A stretch of DNA of 49,908 nucleotides from Sporohalobacter salinus (GTDB lineage: Bacteria > Bacillota > Halanaerobiia > Halobacteroidales > Acetohalobiaceae). The stretch spans positions 1 through 49,908 of the forward strand of contig NZ_JAFBEG010000017.1 in assembly GCF_016908635.1 (NCBI RefSeq), read 5' to 3'. How positions within the stretch are numbered: the stretch's first letter is position 1; each line of letters starts with the position of its first letter. A model generated the notes under the pieces. The model was not told where the DNA came from, did not search any database, and saw only the letters and a program-made list of their open reading frames with translations. Below are positions 1 to 49,908 of the stretch, piece after piece. The position numbers and the translations under genes were made by a program.

Positions 1-93
1 CTCTCCTTTCTTTGTAGTTATGTTTTAGTGGGTTAAAACTATTATACTCCTAGGAAGGAGAGGGGTTCAAGTTTCATATAACTTAACAGAACT
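1..93 (+). repeat. 93-bp inverted terminal repeat, left copy (promoter region)
   Basis: Bases 1-93 are the exact reverse complement of 49815-49907, with no mismatch. In each copy the repeat points into a gene: here towards the small ORF at 119, at the other end towards the CoA-disulfide reductase gene. It holds a -10-like TATACT (43-48), a dyad CTCCT/AGGAG (47-51 and 56-60), and an outer inverted pair CTCTCCTT (1-8) / AAGGAGAG (55-62). The repeat probably continues outside the window. Promoter function is inferred from position; the -35 is weak. Confidence 0.85.
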
Positions 94-118
94 AACGTGA
101 ATATAAGGAGGGGGTTAA

Positions 119-259
119 ATGACAATCAAAATTAATAAAAAATTATATACCGGATGTGAAGAATATGAGCAAATTTGTCCAGTGAATCTCTTATATCAGC
201 CCCAGCCTGCTGAAATTGAAGGTAAGAGGTTTAGTTTGAAAGTAAGTCAAAAAGAATAA
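119..259 (+). CDS. Degenerate ferredoxin-like mini-protein (46 aa)
   Basis: This short gene has a strong ribosome binding site (AAGGAGGGGG at 105-114) and an ATG at 119. Residues 10-21 read YTGCEEYEQICP. That is the exact spacing of a [4Fe-4S] ferredoxin motif (C-x2-C-x2-C-x3-CP) with the first and third cysteines replaced by tyrosine. Both tyrosine codons are TAT, one transition from TGT. Only half of a 2x[4Fe-4S] ferredoxin remains, followed by a basic tail of about 20 residues. It therefore probably cannot hold a normal cluster; it may be a decayed ferredoxin or a repurposed peptide. Its upstream region is the same 93-bp sequence as that of the CoA-disulfide reductase at the far end. Confidence 0.6.
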   Translation: MTIKINKKLYTGCEEYEQICPVNLLYQPQPAEIEGKRFSLKVSQKE

Positions 260-340
260 ACTAATTTGAAAACTAAAAAATTTGATGGCTTATAAGATAT
301 TTTCAAAATTATAAATCGAAGCTAAATGTAATTCTAAACC

Positions 341-374
341 TTAAACACCAGTTCTGACCAGAACTGGTGTTTAA
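341..374. terminator. Bidirectional-type terminator hairpin
   Basis: A perfect 15-bp stem (341-355 with 360-374) closes a GACC loop. It lies between the convergent mini-ferredoxin gene and the mscS gene, and its arms end in AAA/TTT, so it can serve both strands. Confidence 0.75.
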
Positions 375-401
375 ACTGCTTAATTATCGAAACTATAACT
401 A

Positions 402-1256
402 CTATTTTTCAACTAATGTAAGATGATTATAAGGAATTCCAATACTTTCTTCATCAAATCGTTCTTTTATCTTCTGTTTCATTACCCGCTCTAACTGCCA
501 AGCTTCTTCTGCTTCTACCATAGCTATCACTCGAATATTAACACTGGAAGCAGCTAACTCCTGAACTCCTAAAACTTTTGGACCTTCACTGATTATTTCA
601 CTATATTCTAATTTTACTTCTTGACATAAATCTTCTAATACCGTAATTGCTTGTCCAATATCTTGCTCATATTCAATAGCTGCATCAACTGTTACCCTTC
701 TAAGATCTGCTGTTAAATTGGTAACTTGTTTTATATTACCATTAGGTATAATATGTAGGTCACCATCGAAATTTTTTATTCTAGTAGTCCTTAATCCAAC
801 TTCTGTTACAAAACCTTCTACTCCAGAAGTTTTAATATAATCCCCTACTCCAAACTGATTTTCAAATAAAATAAAGAAACCTGTAATTATATCTTCTACT
901 AAACTTTGAGCTCCAAACCCTACTGCCAGCCCAAAGACTCCTGCTCCTGCTAAAATTGAAGCAGTAGGAATTCCTAACACTTGTAAGCTAGTGGTAACTA
1001 CAACAAAATAAAATAAATATCTAAGAGCACTCTTCAAAATAGTCTTTAAAGTCTTATTACGCTGTTTAGTTTGCTTATCATATCCCTTCTTTTCTTCAAA
1101 TATATTTTTAATTAAATAATTAATAAATTTAAATAATAACTTAGATAAAATAAATATTCCAGCTAACTGTAAAATTATAATTCCAGCACTTGTTAATAAA
1201 TCTGCTGTAATAACTTGATTAGGATTCGAAGTGAAAAGTGACTTAAATTTATTCAT
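402..1256 (-). CDS. MscS-family small-conductance mechanosensitive channel
   Basis: This inner-membrane channel would release solutes on hypo-osmotic shock. There are three hydrophobic segments (about residues 17-42, 70-95 and 98-130). The last carries the Gly/Ala-rich pore-helix pattern ILAGAGVFGLAVGFGAQS, followed by the conserved DIITGFFILFENQFGVGDYI region (split here around one residue) and a cytoplasmic beta domain. At about 284 residues the length is usual for the family. I place the start at 1256: an AGGAGG at 1263-1268 sits 6 bases upstream of this ATG, and an upstream in-frame ATG (1280) would put that site inside the gene. It appears monocistronic, ending at the hairpin at 341-374. 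Confidence 0.9.
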   Translation of the reverse strand: MNKFKSLFTSNPNQVITADLLTSAGIIILQLAGIFILSKLLFKFINYLIKNIFEEKKGYDKQTKQRNKTLKTILKSALRYLFYFVVVTTSLQVLGIPTASILAGAGVFGLAVGFGAQSLVEDIITGFFILFENQFGVGDYIKTSGVEGFVTEVGLRTTRIKNFDGDLHIIPNGNIKQVTNLTADLRRVTVDAAIEYEQDIGQAITVLEDLCQEVKLEYSEIISEGPKVLGVQELAASSVNIRVIAMVEAEEAWQLERVMKQKIKERFDEESIGIPYNHLTLVEK

Positions 1257-1375
1257 AAAGATCCTCCTATGATTTTTCATATAATTATTTTATAAGAAAG
1301 TAGTATTCCCTAATTATACATTCCTTATTTTAATATTACTCTAAATCAAACTATTTTCCTGCGTAATATAACAAA

Positions 1376-1401
1376 AAGACGGCATATTAATATGCCGTCT
1401 T
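1376..1401 (-). terminator. Intrinsic terminator
   Basis: A perfect 26-bp palindrome AAGACGGCATATTA/ATATGCCGTCTT is followed on the minus strand by a T run (1373-1377). It would end the transcript of the small peptide gene at 1569-1709, about 170 bases upstream. Confidence 0.75.
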
Positions 1402-1568
1402 GATCTACTCCTAAGCTATATTTTACTTTCTACAATCGTACTATTAACTAATTTTGAATATTATAAAATCAAATACACAAAATAAATAAAGATTAATACA
1501 TAAATCCTTATATACTGAAAAACATCTAAAATAAAAAGACAGAAAATTGCAGATTTTACTTTTAGTTA

Positions 1569-1709
1569 TTACAATAAAGTATTTGAAGATAAATACTCTT
1601 GGTGGTAGGAAGGAGAAGTTGCTGATCCTCCATCACAAAAATCAATATCAATGTTAACAAATACTAAGCAAAAACAAACAAGAATCAAAAACATCTTTTT
1701 CAATTCCAT
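1569..1709 (-). CDS. Small exported or membrane peptide, function unknown (46 aa)
   Basis: I do not recognise this protein. Residues 1-18 look like a signal peptide or membrane anchor (two lysines, then MFLILVCFCLVFV). The rest is short and polar, with Cys25, a DGGSATSPSY stretch and no clear cleavage motif. Translation is well supported: GGAGGTG at 1718-1724 lies 8 bases from the ATG, and a perfect terminator (1376-1401) follows. The flanks 1257-1568 and 1710-1994 otherwise hold only AT-rich sequence in which I see no gene. It could be a signalling peptide, a small membrane regulator or a toxin-like peptide; nothing in the sequence decides between these. Confidence 0.55.
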   Translation of the reverse strand: MELKKMFLILVCFCLVFVNIDIDFCDGGSATSPSYHQEYLSSNTLL

Positions 1710-1994
1710 AATTTTATCACCTCCGATAAAAATTTCATAACTTATTCTTGCAAATTCTTTTGCTTATAAAAAAATTTACAACCCTATACTACCATATTTA
1801 TCCTAACATTCAAACTGCATTTTAATCTAGTCTTTTCTAAACATATCTTCTTTAACTACATTAAAACATAAAATCAATTACATATTTCACTAAAATTACA
1901 TGAAAATATAGTCTACAGCGAACATAATTAAAAAACTTTTAATATTAAGGTGTTAAAAAAATTCAAAAATATCATCTTTAGGTATTGTAATTCA

Positions 1995-2792
1995 TTAGAC
2001 ATCAATCTCCTCCAACTTAATTAATCCTAATTTAATTGCCTTAAGAATTGCTTCTCTACTACAAGTAACATCTAATGTAGTAAAAATATTTTTTTTATGA
2101 TATTTAATATTACTCTCCGTACAAGACATTCTATCTGCCACTTCTTTTTCTATTAAGCCGCTCCCAAACAATTTTAGAATCTCTAATTGCTTTCCTGTCA
2201 ATTGAACTTCATTCTTCTTTTGCAATTCCTGTTCCCACACAAGTTTATAATCACTAGCTATCTTCTCTTCTAATAAATTAGTAATTACCATCAATTCTTT
2301 TTGTAGCTTTTCTCCTATAGTTGAAATATCTAAATAACCGATCACCTTATCTTCCACTGATAAAGGAAGGGCAAAACAATATAACTTATGAAACAATTTA
2401 CAATAATGCTGCTCAGGTAAAACCAAAACTGGTTTCTTTAAATTCATAGCCATTGCGTTAGCATTTGTGCCACTACTTTCTTCTGTAAAGTAAATTCCTA
2501 GTTGTAGCTTTGACTTTATAACTTGCTCTTTAATCTCTCCACTACTTTCTATCTCTAATAAAACTCCTTCTTTATCAACTAGTAAAAAAAAATAATTTCC
2601 ATCCAAAAAACAAGTAATCTCTCTGACTACATGTTTAAAGACGGAAATCAATAATTGATTCCGGTCTAATTTCTTCTCTAACTCTTCTTCATCTGCCACT
2701 TTAGGACGAAAAATATCTCTAGATATTTCCTTTTCAGTGCACCGCCCCCACGACAGTAAAACATCTTCTTTATTCAACTGAAATCTTTCCAT
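1995..2792 (-). CDS. AcoR-type GAF sensor fused to a LuxR-type DNA-binding domain
   Basis: This is a likely one-component transcription regulator. The first 190 residues resemble the N-terminal sensor of AcoR-like sigma-54 activators: a SWGRC motif near the start, the ESSGTNANAMAM signature (GTNAIG in the family), PVLVLPEQHYCKLFH, and an IGYLDIST end. The AAA+ and Fis domains are missing. Instead there is a LuxR/GerE helix-turn-helix (LTGKQLEILKLFGSGL...EVADRM...SNIKYHKKNIF) in the last 65 residues. The start at 2792 follows AGAGGTG; the ATG at 2825 has no ribosome site. The target is unknown. The adjacent Fe-S reductase gene ends at its own terminator, so the two are probably separate units. 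Confidence 0.8.
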   Translation of the reverse strand: MERFQLNKEDVLLSWGRCTEKEISRDIFRPKVADEEELEKKLDRNQLLISVFKHVVREITCFLDGNYFFLLVDKEGVLLEIESSGEIKEQVIKSKLQLGIYFTEESSGTNANAMAMNLKKPVLVLPEQHYCKLFHKLYCFALPLSVEDKVIGYLDISTIGEKLQKELMVITNLLEEKIASDYKLVWEQELQKKNEVQLTGKQLEILKLFGSGLIEKEVADRMSCTESNIKYHKKNIFTTLDVTCSREAILKAIKLGLIKLEEIDV

Positions 2793-2910
2793 CCTTTCAC
2801 CTCTCTCTAGACAATCAGACAACATATTTTAATATAATTACTGATAAATATGTAATTTCCTTCCTATGAAGAGATGTTTATCATTTTCAAATTATATTTA
2901 ACAATAATTA

Positions 2911-2936
2911 AAAAGCAGGCAATATCACCTGCTTTT
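2911..2936 (-). terminator. Intrinsic terminator
   Basis: A 9-bp stem (AAAAGCAGG 2911-2919 with CCTGCTTTT 2928-2936) is followed on the minus strand by a T-rich tail. It ends the QueG-like reductase transcript. Confidence 0.8.
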
Positions 2937-2965
2937 ACTTCAAATTAATTATTTTAAATTATCTT

Positions 2966-3778
2966 CTACTTCCCTATAGGGCAAGAAAATTCACAAATCC
3001 GACAGTACTTTAATAATTTAACCGCTTTATTATTTGATTTATAAGAAGCTGTTGTATTTCTTTTCTCTGCAGCTTCTATGTCTTTTTCCATTTGATTGTT
3101 ACATCTAAACCGACTATAGTTACCAATTTTACCGGGGAGTATTTTAGTTCCCATTTTCCCTTCATTATAAATTATCTCTTCAAAAGCATTCTGAGGACAT
3201 TCCGACAAACAATCTATTTCACAATTGGAACATGGATCGTATTTTATAGGGTCTGTAGAAGGTAAATTTTGGTCAATAATCATAGCCCGCAGCCTTACTC
3301 TCGGACCATATTCTGGTGAAATAAGTAGATTATTTCGTCCTATACATCCTAAACCAGCCATAACAGCTGCATCCTTCAAGAAAATCCCGCCCTTTTCAAC
3401 ATGATAAGGCATATGATATGTTTCAATCTCTCCATAGTTATTATTAATCCATTCAATTATCTGTTCAATAATCTCAACAAGCTTCTTATTCCCTAAAGGA
3501 GGAGTTTTCCCGCGCCACCAATCTAATTTAGGCTTGTTTTCAGGATGAGAAACTGCAATTACAATAACACTTTTACCATTTTTAGGCCAATCAACTTCTC
3601 CTGGTTTTAAATCACCATCTCTTTGTCCTATTTCTCCTTCAGAAATTTTAGGAGCTACTATATAGGAAGGACATTCTTTTAACTCATCTACATTAGCAAT
3701 TCCTACTAAATCTGCTCCAAATTCTTTTGCCTTTTTTAATATTAATGATGAAAATTGTAGCTCATCAATTTTATTAAT
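2966..3778 (-). CDS. QueG-like double [4Fe-4S] reductase (epoxyqueuosine reductase-like)
   Basis: This is a cytoplasmic Fe-S oxidoreductase of the epoxyqueuosine reductase/reductive-dehalogenase-like superfamily. Seen in the sequence: a GADLVGIA N-terminus, the GxxGxxGCIGRNNLLISPEYGPRVRLR core, a cluster motif C-x2-C-x3-C-x3-CP (CSNCEIDCLSECP), and a second CRICEFSCP near the C-terminus. At about 270 residues it lacks the HEAT-repeat C-terminus of true QueG, so a tRNA role is not assured. The start is uncertain. The longest frame begins with TTG at 3832 with a poor ribosome site, while a perfect AGGAGG (3786-3791) lies inside that frame, 7 bases before an ATT codon at 3776-3778. I chose the ATT because the family N-terminus then fits. 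Confidence 0.75.
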   Translation of the reverse strand: MNKIDELQFSSLILKKAKEFGADLVGIANVDELKECPSYIVAPKISEGEIGQRDGDLKPGEVDWPKNGKSVIVIAVSHPENKPKLDWWRGKTPPLGNKKLVEIIEQIIEWINNNYGEIETYHMPYHVEKGGIFLKDAAVMAGLGCIGRNNLLISPEYGPRVRLRAMIIDQNLPSTDPIKYDPCSNCEIDCLSECPQNAFEEIIYNEGKMGTKILPGKIGNYSRFRCNNQMEKDIEAAEKRNTTASYKSNNKAVKLLKYCRICEFSCPIGK

Positions 3779-3923
3779 TCTAATCCCTCCTAAAATAATT
3801 AGAACTATTTCATTAGCTAAATTTAATTTCAATCCCTTAATTTATAGTAAGTATATCACCTACAACGAAATTCCTCAATCATAGCTAAATTACCATATCC
3901 AAAACATAAATCAAATATAATAA

Positions 3924-3962
3924 TCCCCTGAAATTCCTAATTACAAATGGAATCTCAGGGGA
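3924..3962 (-). terminator. Intrinsic terminator of the RND efflux operon
   Basis: A 14-bp stem with one mismatch (TCCCCTGAAATTCC 3924-3937 with 3949-3962) is followed on the minus strand by an AT-rich TTATTATATTT tail. Confidence 0.75.
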
Positions 3963-4025
3963 ACTTTTCATTTCCTAAAATTAAATAATTCTAAGCAAAT
4001 CATAAATACTTACATATTGTATCTA

Positions 4026-7000
4026 TTAGTTTTGAGTTATTGAGTCACCCTCCTCTAGATCGTAATTTTTGAAATTAACATTATAAATTACAGAATACAT
4101 AACTGGAACTGTAACTAAAGTTATGAACAAACCAAAAATCAATCCAAAAACAAGAGCTACAGCCATAGCACTAAATAAAGGATCAACTGTTAACGGAAGA
4201 AGACCACAAACTGTTGTAACAGTAGTTAGAAAGATAGGTCTTAATCTACTTTTAGCTGCCGTTAAAATTGCTTCTTGTGGCGGACGATTAAATTCTTCTA
4301 GCTCCGTTTCTATTCTATCAATTAAAACAATACTATTATTTACAATTATCCCTAATAAGGAAATCGTTCCTAAGATAGCCATAAAACTAAAATTTTTGCC
4401 GGTTATTAATAATCCACCAGCTACACCACAGATTAAAAGCGGCATTAATAAAATAATTACTAGTGGTTTTCGATATGAATTAAACTGAATAATTAATAAA
4501 ACTAAAATAAAAATTAAACCTGCTGGCAGTTTAGCCCCAATAGCATTATTAGCTTCCTTTGAATTGGCCATTTCTCCATCGAATTCATAATCATATCTTC
4601 TTCCCCACTTATCTTTTTCTTTCTCCAACCACGGTCTAAGTTGACTATTGACTTCCGCAGTAGTAATCCCTTCTTTAGTATCTGCTTTAATAGTAATAGC
4701 ACTCAATCTACTCTTTCTATGTACTACTGTCGGCTCCCAAGTAACATTTATATCTGCCACCTGTTTTAAAGGAACAGACCTTCCTAATAATTCCGAATAA
4801 ATTTCAGTAGTCTTCAATTTAGAAATTTTTCTCTTTATCTTATCCGTATTGGTTTCTTTTAAAACTACTGGAATTTTCTCATTACCTATTCTATACTTAG
4901 TTAGTTCCATTCCATCAAAAGTTGTCTGTAAAGCTACTGCGACCTCTTGATTACTTAGTCCAGCTTGCTTAAGTTTATATTGGTTTATATTTAACCTTAA
5001 CTTTTTAGACTTCCCTCCCCAGTTATCTGTAATTCTTTCTGCACCTTCAATTTCTCTTAATTTATCCTTAACTGAGTTAGCCATTTTATCGAGCTGATCA
5101 TTATCCGGACCACTAACTATCAGCTGCACTGGTTTTCCTACTGGCATATATTCTATTCTCGAACCTCTAGCCGCAACAGTAGGAAAATTATTAATACAAT
5201 ACTTTTCTAACTTCGGAATTAAATCATCAATTATTTGAGTAGAAGTAGTATTGATTAAAAGCTGAATATATTCTCTTTTCTGTCCTTCTGGGTCCCAAGC
5301 AAGTGTGAACCTAGGTGCTCCTCTACCAATAAAGGTAGACCAATTTAGAACTCCTTCTTTTTGATACTTAGTTGTAGTAAATCCAGACCATAACTGTTTA
5401 ACAAAATTCACATCCTCTTTTTTAGGTTTTACCTGTAGTTGATCTGCAATATAATCATCTAATTGCCGAGCTACTTCCTCCGTTCTTTCAATCGAAGTTC
5501 CTTTAGCTAACTTAACCTCAAAATTTATAGTCTTTTTAGTGTGATCCTTAGGCATAAATTTTTTAGGTACTGACTGCATCCCTTTCCCACCTAAAAAGAT
5601 TAATCCTACAACTAATATAATAAATATTATTTTATTTTCCATTAAAGTACGCAAAATCATTTGGTGAATTTTATAGAAAATACCATCATGAATCCCATCT
5701 GTATCAAATGTTTTAACTTTTAATAATAACATACAGGTTAAAGGAACCATAGTTAGTGCTAAAATCCAGGACATCATTAATGCTAAAGCAACAATATAAA
5801 AAATAGCACCAGTAAATTCACCAACGGAATGTTCAGCAAAAGCAATAGGAGAAAAAGCAGTACAAGTTACTAATGAAGCAATCAATAACGGCCCCATTAG
5901 TTCCTTACCGGCAGAAATAGATGCTTCTTTTTTCTCCATTCCCCGTTCCAACTTAGTAATAATCGATTCAGCTACTACAACTGAATTATCAACTAACATT
6001 CCTAAAGCGATAATTAACGCTGAAAGTGAAACCTGGTCGATACCAATTCCAAGTATCTTCATCAAAAAAATAGTAATCATTACAACTACTGGCACTAAAG
6101 TAGCCACAATTGCTCCTTCTCTAATTCCTAAAAAAAGCATTAAGACTAATATGACTGCTAAAGTACTCTGAACTAAATTGGCTGTAAATTTCTGTACCTT
6201 TTTTTCAACTATATCGGATTGAAAAACTATCGTTTCAAAATTTATTCCTACAGGATAATCACGCCTAAACTGCTTAACTTTCTTTTTTACTTTAGAACCT
6301 AACGAAGTGATCTGTCCTTTATCATGCATAGTAATACCCAATAAATAAGCTGGTTTATTCGAAACTCTTACTTTAGACTTTGGAGGATCTATATAGCCTC
6401 TTTTTACCTTAGCTATATCCTCTAAATAGACCTGATTTCCGTCTGAGGAAGTAATTAATGTCTTCTTAATCTCTTCTAAACTTTGATAATCACCTTTAGG
6501 CTCAATAGCGATTTTCTCCGGCCCTAAATCTATACTACCACTAGGTAGTATAATATTTCTAGTCTGTAAAATCTGCTTCATTTTCCTTACTGACAGGCCC
6601 ATTCTATTCAGTTTAGCCCGATTATATTTTAGATAAATCCTCTTTTTTTGCTTTCCAATGATATTAACTTTGGCAACATCACTAATCCCCAGTAATTCAT
6701 CCTTCATATTTTCTACTTTTTCTTCTAGTTCAGCATAATTATATCCATCTCCAGTAACGCCAATTATCGTCCCATAGACATCACCATAGTCATCATTAAT
6801 GAAAGGCCCAACAGTATTTCTAGGTAATTTTCCCTTGATATTGTAAGTAGATTCACCTTCCAATTTTCTTCTCAAGTCATTCCAGACTGGTCTAACATTT
6901 TCATATTTATCTTTTAGATTAACAGTTACAATAGATACCCCTCGTCTATTCTCACTTTCAACATAATCCAACTCAGGAATTTCCTTAACAACTTCTTCAA

Positions 7001-7199
7001 TCTCATCAGAAACTAAGTTAGCAATTTTTTCTGGACTTGCCCCAGGCATATAAGTAATAATTGTAGCTGACTTGACAGTATAACCTGGATTCTCAGCTTT
7101 TCGGATACCAAAATAACTCATAATTCCAGCAGCAATTAACAGTACAATCAAAGCATAAGTAGTATATTTATTCTTAATTGCTAATTCAGTTAATGACAT
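4026..7199 (-). CDS. RND-family multidrug efflux pump, inner-membrane subunit
   Basis: This is a proton-driven pump of the AcrB/MexB superfamily (1057 residues, usual length) that would expel drugs or other amphiphiles through a tripartite envelope complex. Two homologous halves are visible. Each has one N-terminal membrane helix, a large periplasmic loop and five to six further helices. TM4 holds ALIIALGMLVDNSVVVAES, where the proton-relay aspartate pair of AcrB (DD) appears as DN. The second half repeats the pattern with LLGIIVNNSIVLIDRIE. The start codon directly follows the stop of the membrane-fusion gene, and its ribosome site GGAGGGG lies within that gene's end, so the two are translationally linked. 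Confidence 0.95.
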   Translation of the reverse strand: MSLTELAIKNKYTTYALIVLLIAAGIMSYFGIRKAENPGYTVKSATIITYMPGASPEKIANLVSDEIEEVVKEIPELDYVESENRRGVSIVTVNLKDKYENVRPVWNDLRRKLEGESTYNIKGKLPRNTVGPFINDDYGDVYGTIIGVTGDGYNYAELEEKVENMKDELLGISDVAKVNIIGKQKKRIYLKYNRAKLNRMGLSVRKMKQILQTRNIILPSGSIDLGPEKIAIEPKGDYQSLEEIKKTLITSSDGNQVYLEDIAKVKRGYIDPPKSKVRVSNKPAYLLGITMHDKGQITSLGSKVKKKVKQFRRDYPVGINFETIVFQSDIVEKKVQKFTANLVQSTLAVILVLMLFLGIREGAIVATLVPVVVMITIFLMKILGIGIDQVSLSALIIALGMLVDNSVVVAESIITKLERGMEKKEASISAGKELMGPLLIASLVTCTAFSPIAFAEHSVGEFTGAIFYIVALALMMSWILALTMVPLTCMLLLKVKTFDTDGIHDGIFYKIHQMILRTLMENKIIFIILVVGLIFLGGKGMQSVPKKFMPKDHTKKTINFEVKLAKGTSIERTEEVARQLDDYIADQLQVKPKKEDVNFVKQLWSGFTTTKYQKEGVLNWSTFIGRGAPRFTLAWDPEGQKREYIQLLINTTSTQIIDDLIPKLEKYCINNFPTVAARGSRIEYMPVGKPVQLIVSGPDNDQLDKMANSVKDKLREIEGAERITDNWGGKSKKLRLNINQYKLKQAGLSNQEVAVALQTTFDGMELTKYRIGNEKIPVVLKETNTDKIKRKISKLKTTEIYSELLGRSVPLKQVADINVTWEPTVVHRKSRLSAITIKADTKEGITTAEVNSQLRPWLEKEKDKWGRRYDYEFDGEMANSKEANNAIGAKLPAGLIFILVLLIIQFNSYRKPLVIILLMPLLICGVAGGLLITGKNFSFMAILGTISLLGIIVNNSIVLIDRIETELEEFNRPPQEAILTAAKSRLRPIFLTTVTTVCGLLPLTVDPLFSAMAVALVFGLIFGLFITLVTVPVMYSVIYNVNFKNYDLEEGDSITQN

Positions 7200-8447
7200 T
7201 TACTCCCCTCCTTCCTTAGTCAATAACTTTACTTTCTGACCATCTACTATACGATTAACCCCTTTAGTTACTATTAATTGGCCACTCTTTAAGCCTTCTT
7301 TTATTTCTACTCCCTTTTCAGTCAATTCTCCTATCTTAACCGGTATTCTATGAACTTTACCATAAGTTTTATCAATTCTTTCGATTATAAAGACAAATTT
7401 ATCTGTTCTAGAAAGTACTGCCGTCAATGGCACTACTAATTCTTGCTCATTCGATAAAGTATTGAAGTGAACTTCAGCTGTCATTCCCGGCTTTAAATTC
7501 TGAATCTCTTCATCTGCTATTTTTATAGTTACTGGATAGTTTCCACTATACTTCTTAGAACTAGCCATTCTTCCAATTTCAGCGACAACACCTGTTATAT
7601 CTTTCTGATTAATTGCTGAAATACTAACAGTAACTTTTTGACCTCTTTTAATCTGAGGAATAAAATCTTCATTAACAAAAACTTCTATCTCAAAGCTATC
7701 ATTATTATCAAGAGCAAAAATAGGAATACCTCCATTTACATTTTCACCAATCTGGCTGTATTGCCGCACAATAACTCCTGACATAGGGGCTTCTAAAGTT
7801 GTATATTCTAATTTTAGCTTAGCCAATTCTAACTCTTCTTGAATCGATTCAACTGCTGCCTTAGCAGATTCTAATCCTTCTTTTGCCTCATTTAACTTAG
7901 CTTTCGCCTGCTTCAAACCCGCCTTTGCTGATTCTTTAGCTGATCGAGCTCGATCATATTCAGCTTTAGCAACATTTCCATTTTGAAATAATTTTCTAAT
8001 CCGATTAAAATTATTTCTAGCTTCAATAAATTGGGCTCGAGCGCTGTCTATTCCCGACTTAGCCTGGTCAACCTTAGATTTAGCACTTCTAACCTGCGCT
8101 TCCGCCCGGTTTAATTTTGCCTGTAGTGATTTAACTCGTAATTGATAATCACTCTGGTCTAGCTTAGCTAATAACTGACCTTTAGTAACTTCATCACCCT
8201 CTGAAACTAAAGTTTCTTCAATCTCGCCTGGAACTCTAAAACTTAAATTTGAACTTGTCTCCGAATTCACTCTTCCAGAATAAGTGTAAACAGAATCAAT
8301 ATCTTTTGACTTAACCTGCTGATACTCAACAGGTCTTATTACTTGCTTAGTTGTACCGAATTTATCTTGACTTTGACTACAACCAACAATTGGTAATAGA
8401 CAAACTGAAATCAAAAGTAATATTACTAAATTTTTCGTATTTTTCAT
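7200..8447 (-). CDS. RND periplasmic membrane-fusion lipoprotein
   Basis: This is the adaptor between the RND pump and the outer-membrane channel. The N-terminus is a lipoprotein signal (LLLISVCLLPIVGCSQS, lipobox LPIVGC with Cys23). After it come a lipoyl half-motif (VSEGDEVTKGQLLAKLD), a long alpha-helical hairpin with repeated AKxxLxxAKxxLxSA heptads (about residues 100-210), the second lipoyl half, a beta barrel and the membrane-proximal domain. The length of 415 is slightly above AcrA. The ATG at 8447 has AGGAGG nearby. It is second in a three-gene minus-strand operon and abuts the pump gene. Confidence 0.93.
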   Translation of the reverse strand: MKNTKNLVILLLISVCLLPIVGCSQSQDKFGTTKQVIRPVEYQQVKSKDIDSVYTYSGRVNSETSSNLSFRVPGEIEETLVSEGDEVTKGQLLAKLDQSDYQLRVKSLQAKLNRAEAQVRSAKSKVDQAKSGIDSARAQFIEARNNFNRIRKLFQNGNVAKAEYDRARSAKESAKAGLKQAKAKLNEAKEGLESAKAAVESIQEELELAKLKLEYTTLEAPMSGVIVRQYSQIGENVNGGIPIFALDNNDSFEIEVFVNEDFIPQIKRGQKVTVSISAINQKDITGVVAEIGRMASSKKYSGNYPVTIKIADEEIQNLKPGMTAEVHFNTLSNEQELVVPLTAVLSRTDKFVFIIERIDKTYGKVHRIPVKIGELTEKGVEIKEGLKSGQLIVTKGVNRIVDGQKVKLLTKEGGE

Positions 8448-8480
8448 GTTATTCCTCCTTTTTAAATCTAGACATATTTA

Positions 8481-10784
8481 TTACTTCCAATTATATATAT
8501 TAAATGTTCCTAATGTTCTTTCAGCTTCTGCTACTGCAGTTAAGAAATTATTCTTAGTAACAATCTTTTTTCGTTTAGCATTTATTAAAGCTGATTGGGC
8601 ATCCAAAAGATGGGATACTGATACTCTTCCTTTAGAATAAGAATCCCTTACTAAATCCAAATTTTTAGTTGCTGCCTCTACAGCTTCTTTAGCATCCATA
8701 AATTTCTGATACTGAGTACTTACATTACTTACCTTGCTTCTAATCTTCTGTTTTAACTTATTTACTAAAGAAGCACGTTTAGTTTTCAGCTGTTCTATTT
8801 CTTCTTCAACTTTATTTAGCCTTTCTTCTTTATTTCCACCTTCATAGAGCGGAAAGGAAATCTGTAAAGCTGCTTGCCATTCATCCTCTGATTCGCCGTA
8901 TCTAATTCCAGCCCCTGATTCATCAAAATAAGTATTATATCTTGCTAATAGTCCTACCTCCGGCAAATAATAATCTCTCCTAAGCATCTGACACTCTCTT
9001 TTTTTAGCTTTGAGTGCATAATCAATCTGCTCTATTTCAACCGAATTATCAATTCCTTGTTTAGCTAACTGATTAGTAGTCTTCTCTAATTCCCATGGGC
9101 TATCTATCTTAAATCTATTTTTGACTTTCTTTATAATTCCTTTTACTTCAAATTTATTCAAAGACACTCTTTCTTCCAAAGACATATCTAAAACCCTCTT
9201 TAAATTATCTTTAATATCCTTTAATTGCTGCTTAGACTGGGTTAAATCACTGGAATTCATCGCCAATTCACTTTCCCATCTATAAATATCTGCTGGCCCC
9301 GAATCACCAATTCTATACTTAGTTCTAGCTATATTTAAATTTTCTTTAGTTAACCTAATATCTTCCTGCTGTAATTGTACATTAGATTTCATCTGTAAAG
9401 TATTTAAATAAGAAGTTATTGTCTTCAATATTGTATCTAGCTCTTTTTCCTTCTTTTTTTCTTTTGCTTGTCGATATAAATTTTCTTTAATATCTACATT
9501 AGCATTGACTTCTTCATTAAATAAAACTTGTTTAATTTCTATTCCGCCATCTAAAGTCTTTTCTGCCTGTGTCATAGGACTTGCTGCTGCTATCTCGTCT
9601 CTTAATCGAGAATAGGACATATCGACGTTAACTGTAGGCTTTCTATTATTTTTGGCCTGTTTTAAATCTGATTCTGATATCTTAACCTCTTTATTTTTAG
9701 TCTTTAAATCAAGATTATTACTTAAAGAAGTTTGAACCGCTTTTTTTAAAGTCAGTTCTTTTTCCCTTTTATCCTGGCGGTTAACTAGTCTTGCTTTCTT
9801 CAATATTTCCCAATCAGGTAGATTTCCTATCTCATTTGCTATTTTCATATTTATAGTGAAATGTTTTTTAGTCTTTTCACTCTTAGCAATATAAATAGGT
9901 AATTGCTCAGGATTCTTTCCTAATAAGATTGATTCCAAATTAAGTGCTACTGTTCTAGCTCTTCTATTTATTTCTTCTATATGAGAATAAGCAGCCAAAA
10001 TATCTCTTTTACTATTGAAATCTGTAATTGTAGTTGTAAAAGTAGGTATCTTTTTCTTATTCAATTTAGTCAATAACTGATTAATCTTACTGTCATGTTG
10101 TGCTGTTAATAGCGGAGATAGATAGATTGCTTCTGATCCTTTCAATTGCTCAACTTTTCCTGTAATTAAATCTTTCCAGTATATGTATTCCGTCTTAACC
10201 CCCTGCTTTTCCAAATCTTTATTAAACCCTTCTTTAAAATTAGAAATTATCTTAGCAGTATCCTCGGCTATTACAAAAGTAAGCTTATTAAACTTGCTAA
10301 GACTTCTAAAAGCAGTAACATCTCTTTTTAAAAAACGTTTGCAAGTTATAAAATTTAAATTTTTAATTCCACTTTTATCCTGCTGTATAGAAGTAGTTAG
10401 AAATTTAGGATCTAATATGTAAGGAGCAATCAACGGTTTATTAAGTTTCTGCCTCTTTACAGCTAAATGAGAACTTAAAACTCCAGCCGTAATAACAACA
10501 TCAACTTTACTATTATTTAAAAAATCATTTAACTTCTGCTGTAATTCTGAAGTTGACTCCCCTTTAGCTTCAATAAAATTAATTTTATATCCTTCGTCTA
10601 AAGTTTCCATAATTTCATTTTTAATGCTACTCTTTAGAGTTTGATTAAATCTATCATCTCCGTCATAGATTAAACCTACATTTACTATGTTAGTCTGCTC
10701 AAAATCTTTTCCTAAAGCCACCCCTGGTAATAATGAATTAATCAATATTAAAGATATTAACAACAATAATTCAATCTTCCTCAT
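8481..10784 (-). CDS. Fusion of an ABC-type solute-binding domain with a TolC-type outer-membrane channel
   Basis: This is the first gene of the RND operon. After a signal peptide (residues 1-25), residues about 30-330 resemble the ABC_sub_bind periplasmic family: VNVGLIYDGDDRFNQT start, VDVVITAGVLSSHLA, LTFVIAEDTAKIISNF, SEAIYLSPLL. Residues about 345-767 are an outer membrane efflux (TolC) domain: LTLKKAVQTSLSNNLDLKTK, long coiled coils, a second helical repeat with LQISFPLYEGGNKEERL, ending LGTFNIYNWK. The channel domain completes the tripartite pump and implies an outer membrane. The extra binding domain is unusual for TolC partners and might capture substrate. ATG 10784 is preceded by GGAGGTG; an upstream TTG is less likely. 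Confidence 0.85.
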   Translation of the reverse strand: MRKIELLLLISLILINSLLPGVALGKDFEQTNIVNVGLIYDGDDRFNQTLKSSIKNEIMETLDEGYKINFIEAKGESTSELQQKLNDFLNNSKVDVVITAGVLSSHLAVKRQKLNKPLIAPYILDPKFLTTSIQQDKSGIKNLNFITCKRFLKRDVTAFRSLSKFNKLTFVIAEDTAKIISNFKEGFNKDLEKQGVKTEYIYWKDLITGKVEQLKGSEAIYLSPLLTAQHDSKINQLLTKLNKKKIPTFTTTITDFNSKRDILAAYSHIEEINRRARTVALNLESILLGKNPEQLPIYIAKSEKTKKHFTINMKIANEIGNLPDWEILKKARLVNRQDKREKELTLKKAVQTSLSNNLDLKTKNKEVKISESDLKQAKNNRKPTVNVDMSYSRLRDEIAAASPMTQAEKTLDGGIEIKQVLFNEEVNANVDIKENLYRQAKEKKKEKELDTILKTITSYLNTLQMKSNVQLQQEDIRLTKENLNIARTKYRIGDSGPADIYRWESELAMNSSDLTQSKQQLKDIKDNLKRVLDMSLEERVSLNKFEVKGIIKKVKNRFKIDSPWELEKTTNQLAKQGIDNSVEIEQIDYALKAKKRECQMLRRDYYLPEVGLLARYNTYFDESGAGIRYGESEDEWQAALQISFPLYEGGNKEERLNKVEEEIEQLKTKRASLVNKLKQKIRSKVSNVSTQYQKFMDAKEAVEAATKNLDLVRDSYSKGRVSVSHLLDAQSALINAKRKKIVTKNNFLTAVAEAERTLGTFNIYNWK

Positions 10785-10873
10785 CAACTAACACCTCCAT
10801 TTTTAATTAAAAATCTTACCAATATAGTTAATCTTATTTTTCTCCTAAAATCAATTAATTATTTTGCTTAAAA

Positions 10874-10932
10874 ACTTTCTATTTGCAAGTACTGTTACTC
10901 ATTATAATAAATTTACTTTCTATTTGCAAGTA
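10874..10932. promoter_or_regulatory. Twin MarR-type operators and RND operon promoter
   Basis: An 18-base sequence ACTTTCTATTTGCAAGTA occurs twice, at 10874-10891 and 10915-10932, 41 bases apart. Each copy is an imperfect dyad (ACTTnCnAnTnGnAAGT). On the minus strand a near-consensus promoter runs through it: TTGCAA (10924-10929), a 17-base spacer, and TATAAT (10901-10906). The -35 thus lies in one operator copy and the other copy sits just after the -10. This fits repression of the RND operon and autoregulation by the adjacent MarR protein (inference). Confidence 0.75.
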
Positions 10933-11004
10933 TTTTTAGGAATGTTACTTTACAATATTCTTCTCAAAAACTATAATAAGTAATAGATAAAGGAGTTGAT
11001 ACCA

Positions 11005-11463
11005 ATGAAATTAAAAAACTCATTAAGTAAATATATAGCAACTATTTATAAAGATATGGGGTATTATCTTTATAAAGAAGCTGAAAAGTATAATCTAAAA
11101 AAGCATCACCTTATAATCTTATTTGTACTTTATAACCATGAAGGAATTACTCAAAGTGAATTAAAAGAAATATTAATGTTAGATGAAATTACGATTACTA
11201 AAAGATTAAAGGGGTTAGTTGAAAAAGAATATATTAAAAAAGAACAAAGCAAGAATGATAAAAGAAAAAAAGAATTATATATAACAGAAAAAGGATATGA
11301 AATTCAAGAAGAATTAAACGATATAAACGAAAGAACTAACACTATTTTAACTCAAGGAGTCTCTAAAGAAGAAGAAAAAATAACTAAACAAGTACTAAAA
11401 AAGATGTCAGAAAATATTTATGAATTCGCTCAAGAATTAAGAAAAAATAGCCAAAATAAATAA
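11005..11463 (+). CDS. MarR-family repressor, probable regulator of the RND operon
   Basis: A 152-residue winged-helix regulator. Visible are the MarR helix pattern YNHEGITQSELKEILMLDEI, the recognition helix ITITKRLKGLVEKEYI, and the wing KEQSKNDKRKKELYITEKG. It is divergent from the efflux operon, with twin dyad repeats between them, so it probably represses both and is released by a drug-like ligand. I chose ATG 11005, which has AGGAG 9 bases upstream; a TTG at 10996 overlaps the ribosome site. The gene ends just before a strong bidirectional terminator. Confidence 0.88.
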   Translation: MKLKNSLSKYIATIYKDMGYYLYKEAEKYNLKKHHLIILFVLYNHEGITQSELKEILMLDEITITKRLKGLVEKEYIKKEQSKNDKRKKELYITEKGYEIQEELNDINERTNTILTQGVSKEEEKITKQVLKKMSENIYEFAQELRKNSQNK

Positions 11464-11475
11464 TTAGCTTAATAA

Positions 11476-11502
11476 CCCCCCACTAAATAATTTAGTGGGG
11501 GG
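11476..11502. terminator. Bidirectional intrinsic terminator
   Basis: A perfect 12-bp stem (CCCCCCACTAAA 11476-11487 with 11491-11502) and TAA loop lie between two convergent genes (marR and the DUF2325 gene). Both flanks are AT-rich. Confidence 0.9.
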
Positions 11503-11514
11503 ATTTATATATAA

Positions 11515-11796
11515 TCAATTTAATAATCCAACAAATTTAAACTTTTTATATATACAAGCCCATGAGCGACGACTAAACACAATCGGAATTTCTCGAGATT
11601 TTGCCCTAGCCTTTACTGCCTCACACAAACTGTGGCCAACATAATCCGTTAATACCAATACCATATCTGTCCCATGACCTATTTTACATTTGTTACACTT
11701 TCTCCCAGTTATATGTTTTACTTCCTCGGCTCCTAACTGACTTAATTTATTAGAAATATCTCCTAATCTATCTCCTCCAACTACTAAAATTGACAT
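11515..11796 (-). CDS. DUF2325 domain protein (93 aa)
   Basis: A small Rossmann-like protein of the DUF2325 family. The N-terminal MSILVVGGDRLGDI and ITGRKCNKCKIGHGTDMVLVLTDY, then SREIPIVFSRRSW, match the family pattern. A CNKC pair and a later Cys could bind metal or a thiol, but the function is not established. The ribosome site GGAGGAG precedes ATG 11796. It follows the flavodoxin-DUF3793 pair by about 130 bases and may be a separate unit. Confidence 0.8.
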   Translation of the reverse strand: MSILVVGGDRLGDISNKLSQLGAEEVKHITGRKCNKCKIGHGTDMVLVLTDYVGHSLCEAVKARAKSREIPIVFSRRSWACIYKKFKFVGLLN

Positions 11797-11926
11797 TACT
11801 GCTCCTCCTTCCTCTTAATTTAAAATTGAATCCGTTCAACTAATATTAACAATAGCTATTATTTCAAATCCTTTCCAAATTTAATAAAAACAACTACTTT
11901 TATTCAAATTCTGAATAAGTTCCTTT

Positions 11927-12505
11927 TTATATGATTTGTTCTAATTTTCTATTAAAATAATCTCTAGCTAAATCAAACCTTTTCTTTTGTAATAAAGAAC
12001 TATCTTTATCTCCATATATTTTCCATTCTTGTTTACAAGTACATTCTAAATCACTATAACCCATAAAACCTAATACATCTTTAAGCGGATAGCCTAAAAA
12101 AATACCAATTTCATGTGGAAAATCTCTTTTCCCAAAATTATATTCTTTTAACCTAGCAACTAAAAAATCGAGATATGTTTTTAAATCATATTCTTTAGGA
12201 TAACCCAGTTCTACTAAAAAGTTAATTGCTTCTAAATTACTTAGTTGTTCATCTAACACAGATTTATGATAGAATAAAATTTTTTTACGATCTTTCTCTT
12301 TATTTACTTCTATAAGATCTATCTCCTTATAAGATAAAATTCTAGTTTTGCACTTATCCCAAATATTATAATTACCATTGTAGGACTTTATAGTTCTTAA
12401 TTCCGCAGGCTTGACTCCAACTACTGTTGCTCCAATATTCTTTAAAATACATTTAAGACATTCTTTAAAATTAGTCTCTAATTTCTTATTTAAATCACCA
12501 TCCAT
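11927..12505 (-). CDS. DUF3793 family protein
   Basis: This matches the DUF3793 family: GATVVGVKPAELRTI near the N-terminus, an RILSYKEIDLIEV strand, ILFYHKSVLDEQLSN, FLVELGYP, and the conserved C-terminal FPHEIGIFLGYPLKDVLGFMGY followed by CTCKQEWKIYGD. The biochemical role is unknown. The family often neighbours flavodoxin and iron-responsive genes, as here. The start at 12505 is chosen because GGAGG lies just upstream; the upstream in-frame ATG (12520) contains that site. It is 24 bases downstream of the flavodoxin gene, in one operon. Confidence 0.85.
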   Translation of the reverse strand: MDGDLNKKLETNFKECLKCILKNIGATVVGVKPAELRTIKSYNGNYNIWDKCKTRILSYKEIDLIEVNKEKDRKKILFYHKSVLDEQLSNLEAINFLVELGYPKEYDLKTYLDFLVARLKEYNFGKRDFPHEIGIFLGYPLKDVLGFMGYSDLECTCKQEWKIYGDKDSSLLQKKRFDLARDYFNRKLEQII

Positions 12506-12529
12506 ACTCTTTTCCTCCATTATAAAGAA

Positions 12530-12964
12530 TTAACCTGATAAATTGTCAGCCCAAATTTCAATTTCCTCTTTAGCTTCAGAAGTTATTTCTCCATCCCATT
12601 TAAATCCTTCTGTAATAATTTCTGCACCTAAATCTTTTAATTTATCTTCTAATATATCTACAGCTTGACAGAACATATCCCCATATGATGTATCCCCAGG
12701 ACCAAAAACAGCTGCTTGCTTATCAGATAAATCGATTCCAGAAAGTCTATCATAAAAATCTAAGAAATCATCTTGTAATTCCCCTGCTCCCCAAGTAGAA
12801 GAACCAAATAGAATTAAATCAAACTCATTTAAATCTTCTGGAGCTACATTAACAACATCTTTAATGAAAGTATCATAATTACTACTTAAAACTTCCTCCA
12901 ATTTAATTGCCAATTCTTCTGTATTTCCCATAGTTGATCCATATACAATAATAGCTTTTTTCAT
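12530..12964 (-). CDS. Short-chain flavodoxin
   Basis: An FMN electron carrier of about 144 residues that commonly replaces ferredoxin when iron is scarce. The phosphate-binding loop is YGSTMGNTEELA at residues 8-19. FGSSTWGAGELQDDF and FGPGDTSYGDMFCQAVD follow as the two isoalloxazine-contacting loops. The gene begins an operon with DUF3793. Two Fur-like boxes lie upstream, one directly before the gene and one inside a strong promoter 290 bases away, which fits iron-starvation induction. Confidence 0.95.
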   Translation of the reverse strand: MKKAIIVYGSTMGNTEELAIKLEEVLSSNYDTFIKDVVNVAPEDLNEFDLILFGSSTWGAGELQDDFLDFYDRLSGIDLSDKQAAVFGPGDTSYGDMFCQAVDILEDKLKDLGAEIITEGFKWDGEITSEAKEEIEIWADNLSG

Positions 12965-12994
12965 AATAAATCTCTCCCTTCAAATATTTTAACC

Positions 12995-13013
12995 TATAAT
13001 GAAAATCATTTTT
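12995..13013 (-). promoter_or_regulatory. Fur-type box, proximal
   Basis: TATAATGAAAATCATTTTT matches the 19-base Fur consensus GATAATGATAATCATTATC at 15 positions by my count. It lies about 30 bases upstream of the flavodoxin start. Confidence 0.6.
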
Positions 13014-13062
13014 AGTAAAATGGAATAAAAAATACTATTCCTAATATTTATTTAATTTTTAC

Positions 13063-13140
13063 TTACCTCATTATCAATAAAATTTTTAACAATATGATTA
13101 AAACTATCATATATATATTAAACCATTTAAAATATATCAT
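13063..13140 (-). CDS. Possible 25-aa hydrophobic peptide in the flavodoxin leader
   Basis: A short open frame lies between the Fur-regulated promoter and the flavodoxin gene. It would encode a strongly hydrophobic peptide (MIYFKWFNIYMIVLIILLKI, then LLIMR), a single membrane helix. A GGGGG directly abuts the ATG, which is poor spacing. It may be a small membrane peptide of the iron response or chance AT-rich sequence. Apart from this and the boxes, 13014-13472 holds nothing I recognise. Confidence 0.25.
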   Translation of the reverse strand: MIYFKWFNIYMIVLIILLKILLIMR

Positions 13141-13249
13141 CCCCCTTTTGTGAACGATAAAAATCAAACTCTGTTTATTCTAATCCATTTAGCTACTATC
13201 ATCAAAAACTATCCCATTATTAATATCATTAAGTAAATACTCTATATAT

Positions 13250-13278
13250 AGTATAGTGAAAATGATTATCAATGTCAA
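13250..13278 (-). promoter_or_regulatory. Strong promoter with embedded Fur-type box
   Basis: On the minus strand there is TTGACA (13273-13278), a 17-base spacer, and TATACT (13250-13255). A Fur-like box (13258-13276) fills the spacer and matches the 19-base consensus at 15 positions. Inside it, 13257-13271 is a near-perfect 7-1-7 dyad. Iron-loaded Fur bound here should block the promoter. It points to the flavodoxin-DUF3793 operon through a leader of about 280 bases. Confidence 0.75.
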
Positions 13279-13472
13279 GATTAAATTAAATTTTTAACAA
13301 ATTAAATTTAATTCACAGTATCCGAAGCTCTACATTAGTTGCAATTACTATAACAACTCCTAACTTCAATGTTGAAACTAAAATTAAATTAATTATTTTC
13401 CCATTATTAATTCTCTATTGTAATATTTATATTATAGAGAATATTTAAAAATTATAATTTAACCTCAATACT

Positions 13473-13524
13473 GTTGACAGGTCAACTATAATCTTATACA
13501 ATGAGTACTAGTTGACTTATCAAC
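13473..13524 (+). promoter_or_regulatory. marR-MATE promoter with two operators
   Basis: TTGACA (13474-13479), a 17-base spacer and TACAAT (13497-13502) form the promoter. GTTGACAGGTCAAC (13473-13486) covers the -35, and GTTGACTTATCAAC (13511-13524) lies just after the -10. Both fit GTTGA-n4-TCAAC, a typical MarR dyad. The ribosome site AAGGAGG (13528-13534) follows. This indicates autorepression by the MarR protein encoded next. Confidence 0.8.
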
Positions 13525-13540
13525 TATAAGGAGGATTAAT

Positions 13541-13975
13541 ATGCCACAAAAATATATTGGAAAATATCTAAGTATAGCCCGTCGAGCCCATGCTGCACGG
13601 TTAGACCAGAAACTAAAACCTTATGATATTAGTCACGGACAAGTTTTGCTCTTAATTGCTCTATATAAACAAGATGGAATCTATCCAAAAACACTATGTG
13701 ATATATATAATATCAATAAAGCTGCTGTAGGAAGAGGACTTAAAAAACTAAAAAATATTAATTTTATTACTAAAGAAACTGATCCTCAGGATAAACGTAG
13801 ACGATTAATTTACTTAACTGATAAAGCTAGAGAATTCCAACCTAAATTAAAAAGAGCTTTAAATTCAATAGAAGCAGAAATGAAAACAGATCTAACTAAA
13901 AAAGAAATTAAAACCTTCTTTAAAGTAATCAAGAAGATCTGTAATAACTTAGGTGCTGAAATCAATGACAACTGA
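13541..13975 (+). CDS. MarR-family repressor of the MATE operon
   Basis: A 144-residue winged-helix protein. Visible are ISHGQVLLLIALYKQDGIYP (DNA-binding core start), a recognition helix INKAAVGRGLKKL, and a wing TDPQDKRRRLIYLTDKA. It is first in an operon with a MATE transporter 47 bases downstream and has two dyad operators in its own promoter. It probably senses a small toxic compound and controls its export. Confidence 0.92.
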   Translation: MPQKYIGKYLSIARRAHAARLDQKLKPYDISHGQVLLLIALYKQDGIYPKTLCDIYNINKAAVGRGLKKLKNINFITKETDPQDKRRRLIYLTDKAREFQPKLKRALNSIEAEMKTDLTKKEIKTFFKVIKKICNNLGAEINDN

Positions 13976-14022
13976 ATATAATAAAAATAATTTTTAGAAC
14001 TATGTTATAGGAGGTTCAAAAC

Positions 14023-15405
14023 ATGAAAATTGAACAACAATCTGATAGATTAGGCATAGAAGCAATTATGCCTTTATTAATTAAACTTTCCACGCCAGCG
14101 ATTATCGGCATGATAGTTCAAGCTTTATACAATATAGTAGACAGTATTTATGTAGGAAGATTAAGTACCGAAGCTTTATCAGCTCTATCACTCGCCTTCC
14201 CTATTCAACTAATTCTAGTTGCTCTTGGGGTAGGTACAGGAGTAGGCACTAGTTCCTTGATCTCTAGATTACTAGGTAAAGGTGAAGAAGAAAGAGCAAA
14301 TAATGTAGCAGAACATGTAGTCCTCATTTCAATTGGTTATGGCTTAATAATAGGCATAATTGGCTTTTTCTGGGCAGATAATTTAATTCACCTTTTTACC
14401 AATAACACTTTATTAATTGACCTAGGTCATAAATATATGAAAATAATTATGGCTGGTTCTTTAGCAATCTTTATTCCTATGATCTTTAATAGTATCTTAC
14501 GTGGTGAAGGAAATACCTTTCTTCCTATGTTAACTATGGTAATTGGGGCTGGATTAAATATCTTTTTAGATCCTTTTCTAATCTTTGGATTAGGTTTTTT
14601 CCCTAAATTAGGAGTTGCTGGAGCAGCATACGCAACTGTCTTTTCACGTTTAGTCAGCGGTATATTTATTACTCTTGTTCTTTTTAGCGATAAGAATCAG
14701 GTTCAATTAAAACTATCAAAATTTAAATTTGATTTTCAAATTATTAAAGAAATCTATCAAGTTGGATTTCCAGCTATGGTTATGCGTCTGTTGGCTAGCA
14801 TCATGCTTCTAGGAATGAATAAAATTGTAAGCAACTACAGTACAACAGCTATTGCTGTCGTCGGTATATTCTTCCGGCTACAGTCTTTTATTCTGTTACC
14901 TGTTTTCGGCTTTAATCAAGGTTTTCTGCCAATCGTCGGCTATAATTACGGACATAATAACCCGCAACGAATGAAAAAAACAATAATTTACGGAACATCA
15001 AGTGCTTTTTGTTTTACATTAATAGGATTTTCTATTTTTCAATTGTTCCCTGCAAATCTAATTAAATTTTTTAATCAAGACCCTGAATTAATTAGAATTG
15101 GCACGTCTGCTTTAAGAAAAATCAGTTTTGCATATCTACTAGCTGGAATTAATATTGTGGGTTCAGCAACTTTTCAAGCTATCGGTAAGGGATTTCCAAG
15201 TCTTTTAGTTTCTTTTTTGCGACAAATAATCCTAATCTTGCCACTTATGTACTTGCTTGGAGATCTTTATGGTCTAAATGCTGTCTGGTTTGCTGTTCCA
15301 ATTGCTGAAGTAATTTCTTTTATCTTATTAGCAGTCTGGCTGATGTCTACTTTGAAGAAATCATTTACCCACATGGAACAGAAAAATTCAGTTCAAACAT
15401 CGTAA
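14023..15405 (+). CDS. MATE-family efflux transporter
   Basis: A 460-residue, 12-helix multidrug/toxin extruder (NorM/MepA-like), cation-driven at the inner membrane. The N-terminal half has LLIKLSTPAIIGMIVQALYN and VDSIYVGRLSTEALSALSLAFPIQ, typical of the family. The second half repeats it with VGFPAMVMRLLASIMLLGMNKI and GIFFRLQSFILLPVFGFNQG (each split here by its neighbours). AGGAGG precedes the ATG. It is co-transcribed with marR and ends at the hairpin 15513-15539. Confidence 0.95.
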   Translation: MKIEQQSDRLGIEAIMPLLIKLSTPAIIGMIVQALYNIVDSIYVGRLSTEALSALSLAFPIQLILVALGVGTGVGTSSLISRLLGKGEEERANNVAEHVVLISIGYGLIIGIIGFFWADNLIHLFTNNTLLIDLGHKYMKIIMAGSLAIFIPMIFNSILRGEGNTFLPMLTMVIGAGLNIFLDPFLIFGLGFFPKLGVAGAAYATVFSRLVSGIFITLVLFSDKNQVQLKLSKFKFDFQIIKEIYQVGFPAMVMRLLASIMLLGMNKIVSNYSTTAIAVVGIFFRLQSFILLPVFGFNQGFLPIVGYNYGHNNPQRMKKTIIYGTSSAFCFTLIGFSIFQLFPANLIKFFNQDPELIRIGTSALRKISFAYLLAGINIVGSATFQAIGKGFPSLLVSFLRQIILILPLMYLLGDLYGLNAVWFAVPIAEVISFILLAVWLMSTLKKSFTHMEQKNSVQTS

Positions 15406-15512
15406 ACCTCACCACCTTAAATCAAAAAAAGTTATTTTTTCACTTAAGCCTTGAGCAGTTTTTACCCTCCCTTATTCAAAATTAATTATATCTAACTTAA
15501 ATCAGTAATATT

Positions 15513-15539
15513 AAAGCTAGAGGCAATGCCTCTAGCTTT
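15513..15539 (+). terminator. Intrinsic terminator of marR-MATE operon
   Basis: A perfect 12-bp stem (AAAGCTAGAGGC 15513-15524 with 15528-15539), AAT loop, and a T-run tail on the plus strand. Confidence 0.9.
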
Positions 15540-15613
15540 TTATTGAAAACTAAATTTTATTTATCCTATTAATTTTAACAAAATAGTAAAAATTAATAAA
15601 CTCTTCAACTTTT

Positions 15614-15826
15614 TTAATCAATTAGTGAACGATATAAAGCAACAGTTAATGCAGACTGATTCCCATCTAATATCTGAGCCATTTCTGGACTAACTTCATT
15701 GGACAGTCCGATATCTTTCCCACTGTTATTTATAATCCTAGATTGTCGTTCTAAAGTCATTGAATCTCCCTCTGAAATTTGAGAACTAAACCTAGTTGGA
15801 TCCTTGAATTTTCCTCCTATTTCCAT
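15614..15826 (-). CDS. Uncharacterised 70-aa soluble protein
   Basis: I do not recognise this protein. It is hydrophilic, with no signal, cysteine or membrane helix. It begins MEIGGKFKDPTRFSSQISEG, has a central LERQSRIINNSGKDIGLSNE, and ends EMAQILDGNQSALTVALYRS. The ribosome site AAGGAGG is ideal, so it is almost certainly translated. It stands alone between a MATE gene (convergent) and a chemoreceptor gene. Confidence 0.65.
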   Translation of the reverse strand: MEIGGKFKDPTRFSSQISEGDSMTLERQSRIINNSGKDIGLSNEVSPEMAQILDGNQSALTVALYRSLID

Positions 15827-16032
15827 TTAATTACCTCCTTAAAATTATATTTAGGCTCATTAAAATTATTTCTAATAACTTCAATAAATATACAAATTAA
15901 GGAGGCAAAATAAAAAAGAATATCTTCTAAAAATTCAAATTTACACTCTACATTCCAAACTTAAGTGAACTTAATTTTTTAACAATAAAATTGACTTTAA
16001 ACCGAACTATAATTTGCAATCCAATTAAAAAA

Positions 16033-16052
16033 TGGAGGTTTTTCAACCTCCA
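16033..16052 (-). terminator. Intrinsic terminator of the chemoreceptor gene
   Basis: An 8-bp stem TGGAGGTT/AACCTCCA with a four-base loop, followed on the minus strand by six T. Confidence 0.9.
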
Positions 16053-16073
16053 TAAATACAAATAATATTTAAA

Positions 16074-17552
16074 TTATTCCCTAATATACTCTGCTATTTC
16101 TTGATCAATTCCTTTTACATGATTAACTAACCACTTTGCTATCTTTCTATTAAATTTCATCATATCACCTGTATCTACTCTACCAGCTTCAAATTTATCC
16201 TTAAATTCAACCACATCCTGAACAAAATTATCATGGATTATTTTATGACGTTCATAATCAGGATAACCAGATTCTTGCTGTAATTCTTCTTCATCACTGA
16301 AATGTTGAGCAGTATAATCAGCTAAAAAATTAATAATTCTACCAATCTCTTCTTTCCCTTTATTTTCTCTATTAGCAATAATTAATCTATTAACCTGCTC
16401 AAAAAGATTTTTATGCTGTTTATCAATTTTATCTACTCCTACTGTGCAACTATCATTCCATTCAATTAATTTAACATCATCTGTATTAACTTCTGATCCA
16501 TTTAATAAGCTACTTACTTCCATACTCATCTCTGCTAACTCATCAGAAGAATCAGAGACTACATCAAAGATGCTGGATAAAGTTTCTGATTCATCTTTTA
16601 GCTCATCACTACTTTCTGCTAAATCTGCAGCAGCAGAAGCTGTCTGCTCAATCATCTCGGCTACTTCCTGACTAGCTTCTTCTATCTGGAAGAAAATCTG
16701 ATTAGTTTCCTCTGCTACTACTTTACCCTCTTCAGATTTATTCTTCACCTGTTTAATAGAGTTCAAACCTTCAGTTGCCTTATTTTGAGTAGCTTCAATA
16801 ATATTTATAATATTATTAGTAGCACTAGAAGTCTCCTCAGCAAGTTCTCTAATTTCTTCTGCAACTACAGCAAAACCCTGTCCTTGCTCTCCTGCCCTAG
16901 CAGCTTCTATTGCAGCATTTAAAGCTAACATATTAGTTTGATCTGCTATATTTGTAATTAATTCTATAATTTCACCTATCTGCTGCGCATTTTCATCCAA
17001 TTTCTGCATTGTCTCTACTGTTTCATCAACCACCTGATTAATTTCATCAATACTATTGATAGTCTTATCTATATTATCTCTACCCTGCTGAGTTTGAGAT
17101 GTTGCTTCTTCAGCAAAACCTGTCACTTCTTCGGCGCTAGCAGAAATATCTTCAATATTAGTCAGAATTTTTCCCACAAGATCATTAGTCTTTTCTACTG
17201 CTACCTCACCTTCATCAGATGAAGCAGATAACTCCTGACTATAAATAGATAAGTCATCTATTTCATTTTTAATGTCTTCAATTACATCCTGATCCTGTGA
17301 ACCTACATTCAGGTCATTTACTGCATTAGTAAATTGACTAAGTTTTTCAATAATAAACTTTCTAAACAAAAACTCAATTAAAATAAAAATAATACTAATT
17401 TCTATAAATTTCCCTAAATATCCCATTAAACCGCTGCTTACATAATTACTAATTAGACTATTAATTAAATTAACTATTGGAATACTAAGCAATATACTTA
17501 TAAGTAATCCTAGTCTAAACTCCCAAGTTACATCAGATAATTTTTTATTCAT
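16074..17552 (-). CDS. Methyl-accepting chemotaxis protein with C-terminal hemerythrin domain
   Basis: A 492-residue chemoreceptor. Two membrane helices (about residues 15-35 and 45-65) are joined by a very short loop, so there is no periplasmic ligand domain. The cytoplasmic coiled coil contains the CheA/CheW hairpin tip (ADQTNMLALNAAIEAARAGE, then QGQGFAVVAEEIR). Residues about 363-492 form a bacteriohemerythrin with every expected di-iron ligand visible: KQH, QHFSDEE, ERHKIIH, NHVKGID. It resembles DcrH of Desulfovibrio in architecture and probably senses O2 in the cytoplasm to steer an anaerobe away from air (inference). Confidence 0.93.
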   Translation of the reverse strand: MNKKLSDVTWEFRLGLLISILLSIPIVNLINSLISNYVSSGLMGYLGKFIEISIIFILIEFLFRKFIIEKLSQFTNAVNDLNVGSQDQDVIEDIKNEIDDLSIYSQELSASSDEGEVAVEKTNDLVGKILTNIEDISASAEEVTGFAEEATSQTQQGRDNIDKTINSIDEINQVVDETVETMQKLDENAQQIGEIIELITNIADQTNMLALNAAIEAARAGEQGQGFAVVAEEIRELAEETSSATNNIINIIEATQNKATEGLNSIKQVKNKSEEGKVVAEETNQIFFQIEEASQEVAEMIEQTASAAADLAESSDELKDESETLSSIFDVVSDSSDELAEMSMEVSSLLNGSEVNTDDVKLIEWNDSCTVGVDKIDKQHKNLFEQVNRLIIANRENKGKEEIGRIINFLADYTAQHFSDEEELQQESGYPDYERHKIIHDNFVQDVVEFKDKFEAGRVDTGDMMKFNRKIAKWLVNHVKGIDQEIAEYIRE

Positions 17553-17838
17553 TTCATGATTCCTTCCTTTCTCTAATAATTTAACTATTAATCACTTTAT
17601 AGACTTTAATATTTATCATATAACCCTTATTTTACTATTACGAGAAAAAGTTGAAGATTTCCTGTTCAATTTCTAAATTAAAATAATTCACAAGATTTTT
17701 CTTAATATATATTCTATATTTCAACAAATTTTCTAGCTATTCAACTGTCAATCCTAAACTTTCCCTTAATTTTATTCAAATAAAAGATTCAAAACTATCT
17801 ATCAATTTACAAAATTTAAATCACTCCAAAAAATTAAA
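17553..17838. other. AT-rich intergenic region, no gene seen
   Basis: About 290 bases between the chemoreceptor start and the hairpin at 17839. It should hold the chemoreceptor promoter, but I see no clear -35/-10 pair, dyad or coding stretch. Confidence 0.5.
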
Positions 17839-17872
17839 CCTCTATTTATCATGATATCATGATAAATAGAGG
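17839..17872 (-). terminator. 34-bp perfect palindrome, terminator
   Basis: CCTCTATTTATCATGAT pairs perfectly with its mirror half. On the minus strand a T-rich tail (TTTAATTTTTT) follows, so it ends the permease-thioredoxin transcript. Confidence 0.85.
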
Positions 17873-17893
17873 AAGTATACTTTAACATAGTTT

Positions 17894-18133
17894 TTATAAT
17901 TCAGCTTCGATTAACTCTTTAATCTCATCAGCATTAGGTACTCGCCCTTTGACTTTAACATCTCCATTAATTCCTAAGCCAGGAGTACTCATAATTCCTG
18001 CTTGAGCTATCTCAGCCATATCTTCCACTTTTTCAATTTCAGCATCTACTCCCAGATCTTCCACTGCTGCTTTAGCATTATCAGCTAGGCTAACACATTT
18101 TTTACAACCTGATCCATAAACTTTAATTTCCAT
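17894..18133 (-). CDS. Small thioredoxin-fold redox protein (CxxC)
   Basis: A 79-residue protein of the small redox-active disulfide family (MTH895/TM0996-like). The active site is GSGCKKC at residues 7-13, followed by the cis-proline loop STPGLGINGDVKVKGRVP. It is 38 bases downstream of an ArsP-like permease, a common pairing, and probably exchanges thiols with the permease or with a metalloid substrate (inference). Confidence 0.88.
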   Translation of the reverse strand: MEIKVYGSGCKKCVSLADNAKAAVEDLGVDAEIEKVEDMAEIAQAGIMSTPGLGINGDVKVKGRVPNADEIKELIEAEL

Positions 18134-18171
18134 TTTCCTTACACCTCCTTTATATAATACTTTTAACTAAT

Positions 18172-19119
18172 TTAAATAACTATATTAAATAAGTAACCTA
18201 CACCAATAATCGAAACACCAACAATCCCAATAAAAATTCCAATTAATTTAGGCTTTAATACTTTTCGTAAAATTACCATCTGAGGTACAGACAAAGCTAC
18301 CGTTGCCATCATGAAGCTTAAAGCAGTTCCTACAGCAACTCCTTTATTCATCAATGATTCTACAATAGGAATTGTACCTACTGCATTAGAATATAGTGGA
18401 ATACCAAATAAAACTCCCACAAATACAGCAAAAGGATTATCAGCTCCAGCATAGTTAGCCAATGCTCCTGTTGGTACATAACCATGAATCAAACCACCAA
18501 TTGCTATTCCAGCCAAAACAAATTTCCAGATCCTACCTACTATATCCTTAACCTGATGCTTAGCATAATCAATTCTATCTTCCCAAGTCATTGCTTCAAT
18601 CTCTTCCTCTTCCATTTCAATCTGATAAACATATTCTTCTACATAATCCTCCAAACCTAAATATTCAATTACTATTCCACCTACTATTCCTACAGTAACT
18701 CCACTAACTAAATATAAAGTTGCTATCTGCCAACCAAAGATTGAATAAAGTAAAACTAATGCTATCTCATTAACAATTGGAGAAGTAATTAAGAAAGAAA
18801 ATGTTACTCCCAGCGGAACTCCTGATTCTACAAAACCTATAAAAATAGGTACTGTTGAACAAGAACAAAATGGTGATACGACTCCTAAAAATGAAGCAAT
18901 AGTATTTCCAACAAATAACTTCTTGCCGCTTAATAACTTCTTAACCCTTTCTGGCTGAAAGAAACTGCGGATAATAGAGATAACAAAAATCATAACACTT
19001 AGCAGCAACATAATCTTAACTGTATCATAAACAAAGAAATGCACTGCTTCACCAAAATGAGTTTCTGGGCTAAAATTCAACCAGTTATAAACTACTAAAT
19101 CAGCAAATCCTTTAATCAT
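18172..19119 (-). CDS. ArsP/DUF318-type permease
   Basis: A polytopic inner-membrane permease of the PF03773 family (about eight helices, 315 residues). The signature PFCSCSTVPIFIGFVESGVP (residues about 82-101) and the SPIVNEIALVL helix mark the family, whose members include ArsP, an exporter of trivalent organoarsenicals. The mirrored second motif is FGIPLYSNAVGTIPIVESLM. Substrate here is unproven: arsenical or another thiol-reactive metal(loid). It sits between an ArsR regulator and a CxxC redox protein. Confidence 0.88.
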   Translation of the reverse strand: MIKGFADLVVYNWLNFSPETHFGEAVHFFVYDTVKIMLLLSVMIFVISIIRSFFQPERVKKLLSGKKLFVGNTIASFLGVVSPFCSCSTVPIFIGFVESGVPLGVTFSFLITSPIVNEIALVLLYSIFGWQIATLYLVSGVTVGIVGGIVIEYLGLEDYVEEYVYQIEMEEEEIEAMTWEDRIDYAKHQVKDIVGRIWKFVLAGIAIGGLIHGYVPTGALANYAGADNPFAVFVGVLFGIPLYSNAVGTIPIVESLMNKGVAVGTALSFMMATVALSVPQMVILRKVLKPKLIGIFIGIVGVSIIGVGYLFNIVI

Positions 19120-19171
19120 TTTACCTCACTCCTTATATGCTTCTGATCTTATAATATTACTATATTATTAA

Positions 19172-19184
19172 ATTCTAATATAAT
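19172..19184 (-). promoter_or_regulatory. Candidate ArsR operator before the permease gene
   Basis: ATTCTAATATAAT recurs upstream of the arsR gene (19562-19574). It lies about 55 bases from the permease start. Shared occurrence before both units suggests one regulator; the sequence is AT-rich, so chance is possible. Confidence 0.45.
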
Positions 19185-19200
19185 AATTAAAAATAAAACA

Positions 19201-19518
19201 CTATTTATCTTCTAAAGCTGCTTGCGTTTGATTAATCTGCTTAACTATTAAATTTTTAGCAGAATCTAAAATTTCCCATACTTCATCATTCTTTATTTTA
19301 TAATGAACTTCTACTCCTACTTTTTTGCTTTCTACTAAATTTTGATCTCTTAACACTTTTAAATGTTGAGAAATATTAGATTGACTAAGTTCTAAAGCCT
19401 CATAAATCTCACAAACACATAACTCTCCCTGTTGAAGTAAATTTAAAATCTGAATTCTAGTAGGATGGGCCAAAGCCTTAAATAATTTACTTTTAAGCTG
19501 GCTAATTAATTCTGACAT
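19201..19518 (-). CDS. ArsR/SmtB-family metalloregulator
   Basis: A 105-residue winged-helix repressor. It has ALAHPTRIQILNLL, the metalloid-binding ELCVCEI (Cys34, Cys36, the ArsR alpha-3 position) and the recognition helix LSQSNISQHLKVLRDQNLVE. Metal or As(III) binding at the CVC pair would release DNA. It precedes the permease gene by 81 bases. Confidence 0.93.
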   Translation of the reverse strand: MSELISQLKSKLFKALAHPTRIQILNLLQQGELCVCEIYEALELSQSNISQHLKVLRDQNLVESKKVGVEVHYKIKNDEVWEILDSAKNLIVKQINQTQAALEDK

Positions 19519-19546
19519 ATCTAAATCTCCCTCAAATCACTTGATT

Positions 19547-19576
19547 AGTATATATTCTAATATTCTAATATAATTA
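19547..19576 (-). promoter_or_regulatory. Candidate ArsR operator before arsR
   Basis: A tandem TATTCTAATATTCTAATATA element, with ATTCTAATATAAT at 19562-19574 shared with the permease upstream region. The remaining sequence to 19764 is AT-rich, with no gene seen. Confidence 0.45.
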
Positions 19577-19764
19577 TAGTACTACTCCTTTAATATGTCA
19601 ACCCCCAATCACTAAGTACATCAATTTTATCTACTCTTTCAGCAAATTTAGGAAAAATTAGCTAACATTATCATATTACCCTACTTAATAATCTTAATTA
19701 ACGACTGTTAGAACCTTTATTCTATTATACTATAATATATTTGTTATATATAAACTTACAATTT

Positions 19765-20818
19765 TTATCTCTCTGAAAACCAGTACCGAGTTCGATTGGC
19801 AATACCTACCAAGGCTAACATTAACGGAACTTCAACTAAAACTCCTACTACTGTAGCTAACGCAGCCCCAGACTTAAGACCAAAGATAGAAATTGCTGTT
19901 GCCACTGCTAATTCAAAAAAGTTACTAGCGCCAATCATACTTGCTGGGGCAGCAACAGAATGTTCTAATTTAAGTAACTTGGCTCCTCCATAACCCAAAA
20001 TAAAGATAAAGAAAGTCTGAATTATAAGAGGAATAGCAATCAATAGAATATCAAGCGGATTATTTAGAATAATATCTCCTTGAAAGGAGAATAGAATAAT
20101 TAAAGTTAATAATAAGCCAACAATTGTAAAATTATCTAGTCTCTCAAGATAGACATTTTCAAACCAGTCAATACCTTTCTTCTGAATCAAGTATTTCCGA
20201 GATAAATAACCTGCTAATAATGGTATAATAATATAAAGTGCTACAGATAAGAATACCGTATCATAAGGAACTGAAAAATCAGTAACTCCCAATAATAACA
20301 TCACCAGCGGTGCATAAGCAAAGACTAAAACTAAGTCATTGACTGCTACCTGAACTAAAGTATAACTGGCATCACCATCGGTTAGATAGCTCCAAACAAA
20401 AACCATCGCTGTACAAGGAGCTGATCCTAACAGAATTGCTCCAGCAATATATTGATCGGCTAACTGTGGACTAATAAAGACACCAAAAATATTCTTCAAG
20501 AAAAGCCAGGCAAAAAAAGCCATAGTAAAAGGCTTAATTAACCAGTTAACTGTTAAATCCTTTGGGACGCTTACCTGCTTCCAAAATACTGCTAAAATCA
20601 ATCTGAACCATCATCGGATAAATCATAAACCAGATTAAGATTGCTACGGGAATTGAAACCTGAGCATACTCAAATTTACTCAAAGTATCTGGTATGACAG
20701 GTAACAATTTACCAATTGTAATCCCTAAACCGATGCAAAGAACAACCCATAAGGTCAAATATTTTTCAAAAAAACCTAATCCTGCTGTCTCTTCTTTAAC
20801 TTCTGCTTCTTGACTCAT
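19765..20818 (-). pseudogene. acr3: ACR3-type arsenite efflux permease, frameshifted
   Basis: Two overlapping frames together encode one ACR3 transporter of about 350 residues. Frame 1 (20818 down to about 20560) gives the N-terminus through MIYPMMVQIDFSSILEAGKR. Frame 2 continues TVNWLIKPFTMAFFAWLF, the conserved GSAPCTAMVFVWSYL with the As(III)-linked cysteine, and the last helices to 19765. The break is one extra base in a three-A run (20555-20557; TTT on the coding strand). Removing one gives GLTVNW in frame. Either the gene is inactive or this is an assembly error. The start is ATG 20818 (GGAGG 7 bases upstream). It is third in the ars operon. Confidence 0.88.
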
Positions 20819-20869
20819 AATCATTCCTCCCTACTTTTACGACCTACTTTAATGTCTCTACTGTAAACC

Positions 20870-21586
20870 TTATAAACCCTTTCCCGTCTTCAAAACCTCA
20901 ATTAACTCATCGGCTAACTCAGTTTCTTTAATTTTAGCAGTTACTTTTTCCACTGGATAGGCTACTTCTATAAATTCAGTCTTCACCCCATTATCATCTA
21001 CCTCAACTATCGTATAAACTCCATTTGCATTACCATGTTTGGGTTTGCCGATACTACCAGCATTAATGATATGTTTGCCATTAATCACTTGGTGATAAGG
21101 TAAGTGAGTATGCCCACAGATTAAAATATCTTCTTTTAACTCTGCTGCTACTTCCTCTACCTCTTCACTATCAGCATATAAATACTCATTTGATCGGCGA
21201 GGACTACCATGAACCACCAAAGCAGTATAATCTTCTAATTCTAATTTTATTTCTTGGGGCAAATTCTGAAGAAACTTCTTATTCTCTGCTGTTGTTTCTT
21301 CTCCAGTAAACTGCAATGAAGATAAGCCTATTTTTTTTTCTCGTTCTGTCATATAATCACAGCCACAGGCTATCCGATCATTACCAACAGCATCATCATA
21401 ATTACCCTGAACCGTCTGAATCTCTTCCTGCTTAATCTTGTCAATAACCTGATTAGGAAAAGGAGCATAACCGACTAAATCACCAGCACAGACTATCTGA
21501 TCTACATCTCTAGTCTCTATATCATCTAATACCTGTTCTAGAGCATAAATGTTACTGTGAATATCAGTAATTACAACTGATCTCAT
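20870..21586 (-). CDS. Calcineurin-like metallophosphoesterase in the ars operon
   Basis: A cytoplasmic phosphoesterase of about 238 residues (YfcE/MJ0936-type). The metal-ligand motifs are in order: DIHSN (D-x-H), CAGDLVGYAPFPN (GD), GNYDDA (GN[HY]D), VHGSPR and CGHTHLPYH (GHTH). The start at 21586 is chosen because GAGGAG is just upstream; the frame extends to 21634 but without a good site. It lies between arsR (22-base gap) and acr3 (51-base gap), so it is co-regulated with arsenite export. Substrate unknown; a phosphorylated compound connected with arsenate stress is a guess. Confidence 0.85.
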   Translation of the reverse strand: MRSVVITDIHSNIYALEQVLDDIETRDVDQIVCAGDLVGYAPFPNQVIDKIKQEEIQTVQGNYDDAVGNDRIACGCDYMTEREKKIGLSSLQFTGEETTAENKKFLQNLPQEIKLELEDYTALVVHGSPRRSNEYLYADSEEVEEVAAELKEDILICGHTHLPYHQVINGKHIINAGSIGKPKHGNANGVYTIVEVDDNGVKTEFIEVAYPVEKVTAKIKETELADELIEVLKTGKGL

Positions 21587-21608
21587 CTCAACACTCCTCC
21601 TCAATAAT

Positions 21609-21923
21609 TTAGCAATTATTCTTAGTACAATCATATCTTTCTGGCTGTTTAGAAGTAATAAAATTCAAACCCTCTTTTAATTCTTCTATTTGCTCATGAT
21701 TTAACTCATAATCCACCCAACGGCCGCGTTTAGTAGCTTTAATCACACCAGCATTTTTAAGTATTTTAAGATGATGAGAAATATTGGATTGGCTTAAACC
21801 CAACTGTTCTGTTACATCACAGACACATAACTTACCACAACAGGCTAATAAATCAACTATTTGCAGCCTTCTTTCATCACTTAAAGCCTTCAACAATTCA
21901 GTTGTTGAAGTAACCTTTTCCAT
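21609..21923 (-). CDS. arsR: ArsR-family arsenic-type repressor
   Basis: A 104-residue winged-helix repressor heading the ars operon. It has ALSDERRLQIVDLLACCG, the CVC pair (KLCVCDV, Cys33 and Cys35), LSQSNISHHLKILKNAGVI, and extra cysteines at the C-terminus (DCTKNNC). The cysteine-rich layout suits As(III) sensing. ATG 21923 has AAGGAG 8 bases upstream; a GTG at 21932 overlaps that site. Confidence 0.92.
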   Translation of the reverse strand: MEKVTSTTELLKALSDERRLQIVDLLACCGKLCVCDVTEQLGLSQSNISHHLKILKNAGVIKATKRGRWVDYELNHEQIEELKEGLNFITSKQPERYDCTKNNC

Positions 21924-21951
21924 CCTATTCACTCCTTGCTTACTATATATT

Positions 21952-21969
21952 ATATAAACGTATTTATAT
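21952..21969 (-). promoter_or_regulatory. Candidate ArsR operator
   Basis: ATATAAA-CGTA-TTTATAT is a perfect 7-bp-arm dyad 28 bases before arsR, and a TTTATAT half-site repeats a few bases on. Position and symmetry suit autorepression. Confidence 0.55.
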
Positions 21970-22037
21970 CTATTTATATGATAATCAATTTAAACTCAAA
22001 TGTCAATAATAATTTAGTAATTATCTTCAACTTCAAC

Positions 22038-22202
22038 CTATCGAGCAGCAAGAAAAACATCAAAACCTACTCTATATCCCAAATTAAGTACATTTTGTCC
22101 AGATTTTAAATTAACTATGCCACAACCAAATCCATGATTTGCTTCCATAAAATCTGATTCTAAATCTTTAGCAGTATATCTTAACTTTTTCCAAGCTATG
22201 AT
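22038..22202 (-). pseudogene. Relic of arsenite S-adenosylmethionine methyltransferase (arsM)
   Basis: With no start codon, this minus-strand stretch still reads like the N-terminus of ArsM. It has YTAKDLESDFMEANHGFGCG, then LKSGQNVLNLGYRVGFDVFL and AAR-stop. ArsM proteins have closely similar ANLGLGCG...L.PGE.VLDLGSG.GFD.FLAA. The SAM-binding GSGGG is ruined (GYRVG) and the rest of the gene is missing. It lies just upstream of the ars operon, so the locus once could methylate arsenic (inference). Confidence 0.7.
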
Positions 22203-22251
22203 AAATTTATATTACTAGTCCCTCTATTGCAGCATCTACAATATCCTTATA

Positions 22252-22290
22252 ACAATTTAATCGTTAATTGACAATTAACGATTAAATTGT
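22252..22290. repeat. 39-bp near-perfect palindrome
   Basis: Two 19-base arms (ACAATTTAATCGTTAATTG and its complement) are separated by a single base. No convincing T run follows on either strand, so it may be a terminator, a decayed element end or an operator. The rest of 22291-22443 is AT-rich with no gene seen. Confidence 0.6.
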
Positions 22291-22443
22291 AAAAACATCT
22301 ATGATTTTATAAATCTATCTTGATTCCATCTAAAACAGGAACCAAAAGAATAAACCTTCTTTAATTCCTTTTTTAAATAACCTTAGATTTTAAGCAACTT
22401 CTTATATTTTACACATTTCCTTATCCTCTTACTACTACATAAT

Positions 22444-23577
22444 TCATCTTCCAGCAGCATTCCTGCTATCTATTTTACTTCCCAATTCCTTTTCTTTTCC
22501 TTCAATTCGCCTGAAATAATGAGGTGAATCTCCCCATTCACCATAAACTATCTCATCCCCTACATTACTAACTCTATTTGCTAAACATTTTTTACAATCA
22601 GAAGGCTTCTCGTCTATACATGGCTTATTTTCATATAATTGATAATCCTGTCGATAATTTGGATGAGTAACAATAGGCATTAAGATATTTGCTCCTGCCT
22701 GCAAAGCTAATTCACGTCCAATAGAATTTAAAGCCTGTAGAGCAGTAGTCGCTGCAATATTTATATCAGGCATTATCAACCTTAAAATAGCTACCATCTT
22801 CAAACTCCACTCAAAGTTTCTACTTCTTAATTTCTCTTTATCCCCTACTTTTTGTACTAAAGGAGTATCTTCATGAATTACATAAGGCCCCATTCCAATC
22901 ATATCAATATTATTTTCTTTAAAGAATAACATATCATCAACTAAATCTTCTACTGTCTGTCCTGGAAGCCCAATCATTACTCCAGTACCTACTTGATAGC
23001 CAATTTCTCTTAAATTTTTTAGACATTCTTTTCGTTTTTGGAAGTCATGATCATTAGGATGAATAGATCGATAAAGTTCTTCATTAGAAGTTTCTATTCT
23101 TAATAAATAGCGATGAGCTCCTAAGTCAAACCATTTCTGGTAAGTTTCTTTAGTCTGTTCTCCTAATGAAAGAGTAATACCTACTTCTCCATTACTTAAT
23201 TCTTTAATCTTATCAACTAAATCACTGACAAATTCAATATATTCATCATCTGTTCTTTCTCCTGACTGCAAAACCATAGACCCATAATTATTTTTATAAA
23301 TCCAATTAGCACTCTCTAAAATTTCTTCCTCACTCATAGTAAATCTATTAACTTTATTATTATCATGTCTAATTCCACAGTAGTTACAGTTTTTGATACA
23401 TTTATTGCTGAATTCAATAATTCCTCTAAAGTAAACTTTCTGCCCCACAGTTTCTGATTTTATTTCATAAGCTCGATTATATAATCTCTCTAACTTTTCC
23501 TCTTTTTTCAAACTCATTAGATAGATTAAATCATCTCTAGTTAAATTATCTTTATTTAAAATCCTTTCTAACTTCAT
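22444..23577 (-). CDS. hydE: [FeFe]-hydrogenase maturase HydE (radical SAM)
   Basis: HydE helps build the dithiolate-bridged H-cluster. The radical-SAM motif C-x3-C-x2-C is at Cys60, Cys64 and Cys67 (KCIKNCNYCGIR). Then come VLQSGERTDDEYIEFV, the ETSNEELYRSIHP region, GVMIGLPGQT, and a C-terminal CIDEKPSDCKKC for the auxiliary cluster. At 377 residues it is slightly longer than usual. AGGAGGG precedes the ATG. It is about 265 bases downstream of the hydrogenase operon; hydF and hydG are not in this window. Confidence 0.93.
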   Translation of the reverse strand: MKLERILNKDNLTRDDLIYLMSLKKEEKLERLYNRAYEIKSETVGQKVYFRGIIEFSNKCIKNCNYCGIRHDNNKVNRFTMSEEEILESANWIYKNNYGSMVLQSGERTDDEYIEFVSDLVDKIKELSNGEVGITLSLGEQTKETYQKWFDLGAHRYLLRIETSNEELYRSIHPNDHDFQKRKECLKNLREIGYQVGTGVMIGLPGQTVEDLVDDMLFFKENNIDMIGMGPYVIHEDTPLVQKVGDKEKLRSRNFEWSLKMVAILRLIMPDINIAATTALQALNSIGRELALQAGANILMPIVTHPNYRQDYQLYENKPCIDEKPSDCKKCLANRVSNVGDEIVYGEWGDSPHYFRRIEGKEKELGSKIDSRNAAGR

Positions 23578-23730
23578 CTTAATCCCTCCTACACTAAAGT
23601 AATAAATTCAAATTTCAATAAGTCTAATTAAAATATTAGATCTCTAGCTACATTTATCAAATCTATTTAATAAATCTTCTATATAGTAATTCAATTATAT
23701 ATCACCTATAATCCCCTTGCAAATTCAAAT

Positions 23731-23760
23731 AAGCCCTGCAGTTGATCAACGACGGGACTT
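23731..23760 (-). terminator. Probable terminator of the hydrogenase operon
   Basis: An imperfect 15-bp hairpin (AAGCCCTGCAGTTGA with TCAACGACGGGACTT, three mismatches). The minus-strand tail is only moderately T-rich, so leakage into hydE is possible. Confidence 0.5.
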
Positions 23761-23841
23761 ATTTTAACTTCAAACTCTTCTAACTAATCTTTGTAACTCT
23801 TAAGATATTTCTGATAATTTTTGAGCAGAATCAATAACTAA

Positions 23842-25356
23842 TTACTCTTCTTCTCGATGAAACTCCTTACTCCCTAATTCATTTAATAACTTTTGAGCTT
23901 TAATATTATCCAAAGCTGTTTCTACTTCTGCTTGAGAACCAAAATCATTAACTTGTTCAGTTATTATATCACTATTCATTAAAGTTCCATAACCACCAAC
24001 ACAACCTCCTGAACATCCCATTCCTTCAATGAAGTAATTTTCATACTGATTAGCCTTAGCTAATTTTAAAGTCTTAATACATTCAGCTATTCCTTCCGCT
24101 TTAATAGTATTAATTTCAATTTCAGAATCAAGTTGGTCAAGTGAACCTGAAACTGCTTTTACTAAACCTCCTGATCGTGCAAAAGTTCTACCAAAATCAG
24201 ATGCTTCTTCAAATTCATTATTAGTTTCTATATCAACTAAATTAATTCCAGCCCCTACAAATAAAGATCCTAACTCTTCAAAGGTAAGTACAGCATCAAT
24301 TTCTTCTTGTCCTAAAGCCTCTCCCTTTTTGGCAAGACAAGGTCCAATAAATACTAATTTAGCTTCTGGATTCTCAGCTTTTAATACTTTAGCTATGGCT
24401 ACCATAGGTGAGACAGTAGTAGACACATTAGTCAATAACTCAGGATATTCTTGTTTAATTAAAGTAAGAAAGGCTGGGCAACAAGAAGTAGTTAAATAAT
24501 CCTGCTCATCAGGAACTTTATCCGCCACCTCTTTTGCTTCTTCAATAGCTACAATATCTGCTCCTAAGGCCACTTCTCGGATTTGATCAAAATTTAATTT
24601 TTTCAATCCCTTTTTTATTTGGGCAGAAGTTACCTCTAGACCAAACTGACCAACAAATGATGGAGCTAAAACTGCTATTGTTTCTTTGGTTTTTAGCATT
24701 TCTATAACTTGAATGAGTTGTGCTTTATAGGTAATAGCACCAAAAGGACAAGCTTGAATACAGTTCCCACAAGAAACACAATGTTCATAATCAATATCTG
24801 CCTGTCTATTATTATCTGCTTTAATTGCATCTGTTTCACAAGCTAATACACACGGACGATTACTTTCCACAATAGCATTATACGGACAAGCTTTTTTACA
24901 TAATCCACATTCTATACATTTCTCTTGATCGATATAAGCTTGACTCCCAACAATAATAATTGCTTCTTGAGGACAAACGTGCATGCAATTATGATCAACA
25001 CAATTACGACAAGCCTCACTCACCTTATATTTATCTACTGGACATCGATCACAAGCAATTTCTAATATATTAACTACTGGTGATAAATCTTGCTGATTAG
25101 TCAAGGCTTTGTCAACTAGTTGACTTAAGTTCTCCACCTCTCCATTAGGGGGTAAACCTAAAGCAGACTTGATTCTATCATTAACAATAGCTCGTTCCTT
25201 GTGTACACAACATCGATAATTTAAGCCTTCATCAGGAATAATCTCTTTAGGTAAATTATTAATCTTTTCTCTTAATTTACCATTAAAAGCTAACTTAGAT
25301 AATTTATTAAATACTGTTCTTCTTAATTTAGTAATTTCCGATACATCTTGCCCCAT
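23842..25356 (-). CDS. [FeFe]-hydrogenase, group B-like
   Basis: A cytoplasmic iron hydrogenase of about 504 residues. Cluster motifs occur in order: CRNCVDHNCMHVCP, CIECGLCKKACP and CVSCGNCIQACP, an accessory [4Fe-4S] domain. The H-cluster domain follows with L1 TSCCPAF, L2 FIGPCLAKKGE and L3 EGMGCSGGCVGG. These L motifs fit group B rather than the classic group A (TSCCPGW, MPC, EVMACPGGC). The start is the ATG after AAAGGGGGG (25356), not the frame's upstream ATG at 25401. It is last in the operon, 1 base after a 2Fe-2S protein gene, which may be its electron partner. Confidence 0.88.
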   Translation of the reverse strand: MGQDVSEITKLRRTVFNKLSKLAFNGKLREKINNLPKEIIPDEGLNYRCCVHKERAIVNDRIKSALGLPPNGEVENLSQLVDKALTNQQDLSPVVNILEIACDRCPVDKYKVSEACRNCVDHNCMHVCPQEAIIIVGSQAYIDQEKCIECGLCKKACPYNAIVESNRPCVLACETDAIKADNNRQADIDYEHCVSCGNCIQACPFGAITYKAQLIQVIEMLKTKETIAVLAPSFVGQFGLEVTSAQIKKGLKKLNFDQIREVALGADIVAIEEAKEVADKVPDEQDYLTTSCCPAFLTLIKQEYPELLTNVSTTVSPMVAIAKVLKAENPEAKLVFIGPCLAKKGEALGQEEIDAVLTFEELGSLFVGAGINLVDIETNNEFEEASDFGRTFARSGGLVKAVSGSLDQLDSEIEINTIKAEGIAECIKTLKLAKANQYENYFIEGMGCSGGCVGGYGTLMNSDIITEQVNDFGSQAEVETALDNIKAQKLLNELGSKEFHREEE

Positions 25357-25357
25357 A

Positions 25358-25612
25358 TTATCCCCCCCTTTTATGATTTTGTTTCTGAGCTCTCTTTTCA
25401 ATTATCTCCTTTAATTCCTTAGGAGTAGAAGGTAAGTATATCTCTCCTTCTACTTCTACAGCCGGAGCGTCACTACAATGATTTAAACATTCTGCTACCT
25501 CTAGTTCCACATTTAAGTCCTGATTTTCCTGTAGCTTTCTTACCATTGAAATTAAGTTCTGAGCCCCCATCAAATGACAGGAAGTTCCAATACAAACTTT
25601 TACTTTCACCAT
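25358..25612 (-). CDS. Thioredoxin-like [2Fe-2S] ferredoxin (NuoE type)
   Basis: An 84-residue protein with the pattern C-x4-C...C-x3-C (CIGTSCHLMGA and AECLNHCSDAP), the [2Fe-2S] motif of NuoE/HydC-type subunits. The GAGGAGGTG site places the start at 25612 rather than at 25642. It probably carries electrons for the following hydrogenase. A second copy of this family opens the operon. Confidence 0.88.
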   Translation of the reverse strand: MVKVKVCIGTSCHLMGAQNLISMVRKLQENQDLNVELEVAECLNHCSDAPAVEVEGEIYLPSTPKELKEIIEKRAQKQNHKRGG

Positions 25613-25628
25613 TAGCACCTCCTCTAAT

Positions 25629-26786
25629 CTAAAACCATTCAATACTAATTTCTTTACCTTTTTCTCGTAAAGTATCAGCTAAATTAGTTATAATCTGTTT
25701 CCTAATCCCCATATCTTCCGGTAAATTCAAACTCTGATGAGCTGGATTAACAGATCTACCTACTAATAATTTTATATTATCGCTTCTTAATAATATATCT
25801 GTTAATTGAGTAGCACCATCTTTTTCATCTGGTAAATTTTCAGGATAATCAGTTTCTTCTAGCTTTTCTAATGTCTTATTTAGTGTTAGTAATCCCTCAG
25901 TTACCAGATCAATCCCTTCTATTTTTGAAACCGGTGGAACATCAGGGTCATAATACCTCAACTTAACTTCCAACTCTTTATCCAATTCACGAGCTACAAT
26001 TTGAGCAGTAGTTCCACCACAAATCACTTTTTTATCAGCTTCTTCTGTCCTTAATTTATCCACCACCTGAGCATCCATCTTTTTATCTTTAGGTGGTCCA
26101 GTAAATATAGTAACTTCTCTTTCTTCTCTATATTTAACTACTACAGCTGTTGTATCATCTCCAGGTTCAGAACAATAATAACCTTTACAGATATCTATAA
26201 TTTTCTGAGCTAGCTGGTGACTATTATCATACTTATCAACATATTTCTTCAAATAGTCACAAATCCCCTCCCAACCTAAACCAAAATTAAGTAAACCTCC
26301 AATTCCAGCGTGAACTACTCCATCGCTAACTAACATTATCATATCTCCCTTAGACATTTGAAAGTGGGCCTCCTTAATCTCCTTATCACCCACTCTATGT
26401 TTTTCCATCTCTAGCTGAGATATATTACCTTGATTATCAATATAAAAGGAAGGAGGATTATCTATCTCTATTAAATAAGCCTGCCCGTTATTAAAAACCT
26501 GTAAGACAGATAAAGTAGAATAAGCTAACTGTCGTTCTTGACATACAGGCAGAGTCTGAGTAATTGTATCTACTACTTCTTCAATTGAAATTCCATTTTC
26601 TAGCAATCCACGAGCAATTCTAGTTGTTAAAGTCGATAAAATATTTGCCTTAACTCCACTTCCTAAACCATCAGATAAAACTATAATCTTTGAATCTTCA
26701 TTACTAGCAATTTCAATACTATCTCCACATAATTCTTCTCCTTCTTCAGCTAAATAAGCCGTACCAGTTTCTACCTGCATAATCAT
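25629..26786 (-). CDS. SpoIIE-type PP2C serine phosphatase
   Basis: A 385-residue protein whose first 220 residues are a SpoIIE/PP2C domain. The metal-binding aspartates are visible at LSDGLGSGVKA, MLVSDGVVHAG and EPGDDTTAVVV. A C-terminal region of about 160 residues (EVTIFTGPPKDKKMDAQVVD, then VICGGTTAQIVARELDKELE) resembles what follows PP2C in hydrogenase clusters. The start overlaps the upstream hydrogenase stop (ATGA). It would dephosphorylate a partner in response to the sensory hydrogenase; the target is not identified. Confidence 0.88.
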   Translation of the reverse strand: MIMQVETGTAYLAEEGEELCGDSIEIASNEDSKIIVLSDGLGSGVKANILSTLTTRIARGLLENGISIEEVVDTITQTLPVCQERQLAYSTLSVLQVFNNGQAYLIEIDNPPSFYIDNQGNISQLEMEKHRVGDKEIKEAHFQMSKGDMIMLVSDGVVHAGIGGLLNFGLGWEGICDYLKKYVDKYDNSHQLAQKIIDICKGYYCSEPGDDTTAVVVKYREEREVTIFTGPPKDKKMDAQVVDKLRTEEADKKVICGGTTAQIVARELDKELEVKLRYYDPDVPPVSKIEGIDLVTEGLLTLNKTLEKLEETDYPENLPDEKDGATQLTDILLRSDNIKLLVGRSVNPAHQSLNLPEDMGIRKQIITNLADTLREKGKEISIEWF

Positions 26787-28483
26787 CTGTCCTCCTCTTG
26801 CATCAATTCTCTTACTTCATGTAGAATAGCTTTAGTTTCAGAAGTAGATTCACCTAATAAACCCGCTATTTCTTGAGCAACTTTCATCTGTTTGTTAATT
26901 ACTGCATTAGCCCGCTTTAAGGTTTTCTCCTTCATATTAGCCATCTTTTCTTTATGTCTCTCTCGTTCAGTAATATCAGCTAAAATTCCAATTACCAATT
27001 CATATTCAGGAACAGAAAATATAGCCTTTTCCACCACTACTCCATATTGTTCATATTCCATCTTCTTTTTAGCAATATTCTTACCTGTCTCCCAAACTTT
27101 CACAAAATCACTAGGATCAACATATTTATCTAATTTATTACCAATAGGAGATTTTCGATTTCGATTAAATAATTTATTAGCCCGCGGATTAAATTTCTGA
27201 ATTACCATATCTTTATCAACTACAATAATAGCATTAGGAGAAGATTTAACTATTATATCAGTCAATGTCTCCATTTTGCCCTTCATATAAGGAATACACA
27301 TCTTTTCTTCAGCCTGCCCCTGATAAACAGCTACTGCTTTATCACGACAAGTATCATAACCACATCCACCACAATCTAACTCATCTTCAGAACTAAATTT
27401 ACCTAACTGAGATAAAATAGAATTAATTTGATTTTCTGTGGGCATTTCTTCCTCTATTTGTTGATTAGTATAATACCGAGTTAATCCAATATTTATGTTC
27501 TCTTGTTTATTAGAAGTAGATCTCTTATTTACTAAATTTCGAGAATAGTTAACTACCTTTTCACGCCGCGCGTGAAGCCCTAAATCAGAAGAAATTCCTG
27601 GACCATTAATACACCCTCCTACACAGATAAGTGCTTCAATAAACTGAGGATTGATTTCTCCCGCTAGTAAATCTTCAAACGTATCAATGCAATTTTTGAC
27701 TCCTGAAACAGTAATTATATCAGTATTAAATTCATTATCAATTCCTGCTGCCTGTAACACTCCTTTCTCAACAGGAAAAGCAGTCGACCAATTAACTGAT
27801 AGATCATCAAATTGAGATTCTGGCAACTCTTCTGGAATCAATTGTTGATCATCAAACAACTCCTGTAATTGATCAAAAGTAATTGCTAAATCTATTGCCT
27901 CCTGTATACTATCCCAAGTTATTTCCTCTAATTTAGCAATACAAGGCCCGATAAATACTACCTCTACATCCGAATATTTTTCCTTAATCAACCTTCCATG
28001 AGCTACCATAGGAGAAACACTATTAGATAAATACGAAATCAATTCAGGATAATGTTTTTCAATTAAACTAACTACTGCTGGACAACAAGCCGAAATAATT
28101 GGTTGGGAACGGTCACTAATTGATTGTTGATAATAATCAGCTATTATTTTTGCTCCTTGAGCTGTCTCTTCTACTGCATAAAATCCTAATTTTTTTAAAG
28201 CAGTTACTAATTTGTGAGGGCTAAAGTCAAATTCAGCTATAAAGGATGGCGCTACGCTAGCTACTAACTTTTTTTGCTGTAATTTTTCTTTTAGCTGAGT
28301 CAAATGATTGGTGACTTCTTTAGCATTCTGGGGACAAATTTCAATACACTTACCACATTTAATACATTTTTCTTCAATGACTTCAGCTTGATTATTTTTA
28401 ATTCCGATTGCTTTTAACTCACAATTGCGCAAACACCGATAACAGTCTTTACAATCTGACTCACTCAGCTTAATAATCTCCAT
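26783..28483 (-). CDS. Sensory [FeFe]-hydrogenase with PAS domain (HydS-like, group C)
   Basis: A 566-residue multidomain protein. First come two [4Fe-4S] motifs (CKDCYRCLRNC and CIKCGKCIEICP). The H-cluster domain follows with L1 SACCPAV, L2 FIGPCIAKLEE and L3 ICVGGCINGPG. Then there is a four-cysteine Fe-S domain (LDCGGCGYDTCRDKA), a PAS domain (ITDIIVKSSPNAIIVVDKDM-like through GILADITERERH), and a final coiled coil. The altered L motifs and PAS module mark group C sensory hydrogenases. It probably senses H2 or redox state and signals to the PP2C phosphatase encoded next, with which it overlaps by 4 bases. Confidence 0.88.
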   Translation of the reverse strand: MEIIKLSESDCKDCYRCLRNCELKAIGIKNNQAEVIEEKCIKCGKCIEICPQNAKEVTNHLTQLKEKLQQKKLVASVAPSFIAEFDFSPHKLVTALKKLGFYAVEETAQGAKIIADYYQQSISDRSQPIISACCPAVVSLIEKHYPELISYLSNSVSPMVAHGRLIKEKYSDVEVVFIGPCIAKLEEITWDSIQEAIDLAITFDQLQELFDDQQLIPEELPESQFDDLSVNWSTAFPVEKGVLQAAGIDNEFNTDIITVSGVKNCIDTFEDLLAGEINPQFIEALICVGGCINGPGISSDLGLHARREKVVNYSRNLVNKRSTSNKQENINIGLTRYYTNQQIEEEMPTENQINSILSQLGKFSSEDELDCGGCGYDTCRDKAVAVYQGQAEEKMCIPYMKGKMETLTDIIVKSSPNAIIVVDKDMVIQKFNPRANKLFNRNRKSPIGNKLDKYVDPSDFVKVWETGKNIAKKKMEYEQYGVVVEKAIFSVPEYELVIGILADITERERHKEKMANMKEKTLKRANAVINKQMKVAQEIAGLLGESTSETKAILHEVRELMQEEDR

Positions 28484-28484
28484 T

Positions 28485-28730
28485 CTACTCCCCTCCTTTC
28501 AATTGAAAATAAAAAATTTCTTCTATATTATCTGGAGATACATTAGTCATAATTTCATCATCAAACTTAACAACTACTCCTTCTGTACATCTTCCAAAAC
28601 AAAAAGAAGCACTAAACTCAATTTCCGATTCAATCCCACTCTCCTCAACTAACTCTTTTAATCTTTCTACTATCTCTGGAGCCCCTTTTAAATGACAACT
28701 ACTTCCAACACAAACTGTAATTTTTTTCAT
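28485..28730 (-). CDS. Thioredoxin-like [2Fe-2S] ferredoxin (NuoE type)
   Basis: An 81-residue first gene of the hydrogenase operon, with CVGSSCHLKGA and ASFCFGRCTEG supplying C-x4-C and C-x3-C for a [2Fe-2S] cluster. It likely passes electrons to or from the sensory hydrogenase 1 base downstream. AGGAG precedes the ATG. Confidence 0.88.
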   Translation of the reverse strand: MKKITVCVGSSCHLKGAPEIVERLKELVEESGIESEIEFSASFCFGRCTEGVVVKFDDEIMTNVSPDNIEEIFYFQLKGGE

Positions 28731-28794
28731 AATACCCGACTCCTTGTTATTTTTTTCACATACAGGTCAAAAAATAATCTTTTAGTTTAGCCTT

Positions 28795-28823
28795 ATTTTA
28801 TCACAAATTAATAATAGCTACAA
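28795..28823 (-). promoter_or_regulatory. Candidate promoter of the hydrogenase operon
   Basis: On the minus strand: TTGTAG (28818-28823), a 17-base spacer, and TAAAAT (28795-28800), about 65 bases upstream of the first ATG. Confidence 0.5.
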
Positions 28824-28922
28824 TGACTATAAAAAAGGAACAATATTTAGAAAAATCACATTTTATCAACTAAATCCCTTCCACTTCTATATTACCTCCT
28901 ACTAATAATAAAGCTTTAACTT

Positions 28923-29897
28923 TTAAAAGAATATCGTAATTAAACTAATAATTAAAATTAATTGACTGATAAAAATTAAAGCTCCTACTACTAAAGCCTG
29001 AAGACCTTGCTTGATCAAACTAGAAATTCTAACTCTAAGACCAATTCCAGCCATAGCTACAATTAATAGCAATTCACCTAAACTTTTAAGAAAAGTAATC
29101 ATTCCCTGAGGTAAAAAATGCAAAGTACCTATAATACTCAAAATGAAGAAACCAATAATAAATGGTGGAATACTAACTTTGCTTTTAGCACTATCACTTT
29201 CCTGATCTATTAATAGACTTAATACTAAAACTACAGGTCCTAACATTAAAATGCGTCCCATTTTGACTACCGTTGCTAATTTTCCTACCGTATCACTAAT
29301 AGAAAAACTAGATGCTACCACCTGACCAGTAGCCTGCAAGGTACTACCAATCATCAAACCACTAACTGGATCAGCTAACTTCAATGCATAAGTCAAAAAA
29401 GGCATTAGAAAAATTCCTATTGTTCCTAATAAATTAACTACACTAATAGAAAGACCTACCTCTTCTTCTTTACCTTCTACAACAGGTTTTACTGCTGCAA
29501 TAGCTGAAGAGCCACAAACAGCATTCCCTACTCCTAATAAAAAACTAAAAGCTTTAGACAACCCCATCATTCTTCCTAGTAAATATCCAATACTTATTGT
29601 GCTCACTACCATAACCATGATAATCAAAATTGAAGAAAGACCAAGCTCTGCTAAGACATTCAACTCCAGTTTCAATCCCATCAACACAATCGCTAGAGCA
29701 AGAACTTTCTTAGCTGCAAATTTAATTCCTGAATTATAATCACCTTCTAATTTAAATAAGTTTCCAACAACTATCCCCAAAATAATGGCTGAAGTTACTC
29801 CTCCCAAATGAGAAACCCAATTAGATAAATACTTTCCACTTAATCCAATAACAATTGCTAAAATTAATCCTGGTAATTTATCTTTAATCTCTTTCAT
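28923..29897 (-). CDS. YeiH/UPF0324-family transporter
   Basis: A 324-residue, roughly ten-helix inner-membrane protein of the YeiH family (putative sulfate/sulfonate exporters). Family signatures are IILGIVVGNLF, VLMGLKLELNVLAELG, GVGNAVCGSSAIAAVKPVVE and GSTLQATGQVVASS. The substrate is not certain. It is divergent from a LysR regulator, the usual arrangement for this family (yeiH-yeiE), so that protein is the likely controller. Confidence 0.9.
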   Translation of the reverse strand: MKEIKDKLPGLILAIVIGLSGKYLSNWVSHLGGVTSAIILGIVVGNLFKLEGDYNSGIKFAAKKVLALAIVLMGLKLELNVLAELGLSSILIIMVMVVSTISIGYLLGRMMGLSKAFSFLLGVGNAVCGSSAIAAVKPVVEGKEEEVGLSISVVNLLGTIGIFLMPFLTYALKLADPVSGLMIGSTLQATGQVVASSFSISDTVGKLATVVKMGRILMLGPVVLVLSLLIDQESDSAKSKVSIPPFIIGFFILSIIGTLHFLPQGMITFLKSLGELLLIVAMAGIGLRVRISSLIKQGLQALVVGALIFISQLILIISLITIFF

Positions 29898-29951
29898 TTA
29901 ATTAGCCACCTTTCTTTAACCTTTTATATAATTGATTATCAGCAAACCAGT

Positions 29952-29996
29952 AATATTATATTATTCTTCTTTACATTAGTAAAATAATATAATATT
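29952..29996. promoter_or_regulatory. Large dyad between yeiH-like and lysR genes
   Basis: AATATTATATTATT (29952-29965) and its exact complement (29983-29996) flank a 17-base spacer. Position in the divergent promoter region suggests a LysR-type operator. Confidence 0.6.
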
Positions 29997-30033
29997 ATTA
30001 AATATATAATCAAATACTTATAGGAGGCCTAAT

Positions 30034-30939
30034 ATGAAGTATAATCTTAATTTGAGAGAACTTAAAATCTTCGTTACTGTCTGCAAAACAGGTAGTATGT
30101 CTAAAACGGCTGAAAAACTATATGTAACCCAACCTGCTATTAGCCAAACCATTTCTGATCTAGAAGAAAAACTCAACGTAAAACTCTTTGACCGAATAAA
30201 ACGAAATTTAAATCTGACACATTCCGGCAAAATACTCTTAAAATATAGTCAAAAAGTTCTCCTTCTTATTGATGAAACTCAAAATACCATCGAAGATATA
30301 GCAAATATGAAACAGGGACAGCTCTCTATTGGAGCCAGCATGACAATAGGAACTTATTTAGTACCAAATATAATCCAAAATTTTAGTCAAGAATTTGAAA
30401 ATATTAAGCTCCCATTTATAATCGATAATACAAGTATCATCGAAAGAATGATCCTTGATAATGAAATTGATATTGGATTAGTTGAAGGCCCCATCAAATC
30501 AGAAGATATTATTGTCAAACCTTTCTTTGATGATAAGCTTTATTTAGTCTGCTCTCTAAAACACAAATGGGCTAATAAAAAAAAGATTAATCCCAAAGAA
30601 ATTAAAACCGAAGAATTAATTATGCGTGAAGAAGGAAGCGGAACCAGAGCAGTTATTGAAAATAATCTCTATCAAGCTAACTTAGAATATAATATAAAAC
30701 ATGTTTTAAATAATATAGAAGCAATTAAAAAAACAATAGAGGCCAATATGGGAATCTCTTTCTTACCTAAAATTTCAATTGAAGAAGAAATTAAACAAAA
30801 CAAACTAGTAGCTAAAGAGATTGAAGGGATTAATTTTACTAGACAATTTAGAATCATCTATCATAAAGATAAGTACCGTTCACCATTATTTAAAGAATTT
30901 ATAAATTATCTACACCAAAAAACAAAGACATCCAGCTAA
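30034..30939 (+). CDS. LysR-family regulator (CysL/YeiE-like)
   Basis: A 301-residue protein. The N-terminal helix-turn-helix is standard: LRELKIFVTVCKTGSMSKTA, then LYVTQPAISQTISDLEEKLN. An effector domain follows with LSIGASMTIGTYLVPNII and MREEGSGTRAVIE, the latter typical of CysL/CbbR relatives. AGGAGG precedes the ATG. It probably regulates the divergent YeiH-like transporter. The gene ends 22 bases from the convergent thiC. Confidence 0.9.
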   Translation: MKYNLNLRELKIFVTVCKTGSMSKTAEKLYVTQPAISQTISDLEEKLNVKLFDRIKRNLNLTHSGKILLKYSQKVLLLIDETQNTIEDIANMKQGQLSIGASMTIGTYLVPNIIQNFSQEFENIKLPFIIDNTSIIERMILDNEIDIGLVEGPIKSEDIIVKPFFDDKLYLVCSLKHKWANKKKINPKEIKTEELIMREEGSGTRAVIENNLYQANLEYNIKHVLNNIEAIKKTIEANMGISFLPKISIEEEIKQNKLVAKEIEGINFTRQFRIIYHKDKYRSPLFKEFINYLHQKTKTSS

Positions 30940-30961
30940 AAAGCTGAATGCCAATTATAAT

Positions 30962-32245
30962 TTATAATGCTTCCTCTACTACCTTCATTGCACAATATGA
31001 CCCACACATAGTACAAGCATCTTCGGCTTTCAAGTTTTGATTATGAGCAGCCCTTGATTCTTTAGCTTTTTTAGAATCAATTGCCAGTTCAATCTGCTGA
31101 TCCCAATCCAGCGATTTACGAGCTTTAGCCATCTGCAGGTCCTGTTTTTTCGCACTAGAGTTTCCTTTAGCAATATCAGCAGCATGAGCTGCAATCTTTG
31201 TAGCAATAACTCCCTCTCGTACTTCTTCTATATTAGGTAAACCAATATGTTCAGCCGGAGTTACATAACATAAGAAATCTGCTCCACAACTTGCAGCCAT
31301 TGTACCTCCAATTGCGGATGTAATATGATCATATCCTACAGCAATATCTGTTACTAACGGACCTAAAACATAGAAAGGAGCTCCTTTACATAATTCCTTC
31401 TGTAGTTGAATATTAGTCTCTATTTGATCAAAGGGAACGTGGCCTGGTCCTTCTACCATTACTTGTACTTCAGCCTCACGAGCTCTATCCACTAACTCTC
31501 CAAGAACTAATAACTCATGAATTTGGCTACGATCCGTAGCATCAGCCAAAGACCCTGGACGCAATCCATCACCTAAACTTAGAGTAACATCATATTTATA
31601 AGCTATCTCCAATAAGCGATCATAATATTCATATAATGGATTTTCAGCTTCATTATGCAGCATCCAGCCTGTGATAAAAGAACCGCCTCGACTTACTATA
31701 TCAGTTACTCTACCTTCATCTTTTAGATGACGAATAGTCTCTAAAGTTAATCCACAGTGAACAGTAATAAAATCCACCCCGTCCCGAGCATGTTCTTCAA
31801 TCACTTTAAATAAATCATCTACAGTCATATCTACAATTGCTTTTCCGGCTTGTAGTGTCTCTACTGTAGCTTGATAAATCGGTACAGTTCCTAGCGGCAC
31901 CTCTGCCTCTGTGAGAATAGCCTGCCGTGTTTCTGTTATTTTATCACCAGTAGATAAATCCATTACTGCATCAGCTCCAGCTGAAACAGCTACTTTTAGT
32001 TTTTCTAATTCTTTATCTATTTCCGAAAGGTCCTCGGATGTCCCAAAGTTAGCATTGACCTTAGTAGTCAAACCTTCTCCAAAGCCATTAGGCTCTAAGT
32101 TTTTATGATTCTTATTAGCTGGAATCACAATCTTACCTTCAGCTATCTTCTCTCGAATAAACTCAACACTAACTTCCTCTTTTTGAGCTACTTGTTCCAT
32201 CTCTAATGTTATTTCTCCTGCTTTTGCTTTTGTCATTTGGGTCAT
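30962..32245 (-). CDS. thiC: Phosphomethylpyrimidine synthase ThiC
   Basis: A radical-SAM enzyme turning aminoimidazole ribotide into hydroxymethylpyrimidine phosphate for thiamine. It has 427 residues, the short Firmicute form. Visible are [52 protein letters not shown] and [10 protein letters not shown]. The C-terminal CTMCGSYC carries the C-x2-C-x4-C cluster motif. It is last in the thiD-E-M-C operon, 12 bases after thiM. Confidence 0.97.
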
Positions 32246-32256
32246 TATTATACCTC

Positions 32257-33042
32257 CTAAAGTTTAGTTACCTTCTGATTCTTATTTATTTTCTCGTCAG
32301 TCATTTCACTGACACTATCTAAAAATGCTAATTTATAACTGGCTGGCTTAGTTGATCTTTTACTAGCTATTTTACCTACTGTACCATAAGCAGTTACTGC
32401 AATTAAACTAGCCGTTAAGTAATCATCACTTACTCCTGCAAACACCCCTAAAGTACTACCTAACATACAGCCAGTACCTACAACTTGACCTAACAATGAA
32501 TGACCATTATTGACTTTGTAAACTACCTCTCCATTAGTTACAATATCTTCTGCACCAGATACTACCACTACTGTATCCTCTTCTACAGCTAATCTCTGAG
32601 CATTAGTTATAATTCCCTCATAATCACCTATAGACTCTACACCTTTGACTTCACCTTGGCTTTCAGCTAAAATACTTATTTCTCCTTGATTCCCTTTGAT
32701 TACTGCTATCTGAAGTTCATCTAATATCCGCCGAGCCATTTCTGTCCTAAAAGAAGTAGCCCCAACTCCAACAGGATCAAAGATAATCGGAACTCCTAAT
32801 TGTTTAGCAGCTCTACCAGCCTTAATCATTGCTTCTACCTGACTTTGATCTAAAGTCCCTATATTCAATACCAAGGCTTGAGCTGCCTCTACCATCTCAG
32901 CTACTTCCTCTTTAGCATAAGCCATTACTGGCAGGCCGCCCCAATGAAGTGTTATATTAGCACAATCATTAACAGTTACATTATTAGTTATATGATGTAC
33001 TAAAGGCTGTTTTTCCTTAACTCTGCTTAAGATTTCCTCCAT
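32257..33042 (-). CDS. thiM: Hydroxyethylthiazole kinase ThiM
   Basis: Phosphorylates hydroxyethylthiazole, salvaging the thiazole half of thiamine. Of 261 residues. It begins with [20 protein letters not shown] and [17 protein letters not shown], has [15 protein letters not shown], and the GxGC catalytic stretch [17 protein letters not shown]. It overlaps the end of thiE by 16 bases, so translation is coupled. Confidence 0.97.
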
Positions 33043-33686
33043 TCTTTTTCCTCCCTTTTTGTCTCTTTAATTTTTGCCTTAAATTGCTCAGTTTTCTCCT
33101 GAATATTTACTGCTTGAGTCAAAGCTGAAATCACAGCTATAGAATCAGCCCCAGCAGAAATCACTTTATTGCTGTTTTCTTTAGTTAAACCACCTATTGC
33201 TACCATGGGAATATCTATTTTAGACTTAATTTCTTTTACTCTTTTTAATCCTACAGATTTTCTATCCTCTTTTAACTGCTTAGATTCAGTAGTAAAAATA
33301 GCACCTACTCCTAAGTAATCAGCCCCACCTTCTTCTGCTTTTACAGCTTCCTCTATATTAGCCACCGAAATCCCTATTAATTTATTCTGACCTAAAACTT
33401 TTCTAGCAGCTGATAATGGAAGATCATCCTGACCTAAATGTACTCCATCAGCATCAAGAGCTAAAGCTAAATCAACTCTATCATTGACAATAAAATCTAT
33501 TCCAGCTTCCCTAGTTAATTCTCTAATTTTCTCTCCAATTTTATATCTATAAGAGAGATCACCTTCTTTATCCCGCAGTTGAATCACATCTACTCCACCA
33601 GCAATGGCTGACTCTACTACTTCTAAAGTACTCCTCCCTGCTGACATTTCTTCTTCAGTCACTAAATATAAATTCCAATTTTCCAT
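33027..33686 (-). CDS. thiE: Thiamine-phosphate synthase ThiE
   Basis: Joins pyrimidine and thiazole phosphates into thiamine phosphate. A 219-residue TIM barrel with VDVIQLRDKEGDLS, FIVNDRVDLALALDADGVHL, GQDDLPLSAARKVLG, and PMVAIGGLTKENSNKVISAG (phosphate site). It is 11 bases downstream of thiD. Confidence 0.97.
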   Translation of the reverse strand: MENWNLYLVTEEEMSAGRSTLEVVESAIAGGVDVIQLRDKEGDLSYRYKIGEKIRELTREAGIDFIVNDRVDLALALDADGVHLGQDDLPLSAARKVLGQNKLIGISVANIEEAVKAEEGGADYLGVGAIFTTESKQLKEDRKSVGLKRVKEIKSKIDIPMVAIGGLTKENSNKVISAGADSIAVISALTQAVNIQEKTEQFKAKIKETKREEKEWRKS

Positions 33687-33697
33687 AATTCCCCCTC

Positions 33698-34480
33698 CTA
33701 AAGCTCAATCAAATGATTGACTGGATTATTACCTTCACCTATCTTACAACCTGCTGCAATCGCTTTAGTAATAAAATCCTTGCTTCGTTTAACTGCTTCC
33801 TTAATCTCATAATCCAGAGCTAAATTACTGGCTATAGCTGCTGATAATGTACAGCCAGTTCCATGAGTATCAACAGTATCAATTCGCTTAGCCGCAAACT
33901 CAACAAATTCATTACCATCATATAATAAATCCCGAGCTATATTATCTCTGCTGTGACCTCCCTTAACTAGAACATAATCAGAACCAAATTGATATAATTC
34001 CTCTGCTAATTCCTTTAGATTAGCTTTAGCTGTCTGTTCCCTTCCAACCAATACTTTAGCCTCATTTAGATTAGGAGTAATTACTTTAGCTTGTGGAATC
34101 AACTGCTTCTTTAAAGTAGTAATTGCTTCTTTAGCTAATAGTAAATCACCACTAGTAGCTACCAATACTGGATCAACTACTATATTAGTTAACTCATACT
34201 CCTCTATCTTATTAACTATAGCATTAATAATCTCTCCAGTAGCTAACATCCCCGTCTTAGCTGCCGCAAACTCAATGTCCTGCAGTACAGAATCTAACTG
34301 TCTAACCACAAAGTCACTGGTTAAAGCTTTCACTCCTTGCACTCCTATAGTATTCTGAGCAGTAACTGCTGTAATTACAGAAGCTCCATATGTATTAAAC
34401 CGGGTCATTGTCTTCAAATCAGCCTGAATTCCAGCACCACCTCCAGAATCTGAACCTGCAATTGTTAGTACCTGCTTCAT
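33698..34480 (-). CDS. thiD: Hydroxymethylpyrimidine (phosphate) kinase ThiD
   Basis: Phosphorylates hydroxymethylpyrimidine to its diphosphate. About 260 residues of the ribokinase-like fold: LTIAGSDSGGGAGIQADLKT at the N-terminus, VVDPVLVATSGDLLL, and the anion hole DTHGTGCTLSAAIASNLAL. ATG 34480 follows AGGAGGGG; the frame upstream to 34501 lacks a site. It is the first gene after the TPP riboswitch. Confidence 0.96.
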   Translation of the reverse strand: MKQVLTIAGSDSGGGAGIQADLKTMTRFNTYGASVITAVTAQNTIGVQGVKALTSDFVVRQLDSVLQDIEFAAAKTGMLATGEIINAIVNKIEEYELTNIVVDPVLVATSGDLLLAKEAITTLKKQLIPQAKVITPNLNEAKVLVGREQTAKANLKELAEELYQFGSDYVLVKGGHSRDNIARDLLYDGNEFVEFAAKRIDTVDTHGTGCTLSAAIASNLALDYEIKEAVKRSKDFITKAIAAGCKIGEGNNPVNHLIEL

Positions 34481-34614
34481 CTTATATCCCCTCCTAAGCA
34501 ACCCTTCATTTCACCAATTTATTCTAATAATGTTATAGTTAGATAACCTAAAATGCTACCAATAAAGTAGCAAAGAGAAACTTCTTTGTTGCTTAAATCT
34601 CCTTAAAATATAAA

Positions 34615-34648
34615 AAGCACAGATTCCCTAGCTAGGAAATCTGTGCTT
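34615..34648 (-). terminator. Riboswitch-controlled terminator
   Basis: A long hairpin (AAGCACAGATTCCCTAG paired with its mirror, one mismatch) followed on the minus strand by TTTTTATATTTT. It lies 17 bases after the TPP aptamer and before thiD, so it is the expression platform: TPP binding should favour termination. Confidence 0.9.
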
Positions 34649-34664
34649 AATAAACTTAACCCCA

Positions 34665-34757
34665 CACACTTCCCTACGCTAGTATTATCCAGGTCAGGTT
34701 CAAGGGGTCAAGAGATTAAAATCTCCTTCTCAGCCCTAACAGGACTCCCCCAGTGAC
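34665..34757 (-). ncRNA. TPP riboswitch (THI element) aptamer
   Basis: Conserved parts are visible on the minus strand: CACTGGGGGAGTCC at the 5' end, the CTGAGA loop, then GACCCCTTGAACCTGACCTG, GATAATACTAGCGTAGGGA and the closing AGTG (34667-34670) that pairs with CACT (34752-34755). It controls thiD-E-M-C. Confidence 0.97.
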
Positions 34758-34783
34758 TGTACAATATTTTATTTTATATCTCA

Positions 34784-34812
34784 ATTATAACAAGTTATAG
34801 TCTCTTTTTCAA
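34784..34812 (-). promoter_or_regulatory. Promoter of the thi operon
   Basis: On the minus strand: TTGAAA (34807-34812), a 17-base spacer, and a perfect TATAAT (34784-34789), placing transcription start about 20 bases before the aptamer. Confidence 0.8.
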
Positions 34813-34866
34813 CTATAATAATCGCTTATCTAAAGCAAGTACAAGACAACTAAAAATCATAAGTTA

Positions 34867-37383
34867 CTATATTTCCAACAGTTCAAAATATTCTTCAACT
34901 GTTGGAAGTTTCCCCAACACTGCTGCCATAGCAGCTACATAGGCGCTTCCAAGATAAGTTCTAGAATCAGCTGGACCAATACGAGATTGATAATTCCGAG
35001 TCGTTGTTGTTAAAGCAACTGCTCCAGAACCAATCCTTCGTTTATTTCCCATACAGAGCCCACAGCCTGGCATAATAATTGTCGCTCCAGCTGCTGTTAA
35101 TTTAGCTAAACTACCATCTTGAGCCAACCTATTATAAATATCTCTAGCTGCTGGTGAAACAACAAAATTAACATCATGAGGCACCCTGTAGCTATCAACA
35201 ATTCTGGCTGCAGCTCTAATACCTTCTAGATCGCCCCCAACACAACTACCGATAAATACTTCATCCAGTTCAGTTCCTGCTACTTCTGAGATTGGAGCTA
35301 CGTTATCTGGATGATGCGGTTTAGCAACTAATGGTTCCTCCACTTCATTTAGTGGAATCTCAATTGTAGCTGCATATTCAGCATCTTCATCAGCTTCAAG
35401 CAAGATCGGATCAGCCAAAAATTCTTCTATAGCTGAAATAGCATTCTTAACTGAAGGAGAAGTATCAGAATCAGGCCTAGATTTAAGATACTCTAGATTA
35501 TTCTCTATAGCTTCTAGAGTTTTTTCATCTGATGGAATAACTCCAGCTGAAGCACTTCTTTCAGCCACAGCATTAGTTAAGATATACCGCTCATCCGCAT
35601 TCAAAAACTCAACGCCTTCCATCTCAATAATTCGACCATTATATACGTCCTTACCAACTGTCTTTTTAGCATAAGTAACTAAAGTAGAAACTAAATCCCG
35701 TGCTGTAATACCTTCCTTAGGCTCTCCTTTAAAGATAACTCTAACCGATTCATCCATCGTCAAATCCTGCTTTCCATACTTCATAGCTCCAGCTACAATA
35801 TCTGAAGCAGCAGGAAATGAAACTCCCCGAGGAGTTCGAGTATGAGAATCCCCTCCGACAATTACATCCGTTGGTAATACAAAACGATTTCCGATAGTAT
35901 GAATGATACCTTCTCCTGGTTCAAGACAGACACCGCCACGTTCAGTTACAAAATCATCAATAAACTGATGTCTATTTCTTTCTTCTGTTGATGGACATTC
36001 ACCTGTATGACACAGCGACTGAACTACAAATTCAGCTCCAAAATCTCCACCAGCCATTGATTGATACTCATCAAGTGTCATCGGACCTGTTGTATCCTGA
36101 GAATAAACTCCTCTAATCTGTACTGTAGCAGTTTCACCAGGCAAAATAGTATCCTTTCCATCTAATCTATTCATCCCTACAATCTTTTGAGCTAATGTTT
36201 GAGGCGGCTTTTCATCTTCCTCACAAACTTGGTCAGGTAATTTGCTTTCATCAAATTCAATTCCATTCTTTCGACAGTACTCTGCAGCCCATTTCTGTAG
36301 TTCATTACCGGCGTCAAAATAAGTCATCCCGCCAGCGGCTATCTTATTTAATTTAAAAGAAATTGGTAATTCAATTTCTAATTCCTGATCTCCATTGATA
36401 ATTAACTCCCTATTATCAATATCTATTTCTAACTTATCTCCTTCGTTAATATCATCCGTATTACATTCAACCGGCAAAATCCCAGAAGCTATCAAAGAAT
36501 TCTTGAAAATTGGAGCAAAGCTTTTAGCCACTACTACTCCACCAGCTTTCTTTTCTGGTTCTCCTTCTACCGGCTCACCTAAAATCTGCAGCATAGTATA
36601 AGTAGCTGATTTTCGAGAAGACCCTTCTCCTAGAGCCGAACCAGCAACAAAAATTACATTATCAGTCTCTTCTTTTAAACCCTCTAATCTATCTAAAAAG
36701 TCAGTTTCATCCTCTCTTCCTTCCATAATATATTGGGCGTGAAGAGGTTGGTCAGTTCTACTATTAGCCCTCTTAGAAGGGCTTAAGTGACCAGTAGTAA
36801 GATTATCACCAACTTTAATTGTAACTCCCTGATAGACATCCTTTAACCGCCAATCTTGAGCAAACTCCCTTTCAGCCCAACTTTTAATAATCTTTCGAGC
36901 CGCTTCTTCTTTATTAGTCATCTGAGCTAACTTAGTAAATTCCTGCTCATTAACTAATACCGTTTCCTGTAAAATGTCAGTTATCTTCTCCTTAAACAAT
37001 CCGTTTTTTAATATATTTATTAACTCATCCGTAGCAGCTCCACCATTCATATCAGCTAAAAGCTTTAAAGCTTCTTCAGAGCTTAAATAATCAGATTTAA
37101 TCTCACCCTTTACTACCTTAGTTAATCCTTCAGCTTTAACATAAGAAGAAGGAAAAGTACCTCTTCTCACTTCTTCACTTAATAGCCTTACAATTAACTT
37201 GGCCACTGATTCCGACTTGAAAATCGTAAACTTTTCTTTCTCTAATCCATCAATTTCTAACCCTTCAATTAATCCTTCAACTTCTTTAACGTTTAAAGGT
37301 CTCGGCGGCAAATCATAAGCTTCCTTACGTGCCAAGACCTTATCTTTATAATTTCTTAAAATCTGTGTTAATTCTTCATTCAT
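34867..37383 (-). CDS. acnB: Aconitate hydratase, AcnB type
   Basis: Interconverts citrate and isocitrate (AcnB may also act on 2-methylisocitrate). It has 838 residues. The HEAT-like N-terminal domain leads into the swivel domain (GEGSSRKSATYTMLQ, APIFKNSLIASGILPVEC) and then the catalytic domains: GGDSHTRTPRGVSFPAASD, FIGSCVGGDLEGIRAA and PGCGLCMGNKRR. The cysteines of GSC and CGLC are the [4Fe-4S] ligands. The domain order is that of AcnB, not AcnA. It appears to be a single-gene unit. Confidence 0.95.
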   Translation of the reverse strand: MNEELTQILRNYKDKVLARKEAYDLPPRPLNVKEVEGLIEGLEIDGLEKEKFTIFKSESVAKLIVRLLSEEVRRGTFPSSYVKAEGLTKVVKGEIKSDYLSSEEALKLLADMNGGAATDELINILKNGLFKEKITDILQETVLVNEQEFTKLAQMTNKEEAARKIIKSWAEREFAQDWRLKDVYQGVTIKVGDNLTTGHLSPSKRANSRTDQPLHAQYIMEGREDETDFLDRLEGLKEETDNVIFVAGSALGEGSSRKSATYTMLQILGEPVEGEPEKKAGGVVVAKSFAPIFKNSLIASGILPVECNTDDINEGDKLEIDIDNRELIINGDQELEIELPISFKLNKIAAGGMTYFDAGNELQKWAAEYCRKNGIEFDESKLPDQVCEEDEKPPQTLAQKIVGMNRLDGKDTILPGETATVQIRGVYSQDTTGPMTLDEYQSMAGGDFGAEFVVQSLCHTGECPSTEERNRHQFIDDFVTERGGVCLEPGEGIIHTIGNRFVLPTDVIVGGDSHTRTPRGVSFPAASDIVAGAMKYGKQDLTMDESVRVIFKGEPKEGITARDLVSTLVTYAKKTVGKDVYNGRIIEMEGVEFLNADERYILTNAVAERSASAGVIPSDEKTLEAIENNLEYLKSRPDSDTSPSVKNAISAIEEFLADPILLEADEDAEYAATIEIPLNEVEEPLVAKPHHPDNVAPISEVAGTELDEVFIGSCVGGDLEGIRAAARIVDSYRVPHDVNFVVSPAARDIYNRLAQDGSLAKLTAAGATIIMPGCGLCMGNKRRIGSGAVALTTTTRNYQSRIGPADSRTYLGSAYVAAMAAVLGKLPTVEEYFELLEI

Positions 37384-37429
37384 TATTCAATACTCTCCTC
37401 CTCATAAAATGCTATTTTTCCATGCTATA

Positions 37430-37458
37430 ATTATATAATAATTATCTCAGTTTTACAA
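37430..37458 (-). promoter_or_regulatory. Candidate acnB promoter
   Basis: On the minus strand: TTGTAA (37453-37458), a 17-base spacer, and TATAAT (37430-37435). Confidence 0.6.
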
Positions 37459-37611
37459 CTTTACAACATAAAAGGATAGTATCAAGTTACTATAGGTCAT
37501 TTTATACTCAACATTCCCAAAAGTAGTTACCAATGTCTTTTTATCATTACTCCTTTTTTTCCAATTCAGCACTGGCACCTTCGGCAAAATTTTGTATAAT
37601 AGTTTCTTTCT

Positions 37612-38352
37612 TTAAGTATTTGTCGTTGCTAACAATTTAGCTGCATTCTTATCAACTAAAATAATAACATCTGAGTGCAATTGCAATAGTGAAGCAGGAT
37701 GTTCTGTTGTAATTTCTCCATTTATTGCTTTCTTAATTGCTTCTGCTTTTTGTTCTCCACTAGCTAATAATAGGATTTTTTTAGACTTCATAATTGAACT
37801 CATTCCCATTGAAATTGCTTTTTTAGGAACATCATCTATTGAATCAAAGAATCGGCTATTATCATTAATAGTCTCTTCTGTTAATTTTACAACATGGGTA
37901 TTTGTTCTTAATTTATTATCTGGCTCATTAAATCCAATATGACCATTCTTCCCAATCCCTAGAACTTGTAAATCAATCCCTCCATGACTATTAATGCTTT
38001 GATCATATTTTTTACAAATTTGCTTTAAATCATCTCCTACTCCCGAAGGAATATATATTTTTTCTGGAGGAATATTTACTTTATCAAAAAAGTTATCAAA
38101 CATATAATAATGATAACTTTGAGGATGATCAGCAGGTAACCCTACATACTCATCTAAATTAAAAGTAACCACTTCCTTAAAGTTAATTAAATTTTTTTTA
38201 TACATTTTAATTAAATTATTATACATACCTAAAGGAGTAGATCCTGTAGCCAATCCTAAATTAGAATCCGGCTTTAAGGTAACTTGGCTAGCAACAATAC
38301 TAGCAGCTTTAACACTCATTTCTTCATAATCTTCTAAAACTTGTAATCTCAT
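37612..38352 (-). CDS. nagB: Glucosamine/galactosamine-6-phosphate deaminase (NagB family)
   Basis: Isomerises and deaminates amino-sugar phosphate to the keto-hexose phosphate plus ammonia. It has 246 residues. It shows GLATGSTPLGMYNNLI, TFNLDEYVGLPADHPQSYHY and the active-site GIGKNGHIGFNEP (Asn in place of the Asp of the E. coli DGH, as in many Firmicute forms). Last in the amino-sugar cluster and separated from the HPr gene by a long hairpin, so its expression may differ. In this context it could act on glucosamine-6-P while AgaS handles galactosamine-6-P. Confidence 0.93.
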   Translation of the reverse strand: MRLQVLEDYEEMSVKAASIVASQVTLKPDSNLGLATGSTPLGMYNNLIKMYKKNLINFKEVVTFNLDEYVGLPADHPQSYHYYMFDNFFDKVNIPPEKIYIPSGVGDDLKQICKKYDQSINSHGGIDLQVLGIGKNGHIGFNEPDNKLRTNTHVVKLTEETINDNSRFFDSIDDVPKKAISMGMSSIMKSKKILLLASGEQKAEAIKKAINGEITTEHPASLLQLHSDVIILVDKNAAKLLATTNT

Positions 38353-38404
38353 TATCTTACCTCCAATATACTTATTAAGATTAGTATACTTATATCAAAT
38401 CAAA

Positions 38405-38470
38405 AGGCATAAGCAGATTCCATCGAGATCTCTTGAGGGGAAGATAATTAATGAAATCTTGCTTATGCCT
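38405..38470 (-). terminator. Long hairpin between HPr and nagB genes
   Basis: AGGCATAAGCAGATT (38405-38419) pairs with 38455-38470 (one bulge) around a 35-base loop that contains its own GAGATCTC dyad. A TTTTGATTT tail follows on the minus strand. It looks like a terminator or partial attenuator before nagB. Confidence 0.65.
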
Positions 38471-38503
38471 AGTTAACTAATTTATTATTTATTTAAATAT
38501 CTG

Positions 38504-38767
38504 TTATTCACCAAAGCCACTTTTAATCAATTCTACTAATTCTTCAACTGCATCTTCTTCTTCATTACCCTCAGCTCTAATAGTAACTTCAGCACCTTGA
38601 CCGATACCTAAACTCATTACTCTCATAACACTTTTAGCATTTACTTCTTGGTTCTTATAAACAAGTTGTACTTCAGCTGAATAATTATTAGCTGCTTCTA
38701 TTAGTAAAGAAGCAGGTCTAGCATGAAGTCCTGTCTCATTTTGCACTACTACTTTTTGCTCAACCAT
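38504..38767 (-). CDS. HPr-family phosphocarrier protein
   Basis: Passes phosphate from enzyme I to EIIA. It has 87 residues, the active His15 in TGLHARPAS and Ser46 in AKSVMRVMSLG, the regulatory site for HPr kinase. Being inside a PTS operon suggests a dedicated copy for this transporter, or the cell's general HPr. Confidence 0.95.
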   Translation of the reverse strand: MVEQKVVVQNETGLHARPASLLIEAANNYSAEVQLVYKNQEVNAKSVMRVMSLGIGQGAEVTIRAEGNEEEDAVEELVELIKSGFGE

Positions 38768-38822
38768 GTTGCACCTCCATTATTTAATATTTTAATCTAT
38801 TAATTATATTACTTATATAATC

Positions 38823-39755
38823 TTATAACTCTTTAATTACTTCTAGCTTAATTTGAGCTAAATAATCTTCAATTTTATCTGAATTAATATAACCTGTTTT
38901 TTCTTCCCTAGCATTTAAAGTTCCCAAGGTACAGCCATACTTCAACACTTCTTCTATTCCCCAACCTCTTTTTAAGCCAACTGCAAATCCAGCAATTGTT
39001 GCATCACCTGAACCTACTGGGTTGCTAAGATCAATTTGAGGTGGGATTATCTTATAAATCTTATTTTTATCAGCAGCTAATAATCCTTCTGCACCTAGTG
39101 AAATCACAATTATTGGGATCTTATACTTTTTCAATTCTTCTAAGGCTGTTATTAATTCAAATTGCTTAGTTATTTGTTGATTAAATAGCTGTTCTAATTC
39201 TTCTTGATTGGGTTTAATTAAATAAGGTTTAGCAGGTAATGCTTCTTTAAGAGCTTGACCACTTGTATCTAAAATAAATTTTTTATTATTTTGATTAGCA
39301 ATATCTACTAACTGAGCATAAAAATCTGTTGCAATTCCCTGTGGTAAACTACCAGAAGCAGCTATTATCTCACAGTTAGTTAATAACTCTTGAAATTCAT
39401 CTATAAACTTATTCTGCTCTAACTTTGAAATTGCAGGACCAGTTTCTAAAATTTCTGTTTGCTGATTATCATGAAGCATTGCAATACAATTTCTAGTAGC
39501 ACCACTAATCTCAACAAATTGATTAGCTAATCCCTGCTCCTTTAAATGCTTTTTTATCAGTTCTCCATTACTACCGCCTAAAAAACCAGTAGCACAAACA
39601 TCCTCACCAGCTAAAGAGATAACTCTACTAACATTAAGCCCCTTGCCCCCAGCAGTTTTAGTAACATCACTACATCTTGTAACTCCATTAAGCTTTAACT
39701 TATCTAACTTATAGTTAATATCAACTGCTGGATTTAAGGTTAAAGTTAGTATCAT
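38823..39755 (-). CDS. PfkB-family hexose-phosphate kinase (tagatose-6-P or fructose-1-P kinase)
   Basis: A 310-residue ribokinase-fold enzyme. It has LTLNPAVDINYKLDKL, TAGGKGLNVSRVISLAG (substrate) and NPVGSGDATIAGFAVGLKRG (ATP/anion hole with catalytic Asp). In a GalNAc cluster it most likely turns tagatose-6-P into the 1,6-bisphosphate for the aldolase encoded just upstream. Its start lies 35 bases inside the aldolase gene's end, so translation is coupled. Confidence 0.9.
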   Translation of the reverse strand: MILTLTLNPAVDINYKLDKLKLNGVTRCSDVTKTAGGKGLNVSRVISLAGEDVCATGFLGGSNGELIKKHLKEQGLANQFVEISGATRNCIAMLHDNQQTEILETGPAISKLEQNKFIDEFQELLTNCEIIAASGSLPQGIATDFYAQLVDIANQNNKKFILDTSGQALKEALPAKPYLIKPNQEELEQLFNQQITKQFELITALEELKKYKIPIIVISLGAEGLLAADKNKIYKIIPPQIDLSNPVGSGDATIAGFAVGLKRGWGIEEVLKYGCTLGTLNAREEKTGYINSDKIEDYLAQIKLEVIKEL

Positions 39756-40614
39756 TTTTTACTCCTTTATTATCACTCATACACATTTTAATTTTTTCTT
39801 TAACGATTTTTTTCATCGCCTCTTTGCCAGGAGCTAAATACTTCCGAGGGTCATTAGCTTCAGGATGTCGTTCAAAATATTCTACTATTGCCTTAGAAAA
39901 AGGAATTTTAAGTTCAGTTGCTATATTTACTTTAGAAATACCTAACTTAATTGCTTGATTCACACTAGATTCTGGCACTCCAGAAGCTCCATGTAAAACT
40001 AAGGGAACAGATACTTTTTCTTTTATTTCTTTTAATCTTTCAAAATCCAATTTGGGCTCAGATTTATATAATCCATGAGCAGTTCCAATGGCAATAGCTA
40101 AAGAATCAATCCCAGTTTCAGCTACAAATTCTGTTGCTTTAGTAGAATCAGTATACTGTTCATCTTCTTCTGCCACAGTAATATTATCTTCTCTTCCACC
40201 TAGTCTACCTAATTCAGCTTCTACTGCAACTTCCTTAAATTTAGCATAATTAACGACCTCTTTTGTTTTAGCAATATTCTCTGCAAATGGTTCAGCTGAA
40301 GCATCGATCATTACCGATTTATAGCCTAAGTCAATACATTGTTTAATTAAATCTATATCTTCAGCATGGTCTAAGTGCAGTGAAATTGGAATATCATATT
40401 TTTCACCTGCCTGCTTTATAATTGCTACTAAATATTCAGCTCCAGCATGACGGATTGTACCTGGAGTTGTAGCTAAAATAACTGATGAATTAAGTTCATT
40501 AGCAGCTTCTAATACTGTTTGGATAGTTTCTAAATTATGAATATTAAAAGCCGGAATCGCATAACCTTGTTGTTGGGCGTCTAATAAAATCTCTTTTGAC
40601 GAGATAAAAGACAT
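39721..40614 (-). CDS. Class II ketose-bisphosphate aldolase (tagatose type, GatY/KbaY-like)
   Basis: Cleaves tagatose- or fructose-1,6-bisphosphate to triose phosphates using zinc. Visible are GYAIPAFNIHNLETIQTVLE, the zinc-site SLHLDHAED, EAELGRLGG, AIGTAHGLYKSEP and LVLHGASGVPE, then NIATELK. The 297 residues include a C-terminal extension of about 15 residues (from SDNKGVK onward) that arises where the frame overlaps the kinase gene. AGGAGG precedes the ATG. Confidence 0.92.
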   Translation of the reverse strand: MSFISSKEILLDAQQQGYAIPAFNIHNLETIQTVLEAANELNSSVILATTPGTIRHAGAEYLVAIIKQAGEKYDIPISLHLDHAEDIDLIKQCIDLGYKSVMIDASAEPFAENIAKTKEVVNYAKFKEVAVEAELGRLGGREDNITVAEEDEQYTDSTKATEFVAETGIDSLAIAIGTAHGLYKSEPKLDFERLKEIKEKVSVPLVLHGASGVPESSVNQAIKLGISKVNIATELKIPFSKAIVEYFERHPEANDPRKYLAPGKEAMKKIVKEKIKMCMSDNKGVKNDTNFNLKSSS

Positions 40615-40626
40615 ATTATTCCTCCT

Positions 40627-41274
40627 CTAAAATCTACTTTTTATTTTTTCTAGTACATCAGCGAAATTTTGATAAGATAAATATTTAATATTATTGCTAT
40701 CACAAAATTCTGCTAACTGATCTTTGGCAAATACTAAATCAGCTTTTTTAACTGGGCATCTATCTGTATAACCATCTCCAATATAAATAATAAATTCTTC
40801 ATCATGAAGTTTAGCTAAAGTATTAGATTTACAATGACCGCATTTTGCACACTGTGAATTAAAATATGGGAATCTTGTTTCAACTTGACCTTGCTTATCT
40901 TGATAACTATTACAATAAAACTTAATTTCTGCTAAATTATATTCTTCTAATAACAAGTCTATATAGAAATCCATTCCGTCGCTTAAAATAAATAATCGAT
41001 GCTCTTGTTGCTGGCAATAATCATAAAATTCTTTAAAATAAGGATCAATCTCGATATTTTCTTTAATATACTCAATTAATTCTGCTGTAGAAATCCTCAA
41101 ATTCTCATAATATAAACTTTGAGTTTCTTTAGAGCTAAGTTCTCCATCAATATATTTTTGCTCCATTTCTTTCCAGTTAATTGGACCAAAGTTTTTAACT
41201 ACCTCTATCCCTACATCTTGTGTAGTAATTGTCCCATCAAAATCACTTAAAATTAAAAGATCCGTCATCAGCAC
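40627..41274 (-). CDS. HAD-family phosphatase (MtnX/SerB-like)
   Basis: A 215-residue HAD hydrolase with catalytic motif DFDGTITTQD, second motif LSDGMDFYI, and GDGYTDRCP as the acidic motif. A CAKCGHCK stretch may bind zinc. The start is a GTG at 41274, 6 bases after AAGGAGG, in preference to an ATG 6 bases further on. Between aldolase and deacetylase genes it probably dephosphorylates a pathway sugar-phosphate or a by-product; the substrate is unknown. Confidence 0.85.
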   Translation of the reverse strand: MLMTDLLILSDFDGTITTQDVGIEVVKNFGPINWKEMEQKYIDGELSSKETQSLYYENLRISTAELIEYIKENIEIDPYFKEFYDYCQQQEHRLFILSDGMDFYIDLLLEEYNLAEIKFYCNSYQDKQGQVETRFPYFNSQCAKCGHCKSNTLAKLHDEEFIIYIGDGYTDRCPVKKADLVFAKDQLAEFCDSNNIKYLSYQNFADVLEKIKSRF

Positions 41275-41293
41275 TTAGTGCCTCCTTTGCTAA

Positions 41294-42451
41294 TTAAAAG
41301 CTATTAGCCTGATAAACTAATTCACCATTAATAATTGTCATCATTACTTCATAATCTTCATCTATTACCGCCAAATTTGCCTTTTTCCCCTCTTTAATAC
41401 TGCCTAACTGCTCATCAAGACCTAATAATCGAGCTGGATTTAAAGCAGCCATTTGAATAGCAGCACTTAAATCTACTCCTACTAATTCTACTATATTTTT
41501 AACTGCATCTATTAATCTTAATGTACTCCCAGCTAAAGATCCGCTTTTAGTTCTAGCAATTGAATCTTTAACTGTAATATCTAATTCACCTAAAGTATAT
41601 TCTCCATCCTCTAAGCCACCAGCTCTCATACAGTCACTAATTAAACAGATACCATCTTTACCTTTACAATTATATAAAATCTTCATCACTGCTTGATGAA
41701 CATGAATATTATCAGCAATTAACTCAGCATTAAGCTGATCATTACTTAAAACTGATCCTACTACTCCTGGTTTACGGTGGTGCAGACCTTTCATCCCATT
41801 AAAAGCATGAACTGCTAATTTAGCCCCAGAGTTAACAGCAGCTTCAGTTTCTTCATAACTAGCATTAGTATGTCCTAGAGATACTTCAATACCATTTTGG
41901 CTAAGAAATTTTATTAGCTTTAATGAATTCTCTTTTTCAGGGGCTAAGGCAAATAGTTTTATATTATTAGAATAGTTTAAGATCTTTTTTATATCTGCTA
42001 AGTTTATTGATCTAATAAATTCTTCTGGATGAGCTCCCTTTTTTTCTTTACTAATGTAAGGTCCTTCAACATATGCGCCTAGTATTTCAGCTCCTGTAGT
42101 CCCTTGGTGCATAGTCTGATCAATATTTTTTAAAGCTGATTTCAGTTTTGACCAGTTAGCAGTTACAGTTGTCGGCAAAAAATTAGTTACTCCATTATTA
42201 GCTAAATAATTAGCAATAAAGTTTAAGGCTTGATAACTACTATCCATAACATCATAACCATTGGCCCCATGAATATGTAAATCTATTAAACCAGGGATTA
42301 CTTTATAACCAGTTAAATCTATTTCCTTTAATCCTGCTTTATTTTCTTCATTTCCAACAGCAGTTATTAATCCATCTTCAATTAGTAAATCAGCTGCTGT
42401 TAGAACAGAATTTTCTGTATATACTTCTCCACCTGTTAATAAAAGACTCAT
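41294..42451 (-). CDS. nagA: N-acetylhexosamine-6-phosphate deacetylase (NagA/AgaA)
   Basis: Removes acetate from N-acetylglucosamine- or N-acetylgalactosamine-6-phosphate. About 385 residues of the amidohydrolase fold: GLIDLHIHGANGYDVMD, EGPYISKEKKGAHPEEF, LGHTNASYEET, HAFNGM, DNIHVH and ISDCMRAGG (metal/catalytic Asp). ATG 42451 is preferred (GAGGTGG upstream); a GTG at 42460 overlaps that site. The context (AgaS, KbaY-like) makes GalNAc-6-P a likely substrate. Confidence 0.93.
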   Translation of the reverse strand: MSLLLTGGEVYTENSVLTAADLLIEDGLITAVGNEENKAGLKEIDLTGYKVIPGLIDLHIHGANGYDVMDSSYQALNFIANYLANNGVTNFLPTTVTANWSKLKSALKNIDQTMHQGTTGAEILGAYVEGPYISKEKKGAHPEEFIRSINLADIKKILNYSNNIKLFALAPEKENSLKLIKFLSQNGIEVSLGHTNASYEETEAAVNSGAKLAVHAFNGMKGLHHRKPGVVGSVLSNDQLNAELIADNIHVHQAVMKILYNCKGKDGICLISDCMRAGGLEDGEYTLGELDITVKDSIARTKSGSLAGSTLRLIDAVKNIVELVGVDLSAAIQMAALNPARLLGLDEQLGSIKEGKKANLAVIDEDYEVMMTIINGELVYQANSF

Positions 42452-42465
42452 TCTAGCCACCTCAA

Positions 42466-42900
42466 TTAAAGTTTATTAGCTGAACCCTGTTTTTCTTTTT
42501 TACTCTGGTTGTTAAAATTAAAAGCATCTATTCCAGATTCAGCAGCGCTAAGCGCTTTAGATTTTAATTCAGCTGGAGATAATTTATCTCTAGCAAATAA
42601 AATATCCATAATCATTGGTAAATTAGTCCCAGCAAGAACTTCACTATCCTCAATATCTTTAGCTACTAAAACACTAGTCTTAAATGGGGAACCACCTACT
42701 AAATCACTAAAAAAAACTAATCCCTCTTCTGTTCCTAACTTAGAAACAGCGGCATTTAATTTAGTCCTTAATTTTGTTGTTGATTCATCTGCTAAAAAGT
42801 CAACCGCTTCTAATCTAGCTTGTTCACCAATAATTAATTCCAAAGAACTTTTTAATCCAGTTGCAAAATTACCATGTCCAGTTATAATAATTCCAATCAT
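42466..42900 (-). CDS. PTS EIIA, mannose/N-acetylgalactosamine family
   Basis: The 144-residue EIIA of the mannose-type PTS. The phospho-acceptor His9 lies in IITGHGNFATGL; FFSDLVGGSPFKTS is typical of the family. It receives phosphate from HPr and passes it to EIIB. It lies downstream of EIID, separated by a perfect palindrome. Confidence 0.94.
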   Translation of the reverse strand: MIGIIITGHGNFATGLKSSLELIIGEQARLEAVDFLADESTTKLRTKLNAAVSKLGTEEGLVFFSDLVGGSPFKTSVLVAKDIEDSEVLAGTNLPMIMDILFARDKLSPAELKSKALSAAESGIDAFNFNNQSKKEKQGSANKL

Positions 42901-42926
42901 TTTCTCCCCACCTTAATAATTGATTT

Positions 42927-42962
42927 TTAATTCTAGGAAGTGAGCTCACTTCCTAGAATTAA
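42927..42962. repeat. 36-bp perfect palindrome between EIID and EIIA genes
   Basis: TTAATTCTAGGAAGTGAG pairs perfectly with its mirror. On the minus strand the sequence after it is AAAAATC, not T-rich, so it does not look like a terminator for the operon. It may be an mRNA processing or stability hairpin that sets subunit ratios. Confidence 0.7.
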
Positions 42963-42966
42963 TGAT

Positions 42967-43773
42967 TTATAACAAGCCAATATACTTACCTATTACTCCA
43001 ATACAAATTGTAATCCCAACTAATTTTAGCGGTGAATATCCTTTCTTAATTAGATAGTAAAGCAATAATGTATAACCAAGTGGAAGCATATTTGGTAAAA
43101 TCTTATCTAAAACTTCTTTTTGGACACTAATTTGATTACCCTCTACGTTAATATTTAAATTTAAGCTTAAGCTAATATAAGAAGCAATCAAACCACCAAT
43201 TACAGTAACTCCTAAAATTGAAGCTGCTCTAGAAATAGCTTTAGCACCAGCTTTCAATTTTTTCAAAGCATTAACCCCTGTATAATAGCCATAAAACATA
43301 CCGCCTATTCTTAATACAAAATGAACAGCATTAAACAATAAGAAAAAGACAATTGGCCCCGAAGCATTACCCTGTTTAGCTAATGAAACTCCAATTCCAG
43401 CAGTTATCGGTAATAAAGTCATCCATAACAAAGCATCTCCAATTCCACCTAAAGGCCCCATCAAAGCTACCTTAATACTACGAATCATTTGTGGATCTTC
43501 TTTTTGTTCTTCCATAGCAGCAATTATTCCTAAAACTGGAGTAATTAAAAATGGATGGGTATTAAAGAATTCTAAATGTCTTTTCATCGCTGCAGCTAAT
43601 TCATCTTTCTTCTTATGAACTTTTTTCAAAGCCGGCATTAAACTATATAACCATCCTCCAGCCTGCATTCTTTCATAGTTAAAAGAGGATTGTAAAAATA
43701 GAGAACGAAAAATCATTTTCCAGAGTTCAGTCTTAGTTATCTCCCCTTGCTCTTGTTGATTATTAGATGCCAT
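42967..43773 (-). CDS. PTS EIID, mannose family
   Basis: Membrane subunit EIID, about 268 residues after start correction (MASNNQQEQG). It has LFLQSSFNYERMQAGGWLYS, EFFNTHPFL, and GPLGGIGDALLWMTLLPI, conserved in EIID, and ends in a hydrophobic helix. The start at 43773 has GGAGG upstream; the longer frame to 43872 is not supported. It overlaps the end of the EIIC gene by 11 bases. Confidence 0.93.
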   Translation of the reverse strand: MASNNQQEQGEITKTELWKMIFRSLFLQSSFNYERMQAGGWLYSLMPALKKVHKKKDELAAAMKRHLEFFNTHPFLITPVLGIIAAMEEQKEDPQMIRSIKVALMGPLGGIGDALLWMTLLPITAGIGVSLAKQGNASGPIVFFLLFNAVHFVLRIGGMFYGYYTGVNALKKLKAGAKAISRAASILGVTVIGGLIASYISLSLNLNINVEGNQISVQKEVLDKILPNMLPLGYTLLLYYLIKKGYSPLKLVGITICIGVIGKYIGLL

Positions 43774-44533
43774 TAGTTTTTGCCTCCTTCTTTGGAGTCT
43801 GGTTATTGTCATTAGAATTATTTGAGTAATAGTCATACAAAGCAATTGCAACTCCAATAATAGCCGTTCCAACTAAAGTAAGATCAAAATAAGTTACTAC
43901 TACAAAACCTACTAATAAAAAGGCAACATATTCTTTCTTCAACATAATACTTAACAACATTGCAAAACCTAAGGCAGGCATCATCCCTCCAGCTACTGCC
44001 AAGCCATCAAGTAAAGTAGTAGGAATGATATCTACCATTGCCTTGGCTGCATCTGCTCCAAAATAAACAGGCAAAAAGGCAACCACAAAATTAAAGACAA
44101 ATAACACAACCATTCCTGATAAATTTAACATATCTGTTGCTTTATGCTTAGCTTCTGCTGCATATTCGTCTGCTTTATGCATCAGTGGAGAATAAGCAGT
44201 AAACAATAAAGTAATTGCACCTTGAGCAGCAACTGCAAATGGTACTGCTACACTAACTGCTGTTTTAGGGTCCTGACCTGATAAAATTGCAAACACTGTT
44301 CCAATAATTCCACCAATAACTACATTCGGCGGTTGAGCTCCAGCTAATGGAGCCATTCCCATCCAAACAAGTTCTAAAGTTGCTCCTGCTGCTAAACCTG
44401 TCTGAAAATCTCCTAAAATAAATCCTACAACTGGTCCAGTAATTATTGGTCGATGAATATGAAGTAAAATATTAAATTGATCAATTCCAGTTATCCCTGC
44501 CCATAAAGCTATTAAAAAGGCTTCTTGTAACAT
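43763..44533 (-). CDS. PTS EIIC, mannose family
   Basis: The 256-residue translocation channel of the sugar PTS, with about seven helices. Visible are IHRPIITGPVVGFILGDFQT, GATLELVWMGMAPLAGAQPP and NVVIGGIIGT, all typical of AgaW/ManY. Confidence 0.94.
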   Translation of the reverse strand: MLQEAFLIALWAGITGIDQFNILLHIHRPIITGPVVGFILGDFQTGLAAGATLELVWMGMAPLAGAQPPNVVIGGIIGTVFAILSGQDPKTAVSVAVPFAVAAQGAITLLFTAYSPLMHKADEYAAEAKHKATDMLNLSGMVVLFVFNFVVAFLPVYFGADAAKAMVDIIPTTLLDGLAVAGGMMPALGFAMLLSIMLKKEYVAFLLVGFVVVTYFDLTLVGTAIIGVAIALYDYYSNNSNDNNQTPKKEAKTNGI

Positions 44534-44548
44534 ATTTTCCCTCCTCTA

Positions 44549-45022
44549 TTAGATTAAAGCCATAATGTTTTTAGATTTTTCATCAGGAACTCTTTGTACC
44601 TCTGCTACAACACCTAGCTGGTCTAACTCCTTAAATGACTTTCGATCTTCATCATCAACAGAAACTGTGCTAGTTAACTGCTCTTTTCCATTCTCATAAT
44701 GCATATTTCCTATATTTACATGCTCTATAGGCACCCCTCCTTTAACTAGTTTTACAACATCTTGTGGGTTTTTAACTACTAAAACAATTTTCTGTTCTTC
44801 AGATGCCATATGGATCTTATCAATAGTTTCTTGGATAGTAAAATATCTGGTTTCTACTCCATCTGGAGCAGCCATATCCATCAAATCCTGCTGCATCTCA
44901 CTATCAGCTACTTTATCATTAGCTACTAAAATTAAATTTCCCCCAACATGATTAGTCCAAGTCACAGCAACTTGTCCATGAATTAATCTATTGTCTATTC
45001 TAGTTAGTAAAATGTTAGCCAT
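44549..45022 (-). CDS. PTS EIIB, mannose family
   Basis: The 157-residue cytoplasmic EIIB. The phosphorylation site is His15 in RIDNRLIHGQVAVTW, followed by ILVANDKVADSEMQQDLMDM and GNMHYENGKEQLT. It transfers phosphate to the incoming sugar. Confidence 0.95.
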   Translation of the reverse strand: MANILLTRIDNRLIHGQVAVTWTNHVGGNLILVANDKVADSEMQQDLMDMAAPDGVETRYFTIQETIDKIHMASEEQKIVLVVKNPQDVVKLVKGGVPIEHVNIGNMHYENGKEQLTSTVSVDDEDRKSFKELDQLGVVAEVQRVPDEKSKNIMALI

Positions 45023-45052
45023 TATAATTCCTCCTCAAATTTTTAGTTAGTA

Positions 45053-46222
45053 TTAATTCCAAGGATAAATCTTAACTCCCTTAACAACCCTATTCACTGA
45101 ACCATCAGGCACTGGATTATCAGGGGTAATCCCTAATTGAATTGATTTAAACAAGGCTAGCATTTGAGCATTTAAAATATAAGGGAAGGCTAAATAAACA
45201 TCTGCTAATTCTCCCTTGTTTTGATCATTTAAAGATATAAATAAGTCTACTAGTTCTTCTATCTCATCATCCTGATACTCAGAAATAGCAATAATTTTCT
45301 GTTCTCCTGATTCTGCTACCATTTCTTTTACTAGATCAGTTTCATACTTTCTAGTATAGGGATCATTTGATAAATAATTAATCACTACTGTTTGATCATT
45401 AATCACTGATTTTGGCCCATGGCGGAAACCTAGAGCAGAATTATAACTGCTCATCACTTTTCCTCGAGTTAATTCTAACATTTTTAAAGCCGCTTCTGTT
45501 GCTAAGCCCTTTAGTGGAGAAGATCCTAAATATATTAAACGGTTAAAGTCATAATTAGTTATTTCTTTTAGTATATCTACATTATTTTCTAGTACTTTTT
45601 CTCCTAAATTAACAATTTTCTTTATATTTTTCTTACTTTGCTCTAAACTATCTAAATTGAAAATAAGAAGAGAGCTTAATAACATAGTTGTAAAACTTCC
45701 AGTCATTGCAAAGCCTTTATCATGAGCATCTTTTGGCATAAATACCACTAAATTTTTATCATTATCAATATTCTCTTTAGCCAAATCTCCTTCGCGATTA
45801 CAAGTTAATATTATTTGATATAAATCATCAACTATTTTTTCTGCTAATCTAATAGTTGCTAAGCTTTCTGGGCTATTTCCTGATCTGGCACATGAAATTA
45901 ATAAAGTAGGCTCTTTTTTATGCAAATAATCTTTAGGATTACTAACTATATCTGTGGTAGCAATCGACTCTACTTTAACTGGTAGTTTTTTATCTAAATA
46001 AGGAGCAGCTGTATCTCCTACAAAAGCTGAAGTTCCAGCTCCAGTAAAAATAATTCTAGCTTGAGAAAGATTAGAAATTTTAGTTATAAACTTATTAATC
46101 TTAGCTTTATTATCTTTTATAATCTCTACTGTTTCTTGCCACAAACGCGGCTGCTGTTTGATCTCTTTAGCAGTATGATTAGCATTTATTTCTTTTAATT
46201 TTTGATTTTGATAACCAAACAT
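45053..46222 (-). CDS. agaS: AgaS-type SIS-domain aminosugar deaminase/isomerase
   Basis: About 389 residues with two SIS domains. It has RIIFTGAGTSAFVGDTAAPY, ISCARSGNSPESLATIRLAE, and MLELTRGKVMSSYNSALGFR, HGPKSVIND. AgaS converts galactosamine-6-P to tagatose-6-P. The ATG 46222 follows AAGGAGG; a longer in-frame extension to 46252 has no site. First structural gene of the amino-sugar operon, behind a TGGTACGTACCA operator. Confidence 0.93.
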   Translation of the reverse strand: MFGYQNQKLKEINANHTAKEIKQQPRLWQETVEIIKDNKAKINKFITKISNLSQARIIFTGAGTSAFVGDTAAPYLDKKLPVKVESIATTDIVSNPKDYLHKKEPTLLISCARSGNSPESLATIRLAEKIVDDLYQIILTCNREGDLAKENIDNDKNLVVFMPKDAHDKGFAMTGSFTTMLLSSLLIFNLDSLEQSKKNIKKIVNLGEKVLENNVDILKEITNYDFNRLIYLGSSPLKGLATEAALKMLELTRGKVMSSYNSALGFRHGPKSVINDQTVVINYLSNDPYTRKYETDLVKEMVAESGEQKIIAISEYQDDEIEELVDLFISLNDQNKGELADVYLAFPYILNAQMLALFKSIQLGITPDNPVPDGSVNRVVKGVKIYPWN

Positions 46223-46261
46223 AATTATAACCTCCTTGTGTTTTAACATCATGTCATCATG

Positions 46262-46273
46262 TGGTACGTACCA
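46262..46273 (-). promoter_or_regulatory. GntR operator before agaS
   Basis: TGGTACGTACCA, a perfect 12-bp palindrome, 40 bases upstream of agaS. The same core lies before the regulator gene (47113-47123). TGGT-n4-ACCA fits NagR/YvoA-type boxes. Confidence 0.8.
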
Positions 46274-46298
46274 TTTTACTAAAAGATTAATATCATGT

Positions 46299-47036
46299 TT
46301 ATTTTTCTAATAAAACATGATATTTGAATTTATCTCCTCTAGCAATACCAACTGTATATTCAATAACTTCATTATTTTCATAAGTAATTCGCTTTAATCT
46401 CATACTAGGAATTCCAGGATCAATATTTAAATGCTCAGCCTCTTCTTGCTTCGCAGCAACAGGTTGAAAAATCTCTTCTGCCTGGCTAAATGAAACATTA
46501 AATCTATTCATAAATATATCATACATTGCATTATTCTCTAAATCTTCTTTTGTAATACCTGGAAATCTATCATAAGGTAAATAACTAGTTTCCAACATCA
46601 TCGGTTCTCCATCAGCCAATCTCAATCTAGTAAATTGATATAATTTAACTCCAATATCAAGGTCCATTTTCCTAGCTAATTTTTTATTACTATTTATCTT
46701 TTTAAATTCAATAACTTTTGAAGTAGGCTCTTTCCCTATTTTTTTCATCTCTTCTGTGAAACTATAAAACTCTAATAAATCTTGTTTAAACTTCTCTGGT
46801 GATACAAAAGTTCCTTTACCATGCTGCTTATATATATATCCTTCTTTTTCTAATTCTTGAATCGCTTGTCGTACTGTAGCTCGACTAATATCATACTTCT
46901 CGCATAAATTTCTTTCAGACGGCAGCTTATCATCAGGCTGCAATTTATCAGACTCAATCTTCTCTATAATTATATCCATAAGTTGATAGTACAATGGAAT
47001 TCTGCTATTCTTATCGATTTTTTGTTTAGATTTCAT
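46299..47036 (-). CDS. GntR/HutC-family regulator of amino-sugar use (NagR/AgaR-like)
   Basis: A 245-residue repressor. The N-terminal winged helix reads RIPLYYQLMDIIIEKIESDK, LPSERNLCEKYDISRATVRQ, AIQELEKEGYIYKQHGKGTF. A UTRA effector domain follows (FEFSQAEEIFQPVAAKQEEA-like, PSMRLKRITYEN). It should sense an amino-sugar phosphate and bind the TGGTACGTACC palindromes before itself and agaS. The ATG has an AGGAGG some 16 bases away, longer than usual. Confidence 0.92.
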   Translation of the reverse strand: MKSKQKIDKNSRIPLYYQLMDIIIEKIESDKLQPDDKLPSERNLCEKYDISRATVRQAIQELEKEGYIYKQHGKGTFVSPEKFKQDLLEFYSFTEEMKKIGKEPTSKVIEFKKINSNKKLARKMDLDIGVKLYQFTRLRLADGEPMMLETSYLPYDRFPGITKEDLENNAMYDIFMNRFNVSFSQAEEIFQPVAAKQEEAEHLNIDPGIPSMRLKRITYENNEVIEYTVGIARGDKFKYHVLLEK

Positions 47037-47112
47037 TTATTTAAATCAATATCCTCCTTAGGCTTACTAAGTTATCTGGGCTATTGCTATGTGTCATATG
47101 TTATGTGGTATG

Positions 47113-47164
47113 TGGTACGTACCTCTTTTAATTTAAATATATCATCATTTTATAAATTCGTCAA
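47113..47164 (-). promoter_or_regulatory. Regulator promoter with operator
   Basis: On the minus strand: TTGACG (47159-47164), a 17-base spacer, and TATATT (47136-47141). The GGTACGTACC palindrome (47114-47123) sits just downstream, near the expected transcription start, which fits autorepression. Confidence 0.75.
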
Positions 47165-47248
47165 GAAAAAGGAAGACTCTTTCCTTTTTTTATTTTAAAT
47201 TATCCTATAGTAATTTTACACTAGAACATAAAAACAATAAAATTTATA

Positions 47249-47280
47249 TAGTCCCCTTCAATGATCATTAAAGGGGACTA
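47249..47280 (-). terminator. Terminator of the CoA-disulfide reductase gene
   Basis: A hairpin of TAGTCCCCTT with AAGGGGACTA and an inner AATG/CATT, followed on the minus strand by an AT-rich tail (TATAAATTTTATT). Confidence 0.8.
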
Positions 47281-47293
47281 AGAAAAAAGGTAA

Positions 47294-49789
47294 TTAAATA
47301 AACAAATTCATATTAGATTGATCTGCAGAGTTTAAGAAAGTAGCTACACCGCCAACTTCTACTCCATCGATTAACTCTTCTTTTTGAATTCCCATGACAT
47401 CCATGGACATCTGACAAGCAACTATATTAACTCCATTTTCTTGAGCTTGTTTCATTAATTCTTCTAAAGAGTCAACTCCCTTATCCTTCATTACTTTTCT
47501 AATCATCTTTGGCCCCATACCAAACATATTCATATTTGATAGCGGTAACTCTTCACTACCCTGGGGCATCATCTTACCAAACATCTTATCCATCATTCCT
47601 TTTTCTACATTAACATCTTGCTTCTTCCGCAAAACATTAAGTCCCCAGAAAGTAAAGAATAAGGTTACATCTTTACCCATTGAAGCAGCACCATTAGCTA
47701 TGATAAAGGAAGCAATTGCTTTATCCAAGTCACCACTAAAGACAACCATTGTCGTACCATTTTTAGTTGGAGCATTTGTATTAGCAAGTGGTTCCTTTAC
47801 TTGCCCTTTCTTTATTTCAGCAGTAAACTTATTATCTTCACTATCAGTAGTTAATAAGGTATTACCTGTGCTTTGACACCAAGCTTCAATATCAGAAGTA
47901 AAACCAGGATCAGTAGCCGTAACTTCAAGCACATCGCCATCACTTAACTCTTCTATTTTTTCAGCCACTTGCATAATTGGTCCCGGGCATTGTAATCCAC
48001 AAGCATCAAGCTCAACCCTCTCTCCTGTTCCAGTAGCTTTTTCAATTTCTTCCTCGGCATGTTGACCTTCCTCTGGATTAGAAATACTAGCTAGCTTCTC
48101 TTCTTCAGGTGTTGTCGCAGTATCAACAATTTCTTCCTTGTCCTTCTGCACTGCGCTGTATAACTTATAACCACCAGCTAAATTCTTAACATTTTTAAAG
48201 CCATTCTGCATTAAAATTCTAGCTCCAATGTAACCTCGCAATCCTACAGCACAATAAATAATTATCTCCCTATTTTTATCTAATTCATCTAATCTATCCC
48301 TTAAACTATTTAATGGAATATTAATAGAACCTTCTATTGTTCCTAACTGAACTTCTACTTCCTCTCTAACATCTAATAAAATAACATCATTATCTAAATC
48401 CTCAATTTCATTCCAGTGAATAACATCTACTTTATTATTTAAAATATTACCAGCAGCAAAACCAGCCATATTAACTGGATCTTTCGCTGAACCAAATGGA
48501 GGAGCATAAGCTAAATCTAAGTCCTGTAAATCAAAAACAGTCTTCTCAAATCTAATTGCAGTAGCTAGTACATCAATTCGTTTATCTACTCCATCATAAC
48601 CTACAATTTGAGCCCCTAATAACTTACCTTCATCAGGAGTAAATAAAATCTTAATAGTCATTGGAACTGCTCCAGGATAGTAGCCAGCATGATTCTTCTT
48701 ATTAATATAAGTTACTTCATAATCTATATCTGCTTCTTTAAGCTGTTTTTCATTATTCCCAGTTCCAGCAATCGTTAAATCAAAGACCTTAGCAATGGCA
48801 GTCCCTTGACTTCCTTGAAACTTCTCTAAATTTCCTGTTAAATTATTAGCTACAATTCTTCCTTGCTTATTAGCCGGACCAGCTAAAGGAATATGAGCTG
48901 GCTTGCCAGTTACAGCATCAGTAACTTCAATTGCATCTCCAACAGCATAAATATCAGGATCAGAAGTCTGCAAATAATCATTAACCTTGATTCCACCAGT
49001 CTCACCAATTTCTAGACCAGCATCCTTAGCCAATTCAGTACTAGGACTAACTCCAGCAGACATAATAACTAAATCAGTACTCAACTCTTCGCCATTTCCT
49101 AAACTAACTTTCTTCTTTTCCTTTTGATCAGCAAAACCAGCTACTCCATTATCTAAATAAAGATCAATTCCTTTCATTCTTAAATGATTATGCACATGAG
49201 CAGCCATTTCTCTATCAATTGGCCCTAATACTTGGGGAGCTAACTCTACTAAAGAAACATCAAGTCCTCGTTCATGTAAGTTTTCAGCCATTTCTACACC
49301 AATATATCCACCACCAACTACTACAGCACTCTCTGGCTCTTTTTGATCAACATATCCCTTAATTTCATCAACATCCGGAATATTTCTTAGAGTAAAAATC
49401 CTGTCACCATTAATCCCTGGTACTGGTGGATTAATTGGTTCAGCTCCTGGAGATAAAACAACATAATCATAAGTTTCGCGATAAGTTTCACAAGAATTCA
49501 AATCTTTAACTTCTAATTCTTTATTATTTCGATCAATCCCTACCACTTCATTCTTAATCCGTACATCAATATTAAATCTAGCTTCCATAGCTTCAGGGGT
49601 CTGTACTAATAATTTCTCTCGCTGCTCAATCACTTCACCAATATGATAAGGTAATCCACAATTAGCAAAAGAAATATGTTCCCCTCTTTCAAAAATAATT
49701 ATTTCTGCTTCTTCATCCATACGTCGCAACCTGGCTGCTGTACTAGCTCCTCCAGCTACACCACCAATAATTAGAACTTTATTTCCCAT
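47294..49789 (-). CDS. CoA-disulfide/polysulfide reductase fused to rhodanese, TusA and DsrE2 domains
   Basis: An 831-residue, four-domain sulfur enzyme. Residues about 1-445 are a pyridine-nucleotide disulfide reductase: FAD motif VLIIGGVAGGASTAAR, redox Cys43 in SFANCGLPYHIG, NAD motif VVVGGGYIGVEMAENL, and YAPPFGSAKDPVN. A rhodanese follows with Cys513 in IIYCAVGLRGYIG. Next is TusA (DACGLQCPGP, Cys601), then a DsrE2-like domain from about 680 (VVFSGDLDKAIASFIIANGA, VACQMSMDVMG). It probably reduces persulfides or polysulfide with NAD(P)H and hands sulfane sulfur along the domains. AGGAGG precedes the ATG; its upstream region is the terminal repeat. Confidence 0.93.
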   Translation of the reverse strand: MGNKVLIIGGVAGGASTAARLRRMDEEAEIIIFERGEHISFANCGLPYHIGEVIEQREKLLVQTPEAMEARFNIDVRIKNEVVGIDRNNKELEVKDLNSCETYRETYDYVVLSPGAEPINPPVPGINGDRIFTLRNIPDVDEIKGYVDQKEPESAVVVGGGYIGVEMAENLHERGLDVSLVELAPQVLGPIDREMAAHVHNHLRMKGIDLYLDNGVAGFADQKEKKKVSLGNGEELSTDLVIMSAGVSPSTELAKDAGLEIGETGGIKVNDYLQTSDPDIYAVGDAIEVTDAVTGKPAHIPLAGPANKQGRIVANNLTGNLEKFQGSQGTAIAKVFDLTIAGTGNNEKQLKEADIDYEVTYINKKNHAGYYPGAVPMTIKILFTPDEGKLLGAQIVGYDGVDKRIDVLATAIRFEKTVFDLQDLDLAYAPPFGSAKDPVNMAGFAAGNILNNKVDVIHWNEIEDLDNDVILLDVREEVEVQLGTIEGSINIPLNSLRDRLDELDKNREIIIYCAVGLRGYIGARILMQNGFKNVKNLAGGYKLYSAVQKDKEEIVDTATTPEEEKLASISNPEEGQHAEEEIEKATGTGERVELDACGLQCPGPIMQVAEKIEELSDGDVLEVTATDPGFTSDIEAWCQSTGNTLLTTDSEDNKFTAEIKKGQVKEPLANTNAPTKNGTTMVVFSGDLDKAIASFIIANGAASMGKDVTLFFTFWGLNVLRKKQDVNVEKGMMDKMFGKMMPQGSEELPLSNMNMFGMGPKMIRKVMKDKGVDSLEELMKQAQENGVNIVACQMSMDVMGIQKEELIDGVEVGGVATFLNSADQSNMNLFI

Positions 49790-49814
49790 ATCTATTCCTC
49801 CTTTTAATTTTTAA

Positions 49815-49907
49815 AGTTCTGTTAAGTTATATGAAACTTGAACCCCTCTCCTTCCTAGGAGTATAATAGTTTTAACCCACTAAAACATAACTACAAAGAA
49901 AGGAGAG
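49815..49907 (-). repeat. 93-bp inverted terminal repeat, right copy (promoter region)
   Basis: Exact reverse complement of bases 1-93. It lies 25 bases upstream of the CoA-disulfide reductase start and should hold its promoter. In this copy the outer dyad is one base longer (CCTCTCCTT with AAGGAGAGG). Confidence 0.85.
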
Positions 49908-49908
49908 G

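Follow-up and report, generated by a model that had tools for sequence, protein, structure and literature searches.

A TolC-type outer-membrane channel fused to an ABC_sub_bind-like periplasmic domain in Sporohalobacter salinus, one of a family of fused proteins from three phyla

Genes and features at the locus

The window, a 49,908-nucleotide stretch of Sporohalobacter salinus DNA, carries on its minus strand a single gene in which a complete TolC/OEP channel is preceded by a solute-binding-type domain (Table 1). The open reading frame, 8481–10787, comprises 768 codons when read from a TTG, and 767 amino acids when read from an ATG at 10784 that is preceded by a strong ribosome site, GGAGGTG. 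The channel part matches PF02321 (OEP) over residues 347–763 in two stretches, with an E value of 1.1e-43, and TIGR01844 with an E value of 4.9e-35, the latter at 121 bits, below the cut-off of 225. The fused gene heads an operon and is followed on the same strand by the genes for an adaptor and an RND permease. The preliminary description of this DNA had placed the protein in an RND operon, and the matches of the two downstream genes to TIGR01730 and PF00873 bear this out. Two marks of a TolC-type outer-membrane factor are present, namely two OEP repeats and an operon that also encodes an adaptor and an inner-membrane pump.

Upstream of the operon lies a divergent gene for a MarR-family regulator. 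The intervening region contains the sequence TACTTGCAAATAGAAAGT in two exact 18-bp copies that are 41 bp apart (10874–10932); these are the two occurrences in the window, against 0.14 expected. Most likely the operon is repressed by the divergent MarR protein, which probably binds both 18-bp copies at the promoter and would be released when a compound for export appears. Beside the MarR gene, genes for a flavodoxin, a DUF3793 protein and a DUF2325 protein stand in a row (11515–12964).

Table 1. Features of the fusion locus, with positions in the window
Feature	Position	Strand	Evidence
Fused outer-membrane factor gene	8481..10784	-	Open reading frame, ribosome site GGAGGTG, OEP match; orthologues in Orenia, Sulfuricurvum and Cetobacterium
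Putative signal peptide, residues 2–27, without lipobox cysteine	10707..10784	-	Reading of MRKIELLLLISLILINSLLPGVALGK
ABC_sub_bind-like type I periplasmic-binding domain, residues ~33–337	9777..10691	-	hhalign, orthologues over the Pfam cut-off, AlphaFold2 model
TolC/OEP channel domain, residues 345–763, two OEP repeats	8499..9755	-	PF02321, TIGR01844
Periplasmic adaptor (membrane-fusion protein), lipoprotein-type start	7200..8447	-	TIGR01730 RND_mfp, E 1.8e-72, over cut-off
RND permease, partner of the fused channel	4026..7199	-	PF00873, E 1.6e-151
Divergent MarR-family regulator	10996..11463	+	PF01047, E 2.2e-13
Candidate promoter of the fusion operon, TTGCAA-17-TATAAT	10901..10929	-	Consensus scan, 10/12
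Candidate MarR operator copy 1, overlapping the -35 box	10915..10932	-	Exact 18-nt repeat
Candidate MarR operator copy 2, just downstream of the -10 box	10874..10891	-	Exact 18-nt repeat

Distribution and partner pumps of the fusion

Among 59 genomes of the window's class, the fusion is present in four, the window's own and three of one (Orenia-type) genus, and all other TolC matches in these genomes lie in frames of 396–576 amino acids. A profile of four fused domains, run against 299 genomes drawn from the phylum, found no fusion besides that of the window; the other four matches score at most 31.5 bits and fall in frames of 365–413 amino acids. Since the fusion of Sulfuricurvum reaches 129 bits with this same profile, built from the window and Orenia-type copies, similar fusions in the phylum sample would have shown. 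A scan of genome contigs returned only Orenia metallireducens, and no relatives were found among viral contigs. Further fusions come from plasmid records of Sulfuricurvum kujiense (Campylobacterota) and of Cetobacterium somerae (Fusobacteriota), the latter with two types. The fused set is thus made up of seven proteins from three phyla (Bacillota, Fusobacteriota and Campylobacterota), with all records from outside Bacillota being plasmid records. Seven fused reading frames or proteins from three phyla exclude an assembly join as the source of the fusion.

The N-terminal part of the Cetobacterium proteins is shorter and has a weak profile score, yet it can be aligned with the others over its whole length and shares the same conserved positions. 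In a maximum-likelihood tree of 37 channel domains, a branch supported at 100/98 sets the seven fused channels apart as one clade, although unfused channels from Fusobacteriota and Campylobacterota are sampled thinly, and an unfused sister group there could be missed. The best matches of each fused channel are other fused channels, before every unfused one tested. The architecture is a real, repeatedly conserved variant of the outer-membrane factor. In the records examined, the fused proteins are annotated simply as "TolC family protein" or as "ABC transporter substrate binding protein". The protein had been proposed as a new type of tripartite pump component in a diderm Firmicute; no account of the fusion was found in the open-access literature searched, and it is not confined to Firmicutes, as it also occurs in Fusobacteriota and in Campylobacterota, there with an ABC exporter.

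The gene order of fusion, adaptor and RND permease is kept in Orenia and Cetobacterium, but in Sulfuricurvum the fused gene is followed by genes for an HlyD adaptor and an RbbA-like ABC exporter. That the partner is a related RND pump in Bacillota and Fusobacteriota but an ABC exporter in Sulfuricurvum indicates that the domain is tied to the channel rather than to one kind of pump. The RND partners fall along the same line as the channels: the RND pump of the window is 59–60% identical to the Orenia-type pumps and 35–37% identical to those of Cetobacterium, compared with 27% for the next most similar pump from its own class. It does not have the classical AcrB-type Asp-Asp pair in TM4 (GxxVDDAI); this segment reads GMLVDNS in the window and in Orenia, and GMLVDNA in Cetobacterium, with the first Asp kept and the second replaced by Asn. 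The nearest unfused RND operons, in which no ABC_sub_bind domain was found, encode proteins of ordinary TolC size, often as a tandem pair. In the next nearest RND operons of the class, the tandem TolC-like genes encode ~350–370 and 465–471 amino acids (L125, 280–2776; L127, 9225–11727; L128, 8382–10842). We also note that the RND gene of the Orenia-type loci is followed by a gene for a patatin-like phospholipase of 613–617 amino acids (L041, 12501–14354; L042, 12207–14048), with the assignment to PF01734 tested on L041, and that a patatin-like gene and a phospholipase A gene lie near the fusion in Sulfuricurvum.

These neighbours bear on the direction of transport. ABC_sub_bind proteins usually serve ABC importers (PMC6816091), which would fit a fused protein that imports a solute and for which the exporter neighbourhood is incidental. 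We consider this very improbable, as an adaptor and an export-type pump directly follow every fused gene found, and no importer permease directly adjoins the fused gene at the loci found. A TetR gene adjoins the fusion operon in Sulfuricurvum, and a TetR-like reading frame, identified by eye, comes after it in the Orenia-type loci. The combination of drug-type regulators with exporters points to efflux, and the partner genes suggest that the fused channel works in the export direction.

Fold and cleft of the N-terminal domain

With the N-terminal part of the window protein alone, no Pfam match was reported and a PDB sequence search gave nothing useful; its assignment needed profiles of orthologues, not the window sequence singly. 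PF04392 (cut-off 25.9 bits) is matched by two Orenia-type orthologues at 48–49 bits and by the Sulfuricurvum fusion at 38.6 bits, and the window copy is linked to the family by profile alignment. Alignment of the seven fused domains with 14 ordinary ABC_sub_bind proteins by hhalign gives a probability of 96.6% and an E value of 5.3e-10, over 239 collinear columns with 15% identity. An AlphaFold2 model of residues 28–345, made from two input sequences, is of moderate confidence, with a mean pLDDT of 58, the first lobe mostly at 67–91 and the second mostly below 60; the full-length model, also from two sequences, has a pLDDT of 39 and is too poor for judging how the domain packs on the channel. 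Foldseek ranks 3lft, 3lkv and 6hni at the top for the N-terminal model (E 1.7e-8 to 1.6e-7). The four best Z scores in VIA-align, those of 6hnj (15.5), 6hni (15.4), 3lkv (15.1) and 3lft (14.8), all belong to ABC_sub_bind structures, and the next, more distant type I folds follow at 13.4. The domain is thus modelled as a two-lobed type I periplasmic-binding fold (Z 14.8–15.5), the model having a pLDDT of 58. The preliminary description had stated that one protein joins an ABC_sub_bind-like domain to an outer-membrane channel, and had named the absence of a binding fold from residues 30–330 as the result that would overturn it. The model matches ABC_sub_bind structures there, and the OEP, profile, orthologue and fold matches together confirm the joint architecture.

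The proteins of these solved structures bind tyrosine, phenylalanine and tryptophan (PMC6816091). The motifs that form their aromatic-amino-acid cleft, VEHPALD, ATPxAQ, TDP and PTDN, are replaced in the fusions, as are the HP, TP and N-S motifs. Of 45 canonical invariant residues, the window, Orenia-type and Sulfuricurvum copies retain 10–12, and the Cetobacterium copies 5–6. The cleft loops are the most conserved part of ordinary members (56% against 36% for the rest), whereas in the fusions they are not: loops and rest are both at 44% between the window and Orenia-type copies and both at 25% between Sulfuricurvum and the other fusions, and in Cetobacterium the loops are the more variable part (10% against 21%). 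Between fused and ordinary members, identity is 8–12% in the cleft loops and 13–23% in the rest. As this comparison draws on few sequences, on an alignment of ~15% identity and on loops set by motif rather than by coordinates, a new pocket could be missed. The replaced motifs, together with cleft loops that are not specially conserved, argue for loss of the aromatic-amino-acid site. The domain has its origin in the ABC_sub_bind family of aromatic amino acid binders but has lost that family's binding motifs, and the cleft data also speak weakly against any shared ligand.

Five of the seven fused copies keep the complete two-lobed domain, and the Cetobacterium copies have lost ~40 residues of one lobe. 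By eye, the five non-Cetobacterium copies share other loop residues (GxxSS, AP[FY]I, N[FY]xT and PL). Across all seven fusions 18 residues are invariant, and nine of these (R276, R278, L282, N283, N313, A317, P324, L329 and L345) fall in the last ~75 residues, adjoining the channel. The lost motifs and the shrunken Cetobacterium domain might suggest a passive hitchhiker, joined to the channel in a single event, not essential to it and now in decay. We think this quite unlikely, given that the domain is in frame and intact, that it keeps invariant residues of its own over three phyla at 22–28% identity, and that the Sulfuricurvum copy is still recognised, at the score given above, by the profile built from the window and Orenia-type copies.

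The same data bear on capture or ligand-dependent gating, in which the domain would bind some compound in the periplasm that is not an aromatic amino acid and pass it to the pump or open the channel. While the fold that remains complete in five of the seven copies and the different set of loop residues shared by the five non-Cetobacterium copies favour such a role, conservation of the cleft loops does not exceed that of the rest and falls below it in Cetobacterium, where a lobe segment is lost as well, and the same domain is found beside both RND and ABC pumps. We regard it as a possibility to be taken seriously, but an unlikely one. Capture of substrate in the periplasm, as had been suggested from the window, finds no support in a domain whose cleft motifs are lost, whose loops show no extra conservation and which in Cetobacterium is cut down by part of a lobe.

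Proposed role and comparison with known systems

We somewhat favour the reading that the protein is a channel with a built-in periplasmic accessory domain, which acts in a MarR-controlled tripartite RND exporter and docks, stabilises or gates. The domain lies between the signal peptide and the TolC part of the outer-membrane channel. In TolC structures, the first channel helix begins close to the equator of the barrel in the periplasm. As the domain ends ~8–10 residues before the first TolC helix, the three copies in a trimer should surround the channel there; that is, each predicted channel trimer would carry three domain copies in the periplasm, outside the channel and near its middle. From this position, the domain may dock, stabilise or gate the channel with the adaptor and the pump. 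The location of nine of the 18 invariant residues next to the channel fits docking. Counting against an accessory role, five of the seven copies are complete and two-lobed, and among type I domains those that do not bind a ligand are rarer than those that do. Even so, an accessory role is most likely, ahead of that of a catcher of soluble substrate, and gating or docking would be a likelier role than capture. A broader reading, in which a cross-phylum family of export channels uses the attached domain to sense or capture a periplasmic ligand and so to control or feed the channel with RND and ABC pumps alike, seems doubtful to us.

Outer-membrane factors are commonly regarded as passive ducts that can be exchanged for one another. 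With a stable family in which the duct has a periplasmic domain of its own, kept in three phyla and with two pump types, some channels would come equipped for docking or gating, and the fused proteins offer a compact system for asking whether a tripartite pump can be regulated at its channel end.

The same domain family is also found at the N-terminus of larger envelope proteins of the same class. The long-frame ABC_sub_bind proteins of the class look like sensor proteins, not TolC fusions; several of these large proteins (L043–L051), with an N-terminal ABC_sub_bind-like domain, resemble sensor kinases or cyclases/phosphodiesterases. Unlike the fusion, these proteins continue, as judged by eye, into long regions that resemble signalling modules. 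An origin of the fused domain from such a sensor is not supported, as the fused domain is closer to free binding proteins. With CD0873, VC_1101 and SP1069/TrpX (ABC_sub_bind, PF04392), the fused domain has the fold and collinear homology in common; unlike them, it is attached to a channel, has its aromatic-amino-acid cleft motifs replaced and is without a partner importer. Bucl8 of Burkholderia is another efflux protein of the outer membrane that carries an unusual addition, but it has tandem OEP domains, and its addition is described as collagen-like, not as a binding protein (PMC7682875). With the TolC/OprM family (PF02321, TIGR01844), the fused protein shares a complete two-repeat channel domain encoded in an adaptor-RND operon, and it differs from that family by the ~305 extra residues that lie between its signal peptide and its channel.
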